In this document: positions 1 through 64,000 of the stretch, one piece after another
How the letters are laid out: the number at the start of each line of letters is the position of its first letter
Numbering within the stretch: position 1 is the stretch's first letter
Source of the DNA: Paraburkholderia sp. Tr-20389
Lineage (GTDB): Bacteria; Pseudomonadota; Gammaproteobacteria; Burkholderiales; Burkholderiaceae
Direction: 5' to 3'
Length of the DNA: 64,000 nt
NCBI RefSeq assembly: GCF_017104565.1
Contig: NZ_JAAGPD010000027.1
Coordinates: 1-64,000 of the forward strand
The notes under the pieces: generated by a model
Seen by the model: the letters and a program-made list of their open reading frames with translations, nothing else
The model's database searches: none
What the model was told of the DNA's origin: nothing
Made by a program: the position numbers and the translations under genes

Positions 1-230
1 TGGGGGCCCGCAGGCAAGAACACGGGCTGGCGGTGTGAGCCCGCTTTCTTTGCTTACTTTCTTTGCGGCGGCAAAGAAAGTAAGTGCCGCCCCGCACAGG
101 GGCAACGCCAGCAAACCAGAAGCAAAAAGCGGATGCCGACGCAGAGCCAAAGCCTCAACGTAAATGCATGAACACCGACATGAATACGCGGATGCCAGCG
201 AAACCAAGGCGCTCGCCAGCGAAAAAACCC
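1..230. repeat. Dispersed hairpin repeat, copy cut by window start
   Basis: This stretch matches the right arm of the repeat block at 29500-29700. It holds a perfect 14-bp stem at 53-84 (CTTACTTTCTTTGC, loop GGCG, reverse complement) and a second hairpin at 89-103 (GCCCC, loop GCACA, GGGGC). After these come degenerate copies of a motif containing GCGGATGCCAGCG. Two adjacent hairpins in an intergenic, multi-copy sequence resemble a REP-like element. I see no credible coding frame in it. Confidence 0.75.
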
Positions 231-274
231 AGAACGACGACCAGCGTCGCAGACATCGAAAAAAGGACCCAGCT

Positions 275-1102
275 ATGTTAATAGCCCAGATCAGCGATCT
301 CCACATCAAGCGCCCGGGCGCACTGGCCTACCGCCGTGTGGACACGGCACCTTATCTGAAACGCTGCGTCGAGCGTCTGAACCAGCTGGACCCACGGCCA
401 GCCGCAGTGGTCATCACCGGCGACCTGGTCGACCAGGGAACCCCGGACCAATACGAACACCTCAAAGCACTGCTAGCGCCGCTGGCCATCCCCTACTACC
501 TGCTGCCAGGCAACCACGACGACCGCGCCAATCTGCGCGCAGCGTTCCCGGACCGCGCAGAACTCCACGCCGGAGGCGACTTCATCCAGTACGCCATCGA
601 CATCGGCCCGCTGCACCTGATCGCACTCGACTCGATGGTCCCCGGCCAAAGCGCCGGCCTGCTCTGCGACGCACGTCTCGCCTGGCTCGAACAGCAACTC
701 GACAAGGCCCGCAACAAGCCCGTGATCGTCGCGCTGCATCATCCGCCGTTCGTGTGCGGCATCGGCCATATGGATGAACTCCGGCTCGACCCGGCATCGG
801 CCGAAAAAATGGCGGCCATCGTCGCGCGGCATCCGAATGTCGAACGCGTGATCTGCGGGCATGTGCATCGGCCGATGTTCGTGCGCTTCGGCGGCACGAT
901 CGCGTCCGCCGTGCCCGCGCCCGCGCATCAGGTCGCGCTCGATCTCCGCGACGATGCGCCGTCCGCCTTCGTGATGGAACCGCCCGCGTTCGCGCTGCAC
1001 CGCTACGACAGCGTGAACGGCCTCATCACGCATCACGGCTATGTCGAAGCGGCCGATGGCCCCTATCCGTTCTACGAACCGGAAGGCACCTTGATCGATT
1101 AA
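275..1102 (+). CDS. CpdA-like metallophosphodiesterase
   Basis: This 275-residue protein belongs to the calcineurin-like metallophosphoesterase superfamily and looks like the 3',5'-cyclic nucleotide phosphodiesterase CpdA group. The dinuclear metal site is complete: D8-x-H10, GD at 49-50, GNHDDR at 79-84, ALHHPP at 153-158 and GHVHRP at 195-200. Length fits the family (about 270). An in-frame upstream start at 164 would lie inside repeat DNA and add unconserved basic residues, so ATG 275 (MLIAQISDLH) is preferred. There is no signal peptide, so it should be cytoplasmic. The substrate could be cAMP or another phosphodiester; the sequence does not decide. Confidence 0.88.
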   Translation: MLIAQISDLHIKRPGALAYRRVDTAPYLKRCVERLNQLDPRPAAVVITGDLVDQGTPDQYEHLKALLAPLAIPYYLLPGNHDDRANLRAAFPDRAELHAGGDFIQYAIDIGPLHLIALDSMVPGQSAGLLCDARLAWLEQQLDKARNKPVIVALHHPPFVCGIGHMDELRLDPASAEKMAAIVARHPNVERVICGHVHRPMFVRFGGTIASAVPAPAHQVALDLRDDAPSAFVMEPPAFALHRYDSVNGLITHHGYVEAADGPYPFYEPEGTLID

Positions 1103-1235
1103 GTCCGCACGAGCGCGCCACGACGGCCCAGCAAGCGAAAACAGGACGGCGGCAGCGCCCAGCACGATCCGCCCCGCTCCGGTATGATCGGCACGCTCGA
1201 CTCTCTCCCGCCGGTCTCGTGCCGGCCGCCGCATC

Positions 1236-2450
1236 ATGCCCACACCCGACACCCACCCTGCCGCGTCCGACCGCTCGCTGCGCGGCCTTCTTCTGCTGCT
1301 CGCGACCATCGCAGGCGTGTCCGTCGCGAACATCTACTACAACCAGCCGCTGCTCGACGACTTCCGCCAGTCGTTTCCGCAAAGCGCATCGTGGATCGGC
1401 GTCGTGCCATCGATGACGCAACTCGGCTACGCGGCGGGCATGCTGCTGCTCGCGCCGCTCGGCGACCGCTTCGACCGGCGCACGCTCATCCTGCTGCAGA
1501 TCGCGGGCCTCTGCATCGCCCTGCTGTGCGCCGCCGTCGCGCCAAATCTTTCCGTGCTCGTGATCGCGAGCCTCGCGATCGGCGTGCTCGCGACGATCGC
1601 GCAACAGGCCGTGCCCTTCTCCGCCGAACTCGCGCCGCCGTCGCAACGCGGTCATGCCGTCGGCACCGTGATGAGCGGACTGCTGCTCGGCATCCTGCTC
1701 GCGCGCACGGCGGCCGGCTTCGTCGGTCAGTACCTCGGTTGGCGTGCCGTGTTCGGCGCGTCGATTCTTGCGCTGATCGTGCTGGCCGTCGTCATCCTGT
1801 CGAAGCTGCCGCACAGCAAGCCGACCTCGACGCTCGGCTACGGCAAGCTGATCGGTTCGATGTGGCATCTCGCCGTCGAATTGCGCGGCCTGCGCGAAGC
1901 GTCGCTGACGGGCGCTGCGCTGTTCGCCGCATTCAGCCTGTTCTGGTCGACGCTCGCGCTGCTGCTCGCGGGCGCACCGTTCCACTACGGGCCGCAAGCG
2001 GCGGGACTGTTCGGCATCGTCGGCGCGGGCGGCGCGATGGCGGCGCCCATCGCGGGCAAGTTCGCCGACCGGCGCGGGCCGCGTGCCATCGTGTCGCTGT
2101 CGATCGCACTGGCGGCCATCTCGTTCGTCGTATTCGCGGTATCGGGCACGAGCCTCGTCGGTCTGGTGATCGGTGTGATCGTGCTCGACGTCGGCGTGCA
2201 GGCCGCGCAGATCTCGAACCAGTCGCGCATCTACGCGTTGAAACCGGAAGCGCGCAGCCGCGTGAACACGGTGTTCATGGTCTGCTATTTCATCGGCGGC
2301 GCGGCGGGATCGGCTGTCGGTGCATTCGTGTGGCCGCTGTTCGGTTGGGTCGGTGTGAGCATCGCGGGTCTGGTGTTCACGATGCTCGCCGGCCTCAATC
2401 ATCTGCGCGGACGTCCCGAGCCGCTGAAGGCCTCCGGCGCAGCGGACTGA
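1236..2450 (+). CDS. MFS transporter
   Basis: This is a 404-residue major facilitator protein with about twelve hydrophobic segments. After a short N-terminus comes the phrase NIYYNQPLL in the first helix region, typical of a bacterial MFS drug/metabolite exporter subgroup. GDRFDRR, the loop 2-3 signature, is near residue 80, and a second-half equivalent (GKFADRRGPR) is near 270. It is probably an inner-membrane, proton-coupled exporter of unknown substrate. It converges with the response-regulator pair on its right. The start at 1236 directly precedes the conserved body. Confidence 0.88.
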   Translation: MPTPDTHPAASDRSLRGLLLLLATIAGVSVANIYYNQPLLDDFRQSFPQSASWIGVVPSMTQLGYAAGMLLLAPLGDRFDRRTLILLQIAGLCIALLCAAVAPNLSVLVIASLAIGVLATIAQQAVPFSAELAPPSQRGHAVGTVMSGLLLGILLARTAAGFVGQYLGWRAVFGASILALIVLAVVILSKLPHSKPTSTLGYGKLIGSMWHLAVELRGLREASLTGAALFAAFSLFWSTLALLLAGAPFHYGPQAAGLFGIVGAGGAMAAPIAGKFADRRGPRAIVSLSIALAAISFVVFAVSGTSLVGLVIGVIVLDVGVQAAQISNQSRIYALKPEARSRVNTVFMVCYFIGGAAGSAVGAFVWPLFGWVGVSIAGLVFTMLAGLNHLRGRPEPLKASGAAD

Positions 2451-2488
2451 TTGCCGCCAACGCACGCACGCGAATCATCCGTCCCGGC

Positions 2489-2956
2489 TTATCGTTCGTC
2501 CAGACGCGCCTGCGCATATTCGTGCAGCGCGTCGAGCACCCGGTCGAACTCGAAGGACTTGTCGTAGAAGTGCCGCACGCCGTACTGCTGGCAGCGCTCG
2601 CGATAAGCAGGCAGCGCATGGTTGGTCAGCACGGCGGCGAAGGTCGACTCGATCAGGCCTTCCTTTTGCATATAGGCAAGCACGGGCACGCTCGATCCGC
2701 CCTTCAGCTGCAGATCGACGATCACGGCATCGAACGCTTCACCGTCCAAGAGCGCGATCGCCTCGTCGGCGGACTCGGCCTGCGCGGACACCTGCATCAG
2801 ACCTGACGCGTCGATCGCCTCGACGATGCTGCGCCGGATCAGCGGCGAATCCTCGATCAGCAGCACACGCAGCGGCGCGTGGCCGGGATCGTCGTGTGCG
2901 GTGGCGGAGTCGGGGTTCATCGGTGGCGTTCCATGCGCGGGTCGTCGAACCGTCAT
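2489..2956 (-). CDS. Receiver-only response regulator
   Basis: This 155-residue protein is essentially one CheY-like receiver domain. It has the acidic pocket (LLIEDSPLIR), a phospho-acceptor Asp in VIVDLQLKGG and the conserved Lys in FYDKS, with no output domain. Its ATG overlaps the stop of the upstream LuxR-type regulator as ATGA, which implies translational coupling; an internal Met at 2920 is an alternative start. Being coupled to a DNA-binding regulator near an orphan-looking histidine kinase, it could act as a phosphate sink or adaptor in the same phosphorelay. Confidence 0.85.
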   Translation of the reverse strand: MTVRRPAHGTPPMNPDSATAHDDPGHAPLRVLLIEDSPLIRRSIVEAIDASGLMQVSAQAESADEAIALLDGEAFDAVIVDLQLKGGSSVPVLAYMQKEGLIESTFAAVLTNHALPAYRERCQQYGVRHFYDKSFEFDRVLDALHEYAQARLDER

Positions 2957-3597
2957 TCGATCAAGCCATTCTTGATCGCGTAGTACGTGATGTCCGCATT
3001 GTTCGTCATGTGCATTTTCTCGAGCACGCGCGCGCGGTACGTGCTGACCGTCTTCACCGACAGATGCAGTTCGTCAGCGATGTCGGTCGGAATCTGCCCG
3101 GACGCGAGCTTGCAGAAAATCTGGAATTCGCGCTCCGACAACAGCTCATGCGGATGTGAAGTCGCGGGTCTGTCGAGACTGTTCGCGAGCGTATCGGCGA
3201 CGGCCTCCGACAGATAGCGATGCCCGCGCGCGACCGAGCGGATCGCGCGCACGATCTCGTCGGGCTCGCAATCCTTGTTCAGATAACCGTTCGCGCCCGC
3301 GCGCAGCAGGTTGATCGCGTACTGGCTCTCCGGATAGCCGGAGAGGATCAGCACGTTCTGCTCGGGACGCAGCTGACGGATCACACGCAACGTGTCGATG
3401 CCGTTCTTGTCGGGCATCGCGATATCGAGCAGCACGACGTCGAACGGGTCGCCGTCCTGCTGCTCGCGCACGAGGCGTATCGTCTCGTCGCCCGTTGCCG
3501 CTTCCGCCGCGACGCACATGTCCGGCTCGTCGGCAACGAACTGCCTGAATCCGCCCCGGACGATCGCGTGATCGTCCGCTATCAGCACTCGAATCAT
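2953..3597 (-). CDS. NarL/LuxR-family response regulator
   Basis: This is a 214-residue two-component regulator. An N-terminal receiver has acidic residues D8-D9 and phospho-acceptor D58 in DVVLLDIAMPDKNG. A C-terminal LuxR-type helix-turn-helix begins around residue 148 (LSEREFQIFCKLASG, then KTVSTYRARVLEKM). The start at 3597 gives MIRVLIADDH, the family norm; the upstream in-frame start at 3660 adds unconserved sequence. It is translationally coupled to the following receiver protein. The likely partner is the HisKA_3 kinase at 4982-6472, because NarL-type regulators pair with that kinase class; this pairing is inferred from proximity. Confidence 0.9.
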   Translation of the reverse strand: MIRVLIADDHAIVRGGFRQFVADEPDMCVAAEAATGDETIRLVREQQDGDPFDVVLLDIAMPDKNGIDTLRVIRQLRPEQNVLILSGYPESQYAINLLRAGANGYLNKDCEPDEIVRAIRSVARGHRYLSEAVADTLANSLDRPATSHPHELLSEREFQIFCKLASGQIPTDIADELHLSVKTVSTYRARVLEKMHMTNNADITYYAIKNGLIE

Positions 3598-3706
3598 CGT
3601 TCGTGTTTGACGCAGTGTAGAGAGCAAGGAAGCGCCGACGGCCGAACGCGCGGCGGCCACAGATGCATGCCGCCCGGCGCGTTCGCGTCACGCGTAACAC
3701 ATCCGC

Positions 3707-4252
3707 CTATTCGCGGCCCGTCAGCAGATCGGCCATGTCGTCCGCATGCTCTTCCTCGACGGCCAGAATCTCCTCGAACAGACGCCGCGTCGTCACGTCG
3801 CCGTCGCCGAGGTAACGGATGATTTCGCGGTACGTGTCGATTGCGATGCGCTCCGCGATCAGGTTCTCCCGAATCATGTCGGTCAGTCCGTTGCCTTCCT
3901 TGTATTCGGAATGCGAGCGCGCCGTCAGACTGTTCGGCGCAAAATCGGGCTCGCCGCCCAGCTGCACGATACGCGCGGCGAGCGTATCCGCGTGACCCTG
4001 CTCTTCATTCGCGTGCTCGAGAAACTCCTGCGCAACCGCTTCCGAATTGATGCCCTTCGCCATGAAGTAGTGGCGCTTGTAGCGCAGCGTGCAGACCAGT
4101 TCCGTGGCGAGCGCGCCGTTGAGCAGCTTGAGCACGGTATCGCGGTCCGCGCCGTAGGTCGACGTGACGGGACCTTCGTCCATATCCTTGCGGGCCTGTT
4201 GACGAATCCGTTCGAGATCCATCACGAACTCGCCTTTCGATGACTTCGACAT
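3707..4252 (-). CDS. Ferritin-like diiron protein (bacterioferritin type)
   Basis: This 181-residue four-helix-bundle ferritin-like protein has recognisable diiron ligands: Glu in ALATELVC, Glu/His in EFLEHANEEQGHAD, Glu in ENLIAERIA and Glu/His in AVEEEHADDM. It resembles bacterioferritin/Dps-like proteins that oxidise and store iron or remove peroxide. The N-terminus is polar and there is no signal peptide. A Shine-Dalgarno AAGGAG lies about 8 bases before ATG 4252. With two DUF1328 mini-proteins upstream and two-component genes around it, it fits a general stress locus. Confidence 0.88.
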   Translation of the reverse strand: MSKSSKGEFVMDLERIRQQARKDMDEGPVTSTYGADRDTVLKLLNGALATELVCTLRYKRHYFMAKGINSEAVAQEFLEHANEEQGHADTLAARIVQLGGEPDFAPNSLTARSHSEYKEGNGLTDMIRENLIAERIAIDTYREIIRYLGDGDVTTRRLFEEILAVEEEHADDMADLLTGRE

Positions 4253-4346
4253 TGACTGACTCCTTGTACCGGTATTGTGGGAATCGCACGCTGCCGCCCG
4301 CTATGCTGCGCGGCGTGCCGGCGTGCGCCGTGGCGTGAAGCGTCCG

Positions 4347-4508
4347 CTATGTCCGGAACACGCCGAGCAGCAGCGTGACGACGAACACGACCAGAAAGAT
4401 GTAGAACAGGATCTTCGCTATTTCGGCGGCGCCGGCAGCAATGCCGGTGAAGCCGAACACGGCGGCGATGATCGCGATCACGAAGAACACGAGTGCGTAA
4501 TGCAGCAT
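4347..4508 (-). CDS. DUF1328 small membrane protein (copy 1)
   Basis: This 53-residue protein is almost all membrane: [20 protein letters not shown] begins it, and a [14 protein letters not shown] turn precedes a second helix. That is the DUF1328 (YtjA-like) pattern of two short transmembrane helices around a Gly/Ala-rich hinge. ATG 4508 is chosen because the family starts with MLxxA; longer in-frame starts add charged, unconserved sequence. Function of the family is unknown, though members are often stress- or stationary-phase-associated. Confidence 0.85.
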
Positions 4509-4607
4509 GACGACGGTCCTCCCTGTTTGAGCGATGTGCTTGCGCTGAGCGGTGTGCTTGCGCGGCTCCGTTGAACGGTCCGCTACCAACGTTGCCGTCG
4601 GTCGTCG

Positions 4608-4784
4608 CTAATCGACTATCTTTTTCGTCACGACGAAGCCGAGCACGAGGAACACGACGCACAGGATCAGGAACAGCACGAACAGGAACTTCGCGATAGC
4701 CGCCGCGCCTGCCGCAATGCCCGTAAATCCGAGCAGCCCCGCGATCACCGCGATCACGGCAAAGAACAACGCCCACTTGAGCAT
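4608..4784 (-). CDS. DUF1328 small membrane protein (copy 2)
   Basis: This is a second, 58-residue DUF1328 protein beginning [20 protein letters not shown], with the hinge [14 protein letters not shown] and a short basic tail ending VTKKIVD. It lies about 100 bp upstream of the first copy on the same strand, and the two share the whole hinge and helix layout, so this is a tandem duplication that has diverged. A GGGAGG ribosome-binding site precedes ATG 4784. No function is known; membrane location is clear from the sequence. Confidence 0.85.
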
Positions 4785-4981
4785 GATGGCAACCTCCCTG
4801 GCTGATGTGTGGCGAATGGAACGCTAACCTTCATCGTAGGGAGCAGTTTGCGTACCCGCATTCGGGCGCGCGCTGTTTTTCATGTGGGAATCCGCCGACA
4901 CCCGCTTTCGGCCGGCCTTCCGGCGCGTCGTCACGAACGCAAGCGCGCCGCATGACGCTACACTGTCGATGACTTCATGGC

Positions 4982-6472
4982 ATGGAGATGGCAGTGTCAG
5001 GTGAAGCTCGAACGGGAGCCGACGCACGACTCGCGACCAGGTTGTCCAACTGGATGCACGAGCGCAGCTGGGCGATCGCGATGACGGTCGCGATCGTCAT
5101 CACGTGCGGCGGTCTCGTCATTCTCGAAACGGCGCGGCAGCGTATCGCATCGGAATACGAAGCGGCCCTCGAAGCGCGCGGCGTGAGCATGCAACTGGGC
5201 GAACTCGACGGGCATCTCGCACGGTTGCAGGCGCACGAAAGCCGTTTTCTTCTGACGACCGGCGACGGCGACGCACGTGACTACTGCGCGAGTGCAGCGG
5301 ATATCCACCGCAACATTCGCTCGCTCGATGCATATTTCAGGCGCGCCGCCGACAGTGCCGAGTTGGCCAGCTTCACGCAGATTGCCGCGCTGATCGACGC
5401 GCGCATCGGCAGCGGCGCACAGGCTCTGCAACACGCTTCGCCCCATCCACTCGATCTCGCCGCGTGCGGCAGCGCAACGCCGAAGAATGGCGTCGACGCG
5501 TCGCTCGTGACGAGCACGCTCGCCTTGCTGCGCGACAACGAAGAACGCCGCGCGCAACGCGCGCTCGATGCGAGCCGCGCCGACCAGCGCGTATCGACGC
5601 TGGTCGCGGCGGGCCTGTCGGCGCTCAACATCGTGTTGTTCATCCTGCTGTTCCGCAACCTGGGCCTCCAGCTCGACAGCCAGGCGCGCGCGCAGAAACA
5701 GTTGATCACGCAGCAGGAAGAACTCGATCGCCTCGTCAACGAGCGCACGCGGCAACTCGAAGCGTTGGGCTGGCATCTGCAGGCCGTCAGCGAAAACGAA
5801 AAGACCCAGCTCGCGCGCGAACTGCACGACGAACTCGGGGCCATTCTCACGGCGAGCAAGATGGACGTCGCGTGGGCACGCCGCAAACTGCAGGCGGCCG
5901 ATCCCGTCGTCGCGGAGAAACTGACACGCGCGCTCGCGACGCTCGATCAGGGCATCGCGCTCAAGCGCCGCATCATCGAAGACATGCGGCCGACGGTGCT
6001 CGCGAATTTCGGCCTCGTCACCGCGCTGCGCACGCTCGGCGACGAAGCCGCGCAACGCAACGGCTGGGTGCTCGACCTGCATCTGCCCGACGACGAACTG
6101 CATCTCGACGAACAGGTCGAGATCGCGCTGTTCCGCGTCGCGCAGGAGTCGCTGACCAACGCAGCGAAGTACGCGCACGCGACGCAGATCACGATCGCGC
6201 TGAGCGCGGGCCACGGCGAAGTGGCGCTGCATATCGCCGACAACGGCATCGGCATCCTGCCCGGCGATCTGACGCGCACGCATACGCACGGGCTGATGGG
6301 CATGCGCCAGCGCGTGGCCGCGCGCGGCGGACGTTTCGATATCCGGCGCGGCGAACTGCACGGTACGGATATTCGCGTCGTGCTGCCCGTGCCGACCGTC
6401 GGCGTGACGCCTGAGTTGCAACCGCGCGAGCCTGACACGTCCGTCGGACAGGCGCCCCTCGAACGTCTTTGA
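4982..6472 (+). CDS. HisKA_3 sensor histidine kinase
   Basis: This 496-residue membrane kinase has a transmembrane helix at about 31-48, a helical periplasmic sensor of about 150 residues resembling CHASE3, a second helix at about 205-226 and a coiled-coil linker. The HisKA_3 dimerisation/phosphoacceptor domain carries ARELHDELG with phospho-acceptor H282. A HATPase_c domain follows with the N-box (SLTNAAKYAHA) and the G-box IADNGIGI. HisKA_3 kinases phosphorylate NarL/LuxR-type regulators; one lies just to the left on the opposite strand. ATG 4982 and ATG 4988 are both possible starts. Confidence 0.9.
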   Translation: MEMAVSGEARTGADARLATRLSNWMHERSWAIAMTVAIVITCGGLVILETARQRIASEYEAALEARGVSMQLGELDGHLARLQAHESRFLLTTGDGDARDYCASAADIHRNIRSLDAYFRRAADSAELASFTQIAALIDARIGSGAQALQHASPHPLDLAACGSATPKNGVDASLVTSTLALLRDNEERRAQRALDASRADQRVSTLVAAGLSALNIVLFILLFRNLGLQLDSQARAQKQLITQQEELDRLVNERTRQLEALGWHLQAVSENEKTQLARELHDELGAILTASKMDVAWARRKLQAADPVVAEKLTRALATLDQGIALKRRIIEDMRPTVLANFGLVTALRTLGDEAAQRNGWVLDLHLPDDELHLDEQVEIALFRVAQESLTNAAKYAHATQITIALSAGHGEVALHIADNGIGILPGDLTRTHTHGLMGMRQRVAARGGRFDIRRGELHGTDIRVVLPVPTVGVTPELQPREPDTSVGQAPLERL

Positions 6473-6690
6473 GATAGCGTGTGCCGTCCTCGCCGCACCG
6501 CGTAGGATTGCGCCGACAAGAAAATCGTCGCGTCTCCGACAGCATCGCGGCAACGCGTCTCTTACCATGAAATCAGACCGGATCGGCTGGCGCAATGCCC
6601 CGGTCGGACGACAGGACGCGCATGACGCGCGAATCGATCGAAGCATCCGTCGAATATTCCTTCGAATATTCCTGAAAAGGGAGAAGACTC

Positions 6691-6828
6691 ATGACACGAT
6701 TTATCGCACTCCTGCTGCTCGCGGGCACCACGCTGATCGCCGCCTGCAACACGATGGCCGGCGCAGGCCAGGACATCTCGAAGGGCGGCAACGCCATCAC
6801 GAACTCGGCCGAAAAACATTCGGACTGA
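6691..6828 (+). CDS. Entericidin-type small lipoprotein
   Basis: This 45-residue lipoprotein starts MTRFIALLLLAGTTLIAAC, so the lipobox Cys is residue 19. The mature peptide (NTMAGAGQDISKGGNAITNS) matches the entericidin EcnA/EcnB family. In Escherichia coli these are small envelope lipoproteins; EcnB is stationary-phase-induced and bacteriolytic, with EcnA as antidote. Only one member is present here, so toxin/antidote roles cannot be assigned. The Shine-Dalgarno AAGGGAG is well placed, and a strong terminator follows at 6876. Confidence 0.87.
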   Translation: MTRFIALLLLAGTTLIAACNTMAGAGQDISKGGNAITNSAEKHSD

Positions 6829-6875
6829 ATCCAAAGCCATTCCGCCGATTCGATCCGGTTCATCACGTACTGCAA

Positions 6876-6905
6876 GCCGCCGCGTCTAACGCGGCGGTTT
6901 TTTTT
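6876..6905 (+). terminator. Rho-independent terminator after entericidin
   Basis: CCGCCGCG and CGCGGCGG form an 8-bp stem around the loop TCTAA, followed by eight T residues on the plus strand. Confidence 0.9.
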
Positions 6906-6922
6906 CGCCGACGCCAAACAGA

Positions 6923-6950
6923 ACGGCGGCTCATTTGCATGAGCCGCCGT
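6923..6950 (-). terminator. Hairpin downstream of the DUF4397 gene
   Basis: ACGGCGGCTCAT and its exact reverse complement form a 12-bp stem with loop TTGC, extendable by flanking GAAC/GTTC-type pairing. It lies 50 bp past the stop of the minus-strand DUF4397 gene. There is no T tract directly after it, so intrinsic termination is plausible but not certain. Confidence 0.55.
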
Positions 6951-6999
6951 GCCGTTCCCCCTGCTACTGCTTTTTATCGGGCCTTGTCGTCTGTATTCG

Positions 7000-7788
7000 T
7001 TATTGGCCGTTCAACGTATTCGTCAATTCGAGCGCGGGTTGCGAGGTGTTGCCCCCCTGTGCGACCAGCAGGTGGATCTGGTTCGGCAGCAACTGGGTGA
7101 GCACGCCGCCGATCGGCACCGACGTCACCAGCCAGTCCGCGTTGTTCGCGAGATCGAACGAGTTCGACTGGAAGATCGGCGTCTTGCTGCCCGCCGTCGT
7201 CGCAATCAGCACATACGTGCCGCCCGATACATAGACGGAATCCTGACCGCTCGCGGGCACCGCGTTCTTGTACGACACGCCCGCCAGCGTCGGACTCGCG
7301 CTCGATATGTTGGTGTTGTTCGACGGCACCAGATACAGGTCGAGGTTCGAGGCATTCAGCGAGGCGTTGAAGCCACGCACGCGCGCGCTGCCCGACAGCA
7401 ACCCCTTGTCGAACGGATCGTCGATCAGGCCGATATCCGCGCCCGACGCACCCGGCACCGCGATCACCGTGTATTCGTGACCCTTCGCGACATCCGGAAA
7501 CGAACCACTTGCCAGCGGCGTCGTGCTGCCCGCAGTCGCATAAGCAACCGTGGTCGCACCCGTGTTGATATTCGCGAAGTTGGTCACGTTCTTGTACGCG
7601 ATGTTCTTCTGCAACGCGCTGCCGTTGACGAGGAAGTCGACCGTCGGCCCGCTCGGAATCGCGTGCACGAAATGGATCAACGGATTCTGCAAGCCAAGCT
7701 CCTTGCCGACGTCGTTCGAACCTCCGCCGCACGCCGATACCAGCGCGGCTGCCCCGACGAGCGCCGCAATCGTTCTGATCGTTTTCAT
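7000..7788 (-). CDS. DUF4397 domain lipoprotein
   Basis: This 262-residue exported lipoprotein has the signal MKTIRTIAALVGAAALVSAC with lipobox Cys20. The mature part contains two DUF4397-like repeats: one starts at IHFVHAIPSGPTVDFLVNG, a second around VRGFNASLNASNLDLYLV. DUF4397 domains are beta-rich, extracytoplasmic and of unknown function. ATG 7788 follows GAGAGGTGG and matches the signal peptide; the in-frame upstream start at 7932 has no such support. It is probably anchored to the inner leaflet of the outer membrane. Confidence 0.85.
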   Translation of the reverse strand: MKTIRTIAALVGAAALVSACGGGSNDVGKELGLQNPLIHFVHAIPSGPTVDFLVNGSALQKNIAYKNVTNFANINTGATTVAYATAGSTTPLASGSFPDVAKGHEYTVIAVPGASGADIGLIDDPFDKGLLSGSARVRGFNASLNASNLDLYLVPSNNTNISSASPTLAGVSYKNAVPASGQDSVYVSGGTYVLIATTAGSKTPIFQSNSFDLANNADWLVTSVPIGGVLTQLLPNQIHLLVAQGGNTSQPALELTNTLNGQ

Positions 7789-10213
<2,425 letters not shown>

Positions 10214-10252
10214 TTCTTCGCGGCGGCGCCATCGCCGCTGCCGTCCTGCCGC

Positions 10253-11173
10253 TTATGCCGGCTTGCCGCGCCGCCGGTAGTCGAACCAGAACGACAGCCC
10301 GACGCTCGCCAGAATCACGCCCGTCGCGATCACGGTCGAGCGCGTCACGGGTTCGCCGAGCAGCAGCGCCCCCAGCGCCACCGCGACGACCGGGTTCACG
10401 TACATGCACGAACTCGCGATGATCGGGCTCGTATGCCGGATCAGAAAGCCGTACGCGACGTAGGCGGCCATCGTGCCGATCAGCATCAGATACAGGAACG
10501 CGAGCATCGGCAGGAAGTGCAGGTCCATCATCCGCTCGCCCGACACCCACGCGACCATCGTCGACATCGCGCCACCCAGTCCGATCTGGAGCGAAGTCGA
10601 CAGAAACAGGTCCGACGGCAGCTTCAGGCGCGACGCGAGGTGCGCGCCGCCCGCCCAGAACAGCGCGCCGCAAAGGATCGCGAGACTGCCGCCCGCCGAG
10701 CCTTGGGTCTGGTCGCCGTGGCTGAGAATCGCAATGCCCACCAGCCCGAGTCCGACGGCGAACCATTCGCCCCTGGCGATCTTGCGCCCCGCAATGGCCG
10801 CGATGACGGTCGCGAAGAGCGGCACAGTCGCGACCATCACGGCTGCCGTGCCCGTGCCGACGGTACGCATCCCGTACGCGAGCATGCCGCTCGACAAGCC
10901 CACCAGCATCGTGCCGACCAGCCCGGCATTGCGGATTTCCGTCAGCGGCGGCCAGACGGGCTTGCGGCGCATCGCGAAGATGAACAGCCCCACGCCGGCG
11001 AAGAAATTCCGCAATCCCGACATCAGGAGCGGCGGGAACGAACCGAGCGCGACGTGCACGGCGAGATAGGTCGAGCCCCAGACGATATACACGACGCCGA
11101 GCGCGAGCGCGATCTGTCCGCCATGCGATTGCGGCAACCGGAACGGAAAACGGTCAGGAAGGTTGAACGCCAC
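10253..11173 (-). CDS. EamA/DMT family transporter
   Basis: This is a ten-helix drug/metabolite transporter of about 306 residues with two EamA repeats; the first begins near VVYIVWGSTYLAVHVA, the YedA-like phrase. It probably exports a metabolite, identity unknown. The start is chosen at GTG 11173 (VAFNLPDRFPFRLPQ), preceded by GGTGGG, because that gives the usual family length. The open frame continues upstream to 11491 but that extension is Arg/Pro/Cys-rich and unlike a transporter. The C-terminus is basic (YRRRGKPA). Confidence 0.82.
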   Translation of the reverse strand: MAFNLPDRFPFRLPQSHGGQIALALGVVYIVWGSTYLAVHVALGSFPPLLMSGLRNFFAGVGLFIFAMRRKPVWPPLTEIRNAGLVGTMLVGLSSGMLAYGMRTVGTGTAAVMVATVPLFATVIAAIAGRKIARGEWFAVGLGLVGIAILSHGDQTQGSAGGSLAILCGALFWAGGAHLASRLKLPSDLFLSTSLQIGLGGAMSTMVAWVSGERMMDLHFLPMLAFLYLMLIGTMAAYVAYGFLIRHTSPIIASSCMYVNPVVAVALGALLLGEPVTRSTVIATGVILASVGLSFWFDYRRRGKPA

Positions 11174-11793
11174 GTTAGCCCACCCGTGCCGGCAATGGCG
11201 CCGCGGCCCCGCTGAAAACCCGTGAACAGGACGGCAGACGCCGTGTCGACGACACGGCATGAAGGGCAAAGCGGGCTGGCATGGCAGTAGAGCGGTAAAC
11301 GACGGTCGAACGGTTGTCGGACGGCAAGGGAGCACCAGGTCAATGGCGCGAATTGATGGCTTTCTTGATGCAGAATGCAACAACAGCGGCCAACGGGCGC
11401 GAATCGCCGCGCCGCCGAGCATTATGCAATATCTGGACAACGCTTCGGCAAGAGAATCGTAACTTTCGTTGCAAGGGAGACGAAAACGCAAAAATAGGCC
11501 GCGAGCGCGGGGCGCTACCGTTATCGCGTGTCGTTTGCTTAGGCTGACTGATTAATGAGCCACCCCGATCGAGCGCGAGTGCTTGCATCGGACGACGCCG
11601 GAGCGACTTCCCGGGCATTAATGAGAAAACAGCCTGAGTCGCAGACAGTTCGACCGACGACGCTGCAATCTCCCTGAAAGCCAGCCGCTGCGCGCCTGCC
11701 GCGCAGGTCGACACCACCTGCGCCCGCCGTTATCGCCACAATTTCAAGACGTGTTGCCAAACCCCGTCCCGCCAGGTTATCGTGTGCGCTGCT
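11174..11793. other. Intergenic region upstream of the thiC riboswitch
   Basis: About 620 bp separate the EamA start from the TPP riboswitch. It must carry the EamA promoter and the thiC promoter. The sequence GATTAATGAG / CATTAATGAG occurs twice (near 11550 and 11617). Short frames here have neither good start context nor recognisable similarity, so I call no gene. Confidence 0.5.
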
Positions 11794-13954
<2,161 letters not shown>

Positions 13955-13987
13955 TGCGCGCGTCGTTGCAACGCGCTCTCTAAAGCG

Positions 13988-14019
13988 AAGCCCGCCTGTC
14001 GTTCAAGGCGGGCTTTTTT
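13988..14019 (+). terminator. Terminator after thiC
   Basis: AAGCCCGCC and GGCGGGCTT form the stem, followed by a run of T on the plus strand, 34 bp after the thiC stop. Confidence 0.9.
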
Positions 14020-14230
14020 GCGTGCGATTTTTACCGCGTTGGGTGGTATCACGCAGGTTCTTTTTACGTCACGCCGTGATTATTCGAGAGAGCGAAACAT
14101 TTGATTACCAAACCGACACTTTCCTGACAAGCCCATACAAACAGAAACGGCACCCGGCGATACCATCGAATCACCCGATCGGGAGCGCAATTTGCGAATC
14201 CCGTCGATAGAAACATAAGGGAGTCGAATC

Positions 14231-14443
14231 ATGAAAACCTTCCATCGAGTCGGTGCGCTGGCCACGCTCGTGGCCGTGGTAGCCAGTCTGTCCGCCTGCG
14301 ACGGCATGACCCGACGACAACGCGATACCGCGATCGGCGCAGGCGTCGGCGGCGCAGCGGGGGCGGCCATCGGCGGCAATGCGCTGTCGACGCTGGGCGG
14401 CGCGGCCGTCGGCGGGGTGATCGGCAACCAGGTCGGCAAGTAA
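14231..14443 (+). CDS. Glycine-zipper 2TM lipoprotein (OsmB-like)
   Basis: This 70-residue lipoprotein has signal MKTFHRVGALATLVAVVASL and lipobox Cys near residue 23 (LSAC). The mature part is a glycine zipper, IGAGVGGAAGAAIGG and LGGAAVGGVIGNQVGK, as in OsmB/SlyB-like outer-membrane lipoproteins. Such proteins are often induced by osmotic or envelope stress. AAGGGAG precedes the ATG. Specific function is not known. Confidence 0.85.
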   Translation: MKTFHRVGALATLVAVVASLSACDGMTRRQRDTAIGAGVGGAAGAAIGGNALSTLGGAAVGGVIGNQVGK

Positions 14444-14804
14444 CGCAGCGAAGTTTTGACTGAAGCGCGACCACGTGGATGACGCGGTCGCGCGCAACGT
14501 GAAATACGACAAATCGCCGTCGAAGGCGATGCAGGCAAACGGCCTCGACATCTCGCGCCTGCGATGCTGCGGGCGCGAGACTTCGGAAGCCGAAGGGAGA
14601 TGGGCAGAGTCCGGCGCGCACGTACGCGCCGGACATGACCCTTGCCGTTCAGCTGTGCGCGCGGACCGTCCGCGTGAAATACCCCGTTACCACTTTGTGA
14701 CGTACCCGCCGGAACGCTGACGTACTCTCAATAGATAGCACGCGTGAAACCGCTCGAATCGGGCGGGTGGAGTGCGCGCGCTGCGACATAACGAGGAGCA
14801 CGTC
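14444..14804. other. Intergenic region with two inverted repeats
   Basis: No credible gene is seen. Two hairpins are present: GCGCGACC/GGTCGCGC at 14465-14493 and TCCGGCGCG/CGCGCCGGA with loop CACGTA at 14610-14633. Neither has a T tract. The promoter of the downstream lipoprotein should lie in the last 100 bp. Confidence 0.5.
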
Positions 14805-15386
14805 ATGAATCCGCTCGATGCAACGTTGCGCACCGCCGGCGCCGTTGCAGCGCTGGCATTGTCGGGCGCGTTGTCCGGCTGCTACTACTATGCGCCGTAC
14901 GGCTACTATCCTGGCTACGGATACTATCCCGGCTATCCCGCCGCCTACCCCGCTGTGCCGACGGCGGCAACCCAGCAAGCCTACCCCGTCGCACCCGGCG
15001 ACGCCGCGGCGCCGCCGTCGGGGCACGAAGAGTTCTCGATGCCCACCGATGCCGCGTACGGCATGCCGCCGGCCGGTTCCGACGTCGGCTCCGCCTATGC
15101 CGCGCCTGCGTACTATCCCGTTGCTTATCCTCCCTATCCTGCCTACCCGTATGGCTATCCTTACTACGGTTACCCCTACTACGGATGGCCCGGCTGGTGG
15201 GGGCCGTCGATATCGCTGAGCTTCGGCTACTGGGGCGGCTGCTGCGGCGGCCACTACGGCCACTACGGCTACTACGGACATCACGGCTATTGGGGAGGCG
15301 GCGGCCACGGAACCTGGGGCGGCAGTCACGGCGGATGGGGCGGCGGAAATACCTGGGCGAGCGGCGGCCACGGGCGGTCGCATTGA
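14805..15386 (+). CDS. Tyr/Gly/Pro-rich surface lipoprotein
   Basis: This 193-residue protein has a signal ending in the lipobox LSGALSGC, Cys about 25. The mature region is almost entirely low complexity: YGYYPGYG-type repeats, then YPYYGYPYYGWPGWWG, then a Gly/His-rich tail. No domain is recognisable. Such Tyr/Gly-rich lipoproteins are probably envelope-exposed; the tail could bind metal but this is speculation. The start at 14805 follows GAGGAG; an upstream in-frame start at 14772 lacks that. Confidence 0.75.
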   Translation: MNPLDATLRTAGAVAALALSGALSGCYYYAPYGYYPGYGYYPGYPAAYPAVPTAATQQAYPVAPGDAAAPPSGHEEFSMPTDAAYGMPPAGSDVGSAYAAPAYYPVAYPPYPAYPYGYPYYGYPYYGWPGWWGPSISLSFGYWGGCCGGHYGHYGYYGHHGYWGGGGHGTWGGSHGGWGGGNTWASGGHGRSH

Positions 15387-15689
15387 AACGACGCGCGCTG
15401 CATGCACGCCTTGTATCCGGGCGATGACGCGCGCGCGCCGATTACCAGGCGCTGCTACGAACCAGCGCCTGCTTCTATTCCCGCAACAGCTTCCTTCGTT
15501 TTCCCTGCTTGACGGAAATCGCCAGCGTTCTATGCTGGCGGTTGCTAGTGCAACACCTGTTTAATTACGCAGTCCCCCGCCCCCGCGTTCCCACTCCGCG
15601 CCGGGCACAGCCTTCATCCGTCCAGCCCTGCCGCTTCGCCGCGTAGGCGTAGTCTTCGCGTCGAATCGAACAACAACGAAGGAGACGTG
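15387..15689. other. Intergenic region with two hairpins
   Basis: The gap holds AGGCGCTG/CAGCGCCT at 15447-15470, a possible terminator of the preceding gene, and CGCCAGC/GCTGGCG at 15520-15540. The lactate permease promoter must lie in the right half. No small gene is seen. Confidence 0.5.
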
Positions 15690-17288
15690 ATGTTTCATCA
15701 GCTATTGACGCCCATCGGCAACTCGCTGTTGCCATCGTTCATCGTTGCCGCCTTGCCTATCATCGTCGTGCTCGTACTGCTTGGCTGGGCTCGGCGCCCG
15801 GCGTGGCAGGCCTCGCTTGCCGGTCTCGTCGTCGGCTTGCTGATCGCGATTTTCGGCTGGCAGTTCCCCATCGGTCTCGCGCTCGATTCCGTCGCGGCAG
15901 GCGCCGTGTTCGCCTGCTGGCCCGTGATGTGGATCGTCGTGACGGCGATCCTGCTCTACAACATCGCGCAGTATTCGGGACGCTTCGCGGCCTTCCGCAT
16001 GTGGATGATCGACAATCTGCCGAACGACCGGCGCATCGTGCTGGTCGTGATCGGCTTTTCGTTCGGCGCGCTGTTCGAAGGCATCTCGGGCTTCGGCACG
16101 CCGATCGCGATCACCAGTTCGCTGCTGATCCTGCTCGGCTTTCCCGCCCTCGAAGCGCTGACCTTCACGCTGATCTTCAACACAGCGCCCGTCGCGTTCG
16201 GCGCGCTCGGCGTGCCCATCACGGTGCTCGGCGCCGTCACGCACCTGCCCACCGATGCGCTCGCCAAGATGGTCGGCCGCCAGTTGCCGTTCTTCGCGCT
16301 CGCACTGCCGTTCTACGTGATCGGCGTGTACGCGGGCTTTCGCAACATGCTGCGCGTGTGGCCCGTGCTGCTCGTGTCGGGCGGCAGCTTCGCGCTCACG
16401 CAGTTCGTCACGTCGAACTTCATCAACTACAGCCTGACGGACGTGCTGTCGTCGCTGGTTTCGCTGATCCTGACCATCGCCTTCCTGCGCGTCTGGCGCC
16501 CCGCCGCCGATCCTGCGTTCGCCATCAACGTCGATCGCGTGAACGAGACGCGCGGCAAGATCACGGGCACGCAGGGCTGGTATCCGTGGCTGATCGTGTC
16601 GGCCGTCGTGATCGTCTGGACGATCGCGAAAGTTTTCATGATCGGCGACGTGAAGGTGCCGTGGCCGGGTCTCGACAAAGCCGTCTACATCACGCTGTAC
16701 AACACGCCGTACGGCGCAATCTGGGACTTCCAGCCGCTCGCGACGGGCACTGCGATTCTCGTCGCCGCGATCATCACGGCACTCGTCGTGAAGCTGTCAG
16801 CGGCCGACTTCGGCCGCGCGATCGTCGATACCTGGGTGCAAACGCGCATCGCCATTCTGACGGTGGCTACCATCGTCGGCCTCGCGTATCTGATGAACTA
16901 CTCGGGGATGAACTACACGTTGGGGCTCGGTGTGGCGTCCGTCGGCGCATTCTTTCCGCTGGTGTCGGCGTTCCTCGGCTGGGTGGCCGTGTTCCTGTCC
17001 GGTAGCGACACGTCGGGCAACGCGCTGTTCGGCAATCTGCAGGTGGTGGCCGCCAATCAGCTGAACCTGAACCCGGTGCTGATGGCCGCGACGAACTCGT
17101 CGGGCGGCGTGATGGGCAAGATGATCTCGCCGCAGAATATCTCGACGGGCGTCGCGACGACCGATCTCAAAGGCAAGGAAGGCTACGTGTTCGCGAAGAC
17201 CTTCAAGCATTCGATCCTGCTGACCGTTCTGCTCGGCATTCTCGTATGGCTGCAGCAAAACGTGCTGCAGTGGATGATTCCGCATTGA
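15690..17288 (+). CDS. L-lactate permease (LctP family)
   Basis: This 532-residue integral membrane protein has about twelve to fourteen helices and belongs to the LctP/LldP lactate permease family, proton symporters for L-lactate and glycolate. The phrases FSFGALFEGISGFGTP and FLSGSDTSGNALFGNLQ are family signatures. The AAGGAG ribosome-binding site at 15679 suits ATG 15690 better than the in-frame GTG 15687. No lactate dehydrogenase gene is adjacent. Confidence 0.93.
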   Translation: MFHQLLTPIGNSLLPSFIVAALPIIVVLVLLGWARRPAWQASLAGLVVGLLIAIFGWQFPIGLALDSVAAGAVFACWPVMWIVVTAILLYNIAQYSGRFAAFRMWMIDNLPNDRRIVLVVIGFSFGALFEGISGFGTPIAITSSLLILLGFPALEALTFTLIFNTAPVAFGALGVPITVLGAVTHLPTDALAKMVGRQLPFFALALPFYVIGVYAGFRNMLRVWPVLLVSGGSFALTQFVTSNFINYSLTDVLSSLVSLILTIAFLRVWRPAADPAFAINVDRVNETRGKITGTQGWYPWLIVSAVVIVWTIAKVFMIGDVKVPWPGLDKAVYITLYNTPYGAIWDFQPLATGTAILVAAIITALVVKLSAADFGRAIVDTWVQTRIAILTVATIVGLAYLMNYSGMNYTLGLGVASVGAFFPLVSAFLGWVAVFLSGSDTSGNALFGNLQVVAANQLNLNPVLMAATNSSGGVMGKMISPQNISTGVATTDLKGKEGYVFAKTFKHSILLTVLLGILVWLQQNVLQWMIPH

Positions 17289-17302
17289 CGCATTGCACTA
17301 CC

Positions 17303-17333
17303 GAAGCGGGCGCGATCCGTACGCGCCCGCTTC
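17303..17333 (+). terminator. Hairpin after lactate permease
   Basis: GAAGCGGGCGCG and CGCGCCCGCTTC form a 12-bp stem with a 7-base loop 15 bp past the stop codon. A T tract is lacking, so the termination role is a guess from position. Confidence 0.55.
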
Positions 17334-17493
17334 GCTGTACGTGCGCGCGCGTATTACGCGCATGCGCGATAACCCCCTTCCCCGCCGGCGAATTGCCGGT
17401 TCTTGCTATTTCATTCCATCGTGAAACGATGCGCGTAGGGCCGGTGTTAACATGCGTACGCATCGCGACTCAACTGCGCGCGACACCCTCACG

Positions 17494-18426
17494 ATGAATC
17501 CAGTCAATGTCTTCCAGCTTCTGATCCTCGCCGCGCTATGGGGCGCGTCGTTCCTGTTCATCCGCGTCGGCGTCGGTGACTTCGGTGTCGCGCCGCTGAT
17601 GGCGCTGCGCGTCGGCATCGGCGCGCTGTTCCTGCTGATCGTGCTCGTCGCGCGGCGTCCGCTGCGCGAGTCGGCCGCGACGCTGCGTAAGCGCGCATTG
17701 CCGCTGCTCGTGGTCGGCATTCTCAATTCGGCCGCGCCGTTCTGTCTGTTCGCGTATGCGGAAATCACGCTGTCAGCGGGCGTCACTTCCGTTATCAACG
17801 CGACCACGCCGCTGTGGGGCGCGCTCGTCGCCTTCGTGTGGCTCAAGGACCGTCTGAGCGCGCTGCGCAGCATCGGCCTCGTGATCGGTTTCGCCGGTGT
17901 GCTGATGCTCGTCTGGGATCAGATCGCCGCGCCGAGCGGGACCAATGTGTCGCCCACGACGACGGCGCTCGCGGCCGCCGCCGCGCTGGGCGCGACGCTG
18001 CTCTACGGTGTCGCCGCCAGCTACACGAAAAAGCATCTGATGGGCGTCGACGCGCTGACCGTCGCGACGGGCACAATGATCGGCGCGACCATCGTGCTCT
18101 TGCCGCTCGCCATTGCGTCGTGGCCGGCGGTTGCGCCGTCGATGAAGGCATGGGGTTCGGTGATGGCGCTGGGCGTCGCCTGCACGGGCATCGCCTACAT
18201 GCTGTTCTTCCATCTGATCGCCATCGCCGGTCCGGCGCGCGCGATTACCGTCACGTTCGTCATTCCGATCTTCGGCATCCTGTGGGGCGCGCTGTTTCTC
18301 GGCGAACGCGTGTCGATCGGCATGGTCGAGGGTTGCGCGGTGATTCTCGTCGGCACGGCACTCGCGACGGGCGTCATCAAGCGTATTCCGGGCTTCGGCG
18401 GACGACGCGTTGGAGAACGCTGCTGA
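17494..18426 (+). CDS. EamA/DMT family transporter
   Basis: This is a 310-residue, ten-helix drug/metabolite transporter with two EamA repeats, beginning MNPVNVFQLLILAALWGASF and containing the second-repeat phrase VTFVIPIFGILWGALFLGE. It resembles exporters of amino acids or related metabolites, substrate unknown. ATG 17494 is preferred over 17452 because the hydrophobic body starts there. It stands alone between the lactate permease and a gene-poor stretch. Confidence 0.86.
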   Translation: MNPVNVFQLLILAALWGASFLFIRVGVGDFGVAPLMALRVGIGALFLLIVLVARRPLRESAATLRKRALPLLVVGILNSAAPFCLFAYAEITLSAGVTSVINATTPLWGALVAFVWLKDRLSALRSIGLVIGFAGVLMLVWDQIAAPSGTNVSPTTTALAAAAALGATLLYGVAASYTKKHLMGVDALTVATGTMIGATIVLLPLAIASWPAVAPSMKAWGSVMALGVACTGIAYMLFFHLIAIAGPARAITVTFVIPIFGILWGALFLGERVSIGMVEGCAVILVGTALATGVIKRIPGFGGRRVGERC

Positions 18427-18708
18427 GTCGCGTGGCTGCCGGATTACGTTCGGCGCGTTAAACGCCGCCGCAGAGAAGAACAATAGCCTGCGCTTTGATC
18501 CTGGAGCGCAGGCCTTCACACCGTTCACCGCACATTCGCCGCGAAGCGCCCGGCATAGCGTTTTGCGGCTGACGGCGCACAAATCTCTGATTCGACGTGA
18601 AAAGCAGCGAAGGACGAGATTTCTCGCCACGACGCATGGCGGACGTTACGCCGTCACATCACGTGGAGCGCGGGCAGCGGCGGATCGACGGTCCGGCCCA
18701 TACCGCGA

Positions 18709-18858
18709 TCATCTGAACTTGTGCGGGCCGTGTTGACTTCGCCGGACGCGCGGCACGACACGACGCCCCGACTCACCGAACGACAGCATCGCGCCGCACA
18801 TCACGGCAAGCACGATCAGACTTACAACCCACATCCAGTACGGTATGACGTCGAACAT
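18709..18858 (-). CDS. Small single-span membrane protein
   Basis: This is a 49-residue open frame starting MFDVIPYWMWVVSLIVLAVM: one strong transmembrane helix followed by a basic, Arg-rich tail (ESGRRVVPRVRRS). It has an AGGAG ribosome-binding site in front of ATG 18858. No family is recognised. The hydrophobic/basic layout is typical of small inner-membrane proteins. It lies beyond the bamC terminator and is probably transcribed separately. Confidence 0.6.
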   Translation of the reverse strand: MFDVIPYWMWVVSLIVLAVMCGAMLSFGESGRRVVPRVRRSQHGPHKFR

Positions 18859-18947
18859 GGCCGGTCTCCTCGCGATGGCTGGCTGTCCGATGTACCAGCA
18901 AGACCCGTGCACGCGCGCTTCCCACCTTGGCCCGATTTGCAGGCAAC

Positions 18948-18985
18948 AAAAAACCCGCGTGACCGATCCGTCACGCGGGTTTTTT
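18948..18985. terminator. Bidirectional terminator
   Basis: AAAAAACCCGCGTGAC and its exact reverse complement form a 16-bp stem around CGATCC, with A and T tracts on both sides. It lies 33 bp downstream of bamC and would stop transcription in both directions. Confidence 0.92.
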
Positions 18986-19018
18986 CAGATGGCTGCGCAA
19001 GAAGCGCGGCCGTGACTA

Positions 19019-20251
19019 TCAGTGCAGTTGATCGACCATCAGCGACATGATCTGCTTCGCCTGCGACGACGCATCGATATCGCCCTTGTCGTCGACGACA
19101 GCAACACGCGTCTGATTCGGCGTCACCGCGCGAACATTCACGCGATATTGCTTGGCAACCTTTTCCTTGCGGCCGTGGAACACCTGGCTCCAGAAGCCCT
19201 GCTCCGCCGACGTCATGTCCTTCGGATCGACATAGCGCACGAAGTAGAGGCCGCGCGTGCGATCGCGATCGTCGACGGTAAAGTTGCTGCGATCGAGCGC
19301 CAGACCGACGCGCAGCCACGCGCGGTCATACGGCTCGCCCAGCGTCAGTTCAGTGGACGACAACTGCGCCGAGGTCTCCGTCGCTGCCGACGATGGATCG
19401 CGGGTAGGCGTTTGCGCGGCCAGCGCGACGTTCTGCGCAGCCGTAGCAGCCGCCGCCGACTTGGCGCCCGCAGCCGCGTTCGGCGCCGTTTGCGACCCGG
19501 CGGGCGACACAGGCGCGACGGCTGCCGCATTGGCGGTGCGCGTGCCCGTATCGTTCTTGGCCAGCGTCGCCATCAGACGCTTCAGGTATTCGGTTTCGAG
19601 CGCGGGGTCGTTCGGCTTCGGTTCCCACTTGCTCGTGTCGTTGTTCGTGCCGCTGAGCGCTTCGCGCAAACCCTTCTGGCTGATGAACACGTACGTGCCG
19701 CCGTTCGGCGCCGCTTCGAGACGCGTACGGTATTTGTTGCGTTCGGCCGTCACGTACGAGTTGCCCATCGCCTTCGACAGCGTGCTGCGGATCAGGCCGT
19801 CGTTGATGGACGGATGCGTTTCGTTCCAGTCCGTCTCCATCACGCCCTTGTCGCGCTGGTCGACGACGAGCAGAAAGCCTTGCTCCTGCCAGAAACGGCG
19901 GATTTGCGGCCACGCCTGATCGGGATTCTGGTTGTCGAGCACCAGCCAGCTTTCCGTGCCGTCGCGCTGGATATGCATGCCGCTGACGACGGGCGCGACG
20001 GCTGCCGTGGCCGGCGCCTCGCTTTGCACCTGCTGCAGCGTGGACAACGACGTCTGACCGCTTTGCGGCGGCAGCGAACGCTGGTCCGCGGTTTCCTCCA
20101 TCATGTTCGGCGGAACAGCGAGTGACACTTCCTTCGATTTCGAGTCGCTCTTGTAGTCGATTTTGGTCGGCGACGACGTGCCGCAGCCGGCGACCAGACC
20201 GCCTGCCATCAGCAATGCTGCAAACCGCTTGGTGAGACGAAGTTCAGTCAT
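19019..20251 (-). CDS. bamC: Outer membrane assembly lipoprotein BamC
   Basis: This 410-residue lipoprotein has the signal MTELRLTKRFAALLMAGGLV and lipobox Cys about 23 (AGC). It matches the BamC/NlpB family. An unstructured N-terminal segment with DYKSDSKSKEVSLAVPPNM is the conserved part that binds BamD, followed by two helix-grip domains separated by an Ala-rich linker at roughly 230-300. BamC is a lipoprotein of the complex that inserts outer-membrane proteins. From memory, Burkholderia bamC usually sits behind dapA; here no dapA is upstream. Confidence 0.88.
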   Translation of the reverse strand: MTELRLTKRFAALLMAGGLVAGCGTSSPTKIDYKSDSKSKEVSLAVPPNMMEETADQRSLPPQSGQTSLSTLQQVQSEAPATAAVAPVVSGMHIQRDGTESWLVLDNQNPDQAWPQIRRFWQEQGFLLVVDQRDKGVMETDWNETHPSINDGLIRSTLSKAMGNSYVTAERNKYRTRLEAAPNGGTYVFISQKGLREALSGTNNDTSKWEPKPNDPALETEYLKRLMATLAKNDTGTRTANAAAVAPVSPAGSQTAPNAAAGAKSAAAATAAQNVALAAQTPTRDPSSAATETSAQLSSTELTLGEPYDRAWLRVGLALDRSNFTVDDRDRTRGLYFVRYVDPKDMTSAEQGFWSQVFHGRKEKVAKQYRVNVRAVTPNQTRVAVVDDKGDIDASSQAKQIMSLMVDQLH

Positions 20252-20774
20252 GTTCTGGGAATCCTTCCGCTACGCCACGGCAAGTCCGTGGACTAACCCA
20301 TCATTTTACCGGCCCGGCGACGCGAAGTGCAAAAAGCAGGCGTTACCTTGCCTTCTCGCGAAGTCGATCGCGGCCAGATTGCGGCCCGGCCTGATCGTGG
20401 CCCGGCCTGATCGTGGCCCGGCCTGATTGCGTCGATCGGCGTCTCGCCGCCTGAGTTCGAATGGCGAACTTCGGCGCGCGCCGGCCCCGCGACGCAAAAA
20501 CCGCCCGCATCATCTCACAATGAATCGGCACGCCGGCATTTCAGCCCATCTGACCGCCAGAGATTTAACGATTCGCCACAGTTTCCCGATTGTCCGCATG
20601 GGCCATTACCCCGCATTTAATCCCTTGATTTTATTGTACAAAGCCGCGAGAACGGGTTCGGCTCTTTTGAGATAGATACCTGCTCTGTGCGTCTAGTCGA
20701 ATCGTGTCTGAAAACCCCGGTGATATCTTGAAAAAACGATCTCAAAAACGTTCGAGGCCCTCGGGAGACGCAGC
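20252..20774. other. Intergenic region upstream of bamC and the DUF2844 gene
   Basis: This 523-bp region separates divergent genes. It carries a 16-bp tandem repeat (20383-20430) and an AT-richer stretch at about 20560-20760 likely to hold the DUF2844 promoter. No gene is supported. Confidence 0.5.
20383..20430. repeat. 16-bp tandem repeat, three copies
   Basis: The unit GGCCCGGCCTGATCGT occurs three times head to tail, the last copy with two changes. It lies about 130 bp upstream of bamC. Each unit contains the palindrome GGCC-GGCC core. Confidence 0.85.
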
Positions 20775-21254
20775 ATGACACGCATCGACACGCATCGCGC
20801 AATCGTAATCGCCGCTTCGGCCGCGTTCGTGTTGTGCTCGAATACGCTGACTACACGCGATGCGCGTGCCGAACTCGGCGGCACGATGACCGCGCTGCAA
20901 ACCAATGACAACTGCCCACAGCGCGCGGTGCCGGGCAGCGCGGTCCGGGTAAGGTCGACCGTCGATGCCGGCGGCACGACCATCAACGAATACGCTACCT
21001 GCGGCGGGCTCGTCTTCGCCTACACATGGCAAGGTCCGACCATGCCGGACCTCACGCGATTGCTGGGGCCGTATGCGGAGCGGTATCGAGCGAAAGCGGC
21101 GACGCAACTCGGCGCATTTGGCTATCTTCACGCCTCACGCGTCGAACAGCCGGACGTCGTCGTCGAGTCGGGCGGACAGATGCGCAGCTATGTGGGTCGC
21201 GCCTGGCTGCCCGCTGCCGTTCCGAGCGGCTTTTCGCTCGCCGATCTGCGCTGA
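20775..21254 (+). CDS. DUF2844 secreted protein
   Basis: This 159-residue exported protein has a signal peptide ending about residue 32 (DARAELGG). The rest matches the DUF2844 family of Burkholderiales: an N-terminal LGG motif, a central EYATCGGLVFAYTWQGP and a C-terminal RAWLPAAVPSGFSLADLR. Function is unknown. GGGAGACGC precedes the ATG. It is almost contiguous with the DUF3443 gene, and such pairs are a familiar association in these bacteria; I infer a joint role. Confidence 0.82.
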   Translation: MTRIDTHRAIVIAASAAFVLCSNTLTTRDARAELGGTMTALQTNDNCPQRAVPGSAVRVRSTVDAGGTTINEYATCGGLVFAYTWQGPTMPDLTRLLGPYAERYRAKAATQLGAFGYLHASRVEQPDVVVESGGQMRSYVGRAWLPAAVPSGFSLADLR

Positions 21255-21267
21255 CGTGAGCGTCACG

Positions 21268-22584
21268 ATGACCAAGGCTCCGACATACGCAGCCCGATTG
21301 GCGCGGGACACGCTCATGGCGCTCGCTGTGCTCTTTGCGCTGATGGGCTGCGGCGGCGGTGGCAGTTCAGGCACACCGAACAGCGCCGGGAATTCAGCCC
21401 CGACCACGCCCGCATCACCGGCTGCCAGCGGCACGCTCACGGCCAGCGCGCCCGTGGCTGACAGCGCACCCAGTGCGACGGTGCCGCAATCGACTGTCCC
21501 CAATGTTCATCCGGTTGTCGTCGCCTCGACGCCCACGCAGACCCGCAACATGCTCACGACGAGCGTCACGGTCTGCGCGCCCGGCTCCACCAATTGCGTG
21601 ACGATCGATAACGTGCAGGTCGACACGGGTTCGCAGGGCTTGCGCGTGCTCGCATCGCAGCTGCCCGCGAGCCTCGCGCTGCCAGCCGTCTCCGCCGTCA
21701 CACCGGCGGGAACGACGAGCACAATCAGCGCGGAATGCAGCGTGTTCGGTACCGGATTCACATGGGGCGCGGTGCGCACCGCCGATGTCCGCATGGCCGG
21801 CCAGCTCGCCGCCGGCATTTCAATCCAGGTAATCGGCGATCCCGCCACCCCCAACGTCCCCGCCGACTGCGCCGCGTCGGGCCTGCCGATGATGACGCCC
21901 AGCGCGCTACGCGTGAACGGCATTCTCGGCATCGGCCTGTTCTCCGCCGATTGCGGCGGCGCCTGTATCACGTCGGCCGTGCCCCGCTGGTACTACGCGT
22001 GCGACGGGACGGGCGCGTGCGCGTCGACCACCCAGCCGCTCGGACAACAGGTCACCAATCCCGTCAGCCGGTTTGCGCTCGACAACAACGGCGTCGTGAT
22101 CGACCTGCCCGCCGTCGGACCAAACGGCGCTGCGGCCGTCAATGGATCGATGATCTTCGGCATCGGCACGCAGGCCAACAACACGCTCGGCAATGTGACC
22201 GTACTGAAAACCAACAGCATCACGGGCTACGTGACGACCGCTCTCAACGGGCAACCGAACTCGCAGAGCTTTATCGATAGCGGATCGAATGGCCTGTTTT
22301 TCCCGAGCACGACACTCGCGCGTTGCGGTTTCTGGTGGTGCCCCACGTCGACGCAAACGCTGACGGCGACGCTAACGGGAACCGATGGTGCATCGGCATC
22401 GTCGGCTTTCTCGATCGCGAATGCGCAGACACTGTTCGCCACACAGAACTACGCGTTCGACAACCTTGGTGGGCCTTCGAGTGCGTTCGACTGGGGACTG
22501 CCATTCTTCTTCGGCCGCCGCGTCTACACTGCGATCGAATCCCGGTTGACGTCCGCTGGCCGCGGGCCGTATTACGCGTTTTGA
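21268..22584 (+). CDS. DUF3443 lipoprotein
   Basis: This 438-residue lipoprotein has lipobox LMGC followed by GGGGSSG and a Ser/Thr/Ala/Pro-rich tether of about 70 residues. The DUF3443 domain then starts around NMLTTSVTVCAPGSTNCVTI. The phrases VDTGSQGLRVL and FIDSGSNGLFFP are DTG/DSG motifs resembling the two catalytic turns of pepsin-like aspartic proteases, spaced plausibly. ATG 21268 starts 14 bp after the DUF2844 stop; GTG 21256 is an alternative. The in-frame extension upstream is inside the DUF2844 gene and not real. Confidence 0.82.
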   Translation: MTKAPTYAARLARDTLMALAVLFALMGCGGGGSSGTPNSAGNSAPTTPASPAASGTLTASAPVADSAPSATVPQSTVPNVHPVVVASTPTQTRNMLTTSVTVCAPGSTNCVTIDNVQVDTGSQGLRVLASQLPASLALPAVSAVTPAGTTSTISAECSVFGTGFTWGAVRTADVRMAGQLAAGISIQVIGDPATPNVPADCAASGLPMMTPSALRVNGILGIGLFSADCGGACITSAVPRWYYACDGTGACASTTQPLGQQVTNPVSRFALDNNGVVIDLPAVGPNGAAAVNGSMIFGIGTQANNTLGNVTVLKTNSITGYVTTALNGQPNSQSFIDSGSNGLFFPSTTLARCGFWWCPTSTQTLTATLTGTDGASASSAFSIANAQTLFATQNYAFDNLGGPSSAFDWGLPFFFGRRVYTAIESRLTSAGRGPYYAF

Positions 22585-22630
22585 GCATGCGTCGAAATTA
22601 ACGCGCACGTTCCGATCGGCCTTCCTACGT

Positions 22631-22666
22631 AAGCGGGCGTGCCGCCTCGAAACACCACGCCCGCTT
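22631..22666. terminator. Shared terminator between convergent genes
   Basis: AAGCGGGCGTG and CACGCCCGCTT form an 11-bp stem ending in short A/T tracts. It sits 47 bp after the DUF3443 stop and 12 bp before the 3' end of the opposing adhesin gene. Confidence 0.75.
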
Positions 22667-22677
22667 TCAGGCCAGGA

Positions 22678-24885
22678 TCAGTTGCCGAGCACGATACCGA
22701 TCCCGGCGCGCACAATCGTGCTGTTGCTTCCCGAGGACGCTACGCCCGCGTTGAGATTGATCGTCCCTTTTTCATTCCAGCGCGACACGCCCAGGCCGAA
22801 TGCGGCCTGTCCACGGTAGCCGGCAACGCCGGCGTTGAGTGTCGTACGTCCCGGCAAATAGGGGGTGACGATCTGCAACGCCGAAGCGGACGCGATGCCC
22901 TTGCTGGTGCTTCTGTCGAGATCATGAATCGACCGGTAGGTTTGATCGACGGCGGCATTCAGCTGGTTCAGGTTGACGGCATCCGTACCGCGAGTGCCCG
23001 GCGCAACGTTGACGATCTGCCGCTCACTGCCCGCCTGACCGACCGACACGGTATTCGCCCGATCCGCGACCGAGCCCGCGCCTAACGCGACCGCCCCGCT
23101 GGCAAGCGCCTGGCTGCCCGCGCCGAATGCCGACGCATTGGCGCCGTTCGCGGCAGCCTGCGCGCCGATGGCTGTCGCTGCCACCGCGTTGGCCTGCGCG
23201 CCGCCGCCGAGCGCCGTCGCCCGATCGCCGTTTGCGACTGAGGCCGGACCGACTGCAGTCGCGTGCGTACCCGTTGCGGACGCCGCTTCCGCCGTGGCGT
23301 CTCCATTCGCGCTCAGGAACGGCGAGGATCCACTCAGAATCTGCGCATTAGCGACCTGATTGATCGCATCGTTCAATTGCCCGACATTGACTGCGTCGCT
23401 CGCCAACACACCATTGGCAAGATTGTGGATCGTCGTGCCGCCCGCCACGCCCTGCCCCAAGGTCACGCTCGAGTAGTCGACCTGTCCACTCGCACTGTCA
23501 TACACCACCGCACTCGCCACGTGGCCATTGCCGTCGACCAGTCCGGCCTGCTTCAGTTGCGCGACGTTGACGGCGTCGGTGTCCGCCGTGCCTGCGGCGA
23601 CATGCGTGATTTGCCTTTCGCTACCCGCCGAGCCGACCGATACCGAATTGGCGCGATCGGCCACCGCGTTGGCACCGAGCGCGACCGAATTCGAAAATGC
23701 AGCTTGCGCGCCGCCGCCGATCGCAACGGAATCCGTGCCCGTGGCGAGCGAATCGGCAAGCGTCGAATTGGCATGGAAGAAGCGCGGCTCGATACCGTTG
23801 TTGATCACATTGCCGAGCGCGACGTTGAGGTCGTTGATCGCGCTGGTGTTGCCCGTCACCCGGACGTCGAGATTACCGAGCGCGTCGCCAACGTTGCGAA
23901 ACACGCTGCCGCCCACCCGATAGCTCGGCGGAACCACCGAGCCGTCCGTCGCGACCGACGCGCCGCCGCCGAGCGCCGATGCCACGCTCGTGCCCAGTCC
24001 GTGTAACTGGCTGCCATTGATCGCGTCATGGCTGGCCGCATCGACGACGCCATTCGCCACGTTGCCGAGTTGCACGGGCGCACCCGCTGCCGCGCCGCCC
24101 AACGTCACGCTGTCGTGTGCCGGAGAGTCGTACATCACCGCATCGGCCAGCCCGGAAGTCACGGCGCCACGCAATTGGCCGACGTTGACCGCGTCGGTGT
24201 CGGCCGTTCCCGCCGCGACGTTGATGATCTGGCGCTGCAGCGTCGCGTTGCCGACCGACACTGTGTTCGCCCGGTCGGCGTATGCGTTCGCGCCCAACGC
24301 GACTGCGCCATTCGCGAACACCTGACTGCCGGAACCTAGCGCCAGCCCGTCCACGCCGGCCGTGCCCGTGTATGCATCGGCCCCGATGGCCAGGGAACGC
24401 TGGCCGCCCGCCATCGCCCGCGAGCCGAGCGAAAGCGAATCCGCCCCGTCCGAAGACGCCATGTAACCGATCGACACCGCCCGGTCCGCATTGAAACCCG
24501 TCGACGCGCCGTAGCCGATCACCGTCGATCTGATGGCCAATGCCGCGGTACGCGCGCCTACCGCCGTCGATCCTATGCGCGCTGCGCCGGCGCCCGCCCC
24601 GACTGAGAGTGCGTCGTTGCCCGACGCGTTCGCGGACGGCCCGATGGCCATCGTGTTCAGTTCGTTCGAAACCTCGGTCGGCGCCCCCGTCATCACGTTA
24701 GTGCTCACCGCGATGTAGTCGGTGACGGAGGCTGCGAGCACGGCCGGTGACCAGGCCATGGCACCGACACTCACGGCGACGGCCACGCCGACGCAGCCAC
24801 CCTGCGTTGGCCGCCAGTCCGGGCGACCATACAACCAAAATGCCCGCTCACGCTTCACACGCATTCCGCTCTGCAAATTGCTCAT
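22678..24885 (-). CDS. YadA-like trimeric autotransporter adhesin
   Basis: This 735-residue protein has an extended, basic signal region (1 to about 51). Then come YadA head repeats of the AxxIGxxAxAxG type and three neck modules at 209-240, 417-446 and 614-645, each reading SVG...RQI..VA.GT..TDAVN..QL. Two stalk-like parts and a C-terminal YadA anchor (about 655-735, ending VRAGIGIVLGN) complete it. Such proteins trimerise, form a 12-strand outer-membrane barrel and mediate adhesion. ATG 24885 fits the signal; the frame extends to 24981. It is short for the class. Confidence 0.9.
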   Translation of the reverse strand: MSNLQSGMRVKRERAFWLYGRPDWRPTQGGCVGVAVAVSVGAMAWSPAVLAASVTDYIAVSTNVMTGAPTEVSNELNTMAIGPSANASGNDALSVGAGAGAARIGSTAVGARTAALAIRSTVIGYGASTGFNADRAVSIGYMASSDGADSLSLGSRAMAGGQRSLAIGADAYTGTAGVDGLALGSGSQVFANGAVALGANAYADRANTVSVGNATLQRQIINVAAGTADTDAVNVGQLRGAVTSGLADAVMYDSPAHDSVTLGGAAAGAPVQLGNVANGVVDAASHDAINGSQLHGLGTSVASALGGGASVATDGSVVPPSYRVGGSVFRNVGDALGNLDVRVTGNTSAINDLNVALGNVINNGIEPRFFHANSTLADSLATGTDSVAIGGGAQAAFSNSVALGANAVADRANSVSVGSAGSERQITHVAAGTADTDAVNVAQLKQAGLVDGNGHVASAVVYDSASGQVDYSSVTLGQGVAGGTTIHNLANGVLASDAVNVGQLNDAINQVANAQILSGSSPFLSANGDATAEAASATGTHATAVGPASVANGDRATALGGGAQANAVAATAIGAQAAANGANASAFGAGSQALASGAVALGAGSVADRANTVSVGQAGSERQIVNVAPGTRGTDAVNLNQLNAAVDQTYRSIHDLDRSTSKGIASASALQIVTPYLPGRTTLNAGVAGYRGQAAFGLGVSRWNEKGTINLNAGVASSGSNSTIVRAGIGIVLGN

Positions 24886-25273
24886 CGAAAACCTTGATAC
24901 GAGAAACCACTTCTCTCCCCAAAACGCAGCACCACCCGGTTCCCGGCGCCACTGTTTCGGATACCGAATCATTGTGGACACGGTATTCGATGAGCGACGG
25001 CGCCTACGCCCCGCAGGGATGCCTCCTACGTACCGTCACTTCTTCGATGTCGGTTACGACAGGCAAATCCTACGGAGACGATGCAGCCGTCAATACAAGA
25101 AAACTCCCAAAGTCTGGATCGTTTGATTTGCGAATGCGACACGGTAGGCACGTCGACACGCAGCGTCGTGCGAAGAGAAAACGGCCGGGAGCAAACGCGC
25201 GATACGGGCGCACGTGCACCGACGAACGGTGATCACCGGCAGCGCGCCACGGCTGCCTGGTGATGGCGCAGGG
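24886..25273. other. Intergenic region upstream of the adhesin gene
   Basis: This gap should contain the adhesin promoter on the minus strand. A weak inverted repeat (ATACCG...CGGTAT) is seen around 24960-24990. No gene or terminator is supported. Confidence 0.5.
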
Positions 25274-25504
25274 CTATGCTCCGCCGCCGGCGAGGACCTG
25301 TTCGAGCGCCATCGAACGCGCGGCCTCCTCGGCTTCTTCGGGGGTATCGAACACACTGCCGGACACGTGGACCTGATGCCACTCCGGCTTGTCGGCGGCA
25401 TTGCGGAAAATGCGAAAGCGCGCGCAGTAGCCGCGCGGCGTGACGGGGACCACGTCGATATCGACGGATGCACCTTCGATCTGATGTCTGACGAAGCCGT
25501 CCAT
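25274..25504 (-). CDS. Hypothetical small cytoplasmic protein
   Basis: This 76-residue acidic protein begins MDGFVRHQIEGASVDIDVVP and ends in a helix EEAEEAARSMALEQVL. There is no signal or membrane segment. An AGGAGG ribosome-binding site sits right before ATG 25504. The beta-rich first half followed by one helix is visible, but I recognise no family beyond recalling similar uncharacterised Burkholderia proteins. Confidence 0.72.
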   Translation of the reverse strand: MDGFVRHQIEGASVDIDVVPVTPRGYCARFRIFRNAADKPEWHQVHVSGSVFDTPEEAEEAARSMALEQVLAGGGA

Positions 25505-25628
25505 GCTGCCCTCCTGACCTCTGCCTTGCACGCAGAAATCCTAGCATGGGGGTTCGAGGACTGCCGGTGCGATGCAGCATCCCCGCTGCACTAGCGCATC
25601 AACGCCGCGCGCAGCGGCGCCGCTCAGA

Positions 25629-26075
25629 TCACTCGTCGGACGGGGCTTCGTCGGCCTTCGGGGCGTCCTTCACGAGGCGCGAGGGCGCGAGCCAACGGAA
25701 ACCGGTCTGGCCGTTCGCGTCGTACGTGCACTCGGCTGCCGCGGCCACCACGGTCTTGTGCGGCCGGGACTTTTCGATCGCGGCGGTGACGGGCGCAAGC
25801 AGGCCCGCTTCGATGATGTTGGTATTGGGCGCCTTGGCGACGGCCGCTTCGGAAGCGGTTTGCGGATGCTCCAGCGTGCCTTCGACGACGACGCGGCTGC
25901 CGTGGATCGACGTGCCGGTGTGAACCACCTTCAGCGTGTCTTCGCCGGAGAGTTCCTTCGCCGACTCCCGCATCGTCTGCTCGCATGCGCCCGGATTCTT
26001 GTACATGGCCGCGCATCCCGCGGACAAGGCGGCGGCGAGCATGCAACATGCGATAACAGGAGTGCGGGTCTTCAT
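25629..26075 (-). CDS. Hypothetical lipoprotein
   Basis: This 148-residue protein has the signal MKTRTPVIACCMLAAALSAGC, lipobox Cys21. The mature part has no recognised domain; it contains VVVEGTLEHPQTASEAAVAK and a C-terminal acidic tail (DAPKADEAPSDE). ATG 26075 is chosen because it opens the signal peptide; the frame runs on to 26192 with no support. It lies between the small protein gene and the ABC operon, separated from the latter by a GC-rich palindrome. Confidence 0.75.
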   Translation of the reverse strand: MKTRTPVIACCMLAAALSAGCAAMYKNPGACEQTMRESAKELSGEDTLKVVHTGTSIHGSRVVVEGTLEHPQTASEAAVAKAPNTNIIEAGLLAPVTAAIEKSRPHKTVVAAAAECTYDANGQTGFRWLAPSRLVKDAPKADEAPSDE

Positions 26076-26160
26076 CGATGTTCCGGAATTCAGGGCGACG
26101 GCCATTGTAGCCTGGCTCGCAGTCGCGAGCATGAAGCGCCGGCCGCCCTCAACAGGCAAA

Positions 26161-26178
26161 GGGCGCCCGCGGGCGCCC
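26161..26178. terminator. GC-rich palindrome between genes
   Basis: GGGCGCCCGCGGGCGCCC is a perfect 18-bp palindrome 31 bp downstream of the ABC ATPase stop. It could end the ABC operon on the minus strand, but no T tract follows. Confidence 0.45.
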
Positions 26179-26209
26179 TCGAAGCAGTTCATGTGCGGCC
26201 GGAGCGCGC

Positions 26210-26977
26210 TCAGTCTTCCCAGCTATCCGGCAAGCTTTGCGTGAGCGTGGACACGAAGGTCGCCGTTTCAGGCTGCTGTGGCTGCGTGAAGATGTCGCGC
26301 GAACGGCCCTGCTCGACGATCGAGCCGTTGCTCAGAAACACCACATTGCGAGCGATCGACGCCGCGAGCCGCAGGTCGTGCGTCGCCATCAGCATCGTCA
26401 TGCCTTCTTTCGCGAGCTGGCGCAGCACTTCCACCACTTCGGCGGCAAGGCCGGGATCGAGCGCCGACGTCGGTTCGTCGCACAGCAGCACTTCCGGCGA
26501 AGGCGCGAGCGCTCGCGCAATGGCGACGCGCTGCTGCTGCCCGCCCGACAACGTGACGGGCCACGCATCGGCCTTGTGCGCGATGCCGACTTTCTCCAGC
26601 AGCTCGAGCGCACGCACGCGGGCCCGTTCGCGCTCCCACCTCTGCACGGTGATGAGCCCTTCCATCACGTTCTCGATCACCGTGCGATGCGGGAACAGCT
26701 GGAAGTTCTGGAACACCATGCCCGTGCGGCGGCGAATCGCGAGCACGGCTTCCTTCGACGGCTTCTCCGTGCGGCTGAAGCGGATGCCCTGATCGCCGAG
26801 TTCGAGCGATCCGGCCTCCGGAATTTCAAGCAGGTTCACGCAACGCAGCAGCGTGCTTTTGCCGCTGCCCGACGGTCCGATCAGCGCGGTCACGTTGCCC
26901 TGTTCGAGCCTGAGATCCACGCTGTTCAGCACGCGATGATCGCCGAAATACTTTTCGATTTTTTCGAGGCGGATCAT
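26210..26977 (-). CDS. Amino acid ABC transporter ATP-binding protein
   Basis: This 255-residue ATPase of the polar amino acid uptake family (GlnQ/TcyC-like) shows Walker A GPSGSGKST near 34-42, Q-loop, signature LSGGQQQRVAIARAL, Walker B VLLCDEPTSALDP and the switch His in MATHD. It energises import by the permease encoded 3 bp upstream at 26981-27658. An insert EAGSLELGDQGIRFSRTEK after the Walker A region is common in cystine-type ATPases. Confidence 0.93.
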   Translation of the reverse strand: MIRLEKIEKYFGDHRVLNSVDLRLEQGNVTALIGPSGSGKSTLLRCVNLLEIPEAGSLELGDQGIRFSRTEKPSKEAVLAIRRRTGMVFQNFQLFPHRTVIENVMEGLITVQRWERERARVRALELLEKVGIAHKADAWPVTLSGGQQQRVAIARALAPSPEVLLCDEPTSALDPGLAAEVVEVLRQLAKEGMTMLMATHDLRLAASIARNVVFLSNGSIVEQGRSRDIFTQPQQPETATFVSTLTQSLPDSWED

Positions 26978-26980
26978 CGC

Positions 26981-27658
26981 TCAGTTACCCGACGTGAAAA
27001 GCGCGTGACGCCCGAAGCGGCGTTCGAGGCGCACCTGCGCGGACGACAGTACCGAGCTGAACACGAGATAGATCAGCGCGGCTTCCGTATAGAGAATCAG
27101 CGGCTCGTAGGTCACCGACGCAATGCGCTGCGCGGCCTGGAAAATCTCCGGCACCGTCAGCACGGCGGCAAGCGACGTATCCTTCACGAGCGCGATGAAC
27201 GAGTTCGACAGCGGCGGCAACGCGACGCGTGCCGCCTGCGGCAGGATCGCGCGGCGCAGCGCCTGCGCGCGCGTCATGCCCATCGAGTACGCGGCTTCCC
27301 ACTGTCCTTTCGGAATCGACTCGATCACCCCGCGTATCACTTCGGAGTTGTACGCGCCGACGTTCAGCGAGAAGCCGATGATCGCAGCCGTCAGCGGATC
27401 GAGCACGATCCCGACATTCGGCAGACCATAGAAGATCACGAACAACTGGACCAGCAGTGGCGAGCCGCGAAACAGCCACACATAGAAGCGCACGATCGCG
27501 ACCGACCAGTTCGGCCCGAACAGCCGGATCAGGGCGACGATGAACGCGAGCGCGATCCCGATCGCAAACGACACGAGCGTCAACGGCACGGTGAACACGA
27601 GGCCCGCGTAAAGCAGCGGCCACAGTGATTCACCCATCAGATGCAACCAGGCAGGCAT
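26981..27658 (-). CDS. Amino acid ABC transporter permease
   Basis: This 225-residue inner-membrane permease of the HisM/YecS type has about five helices and the ABC-coupling EAA loop (EAAYSMGMTRAQALRRAILPQ). A single permease gene suggests a homodimer, as in YecS/TcyB cystine systems. It lies 21 bp downstream of the binding-protein gene and 3 bp before the ATPase gene, so the three form one operon. Confidence 0.92.
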   Translation of the reverse strand: MPAWLHLMGESLWPLLYAGLVFTVPLTLVSFAIGIALAFIVALIRLFGPNWSVAIVRFYVWLFRGSPLLVQLFVIFYGLPNVGIVLDPLTAAIIGFSLNVGAYNSEVIRGVIESIPKGQWEAAYSMGMTRAQALRRAILPQAARVALPPLSNSFIALVKDTSLAAVLTVPEIFQAAQRIASVTYEPLILYTEAALIYLVFSSVLSSAQVRLERRFGRHALFTSGN

Positions 27659-27679
27659 GATTCAGGCTCGCCCTCGTGC

Positions 27680-28462
27680 TTACTTCGAAACGTCTTTGCC
27701 GAAGTACTTTTCGGAGATTTTCGCGTACGTGCCGTCGACCTTGATCTCTGCCAGCGCCTTGTTGATGGCGGCCTGCAGTTCGGGGTTGCCCTTGCGGATC
27801 AGCACGGCCGAGTGATCGGAGCTATCCGATGCCGTGTCGACTGCGGCGATCTTTACCTTCGCGTCCGGCTTGTGCTTCTTGAAGTCGAGGAACGACAGCG
27901 AGTCGTTGACCGTCGCGTCGACGCGGCCCGACGTCAGCAGGTCGATCGATTCGTTGAAGCCCTGCACGGGCACCACTTCCGCGCCGTGCGCGGCCGCGAT
28001 CTTGCCGAAGTTGCTGGTCAGCGTGTTGGCCGACTTCTTGCCCTTCAGGTCATCGAAACCCTTGATCGCGCTGTTGTCCGAGCGCACGATCAGTGCCGCG
28101 TGCGACACGATGTACGGCTCCGAGAAGTCGTACTTCTGCTTGCGCGCGTCGGTGACGGCGACTTCGTTGATCACGGCGTCGTAGCGGTTCGCATCGAGAC
28201 CGGCGATCAGACCGTCCCATTTGCCTTCGATGAACTCGGCCTTGACGCCCAGCTTCTGCGCAATCGCACGGCCGATCTCGACGTCGAAGCCCGTCAGCTG
28301 GTTCGACGCATCGTGGTACGTGAACGGCGCGTACGTGCCTTCCGTGCCGATCTTGAGGGCGCCGGCGGACTTGATCTTCGCCAGGTCGTCGGCGGCGAAC
28401 GCGGCCGTGGCCGTCGCGACCTGCAGCAGGCCGATCAGCAGAAGGGATCGAATCGACTTCAT
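27680..28462 (-). CDS. Periplasmic amino acid-binding protein (cystine type)
   Basis: This 260-residue solute-binding protein of family 3 has a cleavable signal (MKSIRSLLLIGLLQVATATA, cleavage near AFA-ADD). The N-terminal phrase KIGTEGTYAPFTYHD and the motif GFDVEIGRAIAQKLG are family hallmarks. It resembles cystine-binding FliY/TcyJ proteins, for example the stretch GKWDGLIAGLDANRYDAV. It feeds the downstream permease and ATPase; it is the first gene of the operon. Cystine is the best guess, not proven. Confidence 0.9.
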   Translation of the reverse strand: MKSIRSLLLIGLLQVATATAAFAADDLAKIKSAGALKIGTEGTYAPFTYHDASNQLTGFDVEIGRAIAQKLGVKAEFIEGKWDGLIAGLDANRYDAVINEVAVTDARKQKYDFSEPYIVSHAALIVRSDNSAIKGFDDLKGKKSANTLTSNFGKIAAAHGAEVVPVQGFNESIDLLTSGRVDATVNDSLSFLDFKKHKPDAKVKIAAVDTASDSSDHSAVLIRKGNPELQAAINKALAEIKVDGTYAKISEKYFGKDVSK

Positions 28463-28711
28463 AGAGGTGGGCTCCGAGTTTCGTTATGTTGTTGACCGGC
28501 TGCGCGGCCGGTGTCCCACGGACTGGCGCGTCCTGGTGTCTCGCGGACTGCGCGTCCGGTTGCGTGGCGGACTGTAGCAAACAGGCCTTATTTCCACAAC
28601 GCATTTCAAGCTTTATGAATATGCTGCGGCGGAATATGGCGGGGCGAAATACGTAAGTATACGGGGTTGTGGGCGGGGGCGCTTTTCGTTGTTGTTTTGG
28701 TTTTTTTTGCT

Positions 28712-29015
28712 GGCGGCGCCTTTCCTGGTTCAGGCTTTTGCGCTGGCATCCGCGCTATGTCTTTGGTTTGCGGCGGCGCCTCTCCTGGTTCGGGCGTTTG
28801 CGCTGGCATCCGTGCTATGTCTTTGGTTTGCTGGCGGCGCCTTTCCTGGCTCAGGCTTTTGCGCTGGCATCCGTGCTATGTCTTTGGTTTGCTGGCGGCG
28901 CCTTTCCTGGTTCAGGCTTTTGCGCTGGCATCCGTGCTATGTCTTTGGTTTGCTGGCGGCGCCTTTCCTGGTTCAGGCTTTTGCGCTGGCATCCGCGCTA
29001 TGTCTTTGGTTTGCT
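28712..29015 (+). repeat. Five tandem copies of a 60/61-bp unit
   Basis: The anchor GGCGGCGCC recurs at 28712, 28772, 28833, 28894 and 28955, so units are 60, 61, 61 and 61 bp, nearly identical. Each contains TTTTGCGCTGGCATCC and GCTATGTCTTTGGTTTGC. Because 61 is not a multiple of three, all three forward frames stay open by cycling through the same three peptides, so apparent proteins here are not evidence of coding. The array runs straight into the inverted repeat at 29008. Confidence 0.92.
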
Positions 29016-29610
29016 GGTGTTGCCCCTGTGCGGGGCGGCACTTACTTTCTTTGCCGCCGCAAAGAAAGTAAGCAAAGAAAGCGGGCTAACCCCGCCAGTG
29101 CTAGTGATTGCCTGCGGGCCCCCGTCAGTTCCTACGCTTCATGCGCCAACGCGTTTGTTTGCGCCCGTTGCCAGCGTGCTAGCTGCACGCATCACCCGCT
29201 TCACATTGCCGTATCACGGCCTGCGTTACCAGATGGCCACCGCCGCCCAGGTGGCAAACTGTGTGTAGGCAGTCTCGACGTAGATGCTCCACTCCGGACT
29301 GAAAAGCGGATCGGTGTCGTAGGATCGCCAACGCATATGGTGCAGCAACCTACACACCGTTTGCCACCTGGGCGGCGCCGACGGGTCGCTGCCGCTGGCT
29401 GCGCTACGGGTGACTGGAGTGGGTGATGCGCCGGTTCGAGGCGCTGGCAACGGGCGCAAAACAAAGTGTTGCCGTGTGGAGTGCGGGACCCGTTGAGGGC
29501 CCGCAGGCAGGAACCAGCACTGGCGGTGTGAGCCCGCTTTCTTTGCTTACTTTCTTTGCGGCGGCAAAGAAAGTAAGTGCCGCCCCGCACAGGGGCAACG
29601 CCAGCAAACC
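29008..29610. repeat. Large imperfect inverted repeat with REP-like hairpins
   Basis: The two ends are inverted copies. Left: GCCCCTGTGCGGGGC at 29022 and the 14-bp stem-loop at 29041-29072. Right: the stem-loop at 29546-29577 and GCCCCGCACAGGGGC at 29582-29596. An inner pair, 29241-29269 and 29349-29377, matches in 28 of 29 bases as reverse complements. Arms are about 230-300 bp around an unpaired centre near 29310. The right arm is the same family as window positions 1-230. No transposase frame is seen. Confidence 0.85.
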
Positions 29611-29717
29611 AGAAGCAAATCGCGGATGCCAGCGCCGGAAATCGCGGATGCCAGCGAACAAAAGGCGCCCGCCAGCAAAAAAAACCAAACCGGCGACTGC
29701 GTCGCAGACAAAAAACG

Positions 29718-31184
<1,467 letters not shown>

Positions 31185-31202
31185 TCAAACGTCGAAATCA
31201 GA

Positions 31203-32714
31203 TCACGCACTCGCCATGCTGGCGCCGGGACTGCGGCGCAGCTTCATCCACGTGCCGTACACGATGGATGCCAACGCCAACCCGACGAACCACGCATACG
31301 TATAGAGCGTATTGAAGATCGCGGGCACGTTCGGAAACGACGCGGGAAACGCGGTATGCAAAAAGCCGGGCAGATTCGGCAGCACGCCGATCACCAGCGC
31401 GACGACAGCGGCCATGTTCCAGCCGCCCGTGTAGCTGTATTCGCCGTGCTCGTCGAAGAGTTCGTGCTGGTCGAGCCGCGTGCCGCGAATGAAGAAGTAG
31501 TCGACCATCAGGATGCCCGCGACAGGTCCGAGCAGCGCCGAGTAACCGACGAGCCACGTGAAGATGTAGCCTTGCGTGGTCGCGAGAATCTTCCACGGCA
31601 TCATCACGATCGCGATGGTCGCCGTAATCAGACCGCCCGTGCGATACGAAATACCCTTCGGCCAGAGACTCGAAAAGTCGTACGCGGGACCGACCAGATT
31701 CGCCGCGAGGTTGCAGCACATCGTATCGAGCGTGAGGATGATGAGCGCAACGCCGACGCCGATGCCCGTCATGCGGCTCGTCAGATCGATCGGGTCCCAG
31801 ATCGCCTTGCCGTAGATCACGACCGTCGCCGACGTGACGACCACGGAGATCACCGAGAGCAACGCCATCGGCACGGGCAAGCCGATCGACTGCCCGACGA
31901 TCTGATCGCGCTGCGTCCTCGCGAAGCGCGTGAAGTCGGGGATATTCAAAGCAAGCGTCGCCCAGAAGCCGACCATCGCCGTGAGCCCAGGCCAGAACGT
32001 GAGCCAGAACAAGCCTTCCTTCTTGCCGCCCGGCGCGAACTGCGAAGGCGCCGAGAGCATCGAGCCGACGCCGCCCGCCTTCGACGTCGCCCACCACACG
32101 AGCGCGATGCACATCACCACCTTGATCGGCGCGGACCAGCTTTCGAGCCAGCGGATCGAATCCGTGCCGTGCACGATGAAGTAGATCTGCAACGCCCAGA
32201 ACGCAAGAAAGCACGCGAGCTGCCCGACCGAAATGTCGAGAAACGGCAGCGCCGCGCCGTGCAGCGCATTGCCCGTCAGAATATTGAGCAGCGTATAGAT
32301 CGCGCTGCCGCCGAGCCACGTCTGAATCCCATACCAACCGCACGCGACGATCGCGCGCAACATCGCGGGCAATTTCGCGCCCTGCGTGCCGAATGACGAA
32401 CGCACCAGCACCGCGTACGGTATGCCGTGCTTCGCGCCCGCATGGCCGATCAGCAGCATCGGCACCAGCACGATCAGATTGCCGAGCAACACCGTCAACA
32501 CCGCCTGCCACGGCGACATGCCCTCTTCCGTCAGCCCGGCCGCGAGCATGTAAGAGGCGATGTTCATCACCATGCCGACCCACAGCGCGGCGAAGTGATA
32601 CCACTTCCACGTGCGCTGCGCCGGACCCGTCGGCGCGAGGTCGTCGTTATAGAGACTGCTGCCGTGCGCGCCGGACGCGTGCGACGCGTCGGCGGATTGC
32701 GCTGTCTGCTTCAT
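31203..32714 (-). CDS. NCS1 family nucleobase transporter
   Basis: This 503-residue, twelve-helix nucleobase:cation symporter-1 has typical phrases NDDLAPTGPAQRTWKWYHFA at the N-terminus, WVGMVMNIASYMLAAGL in helix 1 and ARSSFG-like VLVRSSFGTQGA. NCS1 proteins import uracil, allantoin, hydantoins or cytosine. Being between preA and the dihydropyrimidinase gene, it most likely brings in uracil/thymine or dihydropyrimidines. Confidence 0.9.
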   Translation of the reverse strand: MKQTAQSADASHASGAHGSSLYNDDLAPTGPAQRTWKWYHFAALWVGMVMNIASYMLAAGLTEEGMSPWQAVLTVLLGNLIVLVPMLLIGHAGAKHGIPYAVLVRSSFGTQGAKLPAMLRAIVACGWYGIQTWLGGSAIYTLLNILTGNALHGAALPFLDISVGQLACFLAFWALQIYFIVHGTDSIRWLESWSAPIKVVMCIALVWWATSKAGGVGSMLSAPSQFAPGGKKEGLFWLTFWPGLTAMVGFWATLALNIPDFTRFARTQRDQIVGQSIGLPVPMALLSVISVVVTSATVVIYGKAIWDPIDLTSRMTGIGVGVALIILTLDTMCCNLAANLVGPAYDFSSLWPKGISYRTGGLITATIAIVMMPWKILATTQGYIFTWLVGYSALLGPVAGILMVDYFFIRGTRLDQHELFDEHGEYSYTGGWNMAAVVALVIGVLPNLPGFLHTAFPASFPNVPAIFNTLYTYAWFVGLALASIVYGTWMKLRRSPGASMASA

Positions 32715-32773
32715 CGATGAATCTCCACTTGACCGCTTGTTGACTGTGGGTGCTTTTTCAGACCGTTGTATCT

Positions 32774-34084
32774 TCAGGCTGCTTTGGCAGGGTGCCGTGC
32801 ATCTGCCGTTTCAGGTGCATCCGCCACGACACGTGCCGGATTGTTCGGATGCGTGGTCCAGTTCGCGTACTCGCCGCTATCGACGCGCTCCATCGTGATG
32901 CATTGCTCGACGGGACACACATGCATGCAAAGATTGCACCCGACGCATTCCGCATCGATCACTTCGAAATGACGCTTGCCGTCCTTCTCGCGCGTGATGG
33001 CCTGATGCGATGTGTCCTCACAGGCGATATGGCAAAGGCCGCATTGAATGCACTTGTCCTGATCGATGCGCGCCTTGATGTCGTACTTCAGGTTCAGGTA
33101 TTTCCAGTCGGTCACGTTCGGCACGGCACGGCCACGAATATCGTCGAGCGTGGCGTAGCCCTTTTCGTCCATCCAGTTCGACAGACCGTCCGCCAGATCG
33201 GACACGATGCGAAAGCCGTAGTGCATCGCCGCCGTGCACACCTGCACGCTGCCCGCGCCGAGCACCATGAATTCGGCGGCATCGCGCCACGACGAAATGC
33301 CGCCGATGCCGGAGATCGGCAGCCCCGGCGTTTCCGGATCGCGCGCGATTTCAGCCACCATGTTCAGCGCGATCGGCTTCACTGCGGGACCGCAGTAGCC
33401 ACCATGCGTGCCCTTGCCGTCGACGGTCGGCATCGGCGCCATCTGATCGAGATCGACGGCGACGATCGAGTTGATCGTGTTGATCAGCGATACGCCGTCC
33501 GCACCGCCCTTATATGCGGCGCGCGATCCCATACGGATGTCGCTGATGTTCGGCGTGAGCTTCACGAGGCACGGCAGCCTGGTACCTTCCTTCACCCAGC
33601 GCGTGACCATCTCGACGTATTCCGGCACCTGGCCGACAGCCGAGCCCATACCGCGCTCGCTCATGCCATGCGGACAACCGAAGTTCAGTTCGACGGCATC
33701 GGCGCCCGTGTCTTCGACCAGCGGCAGGATCCATTTCCAGTCGCGTTCGTTGCACGGCACCATCAGCGATACGATCAGCGCACGATCGGGCCAGTCGCGC
33801 TTGACCTGGGCGATCTCGCGCAGATTGACGTCGAGCGGCCGGTCGGTGATCAGTTCAATATTGTTCAACCCCGCGATGCGCTGACCGTTCCATTGCACCG
33901 CGCCGTAACGCGAACTGACGTTGACCACATGCGGATCGAGCCCGAGCGTCTTCCACACGACACCGCCCCAGCCCGCTTCGAACGCGCGGTTCACGTTATA
34001 GGCTTTGTCGGTGGGCGGCGCGGACGCGAGCCAGAAAGGATTCGGCGACGTGATGCCGGCAATCGTGCAGCGTAGATCGGCCAT
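32774..34084 (-). CDS. preA: Dihydropyrimidine dehydrogenase subunit PreA
   Basis: This 436-residue protein has an FMN TIM-barrel of the dihydroorotate dehydrogenase type followed by a C-terminal 2x[4Fe-4S] ferredoxin: CIQCGLCHIACEDTS and CVGCNLCMHVCPVEQC. The substrate-site phrase ELNFGCPHGMSERGMG is conserved in PreA. With PreT it reduces uracil and thymine using NAD(P)H, the first step of the reductive pathway. It is 51 bp downstream of preT on the minus strand. Confidence 0.95.
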   Translation of the reverse strand: MADLRCTIAGITSPNPFWLASAPPTDKAYNVNRAFEAGWGGVVWKTLGLDPHVVNVSSRYGAVQWNGQRIAGLNNIELITDRPLDVNLREIAQVKRDWPDRALIVSLMVPCNERDWKWILPLVEDTGADAVELNFGCPHGMSERGMGSAVGQVPEYVEMVTRWVKEGTRLPCLVKLTPNISDIRMGSRAAYKGGADGVSLINTINSIVAVDLDQMAPMPTVDGKGTHGGYCGPAVKPIALNMVAEIARDPETPGLPISGIGGISSWRDAAEFMVLGAGSVQVCTAAMHYGFRIVSDLADGLSNWMDEKGYATLDDIRGRAVPNVTDWKYLNLKYDIKARIDQDKCIQCGLCHIACEDTSHQAITREKDGKRHFEVIDAECVGCNLCMHVCPVEQCITMERVDSGEYANWTTHPNNPARVVADAPETADARHPAKAA

Positions 34085-34135
34085 GTTCGGCTCCGTGGGG
34101 TTCGGTTTTATCTTTTGCTATCGGACTGGCGCGTG

Positions 34136-35485
34136 TCAGGCGGCTTTCACCGCGGCCAGCGCAAACGCCGCGTCGATCGATGCCGCCGCGAGCTTGCCGT
34201 CCTGCACCGCTTGCACCGTCAGGTCGATACCGCCCGACGCCGCGCAATCGCCGCCCGCCCACACGTTGTCGAGCGTGGTGCGCATGTCCGCGTCGACTGC
34301 GATGCGGTGTTGATCGAGCGCCAACAGTGCGTGATCGAGCCCGACGGCGACCAGCGTCTGGCCGATGGCCTTGAGCACCATGTCGGCTTCGAGCGTGAAG
34401 CGCTCCGTACCGCCATCGCTCGCGGTCCGTTCGAATTCGACTGCGGTCACCATGCCGTCGCCGCCCATCAATCGCACGGGCTTCGCATGCGTGACGAGCG
34501 TCACGCCCTGCGTCTGCGCGAACTCGCGCTCGGCCCAGGTCGCACTCATCGATTCGACGCCGCGCCGGTACACCATCGTGACGCTCGTCGCGCCGAGCTT
34601 GCGGCTTTGCACTGCCGCATCGACGGCCGTATTGCCGCCGCCGATCACGACCACGCGTCGCCCGACAGGCACGCTCGCAAGGTCTTGTGCCTCGCGCACC
34701 TGCTCGATGAAATCGACCGCATTCATCACGCCGCTCAACGCTTCCCCTTCGAGTTCGAGCGCGCGCACGCCCGTCAGACCGATCGCGAGAAATACGGCAT
34801 CGTGCTGCTGCCGCAGCGCATCGAGCGTCACGTCTCGGCCCAGCGCAATACCTGTTTTCAGTTCGATCCCGCCCACCGACAGCAGCCATTTCACTTCGCG
34901 CTGCGCGAAGTCGTCGACCGTTTTGTACGCGGCGATGCCGTATTCGTTGAGTCCGCCGCCCTTGTCGCGTGCGTCGTAAATCGTCACACGATGCCCCGCC
35001 GCTGCCAGGCGATGCGCACAGGCGAGTCCCGCCGGTCCCGCGCCGACGACGGCCACATGACGTCCGCTATCGGGCGCCCGCTGCCACTGCACGGCGTCGT
35101 GCGCCATCGCCCAATCCGTCGCATGACGCTGCAACGCGCCGATCGCGACGGGCTTCGCATCCTGATGATTCCGCACGCATGCCCCTTCGCAAAGAATCTC
35201 CGTCGGACACACACGCGAGCACATGCCGCCCAATGGATTCGCAGACAGAATGTCGGTCGCGGCGCCCTTCAGATTGCCGTTGCCGATCTTGCGGATGAAG
35301 CTGGGAATGTCGATTTGCGTGGGACATGCCTGCACGCAAGGCGCGTCGTAGCAGTAGTGACAGCGGCTCGCGGCCGCGGCAGCCGCCGTGGGATCGAGCA
35401 GCGGCGCGATGTCGGCGAACTCGCAGGAAAGCTGATCGGGCGACAGGCGGTGCGCCGCGATATCGCCTGTTTGCTTGATGGCCAT
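34136..35485 (-). CDS. preT: Dihydropyrimidine dehydrogenase subunit PreT
   Basis: This 449-residue flavoprotein resembles the glutamate synthase small subunit. N-terminal Fe-S motifs are CHYCYDAPCVQACPTQIDIP and GGMCSRVCPTEILCEGACVR. Two dinucleotide folds follow: VAVVGAGPAGLACA and VVVIGGGNTAVDAA. It passes electrons from NAD(P)H to PreA. Both cluster motifs and both nucleotide folds are intact. Confidence 0.94.
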   Translation of the reverse strand: MAIKQTGDIAAHRLSPDQLSCEFADIAPLLDPTAAAAAASRCHYCYDAPCVQACPTQIDIPSFIRKIGNGNLKGAATDILSANPLGGMCSRVCPTEILCEGACVRNHQDAKPVAIGALQRHATDWAMAHDAVQWQRAPDSGRHVAVVGAGPAGLACAHRLAAAGHRVTIYDARDKGGGLNEYGIAAYKTVDDFAQREVKWLLSVGGIELKTGIALGRDVTLDALRQQHDAVFLAIGLTGVRALELEGEALSGVMNAVDFIEQVREAQDLASVPVGRRVVVIGGGNTAVDAAVQSRKLGATSVTMVYRRGVESMSATWAEREFAQTQGVTLVTHAKPVRLMGGDGMVTAVEFERTASDGGTERFTLEADMVLKAIGQTLVAVGLDHALLALDQHRIAVDADMRTTLDNVWAGGDCAASGGIDLTVQAVQDGKLAAASIDAAFALAAVKAA

Positions 35486-35600
35486 ATACGTTCCTTCGAC
35501 AAGGTGAGGACGTAGCCGTGCCTGCCGGCTTCGCTGGAACGAAGCCGGGACGGCGTGTTGTATGGATACAGCGTTGAAGCCTTAAAGCGTCATCGATTGC

Positions 35601-36878
35601 TTACGATGCAGGTTCGCAGGCGCGCTCTAGCATCGCGTGCAGCAACACGTTCGCGCCCGCCTCGATCCATTCCGGCGTCGCGTCTTCGATTTCGTTGTGA
35701 CTGATGCCGTCCACGCATGGCACGAACACCATCGATGTCGGCGCGACTTGCGACAGATAGCATGCGTCATGACCCGCGCCCGACACCATGTCGCGATGCG
35801 CGTAGCCGAAACGCTCGGCCGCTGCGCGTACGGACTTCACGCACGCTGCGTCGAACTTGACGGGCGCGTAGTAAAAGATCTGTTCGAGCTGTGTTTCGAG
35901 GCCGATGCCGCCCGCGATCTTCATGACGCCCTCGCGCAACGCGGCATCCATCTTCGCGAGCACGGCATCGTCGGGATGACGGAAATCGACGGTGAAGAAC
36001 ACGCGGCCCGGAATCACGTTGCGCGAGTTCGGATGCACCTGCATCATGCCGACCGTCGCGCACGCAAGCGGCGCATGATCGAGGCCGATGCGGTTCACGA
36101 GATCGACGACGCGCGCCGCGCCGAGCAACGCGTCCTTGCGGCGCGGCATCGGTGTCGGACCCGCATGTGCTTCCTGACCCGTCAGCGTGATTTCGTACCA
36201 GCGCTGCCCCTGTGCATCCGTGACGACGCCGATCGTCTTGTTCTCGGCTTCGAGTATCGGCCCCTGTTCGATGTGCAATTCGAACGCCGCATGCAGTGGA
36301 CGGCCGCCGCATTGCACGTCGCCCGCATAGCCGATGCGCTTCAGTTCTTCGCCGATCGTCTTGCCGTCCACATCTTTGCGCGAGAGCCCGTAGTCGAGCG
36401 TGAAGACGCCTGCGAACACGCCCGATGCCACCATCGCTGGCGCAAAGCGAGAGCCTTCCTCGTTGGTCCAGATTACGACTTCGATGGGATGCCCGGTTTC
36501 GATGTTGCGGTCATTGAGGCTGCGGATCACTTCGAGGCCGCCCAGCACGCCGTAGATACCGTCGAAGCGGCCGCCCGTCGGCTGCGAGTCCGCGTGCGAG
36601 CCCGTCATCACGGGCAACGCATTCGGGTTCGTGCCCGCGCGCCGCATGAACACATTGCCCATCTGATCGACGCTCACCGTGCAGCCTGCGTCCTTCGCCC
36701 AGCCGACGATCAGATCGCGCCCCTCCTTGTCGAGATCGGTCAGTGCGAGACGGCAGACACCGCCCTTCTGCGTCGCACCGATCTTCGCCATCGTCATCAG
36801 GCTGTCCCACAGGCGCTTGCCGTTGACGGTGATCGACGTATCGAGTCCTTGTTTCAACGCTTCGGATACCGCATTCAT
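35601..36878 (-). CDS. Zn-dependent N-carbamoyl amino acid hydrolase
   Basis: This 425-residue M20-family amidohydrolase (HyuC/AmaB/AllC type) has metal ligands in GSHADSQPTGGRFDG, the catalytic pair in NEEGSRF, and QEAHAGPTPMPRRKDAL and GAGHDACYL. In this operon it should be beta-ureidopropionase, releasing beta-alanine, CO2 and ammonia from N-carbamoyl-beta-alanine, the third step. Allantoate amidohydrolase is a family alternative. It is the first gene of the operon, with a 5' leader of about 190 bp. Confidence 0.9.
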   Translation of the reverse strand: MNAVSEALKQGLDTSITVNGKRLWDSLMTMAKIGATQKGGVCRLALTDLDKEGRDLIVGWAKDAGCTVSVDQMGNVFMRRAGTNPNALPVMTGSHADSQPTGGRFDGIYGVLGGLEVIRSLNDRNIETGHPIEVVIWTNEEGSRFAPAMVASGVFAGVFTLDYGLSRKDVDGKTIGEELKRIGYAGDVQCGGRPLHAAFELHIEQGPILEAENKTIGVVTDAQGQRWYEITLTGQEAHAGPTPMPRRKDALLGAARVVDLVNRIGLDHAPLACATVGMMQVHPNSRNVIPGRVFFTVDFRHPDDAVLAKMDAALREGVMKIAGGIGLETQLEQIFYYAPVKFDAACVKSVRAAAERFGYAHRDMVSGAGHDACYLSQVAPTSMVFVPCVDGISHNEIEDATPEWIEAGANVLLHAMLERACEPAS

Positions 36879-37282
36879 TCGTCTTGCTCCTCTGGATCAA
36901 CACGCTTTGCAGTTCAAGCGCGAGCGGCGCAACAGGCGTCAGGTCTCTCGCGACGAAGTGAAACTGGTGCATCGGATTCGCTTTGGGGCACCGTTGCACG
37001 CGCGGCGTGCACGCTTCGATTTGCGCTCCCGTCGCGGTAAACCCTGGGCCGCGCGCATATCGCGAATCCTGTCCGACTGGACAGGTTGTAGCCGACTAAA
37101 ATCTTTAAATCAATGTCTTTTGTGCGGGCTGGTACAGATCGCAGAGAGAGCGAGAAGCATGCCATTGCGATGCAGCATCGCCCGATGCGTGCAGAAACAT
37201 GCGGCACACGGTTCCGCGCCGATCGCGACGCGAGCGGCTAGAATGAAGCGCGACGCGGCACAGAGGCCGCGCGAGGCCAACG
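36879..37282. other. Divergent control region, pyrimidine operon and RutR-like gene
   Basis: This 404-bp spacer separates the pyrimidine operon and its TetR-type gene. Besides the promoter and palindrome at 37068-37113 I see no gene. Much of 36890-37060 would be transcribed leader of the operon. Confidence 0.6.
37068..37113 (-). promoter_or_regulatory. Promoter and palindromic operator of pyrimidine operon
   Basis: On the minus strand TTGATT (37108-37113), a 17-bp spacer and TACAAC (37085-37090) form a sigma-70-like promoter. The palindrome CCTGTCCGACTGGACAGG (37068-37085; 7-bp arms, GACT centre) lies right behind the -10, at the predicted start of transcription. This is an ideal place for repression by the adjacent RutR-like protein. 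The binding assignment is inferred from position. Confidence 0.65.
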
Positions 37283-37981
37283 ATGAGACACGACAAGCCA
37301 GTGGAAGAAGCGGCAGTGAGCGACACGAATACCGACGACGCGCCCGCACCTTTGCGGCGGCGCAAGGCTCACATCCGCGAGAGCAACGAAGCGCATCTGC
37401 TCGCGTGCGCGGAGGCCGTTTTTGCGGAGCGCGGCTTCGAAGGCGCGAGCACGGCGATGATCGCGGAACGCGCGGGCTTACCGAAAGCCAACGTCCATTA
37501 CTACTTCCCGACGAAGCTCGCGCTCTATCGCCGTGTGCTCGAAGATCTGTTCGAAGACTGGCACCGCGCGGCCAATACGTTCGAAGGCAGCGACGACCCG
37601 GTCGCGGCGATCGGCGGCTATGTGCGCGCGAAGATGGAACTGTCGCGGCGGCGGCCGCTCGGCTCGAAGGTGTGGGCGAACGAGATCATCCACGGCGCGG
37701 AGCACATGGCCGACATTCTCGAACAACGCGTGAAGCCGTGGCTCGATACGCGCGTGACCGTCATCGACGACTGGATCGCGCGCGGACTGCTTGCGGACGT
37801 CGATGCAAAAACGCTGCTGTACATGATCTGGGCAACGACGCAGCACTACGCGGATTTCGACGCGCAGATACGGGCACTGGGCGGCAAACGGGCATTGTCA
37901 CAGAAGGCCTTCGACGCAACGACGGACCAGGTCGTGCAACTCGTGATTCGCGCATGCGGGGCGAAGTCGCCTGCTGCGTAG
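37283..37981 (+). CDS. RutR-like TetR family regulator
   Basis: This 232-residue regulator carries a TetR helix-turn-helix at about 35-80 (AEAVFAERGFEGASTAMIAE, then LPKANVHYYFPTK). The ligand domain resembles RutR/YcdC; IWATTQHYADF near the C-terminal third is shared with RutR, which senses uracil and thymine. It is divergent from the pyrimidine operon and probably represses it in the absence of pyrimidines. The stop lies 19 bp from the convergent boxA gene. A long polar N-terminus leaves the exact start uncertain. Confidence 0.87.
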   Translation: MRHDKPVEEAAVSDTNTDDAPAPLRRRKAHIRESNEAHLLACAEAVFAERGFEGASTAMIAERAGLPKANVHYYFPTKLALYRRVLEDLFEDWHRAANTFEGSDDPVAAIGGYVRAKMELSRRRPLGSKVWANEIIHGAEHMADILEQRVKPWLDTRVTVIDDWIARGLLADVDAKTLLYMIWATTQHYADFDAQIRALGGKRALSQKAFDATTDQVVQLVIRACGAKSPAA

Positions 37982-38000
37982 ACGTGACGCCCGCACGCGT

Positions 38001-39251
38001 TCAGTACGTTTCCAGATGCAGACGCCCTTCGCGCTTGAGCTTTTGCCATAGCACGTCCCATTCGAGGCCGTGCTGATCGGCGATGTCCTTGAGCGACTGC
38101 AATACACCGTCCTCCATGCCCTTCAACCCGCACACGTAGATATACGTGCTGTCGTCGCGAAGCAGTTGCGCGACATCGACGGCACGCGCGCGCATGGCAT
38201 CCTGCACGTAGCGCTTCGGCTCGCCCGGCGTGCGTGAAAACGCAAGGTTCGTGTCGATGAAGTCTTTCGGCAGATTCGTCAGCGGACCGAAGTACGGTAG
38301 CTCGGCTTTCGTGCGCGCGCCGAAGAACAACATCAGCTTGCCCGTGGCGCCCTTGAGCCTGCGCCGGCGGCGATACTCGGTCATCGCGCGCATCGGCGCG
38401 GACCCCGTGCCCGTGCAGATCATCAGCAGATGCGAATTCGGATGATTCGGCATCAGGAACGTGCTGCCGAACGGGCCGATCACGTTGACCACGTCGCCCT
38501 TCTTCAGATCGCACAGATAGTTCGAGCACACGCCGTTCGCCGCGTTGCCGTGATAGTCCTCCGTGACGCGCTTCACGGTCAGCGACACGTTGTTGTAGCC
38601 GGGCCGCTCGCCGTCGCGCGGACTGGCGATCGAATACTGGCGCGCGTGATGGGCGCGGCCATCGGCGCCGCTGCCTGGCGGCAGAATGCCGATCGACTGG
38701 CCTTCCAGCACGGGAAACGGCATCGATCCGAAATCGAGCACGATGTGATGGATATCGCTCGCCGTCCCCTCGTCCGTCAGCCGGTAGTTGCCGACGACCG
38801 TCGCCATCGTCGGGTTCTTGTGGGTGTAGAGATTCACATACGGGCGCGCCGCGGACCACGGCGGCACCACCGCGCCGCGCACCGTGTCGACTTCGATGCC
38901 TTGCGCTTCATCGGTGCTGTCGCTGCCGGCGGGTGTCGCGTTGCCCGCGGGCTCGGGCGTCGCGGGCAATGCCATCGTGCCCTGCTCGGGCAGCACGTCC
39001 CACGTGTACTGCTCGTCGATACTCCATGCGTCGGCCTTCAGCACCGTGCGCCAGTTGTCGATTGCGCCTGTCGGGCACGGCGGTACGCACGCCATGCAGC
39101 CGTTGCAGACGTCCGGCATCACGACGTAGTTCGTGCCGTCGTGCGTAATCGCATCGATCGGGCAGGTCTCTTCGCAGGTGTTGCAGCGAATACAGATCTC
39201 CGGATCGATCAGATGCTGCTTGAGTACTTCGACCGATACAGGCGCGTTCAT
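38001..39251 (-). CDS. boxA: Benzoyl-CoA 2,3-epoxidase reductase BoxA
   Basis: This 416-residue reductase supplies electrons to BoxB. The N-terminus is a 2x[4Fe-4S] ferredoxin ([16 protein letters not shown] and [16 protein letters not shown]). A roughly 100-residue variable linker leads to an FNR-like FAD/NADPH module with [12 protein letters not shown] for FAD and [13 protein letters not shown] for NADPH. The fusion of ferredoxin and FNR is diagnostic of BoxA. It is the last gene of the boxR-C-B-A block. Confidence 0.95.
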
Positions 39252-39295
39252 GAATGTCTCCTGCCTCTGCTTTTCCTTGCCGTCGCGCTTGATGT

Positions 39296-40723
39296 CTAGT
39301 TGAAGCGCACGTATTCGAAATCGACGGGCTGACGGTTGATGCCCATCGCGGGCGGCGCGATCCAGTTAGCGAACTTGCCGGCCTCGACCACGCGGCCCAT
39401 CAGCGACGCCACGTACGCGCGGTCTTCCGGCGTCGGCAGCCACTTCGCTTCGTTCGCGGCCCACTCTGCTTCGTCGATCACCCGGCCGTCGGGCGACACA
39501 CGCGTGCCCGCGAAAGTGCCGATCTGCCGGTTGAACGCCTTGTGCGGCACGGTCAGACGGAAATCGATGCCGGCCTTCTCCAGCACCTTGTTCCAGCGCC
39601 CGACGCCCGCAACGGAATCCTTGATGTAATCGTCGCGCAGCACTTCGTTCATCGCATTGAGCATGGGCACTTCGCGTTCGACCAGCTTGCCGTCCGCGAC
39701 ATCGAGCAGCTTGTAGCTTTGCCCGTTCAACTGATGATCGTCGTCGCGCTTCGTTTCCTCATAGCGGCCCTTGAGACCGGAGTTGTAGAACGTCGCCGCA
39801 TTCGACGACTGGTCCGCGCCGAACAGGTCGATCGTCACCGAATAGTGGAAGTTCAGATAGCGCTGAATGGTCGGCAGATCGATCACGCCTGCCGCGCGGA
39901 TCCTGCTCACGTCGTCCGTCTTCAGTTCGTTCATCACTTGCGCGGTGCGCTGCACGACGCGCGACACACCGGACTCGCCGACGAACATGTGATGTGCTTC
40001 TTCCGTCAGCATGAACTTTGTTGTACGCGCGAGCGGATCGAACCCGGACTCGGCGAGTGCGCTCAACTGGAACTTGCCGTCACGATCGGTGAAATACGTG
40101 AACATGTAGAACGCTAGCCAGTCAGGCGTCTTCTCGTTGAACGCGCCGAGAATGCGCGGATTGTCGTCGTCGCCGGAGCGGCGGCCGAGCAGCGCTTCCG
40201 CTTCTTCGCGCCCGTCCCGGCCGAAGTAACGATGCAGCAGATAGACCATCGCCCACAGGTGCCGCCCTTCTTCGACGTTCACCTGGAACAGGTTGCGCAG
40301 GTCGTACATCGACGGCGCGGTCAGTCCCAGATGACGCTGCTGCTCGACGGAAGCCGGCTCGGTATCGCCTTGCGTGACGATGATGCGGCGCAGATTCGCG
40401 CGATGCTCGCCGGGCACATCCTGCCACGCCGCTTCGCCCTTGTGCTCGCCGAAGTGGATCTTGCGATCCTGATCGCCCGGCGTCAGAAAGATGCCCCAGC
40501 GATAGTCAGGCATCTTCACGTAGTCGAAATGCGCCCAGCCGCCGGGATCGACGCTCGTCGCGGTGCGCAGGTACACGTCGTAGTTGTGCGAGCCGTCGGG
40601 GCCCATGTCGCCCCACCACGACAGGAAGTTCGGCTGCCATTGTTCGAGCGCGCGTTGCAGCGTGCGGTCGTCGGCGAGGTTGACGTTGTTCGGGATCTTG
40701 TCGCTGTAGTTGATCGTGGACAT
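39296..40723 (-). CDS. boxB: Benzoyl-CoA 2,3-epoxidase BoxB
   Basis: This 475-residue class I diiron oxygenase turns benzoyl-CoA into the 2,3-epoxide with O2. Visible iron-ligand segments include [19 protein letters not shown] and [14 protein letters not shown], with a third Glu-rich helix. The start ATG 40723 gives [19 protein letters not shown], the family N-terminus; the frame runs further upstream (40834) into intergenic sequence without support. It lies 44 bp from boxA. Confidence 0.95.
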
Positions 40724-40775
40724 GTCGGTTCCTTGAGCGCGATGCGGTTTCGGGATGTGCGTGCGCGTGCGTGGC

Positions 40776-42458
40776 TCAGACGCGCGAGACGTCGAATTGC
40801 GCCTTGCTGCCCTTGCCGTACACCTTGAGCGCACCCTTCTCGCCCACCGCGTTCGGCCGGTTGAAGATCCAGTTCTGCCAGGCCGTCAGACGACCGAAGA
40901 TGCGCGTCTCCATCGTCTCGCGGCCGTTGAAACGCAGATTCGCTTCCATGCCCGTCAATGCATCGGGCGACATCGCCGCACGCTCCTCGAGTGCGATGCG
41001 GATCTCGTCGGCCCAGTCGATATCGTCCAGCGAAGCCGTCACGAAACCGAGGCGTTCCGCCTCCACCGCTTTCACCGGCTGACCGATCTTCGCGCGCGCG
41101 GCATCGAGCGGCTCGGTCTCTTCGTAGAAGCGCCGATCGAGCCGCGACTGATGCGTGACCATCGGATAGAGACCGAAATTGACTTCCGACAGCGTGATCG
41201 CGGGCTCTTCGTCTTCGTTCGCGGGCAACGCGGCCATGTAAGTGCGGTCGGCGGCGAACGCGAATTCGGCGAACGTACCCGCGAAACACGAACCCGGCTC
41301 GATCAGCGCAAACAGCGAACGCGACGACACATCGATGCGCGCGAGCGTGCGGCGCAGCAGACCGATCGTTTCACGCACGAACCAGTGATCCTTGTGCTGC
41401 AACAGCGTGGCGTCGGCGGCGAGCACGGCGCGCGCGTCGCCTTCCGTCTTCAGGATCCACGTACCGATGTCGAGTTCGTTGGTGCGCATCGACAGAATCG
41501 CGTCGTCGAGTTCGCGCGCGAATTGCAGCGGCCACCAGTTCGCGCCCTTCGCGACGATGCCGTCGATATCGGCTGGTTGCTCCGTCGACGGCGCTTTCGC
41601 CGTGAAGGTGGCCGTGCGCCTCGCGCGATCGATCGTCACATCGAGCGTCGCATACGTGAGGCCGTCTTCGCGGTCCGTGCGTTCGACGCGCGTCAGCGTC
41701 ACGCCTCGCGCATCGGCCGGACGGTCGCTTTGCGCCGCGAGTTCCAGTGCGCGTGCCGCGATCGCCTGCTCGAACTGGTTCGGCTTCACGACTTCATCGA
41801 CGAGACGCCACTCTTTCGCACGCGTGCCGCGAATGCCTTCGACCACCGTGCAGAAAATGTCGGCGCGATCGTGCCGCACCTTGCGCTTGTCGGTGACACG
41901 CGTGAGCCCCCCCGTGCCCGGCAGCACGCCGAGCAACGGCACCTCCGGCAGCGCTACCGACGACGAACGGTCGTCGACCAGATAGATTTCGTCGCAGGCG
42001 AGTGCCAGTTCATATCCGCCACCCGCACATGAACCGTTCACGGCTGCAAGAAACTTCAGGCCCGAATGCCGAGACGAGTCTTCGATTCCGTTGCGCGTTT
42101 CGTTCGTGAACTTGCAAAAGTTGACCTTCCATGCATGCGACGACAGCCCCAGCATGAAGATGTTTGCACCCGAGCAGAACACGCGATCCTTCAGGCTCGT
42201 GACGACGACCGTGCGCACTTCCGGATGCTCGAAGCGGATGCGCTGAAGTGCATCGTGCAGTTCGATGTCGACGCCGAGATCGTATGAATTCAGCTTCAGC
42301 TTGTAGCCGTCGCGAATGCCGCCGTCTTCGGCGATGTCGATGCCGAGCGTGGCCACCGCGCCGTTGAACGAGAGCTTCCAGTGCTTGTACTGCGAGGGAT
42401 CGGTGCGGTAGTCGACTCGTGCGGCGGCAGTGTCTGCCGGGGACATGGCTGCGGACAT
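40776..42458 (-). CDS. boxC: Benzoyl-CoA-dihydrodiol lyase BoxC
   Basis: This 560-residue crotonase-superfamily enzyme opens the benzoyl-CoA epoxide ring hydrolytically, giving 3,4-dehydroadipyl-CoA semialdehyde and formate. The first half has the crotonase core with the CoA oxyanion-hole region VNGSCAGGGYELALACDEIY. A second, divergent crotonase-like half follows, as is typical of BoxC. AGGAGA is about 8 bases before ATG 42458. The gene follows boxR by 134 bp with its own promoter. Confidence 0.95.
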   Translation of the reverse strand: MSAAMSPADTAAARVDYRTDPSQYKHWKLSFNGAVATLGIDIAEDGGIRDGYKLKLNSYDLGVDIELHDALQRIRFEHPEVRTVVVTSLKDRVFCSGANIFMLGLSSHAWKVNFCKFTNETRNGIEDSSRHSGLKFLAAVNGSCAGGGYELALACDEIYLVDDRSSSVALPEVPLLGVLPGTGGLTRVTDKRKVRHDRADIFCTVVEGIRGTRAKEWRLVDEVVKPNQFEQAIAARALELAAQSDRPADARGVTLTRVERTDREDGLTYATLDVTIDRARRTATFTAKAPSTEQPADIDGIVAKGANWWPLQFARELDDAILSMRTNELDIGTWILKTEGDARAVLAADATLLQHKDHWFVRETIGLLRRTLARIDVSSRSLFALIEPGSCFAGTFAEFAFAADRTYMAALPANEDEEPAITLSEVNFGLYPMVTHQSRLDRRFYEETEPLDAARAKIGQPVKAVEAERLGFVTASLDDIDWADEIRIALEERAAMSPDALTGMEANLRFNGRETMETRIFGRLTAWQNWIFNRPNAVGEKGALKVYGKGSKAQFDVSRV

Positions 42459-42496
42459 GGAGCGTCTCCTGAGACGGTGCAGTTCGTTTAAAAGAA

Positions 42497-42534
42497 CAAT
42501 AGTGCACTGTACCAGCCGTGTAAAGCACTTTACT
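42497..42534 (-). promoter_or_regulatory. boxC promoter with AGTGCACT operator candidate
   Basis: Minus-strand TTTACA (42520-42525), 17-bp spacer, TATTGT (42497-42502) form a good promoter 38 bp before boxC. The palindrome AGTGCACT (42502-42509) overlaps the -10, and GTAAAGCACTTTAC (42521-42534) overlaps the -35. TGCA-containing sites are known for BzdR/BoxR-type repressors, so repression by BoxR is likely, but inferred. Confidence 0.65.
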
Positions 42535-42592
42535 TCATGTTTTCGGGTTATCCCCTAACGGAACGGGCGCGCTACCAGCGCCGCCGCATGCA

Positions 42593-43546
42593 TTACGTTT
42601 CGTCGCCCAGTTCGGCGGCCAACCGCGCGGCAAGTCGATCGCGCAACTGCAGATAAGCGTCGGCGAGCGTGCGCTCGCTCGTGTCGAAGATCATGTCGGC
42701 GCGGTTATAGAGTTCGCTGCGGCCCGCCAGGATGCGCTTCAGATCTTCCATCGCCTCCTTGTTGCCCGACATCGGCCGCAAATCGCCCTGCGCGACGACG
42801 CGGCGCATGTGCTCTTCCGGACTCGCCTGGAGCCACACGGTGAAACAGTGCGCGAGCAATGCGTTGAAGGTGGCGGGCTCCGACACCAGCCCGCCCGGCG
42901 ACGCGATCACTGCCCGCTCGTGCTCGCCGATCACGGCCTCCAGCGCGCGCTGCTCGTAACGTCGATAAGCGCTCGCGCCATACAGCGAATGAATCTCCGA
43001 CGGCGGACAGCCCGCCATCTGCTGGATCACCTTCGTGATCTCGATGAACGGCACCTTGCGCTCCTGCGCGAGCATGCGGCCGAGCGTCGACTTGCCCGCG
43101 CCGCGCAGGCCGATCAGCGCGATACGGTCCTTTCGATGCGGGTCGCGCGGCGCCTGCGCGAACATCTCGGAGAGGGCAACACGCGCGCGCTGCAGCGCCG
43201 CCTGATCCCGGCCGTGCAACAGTTCGCGGATCAGCAGCCATTCGGCCGACGACGTGGTTTCGTCGCCGATCACTTCAGCGAGCGGACAGTTGAGCGTCGC
43301 CGCGATCTGCCGCAGCACCAGCACCGAGGCATTGCCCACACCGGACTCGAGATTCGCGAGGTGGCGCTCCGACAGGCCCGTTTCCGACGCCAGCGTCTTG
43401 CGCGTCATGCCGCGGCGCGCCCGCAGCAGGCGCACACGCTCGCCCATCGCGGTCAGAAACGGATCGCGTTCTTCGCGCTCGGCTTTCGGCGCTTCGTCGT
43501 CGGCGCGCTGGGCTTGGGCCGCATCAGCGGAGTAAGTTTGATTCAT
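42593..43546 (-). CDS. boxR: BoxR/BzdR-type regulator with shikimate kinase-like domain
   Basis: This 317-residue regulator has an XRE-type helix-turn-helix (about 30-90: GERVRLLRARRGMTRKTLAS, then SERHLANLESGVGN). A linker and a shikimate kinase-like domain follow from about 130, with Walker A LRGAGKST. In BzdR/BoxR proteins the kinase-like part senses benzoyl-CoA and relieves repression. ATG 43546 has the better Shine-Dalgarno (GAGG, 9 bases); ATG 43561 is the alternative. It is divergent from the benzoate-CoA ligase operon. Confidence 0.93.
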   Translation of the reverse strand: MNQTYSADAAQAQRADDEAPKAEREERDPFLTAMGERVRLLRARRGMTRKTLASETGLSERHLANLESGVGNASVLVLRQIAATLNCPLAEVIGDETTSSAEWLLIRELLHGRDQAALQRARVALSEMFAQAPRDPHRKDRIALIGLRGAGKSTLGRMLAQERKVPFIEITKVIQQMAGCPPSEIHSLYGASAYRRYEQRALEAVIGEHERAVIASPGGLVSEPATFNALLAHCFTVWLQASPEEHMRRVVAQGDLRPMSGNKEAMEDLKRILAGRSELYNRADMIFDTSERTLADAYLQLRDRLAARLAAELGDET

Positions 43547-43586
43547 ATCGGACAGCCTCATCGCCTAGGTATATGTACTATAGTGC

Positions 43587-43615
43587 TTGACATGCTCAGG
43601 GTGAACGGTTAATTT
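43587..43615 (+). promoter_or_regulatory. Promoter of DUF4863-bclA operon
   Basis: TTGACA (43587-43592), a 17-bp spacer and TAATTT (43610-43615) form a near-consensus plus-strand promoter. Immediately upstream is CTATAGTGCTT, sharing ATAGTGC with the boxC operator candidate and overlapping a TATAGT that could be the -10 of boxR on the other strand. Confidence 0.65.
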
Positions 43616-43823
43616 TCGCCGCATATCGACGCAATAACAACGCCGCCAGCCCTCGTCCGGATGGCATAGGCGAAATCGGAGACGCTCGGCGATTGCGCAC
43701 ATGAACTAACGTGCGTGCCGACCGGCAGCAACCAGGTTGCAGGAAGCCAGGGCAACGCACGGGACGCGAGCGCGCCAACGCGCCAGTTCGGTTCTCGACA
43801 CGCCGGGCCGTAAGGAGGCAAGC

Positions 43824-44303
43824 ATGTCCCCCCAAGACTTTCAGCGTCTGATTGCAGGCGTGACGGCGGAGCTGGACGGCCGCTCGCTCGATGCATCGCT
43901 CGGCGCGTGGCTCAATGCGACCTGGCCCGCCGGCAGCGCGACCTACGACGTACTCGCCGACGCATGCCGCACGGGCGTCGCCGAAGGCTGGCTGTGCATT
44001 CGAGAGCATGGCGGCATCCGTTTCGGCCGCATCATCAAGCCCACGCCCGACACGCATGGATTTTCCGTCGACGTCGTCGACATGCTGGACATTGCCGGCC
44101 CTCATCACGTGCACCCGCACGGCGAAATCGATCTGATCATGCCGCTCTCCGAAGGCGCGACCTTCGACGGACATCCCGCCGGCTGGTGCGTCTACGGTCC
44201 CGGCAGCGCGCATCGTCCGACGGTTGCGCATGGTCAGGCGCTCGTGCTGTATCTGCTGCCGCAAGGTGCAATCGAATTCACGCGGGACACAGCCGCTGTC
44301 TGA
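43824..44303 (+). CDS. DUF4863 family protein
   Basis: This 159-residue protein is of the DUF4863 family, which from memory includes the 4-hydroxylaminobenzoate lyase PnbB. A cupin-like His cluster is visible: PHHVHPHGEIDLIMPL, followed by GWCVYGPGSAHRPTV. It has no signal peptide. AAGGAGG precedes ATG 43824. It opens the operon with benzoate-CoA ligase, suggesting a job in aromatic acid use, perhaps with substituted benzoates or pathway by-products. The actual reaction is unknown. Confidence 0.8.
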   Translation: MSPQDFQRLIAGVTAELDGRSLDASLGAWLNATWPAGSATYDVLADACRTGVAEGWLCIREHGGIRFGRIIKPTPDTHGFSVDVVDMLDIAGPHHVHPHGEIDLIMPLSEGATFDGHPAGWCVYGPGSAHRPTVAHGQALVLYLLPQGAIEFTRDTAAV

Positions 44304-44371
44304 TGCGACGACACGTAGCCCTCACCCCTGCACTTCCGTTCCCACGCACGCCGCACCTCGCCGGAGGACAC

Positions 44372-45970
44372 ATGCAAGCCTTGCTGGAATCGCTGCCAGG
44401 CGAGCCCGCGCCGAAAGTCGAGCCGCCGCCCGCGCAGTTCAACTTCGCGTCGCATCTGTTTCGACTGAACGACGTGCGTGCCGACAAGCCCGCCTATATC
44501 GACGATGCTGGCGTCATGTCGTATGCGCAGCTCGAGGAACGCGCGCGCCGCTTCGCTTCCGCGTTGCGCTCGCTCGGCGTGCACGCCGAAGAGCGCGTCC
44601 TGCTCGTCATGCTCGACACAGCGGAATTGCCGGTCGCGTTTCTCGGCGCGCTGTATGCAGGCGTCGTGCCCGTGGTGGCGAACACGCTGCTGACGGCCGC
44701 CGACTACCTGTACATGCTCACGCACAGTCACGCACGCGCGGTGATCGCTTCGGGCCCGCTGGTGCCGGCTGTCGAGCAGGCGATGAGCGAAGCAGAACAC
44801 GACGGCTGCCTGCTGATCGTGTCGCAGCCGGTACAGCTTGATCCGCCGCCGATGCATGTGCTGAGCCAGCTGATCGATGGTGCCGAGCCTTCATTGAAAC
44901 CGAATGCATGTAGCGGCGACGACATTGCATTCTGGGTCTACTCATCGGGTTCCACCGGCAAGCCGAAAGGCACCGTGCATACGCATGCAAACCTGTACTG
45001 GACTGCAGAGCTTTATGCGAAGCCCATACTCGGCATCACCGAACATGACGTCGTGTTCTCCGCAGCCAAGCTGTTCTTTGCCTATGGCCTCGGTAACGCG
45101 CTGACGTTCCCGCTCTCGGTCGGCGCGACAGCGGTATTGATGGCCGAACGTCCGACCCCGGATGCGATCTTCAGGCGGCTCGTCGAGCATCGGCCGACGA
45201 TCTTCTACGGCGTACCGACGCTTTACGCAAACATGCTGGTGTCGCCTAATCTGCCGCCGCGCGATCAGGTGGCGATGCGCGTATGTGCGTCAGCGGGAGA
45301 AGCGTTGCCTCGCGAAATCGGCGAGCGGTTCACGGCCCATTTCGGTTGTGAGATTCTCGACGGCATCGGTTCGACCGAAATGCTGCATATCTTTCTGTCG
45401 AACCGCGCAGGTGAAGTCGAATATGGGACGACAGGCCGTCCTGTGCCTGGATATGAAGTGGAGTTGCGCGACGAAGCAGGCCAACCGGTGCTGGACGGAG
45501 AAGTCGGCGATCTGTTCATCAAGGGGCCGAGCGCCGCGCTGATGTACTGGAGCAACCGCGAGAAGTCTCGCGCGACCTTTCTGGGCGAATGGATTCGCAG
45601 CGGCGACAAGTACTGCCGCCTGACGAACGGCTGCTACCAGTACGCAGGCCGCAGCGATGACATGCTGAAAGTGAGCGGCCAATACGTGTCGCCCGTCGAG
45701 GTGGAAATGGTGCTCGTGCAACATACTGCCGTTCTGGAAGCCGCCGTCGTCGGCGTCGATCACGGCGGTCTCGTGAAAACGCGTGCATTCGTCGTGCTGA
45801 AACAGACTGCCGATGCATGCGATGCACTCGCCGATGAACTGAAGTCGTTCGTCAAGGGCAAGCTCGCGCCGCACAAGTATCCTCGCGATATCGTCTTCGT
45901 CGACGATCTGCCGAAGACGGCAACAGGTAAGATTCAACGCTTCAAATTGCGAGAGCAGCTCAATAGCTGA
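44372..45970 (+). CDS. bclA: Benzoate-CoA ligase
   Basis: This 532-residue acyl-AMP-forming CoA ligase activates benzoate to benzoyl-CoA, the entry step of the box pathway. Motifs: P-loop YSSGSTGKPKGTVHTH, GSTEMLHIFLSNRAG, hinge DDMLKVSGQYVSPVEVE, and the catalytic Lys in LPKTATGKIQRFKLR. The early SHLFRLNDVRADKPAYID is typical of benzoate ligases. ATG 44372 follows GGAGG; the frame runs back into the DUF4863 gene but that part is not conserved. Confidence 0.94.
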   Translation: MQALLESLPGEPAPKVEPPPAQFNFASHLFRLNDVRADKPAYIDDAGVMSYAQLEERARRFASALRSLGVHAEERVLLVMLDTAELPVAFLGALYAGVVPVVANTLLTAADYLYMLTHSHARAVIASGPLVPAVEQAMSEAEHDGCLLIVSQPVQLDPPPMHVLSQLIDGAEPSLKPNACSGDDIAFWVYSSGSTGKPKGTVHTHANLYWTAELYAKPILGITEHDVVFSAAKLFFAYGLGNALTFPLSVGATAVLMAERPTPDAIFRRLVEHRPTIFYGVPTLYANMLVSPNLPPRDQVAMRVCASAGEALPREIGERFTAHFGCEILDGIGSTEMLHIFLSNRAGEVEYGTTGRPVPGYEVELRDEAGQPVLDGEVGDLFIKGPSAALMYWSNREKSRATFLGEWIRSGDKYCRLTNGCYQYAGRSDDMLKVSGQYVSPVEVEMVLVQHTAVLEAAVVGVDHGGLVKTRAFVVLKQTADACDALADELKSFVKGKLAPHKYPRDIVFVDDLPKTATGKIQRFKLREQLNS

Positions 45971-45978
45971 AGAACGGA

Positions 45979-46833
45979 ATGGCTGAACCTGTGACGACCT
46001 TGCGCGAGGCATCCGAAAGCGCCTCGATCGCGTTGCCGGCAAACGCGCAACGCGGCGCGCTGACGATCGAATATCGCTGGCTCAATGCGCACCTCGTCGA
46101 TGCGCCCCTTGCCGTTTTCCTGCACGAAGGGCTCGGTTCCGTCGCGATGTGGAAGGACTGGCCGCAGACCTTGTGCGAGCGGCTCGGCATGCGCGGTCTC
46201 GTGTATTCGCGCCCAGGCTATGGACGCTCGACGCCGCGTCCGCATGACGTGAAGCTCCCCGTCGACTTTATGTCAGTGCAAGCGCGCGATATTCTCCCCG
46301 CGCTGCTCGATGCACTCGATGTGAATGCAGCGGAAAGAAAACGCATGTGGGTAATCGGTCACAGCGACGGCGGATCGATCACGCTGCTTTACGCTGCCGC
46401 TTTTCCCGATGCACTGGCAGGTGCGGTGGCGATCGCGCCGCATGTTTTCGTCGAGGACATTTCCGTCGCGAGCATCGCCGAAGCAAAGGCGGCCTACGAA
46501 CAGACCGATCTGCGCGACAAGCTCGCGCGGCATCACGACGACGTCGATTCGGCATTCTATGGCTGGAACGATGTCTGGCTGAGCGACGCTTTCCGGTCTT
46601 GGAGCATCGTCGATGAACTCGGCTGCATTCGCTGCCCACTGCTCGCGGTGCAAGGGTATGACGATCACTACGGCACGATGGCTCAGATCGACACGGTCGC
46701 GCAGCGCGCTGTACAAACGCAACTGACGAAGCTCGATCGCTGTGGCCACTCGCCTCATCGAGATGCGCCAGAGGCGCTCAACGATGCGATCGTCGCGTTT
46801 ATCCGCAAGCAGAGCGGTTCTGCTTCGAACTGA
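45979..46833 (+). CDS. Alpha/beta hydrolase of the box operon
   Basis: This 284-residue alpha/beta-hydrolase fold protein starts 8 bp after bclA. The nucleophile elbow is GHSDGG, the oxyanion region HEGLGSVAMWKDWP and the catalytic His is in CGHSPHRD. Similar hydrolases accompany box clusters and may act as thioesterases or lactone hydrolases that clear dead-end CoA or lactone products; the exact substrate is unknown. Not a secreted protein. Confidence 0.87.
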   Translation: MAEPVTTLREASESASIALPANAQRGALTIEYRWLNAHLVDAPLAVFLHEGLGSVAMWKDWPQTLCERLGMRGLVYSRPGYGRSTPRPHDVKLPVDFMSVQARDILPALLDALDVNAAERKRMWVIGHSDGGSITLLYAAAFPDALAGAVAIAPHVFVEDISVASIAEAKAAYEQTDLRDKLARHHDDVDSAFYGWNDVWLSDAFRSWSIVDELGCIRCPLLAVQGYDDHYGTMAQIDTVAQRAVQTQLTKLDRCGHSPHRDAPEALNDAIVAFIRKQSGSASN

Positions 46834-46928
46834 GTCGCGCATCGTGAAGTTCTCCACAGAATCCGTGACCAACCCTGTGGACAAACTGCCGATAACGCGG
46901 CCAAGTCATTGAACCGTCACACGGAATG

Positions 46929-46951
46929 CGCACTGCATCACATGCAGTGCG
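46929..46951 (+). terminator. Hairpin after the box operon
   Basis: CGCACTGCAT and ATGCAGTGCG form a perfect 10-bp stem with a 3-base loop and a short TTT after it, about 95 bp past the hydrolase stop. It is probably the operon terminator, though the T tract is weak. Confidence 0.55.
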
Positions 46952-47116
46952 TTTCATGCTTATTCCGCACTTCAATGCATGCGCCGGGTGAGCATTTTTA
47001 CCTGCATCTTGCTGCACATCGTTTCGCACTTCCTTTCCTCAGCTCACGCTTCATATTAGCTACACACGAGCTGGCTATCCTTTCGCGTCTCTCAAGCATG
47101 ACGCCGGAGGATGACG

Positions 47117-47440
47117 ATGCCCGCTCTGCACGAAACTGCATGTAGCCCGCGACGCAACCGTTTGCGTTTGACATTCGTCGTTATCGCGGCGTCCGTGGTT
47201 GTGGCAGCGTGCGGAGACGACGCGTCCAGCGAGTCGGCCTCGCAAGAACGCCCACAGCAGCAGACGCAACACCCGCAGCACCCGGCACTCGCGACGACAT
47301 TCAATGCCGCGACCACGTCCGACACCACGCTTCAGACCCCGCAACCTTCCGCAGCGCAGGCACACGCCGTCGCACCCGGCGGCGCCAGCGCAGCCGATTC
47401 CACTGTTCTCGCACCACCCGTGATTCACACCGTCGACTGA
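47117..47440 (+). CDS. Hypothetical lipoprotein, Gln/Ala/Thr-rich
   Basis: This 107-residue protein has a basic N-terminus (SPRRNRLRLTFVVIAASVVV) and lipobox Cys (AAC, near residue 32) followed by GDDASSESASQ. The rest is low-complexity Gln, His, Thr, Ala and Pro. There is no recognisable domain. GGAGG is 6 bases before ATG 47117, so that start is preferred over ATG 47111. It lies upstream of the phospholipase C gene on the same strand. Confidence 0.65.
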   Translation: MPALHETACSPRRNRLRLTFVVIAASVVVAACGDDASSESASQERPQQQTQHPQHPALATTFNAATTSDTTLQTPQPSAAQAHAVAPGGASAADSTVLAPPVIHTVD

Positions 47441-47517
47441 GTTCGTCCCGTCGGCTTTCATGCCCCCGCGTGGAAGCCTCACCTTACCGTTTCTTTCCTC
47501 TCACGATCGAAGCCAAC

Positions 47518-49632
47518 ATGACCTCAAAAAACCGCCGTGATTTCTTGCGCGCAGCCGCCCAGGCAGCCGGCTCCGCCACCGCATTGACGATGCTCCCCCT
47601 CGGCATCCGCAATGCGCTCGCGATTCCCGCGAACAACAAGACGGGCAGCATCCGCGACATCGAACATATCGTCGTGCTGATGCAGGAAAACCGCTCGTTC
47701 GACCACTACTTCGGGACGCTCAGGGGCGTGCGCGGTTTCGGCGATACGCGCGCGATCAACCTGCCGAACGGCAAGTCGGTGTGGCATCAGCCGGGACTTG
47801 GCGGGGTCGGCGAAGTACTGCCGTTCCGTCCGACGGCGCCGAACCTCGGCTTGCAATTCCTGGAGGATCTGCCGCACGACTGGCCGACGACGCACGGCGC
47901 ATGGAACGGCGGCCGCCACGACCAGTGGGTGCCGAAGAAAGGCACGACGACGATGGCGTACCTCACGCGCGACGACATTCCTTTTCACTATCAGCTCGCC
48001 GACTCGTTCACGATCTGCGATGCGTACCACTGCTCGCTGATGGGCGCGACCGATCCAAACCGCTACTACATGTGGACGGGCTGGGTCGGCAACGACGGTT
48101 CCGGCGGCGGCCCGGTCGTGGACAACTCGGAAGCGGGTTACGGCTGGTCGACATATCCGGAAGTGCTGGAAGCCGCGGGCATTTCGTGGAAGATCTATCA
48201 GGACGTCGGCACGGGTCTCGATGCAAAGGGATCGTGGGGCTGGACCAGCAACCCGTACATCGGCAACTACGGCGACAACTCGCTGCTCTACTTCAACCAG
48301 TATCGCAACGCGCAGCCCGGAAATCCGCTGTACGACAAGGCGCGCACGGGCACGAATGTGTCGGCGGGCGACACGTACTTCGACATCCTGCGCAAGGACG
48401 TGCAGAACAATCAGTTGCCGCAGGTGTCCTGGATCGTCGCGCCGGAAGCGTACTCCGAGCATCCGAACTGGCCCGCGAACTATGGTGCGTGGTACGTCGA
48501 TCAGGTCTTGCAGATTCTGACGTCGAACCCCGAGGTGTGGAGCAAGACCGCGCTTCTCATCAACTATGACGAGAACGACGGTTTCTTCGATCACATGTCG
48601 CCGCCGTTCGCGCCGTCGTCGAGTGCGAACGGACTGTCGACCGTCGACACGACAAATGAAATCTATCCGGGCGGCAATAACGGTCAATATGCGGCCGGCC
48701 CCTACGGTCTCGGACCGCGAGTGCCGATGCTAGTCGTGTCGCCGTGGTCGAAGGGCGGCTGGGTGTGCTCGGAAGTGTTCGATCACACGTCGGTGATTCG
48801 CTTCATCGAAGCGCGTTTCGGTCACGGCCACAAGCTGTCGGAGCCGAACATCACGCCTTGGCGCCGTACCGTGTGCGGCGACCTGACGTCCGCATTCAAC
48901 TTCAAGAATCCGAACGATGCATTCCCGACTCTGCCTTCCACCGCGTCGTACAAGCCACAGGATCAGCAGCGCCATCCGGATTACACGCCCGTGCCGCCGC
49001 TGGTCGGTTCCGTGCCGAAACAGGAATCGGGTGTGCGCCCTGCGCGCGCGCTGCCGTATGAACTGTTCGTGCGAATCAACGACAACAGCAACGGCAAACT
49101 GTCGATGCGCTTCGTCAACACGGGCGACGCCGGCGCGAACTTCCTCGTGTTCGAAGCACTCAGCGCCGATGCGCCGCGCACGTACACGGTCGAAGCAGGC
49201 AAGCGTCTCGTCGATCAGTTGCCCGTCAAGGCGGACGGATCATACGACTTCACGGTACATGGACCGAACGGGTTCCTGCGCCGCTTTGCCGGCAAGCAGA
49301 CCACGCAGCACTTCTGGAACAGCCGCGATCGCGCGAATCCGGAAGTCGCGGAAGGCTACGATGTGGCCAACGGCAATCTGCAGCTGCGCCTGAAGAATGA
49401 AGGCAACACGCGCTGTCAGTTCAAGATCGTCAATGCTTACGACTCGGGCACGACATTGACGCATACGGTGCGCGGTGGCGATAGCGATACCGTCTATCTC
49501 GATCTGCGCCAGGTCTATGGCTGGTACGACCTGACGATCACGGTCGATAGCGATGCGTCGTTCACGCGCCGTATTGCAGGTCACGTCGAGACGGGCAAGC
49601 CGAGTATGAGCGATCCGGCGCTGGGCGCGTAA
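47518..49632 (+). CDS. Phosphocholine-type phospholipase C, Tat-exported
   Basis: This 704-residue secreted phosphoesterase has the Tat motif NRRDFLRAAAQ followed by a hydrophobic stretch. Catalytic-domain motifs MQENRSFDHYFGTLRGVRG near residue 55 and NYDENDGFFDHMSPP near 345 match the acid phosphatase-like phospholipase C family (PlcH/PlcN). Two C-terminal DUF756-type beta domains follow (about 515-700). It hydrolyses phosphatidylcholine or related phospholipids outside the cytoplasm. The ATG has a weak ribosome-binding site; the longer frame overlaps the lipoprotein gene and is not used. Confidence 0.92.
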   Translation: MTSKNRRDFLRAAAQAAGSATALTMLPLGIRNALAIPANNKTGSIRDIEHIVVLMQENRSFDHYFGTLRGVRGFGDTRAINLPNGKSVWHQPGLGGVGEVLPFRPTAPNLGLQFLEDLPHDWPTTHGAWNGGRHDQWVPKKGTTTMAYLTRDDIPFHYQLADSFTICDAYHCSLMGATDPNRYYMWTGWVGNDGSGGGPVVDNSEAGYGWSTYPEVLEAAGISWKIYQDVGTGLDAKGSWGWTSNPYIGNYGDNSLLYFNQYRNAQPGNPLYDKARTGTNVSAGDTYFDILRKDVQNNQLPQVSWIVAPEAYSEHPNWPANYGAWYVDQVLQILTSNPEVWSKTALLINYDENDGFFDHMSPPFAPSSSANGLSTVDTTNEIYPGGNNGQYAAGPYGLGPRVPMLVVSPWSKGGWVCSEVFDHTSVIRFIEARFGHGHKLSEPNITPWRRTVCGDLTSAFNFKNPNDAFPTLPSTASYKPQDQQRHPDYTPVPPLVGSVPKQESGVRPARALPYELFVRINDNSNGKLSMRFVNTGDAGANFLVFEALSADAPRTYTVEAGKRLVDQLPVKADGSYDFTVHGPNGFLRRFAGKQTTQHFWNSRDRANPEVAEGYDVANGNLQLRLKNEGNTRCQFKIVNAYDSGTTLTHTVRGGDSDTVYLDLRQVYGWYDLTITVDSDASFTRRIAGHVETGKPSMSDPALGA

Positions 49633-49655
49633 GCCGGCCTCGTTCCGGCATCAGT

Positions 49656-49689
49656 AAAAGCCCGTACCGTTGCCACGGTACGGGCTTTT
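49656..49689 (+). terminator. Terminator after phospholipase C
   Basis: AAAAGCCCGTACCGT and its exact reverse complement form a 15-bp stem with loop TGCC, ending in TTTT. It can work in both directions and also ends the convergent glutathione transferase gene. Confidence 0.93.
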
Positions 49690-49719
49690 CGATGTGCTGA
49701 TGCCTGAAGCCAAGAAGGG

Positions 49720-50424
49720 TTATCCGCGCTTCGGGATATCCAACCCTCTGACGACGGCGGGACGCGCCAGAAAGGCGTCGAGCGCGCGCTTCACATGCGG
49801 GTAGTTGTGGAAGCCGACCAGATCGCCCGCCTCATAAAAGCCCACCAGATTTCGCACCCACGGGAACGTCGCAATATCGGCGATCGTGTAGTCGTCGCCC
49901 ATGATCCACTTGCGCGTGGCGAGCCGCTCGTTCAGTACGTTGAGCAAACGCTTCGATTCGTTGATGTAGCGGTCACGCGGACGCTTGTCCTCGTACTCCT
50001 TGCCGGCGAACTTATGAAAGAAGCCAACCTGGCCGAACATCGGACCGATGCCGCCCATCTGGAACATCACCCACTGGATCGTCTCGTAGCGAGCGGACGC
50101 GCGCTGCGGCATCAGTTGTCCCGTCTTGTCGGCGAGATAGATCAGGATCGCGCCCGACTCGAAGAGCGGCAACGGTTCGCCGTCGGGTCCGTTCGGATCG
50201 ATGATTGCGGGAATCTTGTTGTTCGGGTTGAGCGACACGAATTCCGGCGACAACTGATCGTTCGAATCGAAGCGCACCAGATGCGGCTCATACGCGAGGC
50301 CCGTTTCTTCCAGCATGATCGACACCTTGACACCGTTGGGCGTCGGCAGCGAATAGAGCTGGATCCGCTCGGGGTGCGCGGCAGGCCACTTCGTCGCGAT
50401 CGGGAAAACGGATGGGTCAGGCAT
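49720..50424 (-). CDS. Glutathione S-transferase, YghU/nu-class type
   Basis: This 234-residue protein has an N-terminal thioredoxin fold (RIQLYSLPTPNGVKVSIMLE, NPNNKIPAIIDPNG with the cis-Pro, and ESGAILIYLADK, the glutathione-binding Glu-Ser) and an alpha-helical C-terminal domain (MGDDYTIADIATFPWVR). The TPNG motif in place of a catalytic Tyr/Ser/Cys is characteristic of nu-class YghU/YfcG enzymes, which show disulfide-bond reductase activity. Cytoplasmic. Confidence 0.92.
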   Translation of the reverse strand: MPDPSVFPIATKWPAAHPERIQLYSLPTPNGVKVSIMLEETGLAYEPHLVRFDSNDQLSPEFVSLNPNNKIPAIIDPNGPDGEPLPLFESGAILIYLADKTGQLMPQRASARYETIQWVMFQMGGIGPMFGQVGFFHKFAGKEYEDKRPRDRYINESKRLLNVLNERLATRKWIMGDDYTIADIATFPWVRNLVGFYEAGDLVGFHNYPHVKRALDAFLARPAVVRGLDIPKRG

Positions 50425-50527
50425 GAAAGATCCTTGTCAGTGTAGGTCGGTCGACAGCGGCCAATATAGACCGATTGAGTGGACTTTGCTTGCGGCTGAA
50501 CGGCTGGGGATGCAACGCCGATCGCCG

Positions 50528-51598
50528 TCAATGCCGATGTCTGTGCCGATGGTGGATATCGGGAAAATGCGCATGCGTGTGCGTAATGGGCGCATGCCGG
50601 TGCGGGTGCACATGCGGTTCCACGCCGTCCCACTCGAAATCGTGTGTGTGCTGATGATGCGCGTCGTGCCGATGCCGATGGTTGTGTTCGAGCGCCTCGT
50701 GTGTGTGTTCGTGCACGTGACGCTCGCGCAGATGCAGCCAGACGCCGAGCGCCATCAGCATCGTCGCGATCCAGAAGGACAGCGGCGGCTGTTCGGGCCA
50801 TAGCGCAAACGAAATCGCGATGCCGAACAACGGAGCCACGGAAAAATAGGCCCCCGTACGTGCAGTTCCAAGATGGCGCAGCGCGACGACGAACAGAACG
50901 AGGCTCACGCCATAGCCTGCGAGACCCGCGACCATCGACGCGCCGATCAGCACGGGCGCTGGCAGCGGTGCTCCCAGCCAAAGCGCGATGCCGGTATTCA
51001 CGACGCCAGCCACCAGCCCTTTGACGCAGGCGATGAACATCGCGTCGTTGTTCGAAACCTTGCGCGTCAGATTGTTGTCGATGGCCCAGCACAGGCACGC
51101 ACCGGCGACCAGCAGCGCGCCCGTACCCGCACCACCCTCGCCGGGCTGCCACGACAGCAGCGCGCCGCCGGCGACGATCGCCATCATCCCGAGAAACACC
51201 TGCGTATCGACATTTTCGCGAAACACGAACCACGCGATCAGCGCCGTGAACACGCCTTCGAGGTTCAGCAGCAACGACGTCGTCGCGGCCGGCGTCGTGC
51301 TGAGTCCGAACATCAGCAGCGCGGGCCCCGCGATACCGCCCGCGACGATTGCGCCGACCAACCACGGCAATTCGTTGCGCGGCATGGCGGGTGCCCGCTG
51401 TTCGCTCGCCTCCGGATTTTGCCGACAGCGTCGAACGAGCATCGCAATGGCAAGCCCGCAACCGCTGCCGAGGTAGAACAGGCCCGCCACCATGAACGGC
51501 GACAGTGCGCCGAGCAGCGCCTTGGCGAACGGAGTCGTCGCGCCAAAGAGCGCAGCAGCGAGGATGGCCGTGAAGGCCGCGCTATGACGTGGGTTCAT
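50528..51598 (-). CDS. EamA transporter with histidine-rich tail
   Basis: This 356-residue DMT transporter has two EamA repeats (about 1-290) and an unusual C-terminal tail of about 66 residues with 24 histidines, for example HNHRHRHDAHHQHTH and HHRHRHRH. The tail could bind Zn, Ni, Co or Cu, which would point to metal export or metal sensing; this is inference. ATG 51598 begins MNPRHSAAFTAILAAALFGA; a longer frame upstream overlaps uvrA and is rejected. It starts 22 bp after uvrA ends, so the two may be co-transcribed. Confidence 0.85.
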   Translation of the reverse strand: MNPRHSAAFTAILAAALFGATTPFAKALLGALSPFMVAGLFYLGSGCGLAIAMLVRRCRQNPEASEQRAPAMPRNELPWLVGAIVAGGIAGPALLMFGLSTTPAATTSLLLNLEGVFTALIAWFVFRENVDTQVFLGMMAIVAGGALLSWQPGEGGAGTGALLVAGACLCWAIDNNLTRKVSNNDAMFIACVKGLVAGVVNTGIALWLGAPLPAPVLIGASMVAGLAGYGVSLVLFVVALRHLGTARTGAYFSVAPLFGIAISFALWPEQPPLSFWIATMLMALGVWLHLRERHVHEHTHEALEHNHRHRHDAHHQHTHDFEWDGVEPHVHPHRHAPITHTHAHFPDIHHRHRHRH

Positions 51599-51620
51599 GA
51601 TGCGCTTTGCTTGCCTCGCC

Positions 51621-54600
51621 TCAACCCGCGCTGACCCGCTCGCCTGCCACGGTCTCGTCGGACTCGCCCGCGACGCGCGCGAGCACGGGTTCGAGCGCGC
51701 GACCCGTATGGCTCGCAGCGACGCGCACCAGTCCTTCCGGATCCGTCGACGCAACGATCGACCCGCCGCCTACACCGCCCTCCGGCCCGAGATCGATGAT
51801 CCAGTCCGCTTCCGCGATCACGTCGAGGTCGTGTTCGATCACGACGACGCTGTGCCCCGCATTCGCGAGCCGATGGAGCACACGAATCAGCTTCGCGACG
51901 TCGGCCATATGCAGGCCGACGGTCGGTTCGTCGAGTACATACAGCGTGTGCGGCGCCTTCTGACCACGACGCGTGATGTCGTCGCGCACCTTGCTCAGTT
52001 CGGTCACCAGCTTGATGCGCTGCGCCTCGCCGCCCGATAGCGTCGGCGAGGGCTGGCCGAGCGTCAGATAACCGAGGCCCACGTCCTTCATCAGTTGCAA
52101 CGGATGCGCGATATTCGACATCGACGCGAAGAAGTCGACGGCTTCGTCGATTTCCATGGTGAGCACGTCGCCGATGTTCTTGCCGCGCCAGGTCACAGCA
52201 AGCGTTTCCGGATTGAAGCGCTGACCGTGGCAGACATCGCATGGCACCTTCACATCGGGCAGGAAGCTCATGCCGATCGTGCGTACGCCTTGCCCTTCAC
52301 ATGCAGGACAACGCCCGTCGCCCGTGTTGAACGAAAAACGCGATGCGGTGTAGCCGCGCGCACGCGCTTCAAGCGTATCGGCAAAGAGACGTCTGATGGT
52401 GTCCCATACGCCGATATACGTGGCCGGACACGAGCGCGGCGTCTTGCCGATCGGCGTCTGGTCGACCTCGAGCACACGATCGATCGACTCGAAGCCACTG
52501 AGCGATTCGCAGCCTTGCCATGCATGCGCGACGTTCAGCGACGGCCGGGGCGCGCTGCGTGCGAGCACGCTCGAACGGCGATTCGCAGCGGGCGCGGCGT
52601 CCGCTTGCGCGGCCTTGCGCGCACGACGCACAGCAGGCGACGACAACACGGAGCGGCCGACGGCATCCAGCAGATTCGTCATCAGCACGTCGCGCGCGAG
52701 CGTCGATTTGCCGGATCCGCTCACCCCTGTCACGGCGACGAGGCGCCCAAGCGGAATACCGACCGTCACGTCGCGCAGATTGTGCAGCGTCGCACCATGC
52801 ACCGTCAGCCAGTTTTCCGGAACAGCGGGCGCACGTTTCGTCGCAAGAGCAACGGGACGCCGCGCTTGCAACGGATGCAGGATCGGCTTCGCGAGGAATT
52901 GTCCCGTCAGCGAATCGGACTGCGCAGACAGATCGCCGACCCGCCCCTGTGCAACCAGCGTGCCGCCGCGCTTGCCGGCGCCCGGACCGATGTCGATGAT
53001 GTGATCGGCTCGGCGGATCGTATCTTCATCGTGCTCGACGACGACGAGCGTGTTGCCCTTGTCGCCAAGCTTGCGCAGTGCATTCAGAAGAATCTGGTTG
53101 TCGCGCGGATGCAGACCGATGGTCGGCTCGTCGAGCACATAGCAGACGCCCTGCAGATTGCTGCCGAGTTGAGCCGCGAGGCGGATGCGTTGCGCCTCCC
53201 CGCCCGACAGGCTCGGTGCTGCACGGTCGAGGCTCAGATAACCAAGACCGACTTCTTCGAGAAACTGCAAACGGCTGCCGATTTCGCTGATCACGTCGCG
53301 TGCGATCTCCGCATCGCGACCGATGAGTTCGAGCCCGTCGATCCAGCGCCGCGTATCCGACACCGTCCATTGCGCGACGTCGACAATCGAGGTTTCGTCG
53401 AACGTCACGGCGCGCGCGGACGGATTCAGACGCGTGCCGTGGCAATCCGGACACGCCTCCTCGCCGACACCTTCCGGCTCCTGCTCATCCGACGGCAAGG
53501 TCTGCTCGCGGCCGCGATTGTCGTCGACGAGCACGGTGTCGTCATACGCGGCGCGCTGTTCGCACGTCAACGCGAGACCCGTACCGACGCAGGTCGTACA
53601 CCAGCCATGCTTGCTGTTATACGAGAACATGCGCGGGTCGAGTTCCGCGTAGCTGGTGCCGCACACGGGGCAGGCGCGCTTCACCGACAGCACCTTCACT
53701 TCGCCGACATGTGCCGTAGGACCGTTGCGTGTCATCGCGTGTTCGAGGCCGTCGAGCGGCGCGAGCAGATGCATCACGCCCTTGCCTGCTTCGAGGGTTG
53801 CGTCGAGCAGACGGCGCAATTCAGATTCCTTGTCGGCCGACACGACGATGTCTCCGACCGGTAGCTCGATAGTATGTTCGCGGAAGCGATCGAGCTTCGG
53901 CCACGGATCGACGGGTACGAATTCGCCGTCGACGCGCAGATGCGTATTGCCACGCGCCTTCGCCCACTTCGCGAGGTCGGTATAGACACCCTTGCGGTTC
54001 ACGACCAGCGGCGCCAGCAATCCGACGTGCTGGCCTTTGTGGTCGCGCATGAGCTGCGCAAGGATCGACTCGACGCTCTGCGATGTAACGGGCGCACCGT
54101 CATGAACGCAGTGCTGGATGCCGAGTTTCACATAGAGCAGGCGCAGGAAGTGCCACACCTCCGATGTCGTCGCCACCGTACTCTTGCGTCCGCCACGCGA
54201 CAAACGCTGTTCGATCGCGACGGTGGGCGGGATGCCATACACGGCATCGACTTCGGGACGGCCTGCGGGCTGCACGATCGAGCGCGCATAGGCATTGAGC
54301 GACTCGAGATACCGGCGTTGTCCTTCATGGAACAGGATGTCGAACGCGAGCGTCGACTTGCCCGAACCGGATACGCCCGTGATGACGTTGAACTTGCCGT
54401 GCGGAATGTCGACGTCCAGCGCTTTCAGGTTGTGCTCGCGCGCGTTCACGATACGTACGACGTCCTCGCCTTCCACGGCACGCCGTGCGCGTGCAGCGTT
54501 CAGCGCGGTCTGCAGCGGCATGCCATGCGCAGCGGCTTCCGCCTTTTCAGCGGCTTCGGTTGGCTCGATGGCCTGGCCCATCGCGCGGTCGTATTGCACG

Positions 54601-57530
54601 AGCGCTTCGCCTGTGTGCGAACCGGGGCATCGCTTGACGTCTTCCGGCGTACCTGCGCATACCACCAGGCCGCCCGCATCGCCGCCTTCGGGACCGAGAT
54701 CGATCAGCCAGTCAGCCGCGCGGATCACGTCAAGATTGTGCTCGATCACGATCAGTGAATGACCGCCCGCGAGCAGCTTGCCGAAGGCCTGCATCAGCTT
54801 CGCGATATCGTCGAAATGAAGGCCCGTGGTCGGTTCATCGAACATGAACAGACGTGCCGGTGCCTGCCTGGCGCCACCTCGCGCCGTCCGCGCCTGCGCG
54901 GTTTCGGCGAGAAAGCCCGCGAGTTTCAGACGTTGCGCTTCACCGCCCGACAGCGTCGGCACCGGTTGGCCCAGCTTCACGTATTCGAGACCGACATCGA
55001 CGATGGGTTGCAGCACGCGCAGCACTTCACCGTCGCCGGCGAACACGCCGACCGCTTCGTGCACGGTCAGTTCGAGCACGTCTGCGATGCTCAGCACGCG
55101 CTCGCCGCGCTCGATCTTCACTTCGAGCACTTCAGGCCGGTAGCGGCTGCCGTCGCAATCCGGGCAACGCAAATAGACGTCGCTCAGGAACTGCATTTCG
55201 ATATGTTCGAAGCCCGAGCCGCCACATGTCGGGCAGCGGCCGTCGCCCGAGTTGAAGCTGAACACGCCCGCGCCATACCCGCGTTGCAGCGCGAGTGGCG
55301 CCTTCGCGAACAGTTTGCGAATTTCGTCGAACGCGCCGACGTAGCTCGCAGGGTTCGAGCGCGTGGTCTTACCGATGGGGGACTGGTCGACGAAGATAGC
55401 GTCGCTGATCTGCTCGACGCCCGTCAGACTGCGGTGTGCACCCGGCGCTTCCGTCGCCTTGCCGAGTTGGCGCGACAGCGCGGGATACAGCACGTCCTGA
55501 ATCAGGGTCGACTTGCCTGAACCCGACACACCCGTCACGCAGACCAGGCGTTGCAGCGGAATCTCCACCGTCACGTCGCGCAGGTTGTGCTGGCGCGCGC
55601 CTTCGAGCGTGATGCGCGGCGTACCCGCGTCGACGGGCCGGCGCGCCCAGTGCGCCGCGTCGGCGACATGCTTGCGCCCGCCCAGATACTCGCCCGTCAG
55701 CGTACCCGCCGAGCGGATTGCGTCGGGTGTGCCGTCGTAAATGATCGTGCCGCCGCGTTCACCGGGCCCCGGCCCCATGTCGATCAGGCGATCGGCGGCG
55801 AGCATCACGGACGGATCGTGTTCGACGACGACGAGCGTATTGCCCGCGTCGCGCAGACGCTGCATCGCCTCGACGATCCGGTTCAGATCACGCGGATGCA
55901 GACCGATGCTCGGCTCATCGAGCACGAACAGCGTCTTGGTCAGCGACGTGCCAAGCGCCGTCGTCAGGTTGATACGCTGAACCTCGCCACCCGACAGCGT
56001 GCGGCTCTGACGGTCGAGCGTCAGATAACCGAGGCCGACGTCGCACAGATATTTGAGGCGCGTGCGCACTTCGGCGAGCAGCAGTTTCAGCGCGTCGTCG
56101 AGCAGCGCACTGGGCAATACGATCTCGTCGAAGAAGCGCCGGATGCGCTCGATGGGCAGCAGCATCAGGTCGTGCACCGTCAGGCCCGGCAATGCTTCGA
56201 GCTGCGCACGTTTCCAGTCGACCCCGCGCGGCATGAAGCGCTGCGCCGGCTCGAGCACGGCGTCTGCATTCTGTTTCGAACCCAGGCGCCACAGCAGCGA
56301 TTCCGTTTTGAGACGCGCGCCACCGCATGTTTCGCAGGGCGTGTAGCTGCGGTATTTCGACAGCAACACACGGATGTGCATCTTGTACGCCTTCGACTCC
56401 AGATAGCCAAAGAAACGCTTCACGCCGTACCACTGCTTCTGCCACTCACCGTCCCAGTCCGGCGAACCGTTGATGACCCAGTCGCGCTCGTCGTCCGTGA
56501 GTTCTGACCAGCGTGTATCACGGCGGATGTTGGCCTTCGCCGCATAGCGCATCAGGTCGTCCTGACACTCCTTCCATGCAGGCGTTTGCATCGGTTTGAT
56601 CGCGCCGCCGCGGAGCGTCTTGCGCTCATCCGGAATCACGAGCCCCAGATCGACGCCGATCACACGCCCAAAGCCCCGGCACGTGTCACACGCGCCGTAG
56701 GCCGAATTGAACGAGAACAATGCGGGTTGGGGATCGGCATAGCGCAGGTCGCTGTCGGGGTTGTGCAGCCCCGTGGAGAAGCGCCAGATCTGCGGCTCGA
56801 GGTCTTCGCCATCTTGCGCCTGCGACAGCACGTAGACATTGATGCGGCCGCCGCCACGCTTTAGCGACGCCTCGATCGCCTCGACCACTCGCGACTTTTC
56901 GACCTGATGCAGACGAAAGCGGTCGGCGACCACGTCGAGCACCTTGCGCATGCCTGTCGGCGATGCCACTTCGCGTTGCGCCTGGACGCGCGTGTAGCCG
57001 CTCGCGGAGAGCCATTGCTCGACTTCCGCCTCGCTCGTCGTGTCCGGCAGTTCGACCGGAAACGTCAGCACGATGCGCGGGTCGTCGGTGACCGTGCGGG
57101 CGTCCAGTTCCGCGTAGATGGTTTCGGGCGTATCGTGCCGGACAGCCTGCGCGTTCTTGCGATCGAACAGTTCGGCGGCGCGTGCGTAAAGCAACTTCAG
57201 GTGGTCGTTCAGTTCCGTCATCGTGCCGACGGTCGAACGCGAACTGCGCACGGGATTGGTCTGGTCGATGGCAATGGCGGGCGGCACGCCGTCGACGCGG
57301 TCGACCTGCGGCCGGTCCATCCGGTCCAGAAACTGCCGGGCGTACGCGCTGAACGTTTCGACGTAGCGCCGCTGCCCTTCTGCATACAGCGTGTCGAACA
57401 CGAGGCTCGACTTGCCCGAGCCCGACGGGCCTGTCACCACGGTCATTTCGCCCGTGCGAAGGTCGAGGTCGACGTTCTTCAGGTTGTGCTGGCGTGCGCC
57501 ACGAATTCGGATAGTTCCGTTAGATGACAA
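51621..57530 (-). CDS. Double-length UvrA (two fused UvrA modules)
   Basis: This 1,969-residue protein is two complete UvrA proteins in one chain. Four Walker A motifs are seen, GPSGSGKS near 34 and GVSGSGKST near 670, 1050 and 1605. Four ABC signatures (LSGGE) lie near 515, 860, 1440 and 1830. Zinc-finger CxxC pairs are present in both halves. UvrA recognises DNA damage and loads UvrB. From memory, Burkholderia carry such a fused protein besides a normal UvrA. Start chosen at TTG 57530 (LSSNGTIRIRGARQHNLKNV), the family N-terminus; TTG 57635 is an alternative. Confidence 0.9.
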   Translation of the reverse strand: MSSNGTIRIRGARQHNLKNVDLDLRTGEMTVVTGPSGSGKSSLVFDTLYAEGQRRYVETFSAYARQFLDRMDRPQVDRVDGVPPAIAIDQTNPVRSSRSTVGTMTELNDHLKLLYARAAELFDRKNAQAVRHDTPETIYAELDARTVTDDPRIVLTFPVELPDTTSEAEVEQWLSASGYTRVQAQREVASPTGMRKVLDVVADRFRLHQVEKSRVVEAIEASLKRGGGRINVYVLSQAQDGEDLEPQIWRFSTGLHNPDSDLRYADPQPALFSFNSAYGACDTCRGFGRVIGVDLGLVIPDERKTLRGGAIKPMQTPAWKECQDDLMRYAAKANIRRDTRWSELTDDERDWVINGSPDWDGEWQKQWYGVKRFFGYLESKAYKMHIRVLLSKYRSYTPCETCGGARLKTESLLWRLGSKQNADAVLEPAQRFMPRGVDWKRAQLEALPGLTVHDLMLLPIERIRRFFDEIVLPSALLDDALKLLLAEVRTRLKYLCDVGLGYLTLDRQSRTLSGGEVQRINLTTALGTSLTKTLFVLDEPSIGLHPRDLNRIVEAMQRLRDAGNTLVVVEHDPSVMLAADRLIDMGPGPGERGGTIIYDGTPDAIRSAGTLTGEYLGGRKHVADAAHWARRPVDAGTPRITLEGARQHNLRDVTVEIPLQRLVCVTGVSGSGKSTLIQDVLYPALSRQLGKATEAPGAHRSLTGVEQISDAIFVDQSPIGKTTRSNPASYVGAFDEIRKLFAKAPLALQRGYGAGVFSFNSGDGRCPTCGGSGFEHIEMQFLSDVYLRCPDCDGSRYRPEVLEVKIERGERVLSIADVLELTVHEAVGVFAGDGEVLRVLQPIVDVGLEYVKLGQPVPTLSGGEAQRLKLAGFLAETAQARTARGGARQAPARLFMFDEPTTGLHFDDIAKLMQAFGKLLAGGHSLIVIEHNLDVIRAADWLIDLGPEGGDAGGLVVCAGTPEDVKRCPGSHTGEALVQYDRAMGQAIEPTEAAEKAEAAAHGMPLQTALNAARARRAVEGEDVVRIVNAREHNLKALDVDIPHGKFNVITGVSGSGKSTLAFDILFHEGQRRYLESLNAYARSIVQPAGRPEVDAVYGIPPTVAIEQRLSRGGRKSTVATTSEVWHFLRLLYVKLGIQHCVHDGAPVTSQSVESILAQLMRDHKGQHVGLLAPLVVNRKGVYTDLAKWAKARGNTHLRVDGEFVPVDPWPKLDRFREHTIELPVGDIVVSADKESELRRLLDATLEAGKGVMHLLAPLDGLEHAMTRNGPTAHVGEVKVLSVKRACPVCGTSYAELDPRMFSYNSKHGWCTTCVGTGLALTCEQRAAYDDTVLVDDNRGREQTLPSDEQEPEGVGEEACPDCHGTRLNPSARAVTFDETSIVDVAQWTVSDTRRWIDGLELIGRDAEIARDVISEIGSRLQFLEEVGLGYLSLDRAAPSLSGGEAQRIRLAAQLGSNLQGVCYVLDEPTIGLHPRDNQILLNALRKLGDKGNTLVVVEHDEDTIRRADHIIDIGPGAGKRGGTLVAQGRVGDLSAQSDSLTGQFLAKPILHPLQARRPVALATKRAPAVPENWLTVHGATLHNLRDVTVGIPLGRLVAVTGVSGSGKSTLARDVLMTNLLDAVGRSVLSSPAVRRARKAAQADAAPAANRRSSVLARSAPRPSLNVAHAWQGCESLSGFESIDRVLEVDQTPIGKTPRSCPATYIGVWDTIRRLFADTLEARARGYTASRFSFNTGDGRCPACEGQGVRTIGMSFLPDVKVPCDVCHGQRFNPETLAVTWRGKNIGDVLTMEIDEAVDFFASMSNIAHPLQLMKDVGLGYLTLGQPSPTLSGGEAQRIKLVTELSKVRDDITRRGQKAPHTLYVLDEPTVGLHMADVAKLIRVLHRLANAGHSVVVIEHDLDVIAEADWIIDLGPEGGVGGGSIVASTDPEGLVRVAASHTGRALEPVLARVAGESDETVAGERVSAG

Positions 57531-57663
57531 TTTGCCTGTCCGTCTGAATGAGTTGGCCGGGGCATGATGGCGGGCGGAAAGCGGCCATACCTGCCGATGC
57601 GGCGAGGTTCGTGCGGCGCGCGGAGCCTGCTTCAACGAAGGCCGCCACGCCGGGTAGGTGGAT

Positions 57664-57692
57664 ACTATACTGTATGTTTATACAGTTTTGCA
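57664..57692 (-). promoter_or_regulatory. LexA (SOS) box in the double uvrA promoter
   Basis: CTGTATGTTTATACAG at 57670-57685 matches the CTGT-N8-ACAG LexA consensus exactly. On the minus strand it fills the spacer between TATAGT (57664-57669, -10) and a weak -35 at 57687-57692. LexA binding there would block polymerase, so the fused uvrA should be DNA-damage inducible. Confidence 0.85.
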
Positions 57693-57832
57693 CGCCGATT
57701 GCCCGATGATCGCGTGGCAAACGGCATAAGGCAGATGACCAGTGTACGACGCCGACGGGCTCGCCTGGTTCAGGTGGGAATCGGGTCAATATCGGCGCAA
57801 GTTGTGCTGACCACTGGCTGTTGACGCCGGAA

Positions 57833-57859
57833 AAGAAAAACCCGGTGGAGCACCGGGTT
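57833..57859 (-). terminator. Minus-strand terminator without an assigned gene
   Basis: Read on the minus strand, AACCCGGT, loop GCTCC, ACCGGGTT is followed by a T-rich tract (TTTTTC). The nearest upstream minus-strand sequence (57860-58080) has no good gene, so this may end a small RNA. Confidence 0.7.
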
Positions 57860-58324
57860 CGAATGGCCGTCCCCCACAGCCCTCGGGCGAAGGCTGATCG
57901 GCCGCTTACCACACGCCATCTGTCGCCTTGCGGCGGTCGAATGCGCATCGACGATGGTCTTCGTCTGGTTCGCCCCCCGGCGGACCACGAAGCGTCGGAC
58001 GACTCCTCGCAGCACTTCTTGCATCGTCCGAACGCCGAAACAATGTATGAGCCCAGCCTTAACGGAAACTTAAATCGTGCCGATCCGGCGGATCGAATGC
58101 GGTGCGCCGCACAGAAAATCCTGGAATACGACCACCTGGTTGATGGCAGTTCGACAGGCGCTACCTATCATTCTTGAGAACGCCGAGGTGGCGGCATCGA
58201 GTTGCAGATCCAGTGGGAAGGATCCGCGCGCGGTGCGGGCTCCCGAGCGCCGCGAACTGCGGCGCCCGTCACGGTGACGGCTTGCCACTGGCCGGCATCG
58301 CGACGACCGAAGTGGAGGTGCGCA

Positions 58325-58609
58325 ATGAAGTTCATTGTTCAGTGGAACGGGCTGCCGACGGCGCAGCAATCGGCTGTCGAGCGCTTCATGAAAACGGGCG
58401 GCGCGTTGCCGCCCGACGGCGTCAGGTTGCTCGGACGCTGGCATTCGATCGGCGAGTTGAGCGGATTCGCGATCATCGAGTCCGACAACACAGCGCCGAT
58501 GGCCGCATGGGTGCTGCAATGGGGCGATGTGTTTACGTTCAGGGTCTCGCCCGCCATGACCGATGAAGAACTTGGGGCTGCGTTGGGTGCGTATCAGGCG
58601 GGGAAGTGA
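58325..58609 (+). CDS. DUF3303-like small protein
   Basis: This 94-residue protein starts MKFIVQWNGLPTAQQSAVER and contains LLGRWHSIGELSGFAIIESD, a ferredoxin-like alpha/beta pattern matching the DUF3303 family. Cytoplasmic, function unknown. GGAGG stands before ATG 58325. It is the last chromosomal gene before the integrated element. Confidence 0.82.
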   Translation: MKFIVQWNGLPTAQQSAVERFMKTGGALPPDGVRLLGRWHSIGELSGFAIIESDNTAPMAAWVLQWGDVFTFRVSPAMTDEELGAALGAYQAGK

Positions 58610-58726
58610 GGGGATCGCGTGACGGGCTGAGGGCCGGCTCCGCTTTTTCTATTGCACGCGGATTAATCAGGATGACGATACAGTTGCATCCGCACCGAAC
58701 AATGCGCTGAAACCGTCCGTGCAAAG

Positions 58727-58763
58727 AAAAAAGGACTTACGGTTTGCACCGTAAGTCCTTTTT
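58727..58763 (-). terminator. Terminator of the tRNA-Pro transcript
   Basis: AAAAAGGACTTACGGT and ACCGTAAGTCCTTTTT form a perfect stem with loop TTGC and A/T tracts on both sides. It lies 8 bp beyond the CCA end of the tRNA fragment, as expected for the original tRNA-Pro gene on the minus strand. Confidence 0.9.
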
Positions 58764-58770
58764 ATCCATC

Positions 58771-58815
<45 letters not shown>

Positions 58816-58984
58816 AAATGTGAAAGCTGTTTCGCCAACGTTCGCCAACATCCGGAGTTTGCCCCGCAAGCCTCATCCCATATACGATTCACTCAAGTCA
58901 CCTCTTCGAGCACATTCGCGAAATTTCGAGGCGACCCGCGCTCCAGGTATGGGTAAAAGTATGGGTAAATTCTAGAGGCGAGTA

Positions 58985-60316
58985 ATGCCAACACTAACAG
59001 AGTTGAAAATGAAGGCGCTCCGGGCCGACGACAACGGGAGCACGCTGAGCGATGGCGGAAATCTGTTTGGACGTGTCCGCAGCAAAACTTCAGGCGCGAT
59101 TGCTGTGAGCTTCACGTACCGGTACAAACGCGATGGCAAGTTCCGAGACCTTTCATGCGGCACTTGGCCGAGCAACTCACTTAAGGAGATTCGTCAGCAG
59201 AGAGACGCGGCGCGGGCGCTGCTGGAGCGCAGCATTGATCCGCTGGAGCGCAAACGCGTCGACAAACTCGAGATTCGTGTCGCTGAAACAACACGCCTAG
59301 CGTCGCTTCAAGAGAGACTCGCGCGCCCAACGGTACGAGAACTCTATGGCCGATGGGTCTCGCTTGAGTTGTCGAAGCGCAAGGACGGTGGCAGCGAAAC
59401 CATGCGAGGCTTCGAGAAGGACGTCTTGCCAGCGATTGGCCATATGCATGCAGAAGACGTCGCTCGCTCGCACGTAATGGCGATACTCGACGGCGTGCTC
59501 GCACGCGGTGCGAACCGTCTGGCAAATCGTCTCCTGGGGGAAATGCGCCAGATGTTTGGATTTGCACATGTTCGGGACATCGTGCAAACCGATCCGACCT
59601 TCCGAATCGCGAAGAAAGACGTCGGCGGACGAGACACGGAACGTGACCGCGTGCTGGCCGAAGCGGAAATCCGCACACTGCCAGCGGCGCTCGCTGAATC
59701 GAACCTGCTCAAGTCGACTATACATGCAGTCTGGCTAATGCTCGCAACCGGCGCGCGGGTTGGAGAGGTAACGCTCACGCGACGAGGCGAGGTTGATTTG
59801 GACGCTGGTACATGGACGATCCCCAAGGAGCACGCAAAAAACGGACGTGAGCATGTGATCTACCTATCGGAATTCGCGAAGCGCCATCTTGCCTCGCTGC
59901 TTGAACTGTCTAGCCATAAGGTCTGGGTGATGCCCTCGCGTAAGGAGGAGAGACCAACCTCCGCTAAGGGCATTACCAAGCAGATTGAAGATCGACAGGT
60001 TGCCCACTACAAGCGTGCGGCGCATTCAAAGCGTACTGCCCACGCTCACACGTTGGAGCTTGCAGGCGGCAAATGGACGCCACATGATTTGCGTCGCACG
60101 GCAGGTACGCTAATGGGCGAACTCGGCGTCGATAGCGACGTGATTATCAAGTGTCTTAACCAGACACAAGAACACAAGGTTAAACGGGTCTATCAACGAC
60201 AAATTCGCCTTAACGATCAGATTGAAGCGTGGCGCCTCCTCGGTGAACGCTTAGATTTGCTCACTGACGAACAAAATTTCAACGTCGCAACGATGTCCAG
60301 TTCGCGCGCCGCTTGA
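58985..60316 (+). CDS. Tyrosine recombinase integrase
   Basis: This 443-residue integrase has an N-terminal arm-binding/DUF4102-like domain (about 1-95), a SAM-like core-binding domain and a catalytic domain with Arg in LATGARVGEVTL, Lys near KEHAKNGREH, the HxxR box HDLRR and the nucleophile Tyr in KVKRVYQRQ. It catalyses integration at the adjacent tRNA-Pro site. Its stop codon overlaps the -35 of the following leader promoter. Confidence 0.94.
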   Translation: MPTLTELKMKALRADDNGSTLSDGGNLFGRVRSKTSGAIAVSFTYRYKRDGKFRDLSCGTWPSNSLKEIRQQRDAARALLERSIDPLERKRVDKLEIRVAETTRLASLQERLARPTVRELYGRWVSLELSKRKDGGSETMRGFEKDVLPAIGHMHAEDVARSHVMAILDGVLARGANRLANRLLGEMRQMFGFAHVRDIVQTDPTFRIAKKDVGGRDTERDRVLAEAEIRTLPAALAESNLLKSTIHAVWLMLATGARVGEVTLTRRGEVDLDAGTWTIPKEHAKNGREHVIYLSEFAKRHLASLLELSSHKVWVMPSRKEERPTSAKGITKQIEDRQVAHYKRAAHSKRTAHAHTLELAGGKWTPHDLRRTAGTLMGELGVDSDVIIKCLNQTQEHKVKRVYQRQIRLNDQIEAWRLLGERLDLLTDEQNFNVATMSSSRAA

Positions 60317-60342
60317 CAAGTGGTAAACCCGCGCCTTATTCT
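60313..60342 (+). promoter_or_regulatory. Strong promoter overlapping the integrase stop
   Basis: TTGACA (60313-60318) contains the integrase TGA stop; after 18 bp comes TATTCT (60337-60342). Transcription would begin about 60349, exactly at the first hairpin of the leader RNA. Confidence 0.72.
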
Positions 60343-60348
60343 GTGATC

Positions 60349-60426
60349 GTCACTGAAACAGCAGTGACCAGGTTTGGCGACCTGGATAACCTATGGCGGA
60401 CAACCGCCTTCCGGCGGTATTTTTTC
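60349..60426 (+). ncRNA. P4 CI-like immunity RNA candidate
   Basis: Three consecutive hairpins are seen: GTCACTG/CAGTGAC (60349-60368), CCAGG-TTTGGCGA-CCTGG (60368-60385) and ACCGCC-TTCC-GGCGGT (60403-60418) followed by ATTTTTTC, an intrinsic terminator. The result would be an RNA of about 78 nt. In satellite phage P4 the CI RNA arises from the same position and controls early termination of the replication operon. The identity is inferred from layout and complementarity, not from sequence identity to P4. Confidence 0.7.
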
Positions 60427-60587
60427 GTCCGCACGCCTGCGCACGTCCCTTCAATGGGCGGGCCCTGGCGGGGAGACTTTCGAGTCTGCCGGTTTCCATA
60501 GGTGCCGGTTCGCCAACCCTGCCATGTGCCCGCTCACCCCGTTTGGCGACGGGAAGCGAGCCCCAACATACCTACGGAGCCCGCATC
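60427..60587 (+). promoter_or_regulatory. Structured leader with CI-complementary site
   Basis: TCGCCAACCCTG (60510-60521) is complementary to CAGGTTTGGCGA (60369-60380) of the candidate RNA at 11 of 12 positions. A further hairpin at 60538-60553 (CCCGT-TTGGCG-ACGGG) repeats the TTGGCG loop. In P4, such CI-complementary sites in the leader mediate premature termination. The leader ends at the ribosome-binding site of the first small gene. Confidence 0.65.
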
Positions 60588-60761
60588 ATGCAGTCACAAG
60601 TCTTTCACTCCGGGCATCAAGCCCAGCCTTCCGAGATAATACGCGCCGCCCTCCGAGACGCAGCGATCGCACCGACCATCTACGACGCGTTAGATGTCAC
60701 GGGTGATGCGCTCCGACGAGTGTTGGAGCTTGTCTCGGAGGGCGGACATGTCAAAGCTTAG
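60588..60761 (+). CDS. Small element protein, 57 residues
   Basis: This 57-residue protein starts MQSQVFHSGHQAQPSEIIRA and ends in a helix ALRRVLELVSEGGHVKA. ACGGAG lies before the ATG. It is the first gene of the P4-like operon, and its stop overlaps the next gene by 14 bp, which suggests coupling. No family is recognised with confidence; small P4-group genes in this position vary widely. Confidence 0.68.
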   Translation: MQSQVFHSGHQAQPSEIIRAALRDAAIAPTIYDALDVTGDALRRVLELVSEGGHVKA

Positions 60762-61044
60762 ACTCGTGGTTTCGAACTCTGCGCCGACTACCCGGCGGCG
60801 CGCCACTCGACGAGCCGAAACGGTTGGCTCTGTCACGCGTGTCGCGAGGGAGGTACCCAACTCGAACGCCATCGCGGCACTCGAGAAGATGCTGGGACAA
60901 GCGCGCGCCGGTGAGATAACGGGGATGGTGGCGGCGTTCATCGATCCGGAAGGAGCATGTACGTACATGCTAAGTGGCGCTGCCGTAGATTCGCCTGCCG
61001 TAACCGCCGAGGTCACAGCAATGCTTGCGGCAAGATTCGGATAA
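60748..61044 (+). CDS. Small element protein, 98 residues
   Basis: This 98-residue protein starts MSKLRLVVSNSAPTTRRR with a basic tail and continues ALEKMLGQARAGEITGMVAA. This Arg-rich start plus a G-x-x-x-G-rich body is like small phage proteins I have seen, but no function is known. It overlaps the preceding gene by 14 bp in another frame. A terminator follows at 61069. Confidence 0.72.
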   Translation: MSKLRLVVSNSAPTTRRRATRRAETVGSVTRVAREVPNSNAIAALEKMLGQARAGEITGMVAAFIDPEGACTYMLSGAAVDSPAVTAEVTAMLAARFG

Positions 61045-61068
61045 GCGCCACCAGCGGCCAGGATCATT

Positions 61069-61090
61069 GAGCCCCCTCGCGGGCTCTTTT
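61069..61090 (+). terminator. Terminator after the small gene pair
   Basis: GAGCCC and GGGCTC form a stem around CCTCGC, followed by TTTT, 24 bp after the stop at 61044. Confidence 0.75.
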
Positions 61091-61373
61091 CACATCTGCG
61101 GATCGGTCCGCGCGACCTGGGACCAAGATGCACAGACGAATGACCATGCAAAGCTTCTTGCAGGCTCATTTCGCCACTCTGCGAACGATCAAAAAACAAA
61201 CTGCTAATCCATTAGCGACCCGCCGCGACGTACAACCGATTGATTGTTAGGCAACTTATAGCCCTGCGATGCGCATATTGTGGCGCTCGCGCAACCAACG
61301 TGTTAGCAACGCAATAACAGGTGGCGCGTTCATTTAGGAGGTGCCCGTTTCGCTTCGCCATAATTCGAAACAT

Positions 61374-61405
61374 CACGCGAGGTTCCGACCCGCGTGGGGT
61401 TTTTA
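61374..61405 (+). terminator. Terminator or attenuator before alpA
   Basis: CACGCG and CGCGTG pair around an 11-base loop, then GGGGTTTTTAT. It lies only 25 bp before the alpA start, so it may act as an attenuator for alpA rather than as a simple operon end. Confidence 0.65.
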
Positions 61406-61429
61406 TCCAACCATTTTGGATATCTGACG

Positions 61430-61735
61430 ATGACCGAGGAGCAGCGAACCGTGAGCCTAGCAAACGCATACCCATTTGATCATCCTGCCACCCGCACAAA
61501 GCCGACGCCCACGCATTCCGCCTCGTTGGCTGCCTTCAACTCGAATAGGGAGCGCGCGATTCGGCTTCCCGAAGTAAAGCGAATCACTGGCTTAGGTACG
61601 ACGACGATCTATGAACTCATGGGTCAAGGCAAGTTTCCGAAGAATTTCTCGACAAGCGCGAAGGCAAAGGCGTGGCTTGAGTCCGAGGTCCAGGACTGGT
61701 TGTCTAGGCGGGCCGCAACGCGGAACGCCGCATAA
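61430..61735 (+). CDS. AlpA-like regulator (copy 1)
   Basis: This 101-residue protein contains an AlpA/excisionase-type winged helix at about 35-95: RLPEVKRITGLGTTTIYELM, then GKFPKNF and AWLESEVQDWLSRRAA. AlpA proteins bind DNA and regulate prophage integrase or excision. A poorly conserved 35-residue N-terminus precedes the domain. It is the first gene after the attenuator-like hairpin. Confidence 0.88.
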   Translation: MTEEQRTVSLANAYPFDHPATRTKPTPTHSASLAAFNSNRERAIRLPEVKRITGLGTTTIYELMGQGKFPKNFSTSAKAKAWLESEVQDWLSRRAATRNAA

Positions 61736-61849
61736 CACAGAGATTCCTGAGATGACGATATCTATGACCAGCGGTGGCGCGCAGGAGGATGGACAATCTC
61801 GCTCCTGCAACCAGCGCAACCCGAGGAAGGATCACGGAGGAAACGCCTT

Positions 61850-62803
61850 GTGATCGTCGCCCCGGACTTTGTCGACCATTGGAAGACCCGCACGCTGGTC
61901 GGCCTCCTCGGCGACGACGAGGTAGCACCGGTCTATGTCATACGGCTCTGGGCGCACTGCCAGCAGCGACGGACATCCGTGTTCGAGTCGCTACCGACGC
62001 CAGCACTCCGAGCCATATGCCGTTTCCCGGGCAATGCCGAGTCATTCGAGTCCGCCATGGTCGAAAGCGGGTTTATTTCGCGAGATGGTCAATCCATTCG
62101 AGTGAATGGATGGGATGAGTACAACGCCGCGCTCATCGCAAACTGGTCGAACGGCCAGAAAGGCGGTCGACCGCGCAAATGCGGGCATCAAAGTACCCAG
62201 ACCGAACCCGAAACAAACCCAAAAGAAACCCTTGGGTTTCCTGAGCAGAACCCAACGGAAACCCAAGGGGTAACCCACGACGAACCGATAAGAGAAGATA
62301 AGAGTAGAGAAGACAAGATAGGACCACAACAAACTTATGTCGAGTTGGCACTCGACGACGCTTCGCTGGGCGAGAATCGCAATGGTGAGCAAGGCGTGCA
62401 GCAACCGCCTGCCGAAAAGCCGAAGCGGACCCGCAAGGCTACGACGTCAATCGAAGACGTAGAGGCGGTGTTCGACTACTGGAAGGCGAAGCGCGAACAT
62501 CCACGCGCCAAGCTCGATGCGAAACGTGAGAAGAACATCCGCGCACGCCTCGCTGACGGCTACATGGTCGCCGAACTGTGCCAAGCAGTTGACGGCATCG
62601 CGAAATCGGCGTTCCACATGGGCGAAAACGACCAGCAAACGGTCTACGACGACGTCGAACTGATCTGCCGCAACGCAGGGAACGTCGACAAGTTCATCCG
62701 GCTTGCTGACGCCCCGTCGCCGTCATCGCTGTCGAAGGCTGGCGCGAAGACCGCCGCAGCGGCACAACGCTGGCTCGCACGACAAGTAAGCGGCAATGGT
62801 TAA
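61850..62803 (+). CDS. Phage replication-initiation-like protein
   Basis: This 317-residue protein has an N-terminal winged-helix-like domain (APDFVDHWKTRTLVGLLGDD, then VNGWDEYNAALIANWSN), a low-complexity linker ending REDKSREDKIG, and a C-terminal helical domain (VFDYWKAKREHPRAKLDAKR) like those of phage replisome organisers (DnaT/O-like). GTG 61850 follows GGAGG. It should load host helicase at the element origin; the linker-coding DNA itself looks like an origin. Confidence 0.78.
   Translation: MIVAPDFVDHWKTRTLVGLLGDDEVAPVYVIRLWAHCQQRRTSVFESLPTPALRAICRFPGNAESFESAMVESGFISRDGQSIRVNGWDEYNAALIANWSNGQKGGRPRKCGHQSTQTEPETNPKETLGFPEQNPTETQGVTHDEPIREDKSREDKIGPQQTYVELALDDASLGENRNGEQGVQQPPAEKPKRTRKATTSIEDVEAVFDYWKAKREHPRAKLDAKREKNIRARLADGYMVAELCQAVDGIAKSAFHMGENDQQTVYDDVELICRNAGNVDKFIRLADAPSPSSLSKAGAKTAAAAQRWLARQVSGNG
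62210..62330 (+). other. Candidate replication origin within the rep gene
   Basis: In the linker-coding stretch AACCC-type repeats cluster: GAAACCC at 62225, an exact 11-bp inverted pair CTTGGGTTTCC (62231-62241) and GGAAACCCAAG (62257-62267), and more AACCC at 62249 and 62272. A purine-rich, AT-richer tract (62285-62325) follows. Lambda-type origins have the same order: iterons then an A-rich unwinding tract inside gene O. Inferred from pattern only. Confidence 0.5.
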
Positions 62804-62899
62804 CGGCGACAAACGACACGAACTGTCCAATCCGCCTACTTTTTCACATGTTCAACGATCGGCCGTAGATGTCTGCGGCCGGTCCCATTGGAGACGCAA

Positions 62900-63448
62900 G
62901 TGCTCAAGATTTTCGGTGGCAAGGCAACGACGAACGAAGTAGCGCAATCGGTGAGCGCAGAAGCTGAGGAGATCCGCCTCGACGAGCAGACGGTGCAACG
63001 CTTGCTCAGCAACCTCGAGGCGATGAGGCTGGTCCTTGACCGCTCAAAGGCTGAAGCTGTGCGCTGCCTCGCGGACCCTGCGGCAGTACTGCCGCAAGAA
63101 CTGCAGCGGGCGCTGGTTTCCGAGCGCGACGCCCAGGCCGCCTATGACGCGGCGGTCAGCGAACATCGATGCGCCGCCGACGCGCTCTTCGAGCGTCAAA
63201 AAGAGATCACCGAGCGAAGGGCCCGTGAAGACTCGGCCGCGAGAAAGACCGCGTTCGAGGCGGCGCGGTCAGCCTATTGGGCGCAGTGCGAGGCGCTGAT
63301 CAAGCCCGCGTTGGAGGTGCGCTGTCTCGCCGCCGCTGCTGGCGTGTGGATGCCGACCTGGCAACCCGGTGATCTGCTTTTCGCTGACGACTCCGATATC
63401 AGCGTGGCGGGTCAGGTGTTGTCGATTTGGCGGAGCATGACGCCGTGA
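62900..63448 (+). CDS. Hypothetical coiled-coil element protein
   Basis: This 182-residue protein is largely helical: residues 30-140 form heptad-like segments (EEIRLDEQTVQRLLSNLEAM, ERQKEITERRAREDSAARKT), and the C-terminus contains WMPTWQPGDLLFADD. GTG 62900 has GGAG 6 bases upstream; TTG 62888 is an alternative. I recognise no family. It follows the rep gene by about 95 bp and could be a replication or packaging accessory. Confidence 0.7.
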   Translation: MLKIFGGKATTNEVAQSVSAEAEEIRLDEQTVQRLLSNLEAMRLVLDRSKAEAVRCLADPAAVLPQELQRALVSERDAQAAYDAAVSEHRCAADALFERQKEITERRAREDSAARKTAFEAARSAYWAQCEALIKPALEVRCLAAAAGVWMPTWQPGDLLFADDSDISVAGQVLSIWRSMTP

Positions 63449-63572
63449 CGCAACACTGGACGCGTTGATACGCCACGGGATTTAGGCTTTGGTTGTCCAA
63501 CGCTGATAGCATTGATGTATGTTGCTTTTGGTGCGCCCGATTATCTCGCGATGGTCTGGCGCTTTTCGTTAG

Positions 63573-63605
63573 CGCCCGCATTGCGATCTGCAATCGGGCG
63601 TTTTT
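63573..63605 (+). terminator. Terminator or attenuator before the second alpA
   Basis: CGCCCGCATTGC and GCAATCGGGCG pair around GATCT, followed by TTTTT. It lies 16 bp before the second alpA-like gene, mirroring the hairpin in front of the first. Confidence 0.75.
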
Positions 63606-63620
63606 CGTTTGGAGCCCCGT

Positions 63621-63818
63621 ATGTCTCAAAGGATCATTCGCTGCCCGGACGTTTGCGGTCGCATCGGAGTTAGCAGGAGCAGCCTCTACCGGCTCGTCGC
63701 TGTGGGAGAGTTCCCGCAGCCCGTCAAGCTGTCGACTCAAGGCCGCGCGGTAGGTTGGCTTGCAACGGACGTCGACCGGTATATCGAAGCGCGTGCGGCA
63801 ACTCGCCCAGTCGCATAG
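63621..63818 (+). CDS. AlpA-like regulator (copy 2)
   Basis: This 65-residue AlpA family protein is a bare winged helix: MSQRIIRCPDVCGRIGVSRS, SLYRLVAVGEFPQPVKL and GWLATDVDRYIEARAA. It is shorter and more canonical than copy 1. GGAG precedes ATG 63621, just after a hairpin with a T tract. It may start the next operon of the element to the right of the window. Confidence 0.9.
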   Translation: MSQRIIRCPDVCGRIGVSRSSLYRLVAVGEFPQPVKLSTQGRAVGWLATDVDRYIEARAATRPVA

Positions 63819-64000
63819 ACGGCCCGGCATTTCCCCTGATCCGCCGCCTACCACTGCTCCCTCCTAAGCACCGCTCCTCACATCCCCCGTAGTCCCTGTA
63901 GCTACTCCCCATCATTCGCGCACAGTCCGCCAATCGTGGCGTCGCTTGCGCGCCAAACACCAACTATGACAACCATCGCATCACCACTCTCCGGAAGCGA
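63819..64000. other. Window end, no gene seen
   Basis: The last 180 bp show no supported gene; a minus-strand frame over 63724-63963 overlaps alpA and lacks any signal. The element continues beyond the window. Confidence 0.5.

Follow-up and report, generated by a model that had tools for sequence, protein, structure and literature searches.

Evidence for a C4-type antisense RNA immunity switch in an integrated mobile element of Paraburkholderia

A 19-kb mobile element integrated in the genome of Paraburkholderia sp. Tr-20389 very probably carries a C4-type antisense RNA immunity switch. The RNA module is found directly behind the integrase gene, at the left end of the element, and its parts are collected in Table 1 together with the neighbouring genes. 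The window referred to throughout is the whole stretch of DNA that was analysed, 64,000 nucleotides in length. In phages P1 and P4 the antisense RNA, known as C4 or CI, is cut out of a leader transcript, in P1 by RNase P, and pairs with targets both upstream and downstream of itself. The pairing blocks translation of the first gene, which leads to early termination of transcription.

Results

The RNA module and its four targets

The C4 family model of Rfam (RF01695) was matched over its full length (model positions 1–87) with a score of 71.9 bits at a cut-off of 45. The predicted fold of the matched segment had a z-score of −3.7 and, in an alignment of 28 sequences, 11 of the 22 pairs in the consensus stems showed changes on both sides that preserve pairing. 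Upstream of C4, the isrK model (RF01394) passed its cut-off of 50 marginally at 60349–60424 (50.1 bits, E 1.7e-9), and the c4-a1b1 model (RF03163, described as "a1, b1 targets of C4 antisense RNA") scored 45.0 bits at 60336–60388, which is under its cut-off of 46.7. The leader at 60349–60424 folded at −28.1 kcal/mol (z −3.2), a value equalled by none of 200 shuffles, and the longer stretch 60349–60437 folded at −36.2 kcal/mol (z −4.3). A preliminary description of this DNA had predicted a promoter whose −35 box contains the integrase stop codon, followed by an RNA of 78 nt with three hairpins and an intrinsic terminator. These sequence features are present: the −35 hexamer TTGACA at 60313–60318 includes the TGA at 60314–60316, and three hairpins, of which the last is a terminator, are found inside 60349–60424. 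The counts of promoter and terminator motifs were at chance level, with one of each in 1.4 kb where 0.6 and 1.3, respectively, were expected.

The Rfam family matches identify the 78-nt RNA as the leader with the upstream targets, and the segment that follows it as the antisense RNA. The preliminary description had assigned the module to the P4 type of RNA immunity, and in kind this was correct (the C4 model scores 74.9 bits in P4 and 71.9 here); the roles it gave the RNAs were not, since the 78-nt RNA it took for the regulator is the leader that holds the targets.

C4 was predicted to pair at four sites, named a1, b1, a2 and b2 following P1 usage. The complementarity noted earlier for the second leader hairpin, in which CAGGTTTGGCGA pairs with TCGCCAACCCTG at 11 of 12 positions, was confirmed and extends to 17 nt at 82% (60369–60385 with 60505–60521). 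The recurrence of TTGGCG at 60543, likewise reported, is present and falls in a2. Three things had been missed: C4 itself, the fully complementary 8-nt pair 60389–60396/60496–60503 that constitutes b1, and a target placed over a Shine-Dalgarno sequence. This last target, b2, lies over the GGAG that precedes the ATG at 60588, where ribosomes would bind to translate the first gene; its pairing score of 19 is lower than the mean of 21.8 among the representative relatives described below. Paired targets are in this way found both upstream (a1, b1) and downstream (a2, b2) of C4. Counted from the end of the C4 match, a2 follows after 2 nt, b2 after 28 nt and the start of the 57-aa ORF after 47 nt.

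Table 1. Coordinates of the predicted switch and of neighbouring features of the element, in window positions
Feature	Position	Strand	Basis or remark
Left attachment repeat, 3' part of tRNA-Pro	58771..58815	.	Exact 45-bp copy at C21:77898-77942, outside the window
Tyrosine integrase of the element	58985..60316	+	Phage_integrase PF00589, 9.9e-16; phrog_1, 2e-41
Promoter-like TTGACA-18-TATTCT	60313..60342	+	10/12 matches; −35 overlaps integrase stop codon
Leader RNA of isrK / c4-a1b1 type (P4 seqA equivalent), two hairpins and intrinsic terminator	60349..60424	+	Rfam RF01394; fold
C4 target a1, TTGGCGA, leader hairpin 2	60374..60380	+	Predicted pairing with C4 60510-60516
C4 target b1, ACCTATGG	60389..60396	+	8/8 complementary to C4 hairpin loop 60496-60503
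Terminator hairpin 60403-60418 and T-run, within outer 6-bp helix 60396-60401/60427-60432	60396..60432	+	Fold; one base of outer helix shared with b1
C4 antisense RNA (equivalent of P1 C4 and P4 CI RNA)	60450..60541	+	RF01695, 71.9 bits, E 8.7e-14
C4 specificity segment b', middle hairpin loop	60493..60504	+	67 versions in the 89 loci among the matches listed
C4 specificity segment a'	60509..60518	+	27 versions in the 89 loci among the matches listed
C4 target a2, TTGGCGA, recurring loop of the preliminary description	60543..60549	+	Predicted pairing with C4 60510-60516
C4 target b2, TACCTACGGAG	60569..60579	+	Pairs with C4 hairpin loop, score 19, one mismatch; overlaps Shine-Dalgarno GGAG 60576-60579
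First putatively controlled ORF, 57 aa, recurring unnamed small protein family	60588..60761	+	Start chosen from Shine-Dalgarno and family alignment
Second ORF, 98 aa, 14-nt overlap with first	60748..61044	+	Chosen ATG; frame open from 60694
AlpA-type regulator / excisionase	61430..61735	+	PF05930, 8.4e-15
Replication initiation (O-like) protein	61850..62803	+	phrog_16167, 2e-22
Second AlpA-type regulator	63621..63818	+	PF05930, 2.8e-12

Specificity segments and targets change together in relatives

A survey with the C4 model, in which up to 10 candidates per genome (family set) or up to 20 were scored and copies per genome are therefore lower bounds, covered 398 sampled genomes from the bacterial family of this strain and found C4 in 190 of them, representing 16 of 25 genera. 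In a sample of the phylum it was present in 30 of 200 genomes (22 of 110 genera), and in none of 14 control genomes. From the best matches listed, 89 loci were taken, three from this genome and one each from 86 others, with 83 distinct C4 sequences.

Pairing between C4 and its targets was evaluated by permutation on one representative per hairpin loop (67 representatives from these 89 listed loci; 10,000 permutations; relatedness uncorrected). Own targets scored higher than permuted ones at all four sites: 19.9 versus 12.9 at b1 (z 23), 17.5 versus 13.2 at a1 (z 16), 21.8 versus 12.7 at b2 (z 26) and 17.0 versus 11.9 at a2 (z 18). No permutation among the 10,000 reached the own value at any site, and reversed hairpin loops, used as a control, gave 14.5 upstream and 14.0 downstream. 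The own target was best or tied best of the 67 for 41 representatives at b1, 55 at a1, 51 at b2 and 52 at a2. Discrimination is thus imperfect, and poorest at b1.

The surroundings of C4 recur as well. Among the matches listed, 85 of 88 loci have a Shine-Dalgarno core at the place of b2, where base shuffles predict 16.1. Five T in a row precede C4 in 61 of the 88 (2.0 expected), and 40 carry a −10-like hexamer with 5 of 6 matches in the equivalent stretch (8.4 expected from base shuffles). One locus, L043, with less than 180 nt upstream, was omitted from these counts and was kept, shortened, in the pairing tests. When phage records were searched for distant DNA matches to 60300–60760, the sole finding was a stretch of 83 bp resembling C4, present in 23 records of Pseudomonas phages.

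Comparison with P1, P4 and Gifsy-1

The record of P1 annotates, in order, a1, b1, C4, a2, b2 and icd, with C4 as an antisense RNA; counted from the annotated C4, a2 begins after 4 nt, b2 after 33 nt and icd after 51 nt. The window locus shares with P1 the C4 fold and the four targets in the same order and at similar spacing, with b2 just ahead of the first small gene and a second ORF that overlaps the first. It differs from P1 in that its first genes are unnamed ORFs of 57 and 98 aa instead of icd and ant, in that the element is integrated and small, and in a leader that is closer to isrK (50.1 bits compared to 35.1 in P1, the latter under the cut-off). The other two models scored 68.8 (C4) and 51.0 bits (c4-a1b1) in P1.

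In the CI region of P4 the models gave 74.9 (C4), 60.8 (isrK) and 44.1 bits (c4-a1b1). The c4-a1b1 model stays under its cut-off both in P4 and here. As in P4, a C4-family CI RNA is accompanied by an isrK-type leader, and counterparts of both seqA and seqC are found at the window locus; similarly, a matching b2 in P4, read by eye, lies over AGGAGG ahead of an ATG. Unlike in P4, an alpha-type primase/helicase, capsid-hijacking genes and the other P4 hallmark domains were absent from the 20 ORFs of the element that were scanned with Pfam. Membership of the element in the P4 satellite family was considered and is not supported by that scan.

The isrK-orf45-anrP region (STnc1160) of Salmonella prophage Gifsy-1 has the same arrangement of isrK followed by C4 (isrK 79.3, C4 69.0 and c4-a1b1 48.1 bits), with its C4 between isrK and anrP; there the gene controlled is the antirepressor-like anrP. 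The published account places orf45/STnc1160 between isrK and anrP, names the SeqA RNA of P4 as a structural homolog of IsrK, and proposes that STnc1160 may act in the manner of CI (PMC4825925). Its authors treat the second segment both as an ORF and as a CI-like RNA; the term "C4 RNA" is absent from the main text of that paper. Compensating pairs were also reported, G28/C162 and G31/C159, for which breaking the pair raised anrP translation and restoring it lowered translation (PMC4825925). If the published numbering begins where the isrK match does, these bases fall in a1 (nt 26–32) and in the C4 match (nt 103–186), and under this numbering eight of eight published Gifsy-1 bases that were checked had the right letter. 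Given that numbering, pairing between a1 and C4 has bench support in this relative, because the compensating mutations fall in the two segments concerned. The same work reports an activation of downstream translation by IsrK supplied in trans and, on co-expression of STnc1160, a growth arrest by IsrK that was stronger, not weaker (PMC4825925); these two observations do not fit a plain repressor model. In a review IsrK and c4 are separate entries, with c4 acting around the ribosome binding site and underlying the heteroimmunity of P1 and P7 (PMC12197685).

The first reading frames and the mobile element

The frame of the 57-aa ORF is already open from an ATG at 60393. Members of its family were found at the equivalent place in about 30 of the 89 loci by a simple motif; when the window member served as tblastn query, 17 of 88 loci gave a match, in both cases among the matches listed. 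In a family alignment of 26 members, mean pN was 0.32 and mean pS 0.59 across 325 pairs, with pN the lower in 324; since the changes are mostly silent, the ORF is probably translated. The window member had no match in Pfam, PHROG or NCBIfam, and the NCBIfam search of the whole family was uninformative (1 of 26 members, E 0.074). The 98-aa ORF was assigned to no family by Pfam or PHROG, and neither of these two ORFs directly downstream contained an antirepressor domain according to the same two collections. tblastn with the 98-aa ORF found no match in the 88 other loci, each holding 0.5–3 kb downstream, and the same applied to the O-like replication protein and a 181-aa ORF. Among ten larger first ORFs of relatives, one had a Bro-N domain (L019), one KilA-N (L025), one DUF1484 and seven none.

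The ends of the element are exact 45-bp repeats about 19.2 kb apart. The right copy (C21:77898-77942) lies inside a tRNA-Pro gene (ggg, L008:2899-2975). Pfam searches of 20 picked element ORFs identified the integrase, two AlpA proteins, two DUF2280 proteins, a resolvase and a TIR protein of the CAP12/Pycsar type; domains of capsid, portal, large terminase and P4 alpha type were absent among these 20. PHROG searches of 10 of the 20 added the O-like replication protein, and in PADLOC the TIR protein was the sole match among 10 cargo ORFs. We call the element a small integrative element or decayed prophage.

Several C4 RNAs in one genome

Three C4 modules were found in this genome, the other two on contigs C63 and C15, with three different pairs of specificity segments and each with an isrK match just upstream, two of these under the cut-off. 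On cross-pairing, each C4 scored 2 to 9 points more with its own upstream targets and its own a2 than with those of the other two. The own b2 was the best fit for the first two C4s; it was not so for the third in the tested stretch, because the match of that C4 lies further downstream.

Sharing of hairpin loops within genomes was then compared with sharing between genomes. In a first set, 0 of 128 same-genome pairs shared a loop versus 51 of 3788 pairs between genomes. Three further genomes, one of them with at least 20 C4s, contributed 0 of 241 comparable pairs; 5 of the 39 loci in this set were without an extractable loop, and the extraction for L221 looks wrong. With four C4s added to the first set that were found in clusters only, 1 of 150 pairs shared the hairpin loop and none both segments. 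The sole sharing pair, a cluster C4 and L116 of genome G067, differs in the a segment. In total there were 391 comparable same-genome pairs (150 together with 190, 45 and 6 from the three further genomes, loci with a loop), of which one shared the hairpin loop and none both segments, and draft assemblies may collapse identical copies and so hide pairs with the same loop.

The strength of this deficit varied between sets. For all 147 loci pooled, 0 shared loops were observed where 1.14 were expected (P 0.31), and outside Ralstonia 0 of 27 pairs where 0.23 were expected (P 0.79). Within Ralstonia the count was 0 of 101 against 4.0 expected (P 0.013). With the four cluster C4s included, one loop was shared where 5.0 were expected (P 0.02), and no pair of C4s shared both segments where shuffling predicts 3.6 (P 0.02). 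Several sets were tried and these Ralstonia values are uncorrected, ranging from 0.007 to 0.03 depending on the set. The deficit is only suggestive on account of the low chance baseline. In the genome with at least 20 copies, none of 10,000 permutations at any of the four sites came up to the own pairings, and the own target was best or tied of 20 for 9 at b1, 16 at a1, 16 at b2 and 12 at a2.

Three clusters in Ralstonia (L160, L162 and L164) each combine a complete module with two extra C4s that are separated by 39 nt. The best downstream hairpin-loop match of the extra C4s scored 13 to 18, whereas the complete modules reached 25 to 26. Upstream matches scoring 17–18 are retained by the first extra C4 of L160, and a match to a2 by the last C4 of L162. 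For all four extra C4s of L160 and L164, targets that match the segment pair exist in a different Ralstonia genome, that of L023, L064 or L160 (the a1 site of L064 being doubtful), and each of those in L162 is one base off such a pair. Such clusters are uncommon: a search with the Ralstonia 120-aa protein gave 24 named loci, of which 2 had one.

Discussion

The anatomy of the locus fits the mechanism of P1 and P4 step by step. Transcription would start at about 60349, beside the integrase gene, and many transcripts would stop at the isrK terminator (60403–60424). RNA that reads through would be cut to yield C4 (60450–60541), which by means of its two specificity segments would pair with a1 and b1 in the leader and with a2 and b2 downstream. 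As the b2 duplex would cover the Shine-Dalgarno sequence of the 57-aa ORF, translation of this ORF would be blocked, transcription would end early as in P1 and P4, and the ORFs of 57 and 98 aa, then possibly AlpA and the O-like replication protein, would be kept off. A resident C4 would in addition silence an incoming element of the same specificity. The two RNA families, the four pairings with their joint change across loci, the overlap of b2 with the Shine-Dalgarno sequence and the ends of the element are what the analysis shows; expression, processing, the translation block, early termination and immunity at this locus we infer.

The segments in question are complementary at 11 of 12 positions whichever of them regulates, and the short IsrK of Gifsy-1 acts in trans on the downstream transcript (PMC4825925), so that the 78-nt leader RNA might itself be taken for a CI-like antisense regulator with the site 130 bp downstream as its target. 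That downstream segment is the C4 RNA itself at 71.9 bits, the annotation of P1 has C4 as the antisense and the upstream segments as targets, and it is the C4 hairpin loop that the target over the Shine-Dalgarno sequence matches. We consider the leader very unlikely to be the regulator and rejected this reading on the C4 match downstream and the P1 annotation. Complementarity that arose by chance in GC-rich DNA beside an integrase gene would agree with promoter and terminator counts that do not exceed those of shuffles. It is refuted by the E-values for C4 (8.7e-14) and isrK (1.7e-9) and by a loop-target match that 0 of 10,000 permutations reached, and its probability is close to nil.

A C4-type switch might also be recognisable in an element that has become inactive, leaving the switch idle. 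The lack of capsid, portal and large terminase domains among the 20 ORFs scanned with Pfam and the one mismatch in b2 point in this direction, whereas the promoter, the terminator and all four targets can still be recognised, the integrase has an open frame of 443 aa and the two 45-bp attachment repeats are identical. The C4 of such a remnant could moreover still silence incoming elements of the same type. Decay of this kind strikes us as unlikely, with some weight left to it.

The RNA switch is known from P1 and P4, and the locus is a clear further example of it; neither the system nor the host group is new, because isrK and C4 are in print for Burkholderia and C4 has been given as "Proteobacteria, phages" (PMC2864571). 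In island BcenGI9 of B. cenocepacia J2315, isrK (ncS23, 81 nt) and C4 (ncS24, 90 nt) were described in 2015 as adjacent and forming one transcriptional unit, found from dRNA-seq start sites and Rfam with lengths inferred by the authors (PMC4603805); this is the same isrK-C4 tandem as in the window, in a Burkholderia. Further, isrK is listed in B. pseudomallei (PMC3521395), both RNAs are listed in two of three B. thailandensis strains (PMC7242668), and C4 is mentioned on Mycetohabitans chromids (PMC12696581). The suggestion in the preliminary description of a divergent version in a new host group does not stand, given a C4 score like those of P1 and P4, the 190 C4-bearing genomes of the same family and the B. 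cenocepacia report.

The data on several C4s per genome raise a further and speculative reading, which we hold to be rather improbable: that the C4 segments act as a fast-evolving incompatibility key, such that cohabiting elements must differ, and that extra C4s matching the switches of rivals form a small RNA-guided exclusion array. The near absence of shared loops among the 391 same-genome pairs, the Ralstonia deficit in shared segment pairs, and the matches of the L160 and L164 extra C4s to targets in another Ralstonia genome favour it. Against this reading stand the exception in G067, the lack of significance with all genera pooled, the partial targets that some extra C4s retain, and the chance that the extra C4s are simply left over from old modules. 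If the array were real, extra C4s without a good Shine-Dalgarno target of their own would be aimed at the switch that is active in a rival element.

One set of RNA models matches CI/seqA of P4, C4/a1b1 of P1 and IsrK/STnc1160 of Salmonella, with the P1 leader under the isrK cut-off. The link between P4, P1 and IsrK joins literatures that use different names and is partly in print already (PMC4825925). Within the family the C4 module is very common, and it is most variable in the bases that set its specificity. This variability provides natural pairs of matched and mismatched RNAs for the study of antisense immunity and of the coexistence of elements.

C4 switches and their targets

Rfam resolves the published Gifsy-1 isrK-orf45/STnc1160 switch into an isrK leader and a C4 RNA, and the published compensating mutations of this switch lie in a1, the upstream target site, and in C4 itself. 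In the window, an outer 6-bp helix (60396–60432) surrounds the terminator hairpin of the isrK leader and has one base in common with b1, a predicted target of the antisense RNA C4. As a result of this overlap, pairing of C4 might affect the isrK terminator. In roughly 30 of 89 loci, a family of small proteins begins at a Shine-Dalgarno sequence that is predicted to be controlled by C4, and conservation of this family was seen at the protein level.

Features of the element and of related C4 loci
Feature	Position	Strand	Source or layout
TIR protein, CAP12/Pycsar type	L008:1937-2782 (contig C21 ~76936-77781, outside window)	-	PADLOC, Pfam
Gifsy-1 isrK-orf45/STnc1160 switch	L101:14132-14317	-	Rfam
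C4 group L163	6408-10857	+	three complete modules, spacing ~2 kb
C4 group L209, another family of the phylum	oriented 1772-3286		three complete modules with matching targets, spacing ~0.7 kb
C4 group L161	8173-8529	+	two C4s
Unnamed ~57-aa protein family	60588-60761 and relatives		alignment A1
Ralstonia C4 cluster L160	L160:8064-8991	-
Ralstonia C4 cluster L162	L162:8623-9563	+
Ralstonia C4 cluster L164	L164:7987-8923	+

Groups of C4 RNAs

In each Ralstonia cluster, a single complete C4 module is followed by two extra C4s, spaced 39 nt apart, for neither of which there is a good target at a Shine-Dalgarno sequence. For both extra C4s of L160, and likewise for both of L164, the segment pair matches targets in another Ralstonia genome. 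A good downstream hairpin-loop target was found for neither C4 of L161. One genome, G527, holds at least 20 C4 modules (L189–L208), the hairpin loops of which all differ from one another. Matching targets are present for most of these, unlike L200, for which there were none. In several G527 contigs only a few hundred bases separate a C4 from the contig end, which suggests that the flanks are repeated.

Probable element cargo and other features

Elsewhere in the window are an ordinary TPP riboswitch (RF00059, 60.4 bits, 11789–11916) and a 2004-aa ORF on the reverse strand (51621–57635) whose translation, judged by eye, resembles a doubled UvrA excinuclease subunit. The TIR protein gene adjoins the right attachment site of the element, and its product, matched by PADLOC PDC-S35 (9.3e-75) and Pfam (1.6e-38), is likely defence cargo of the element.
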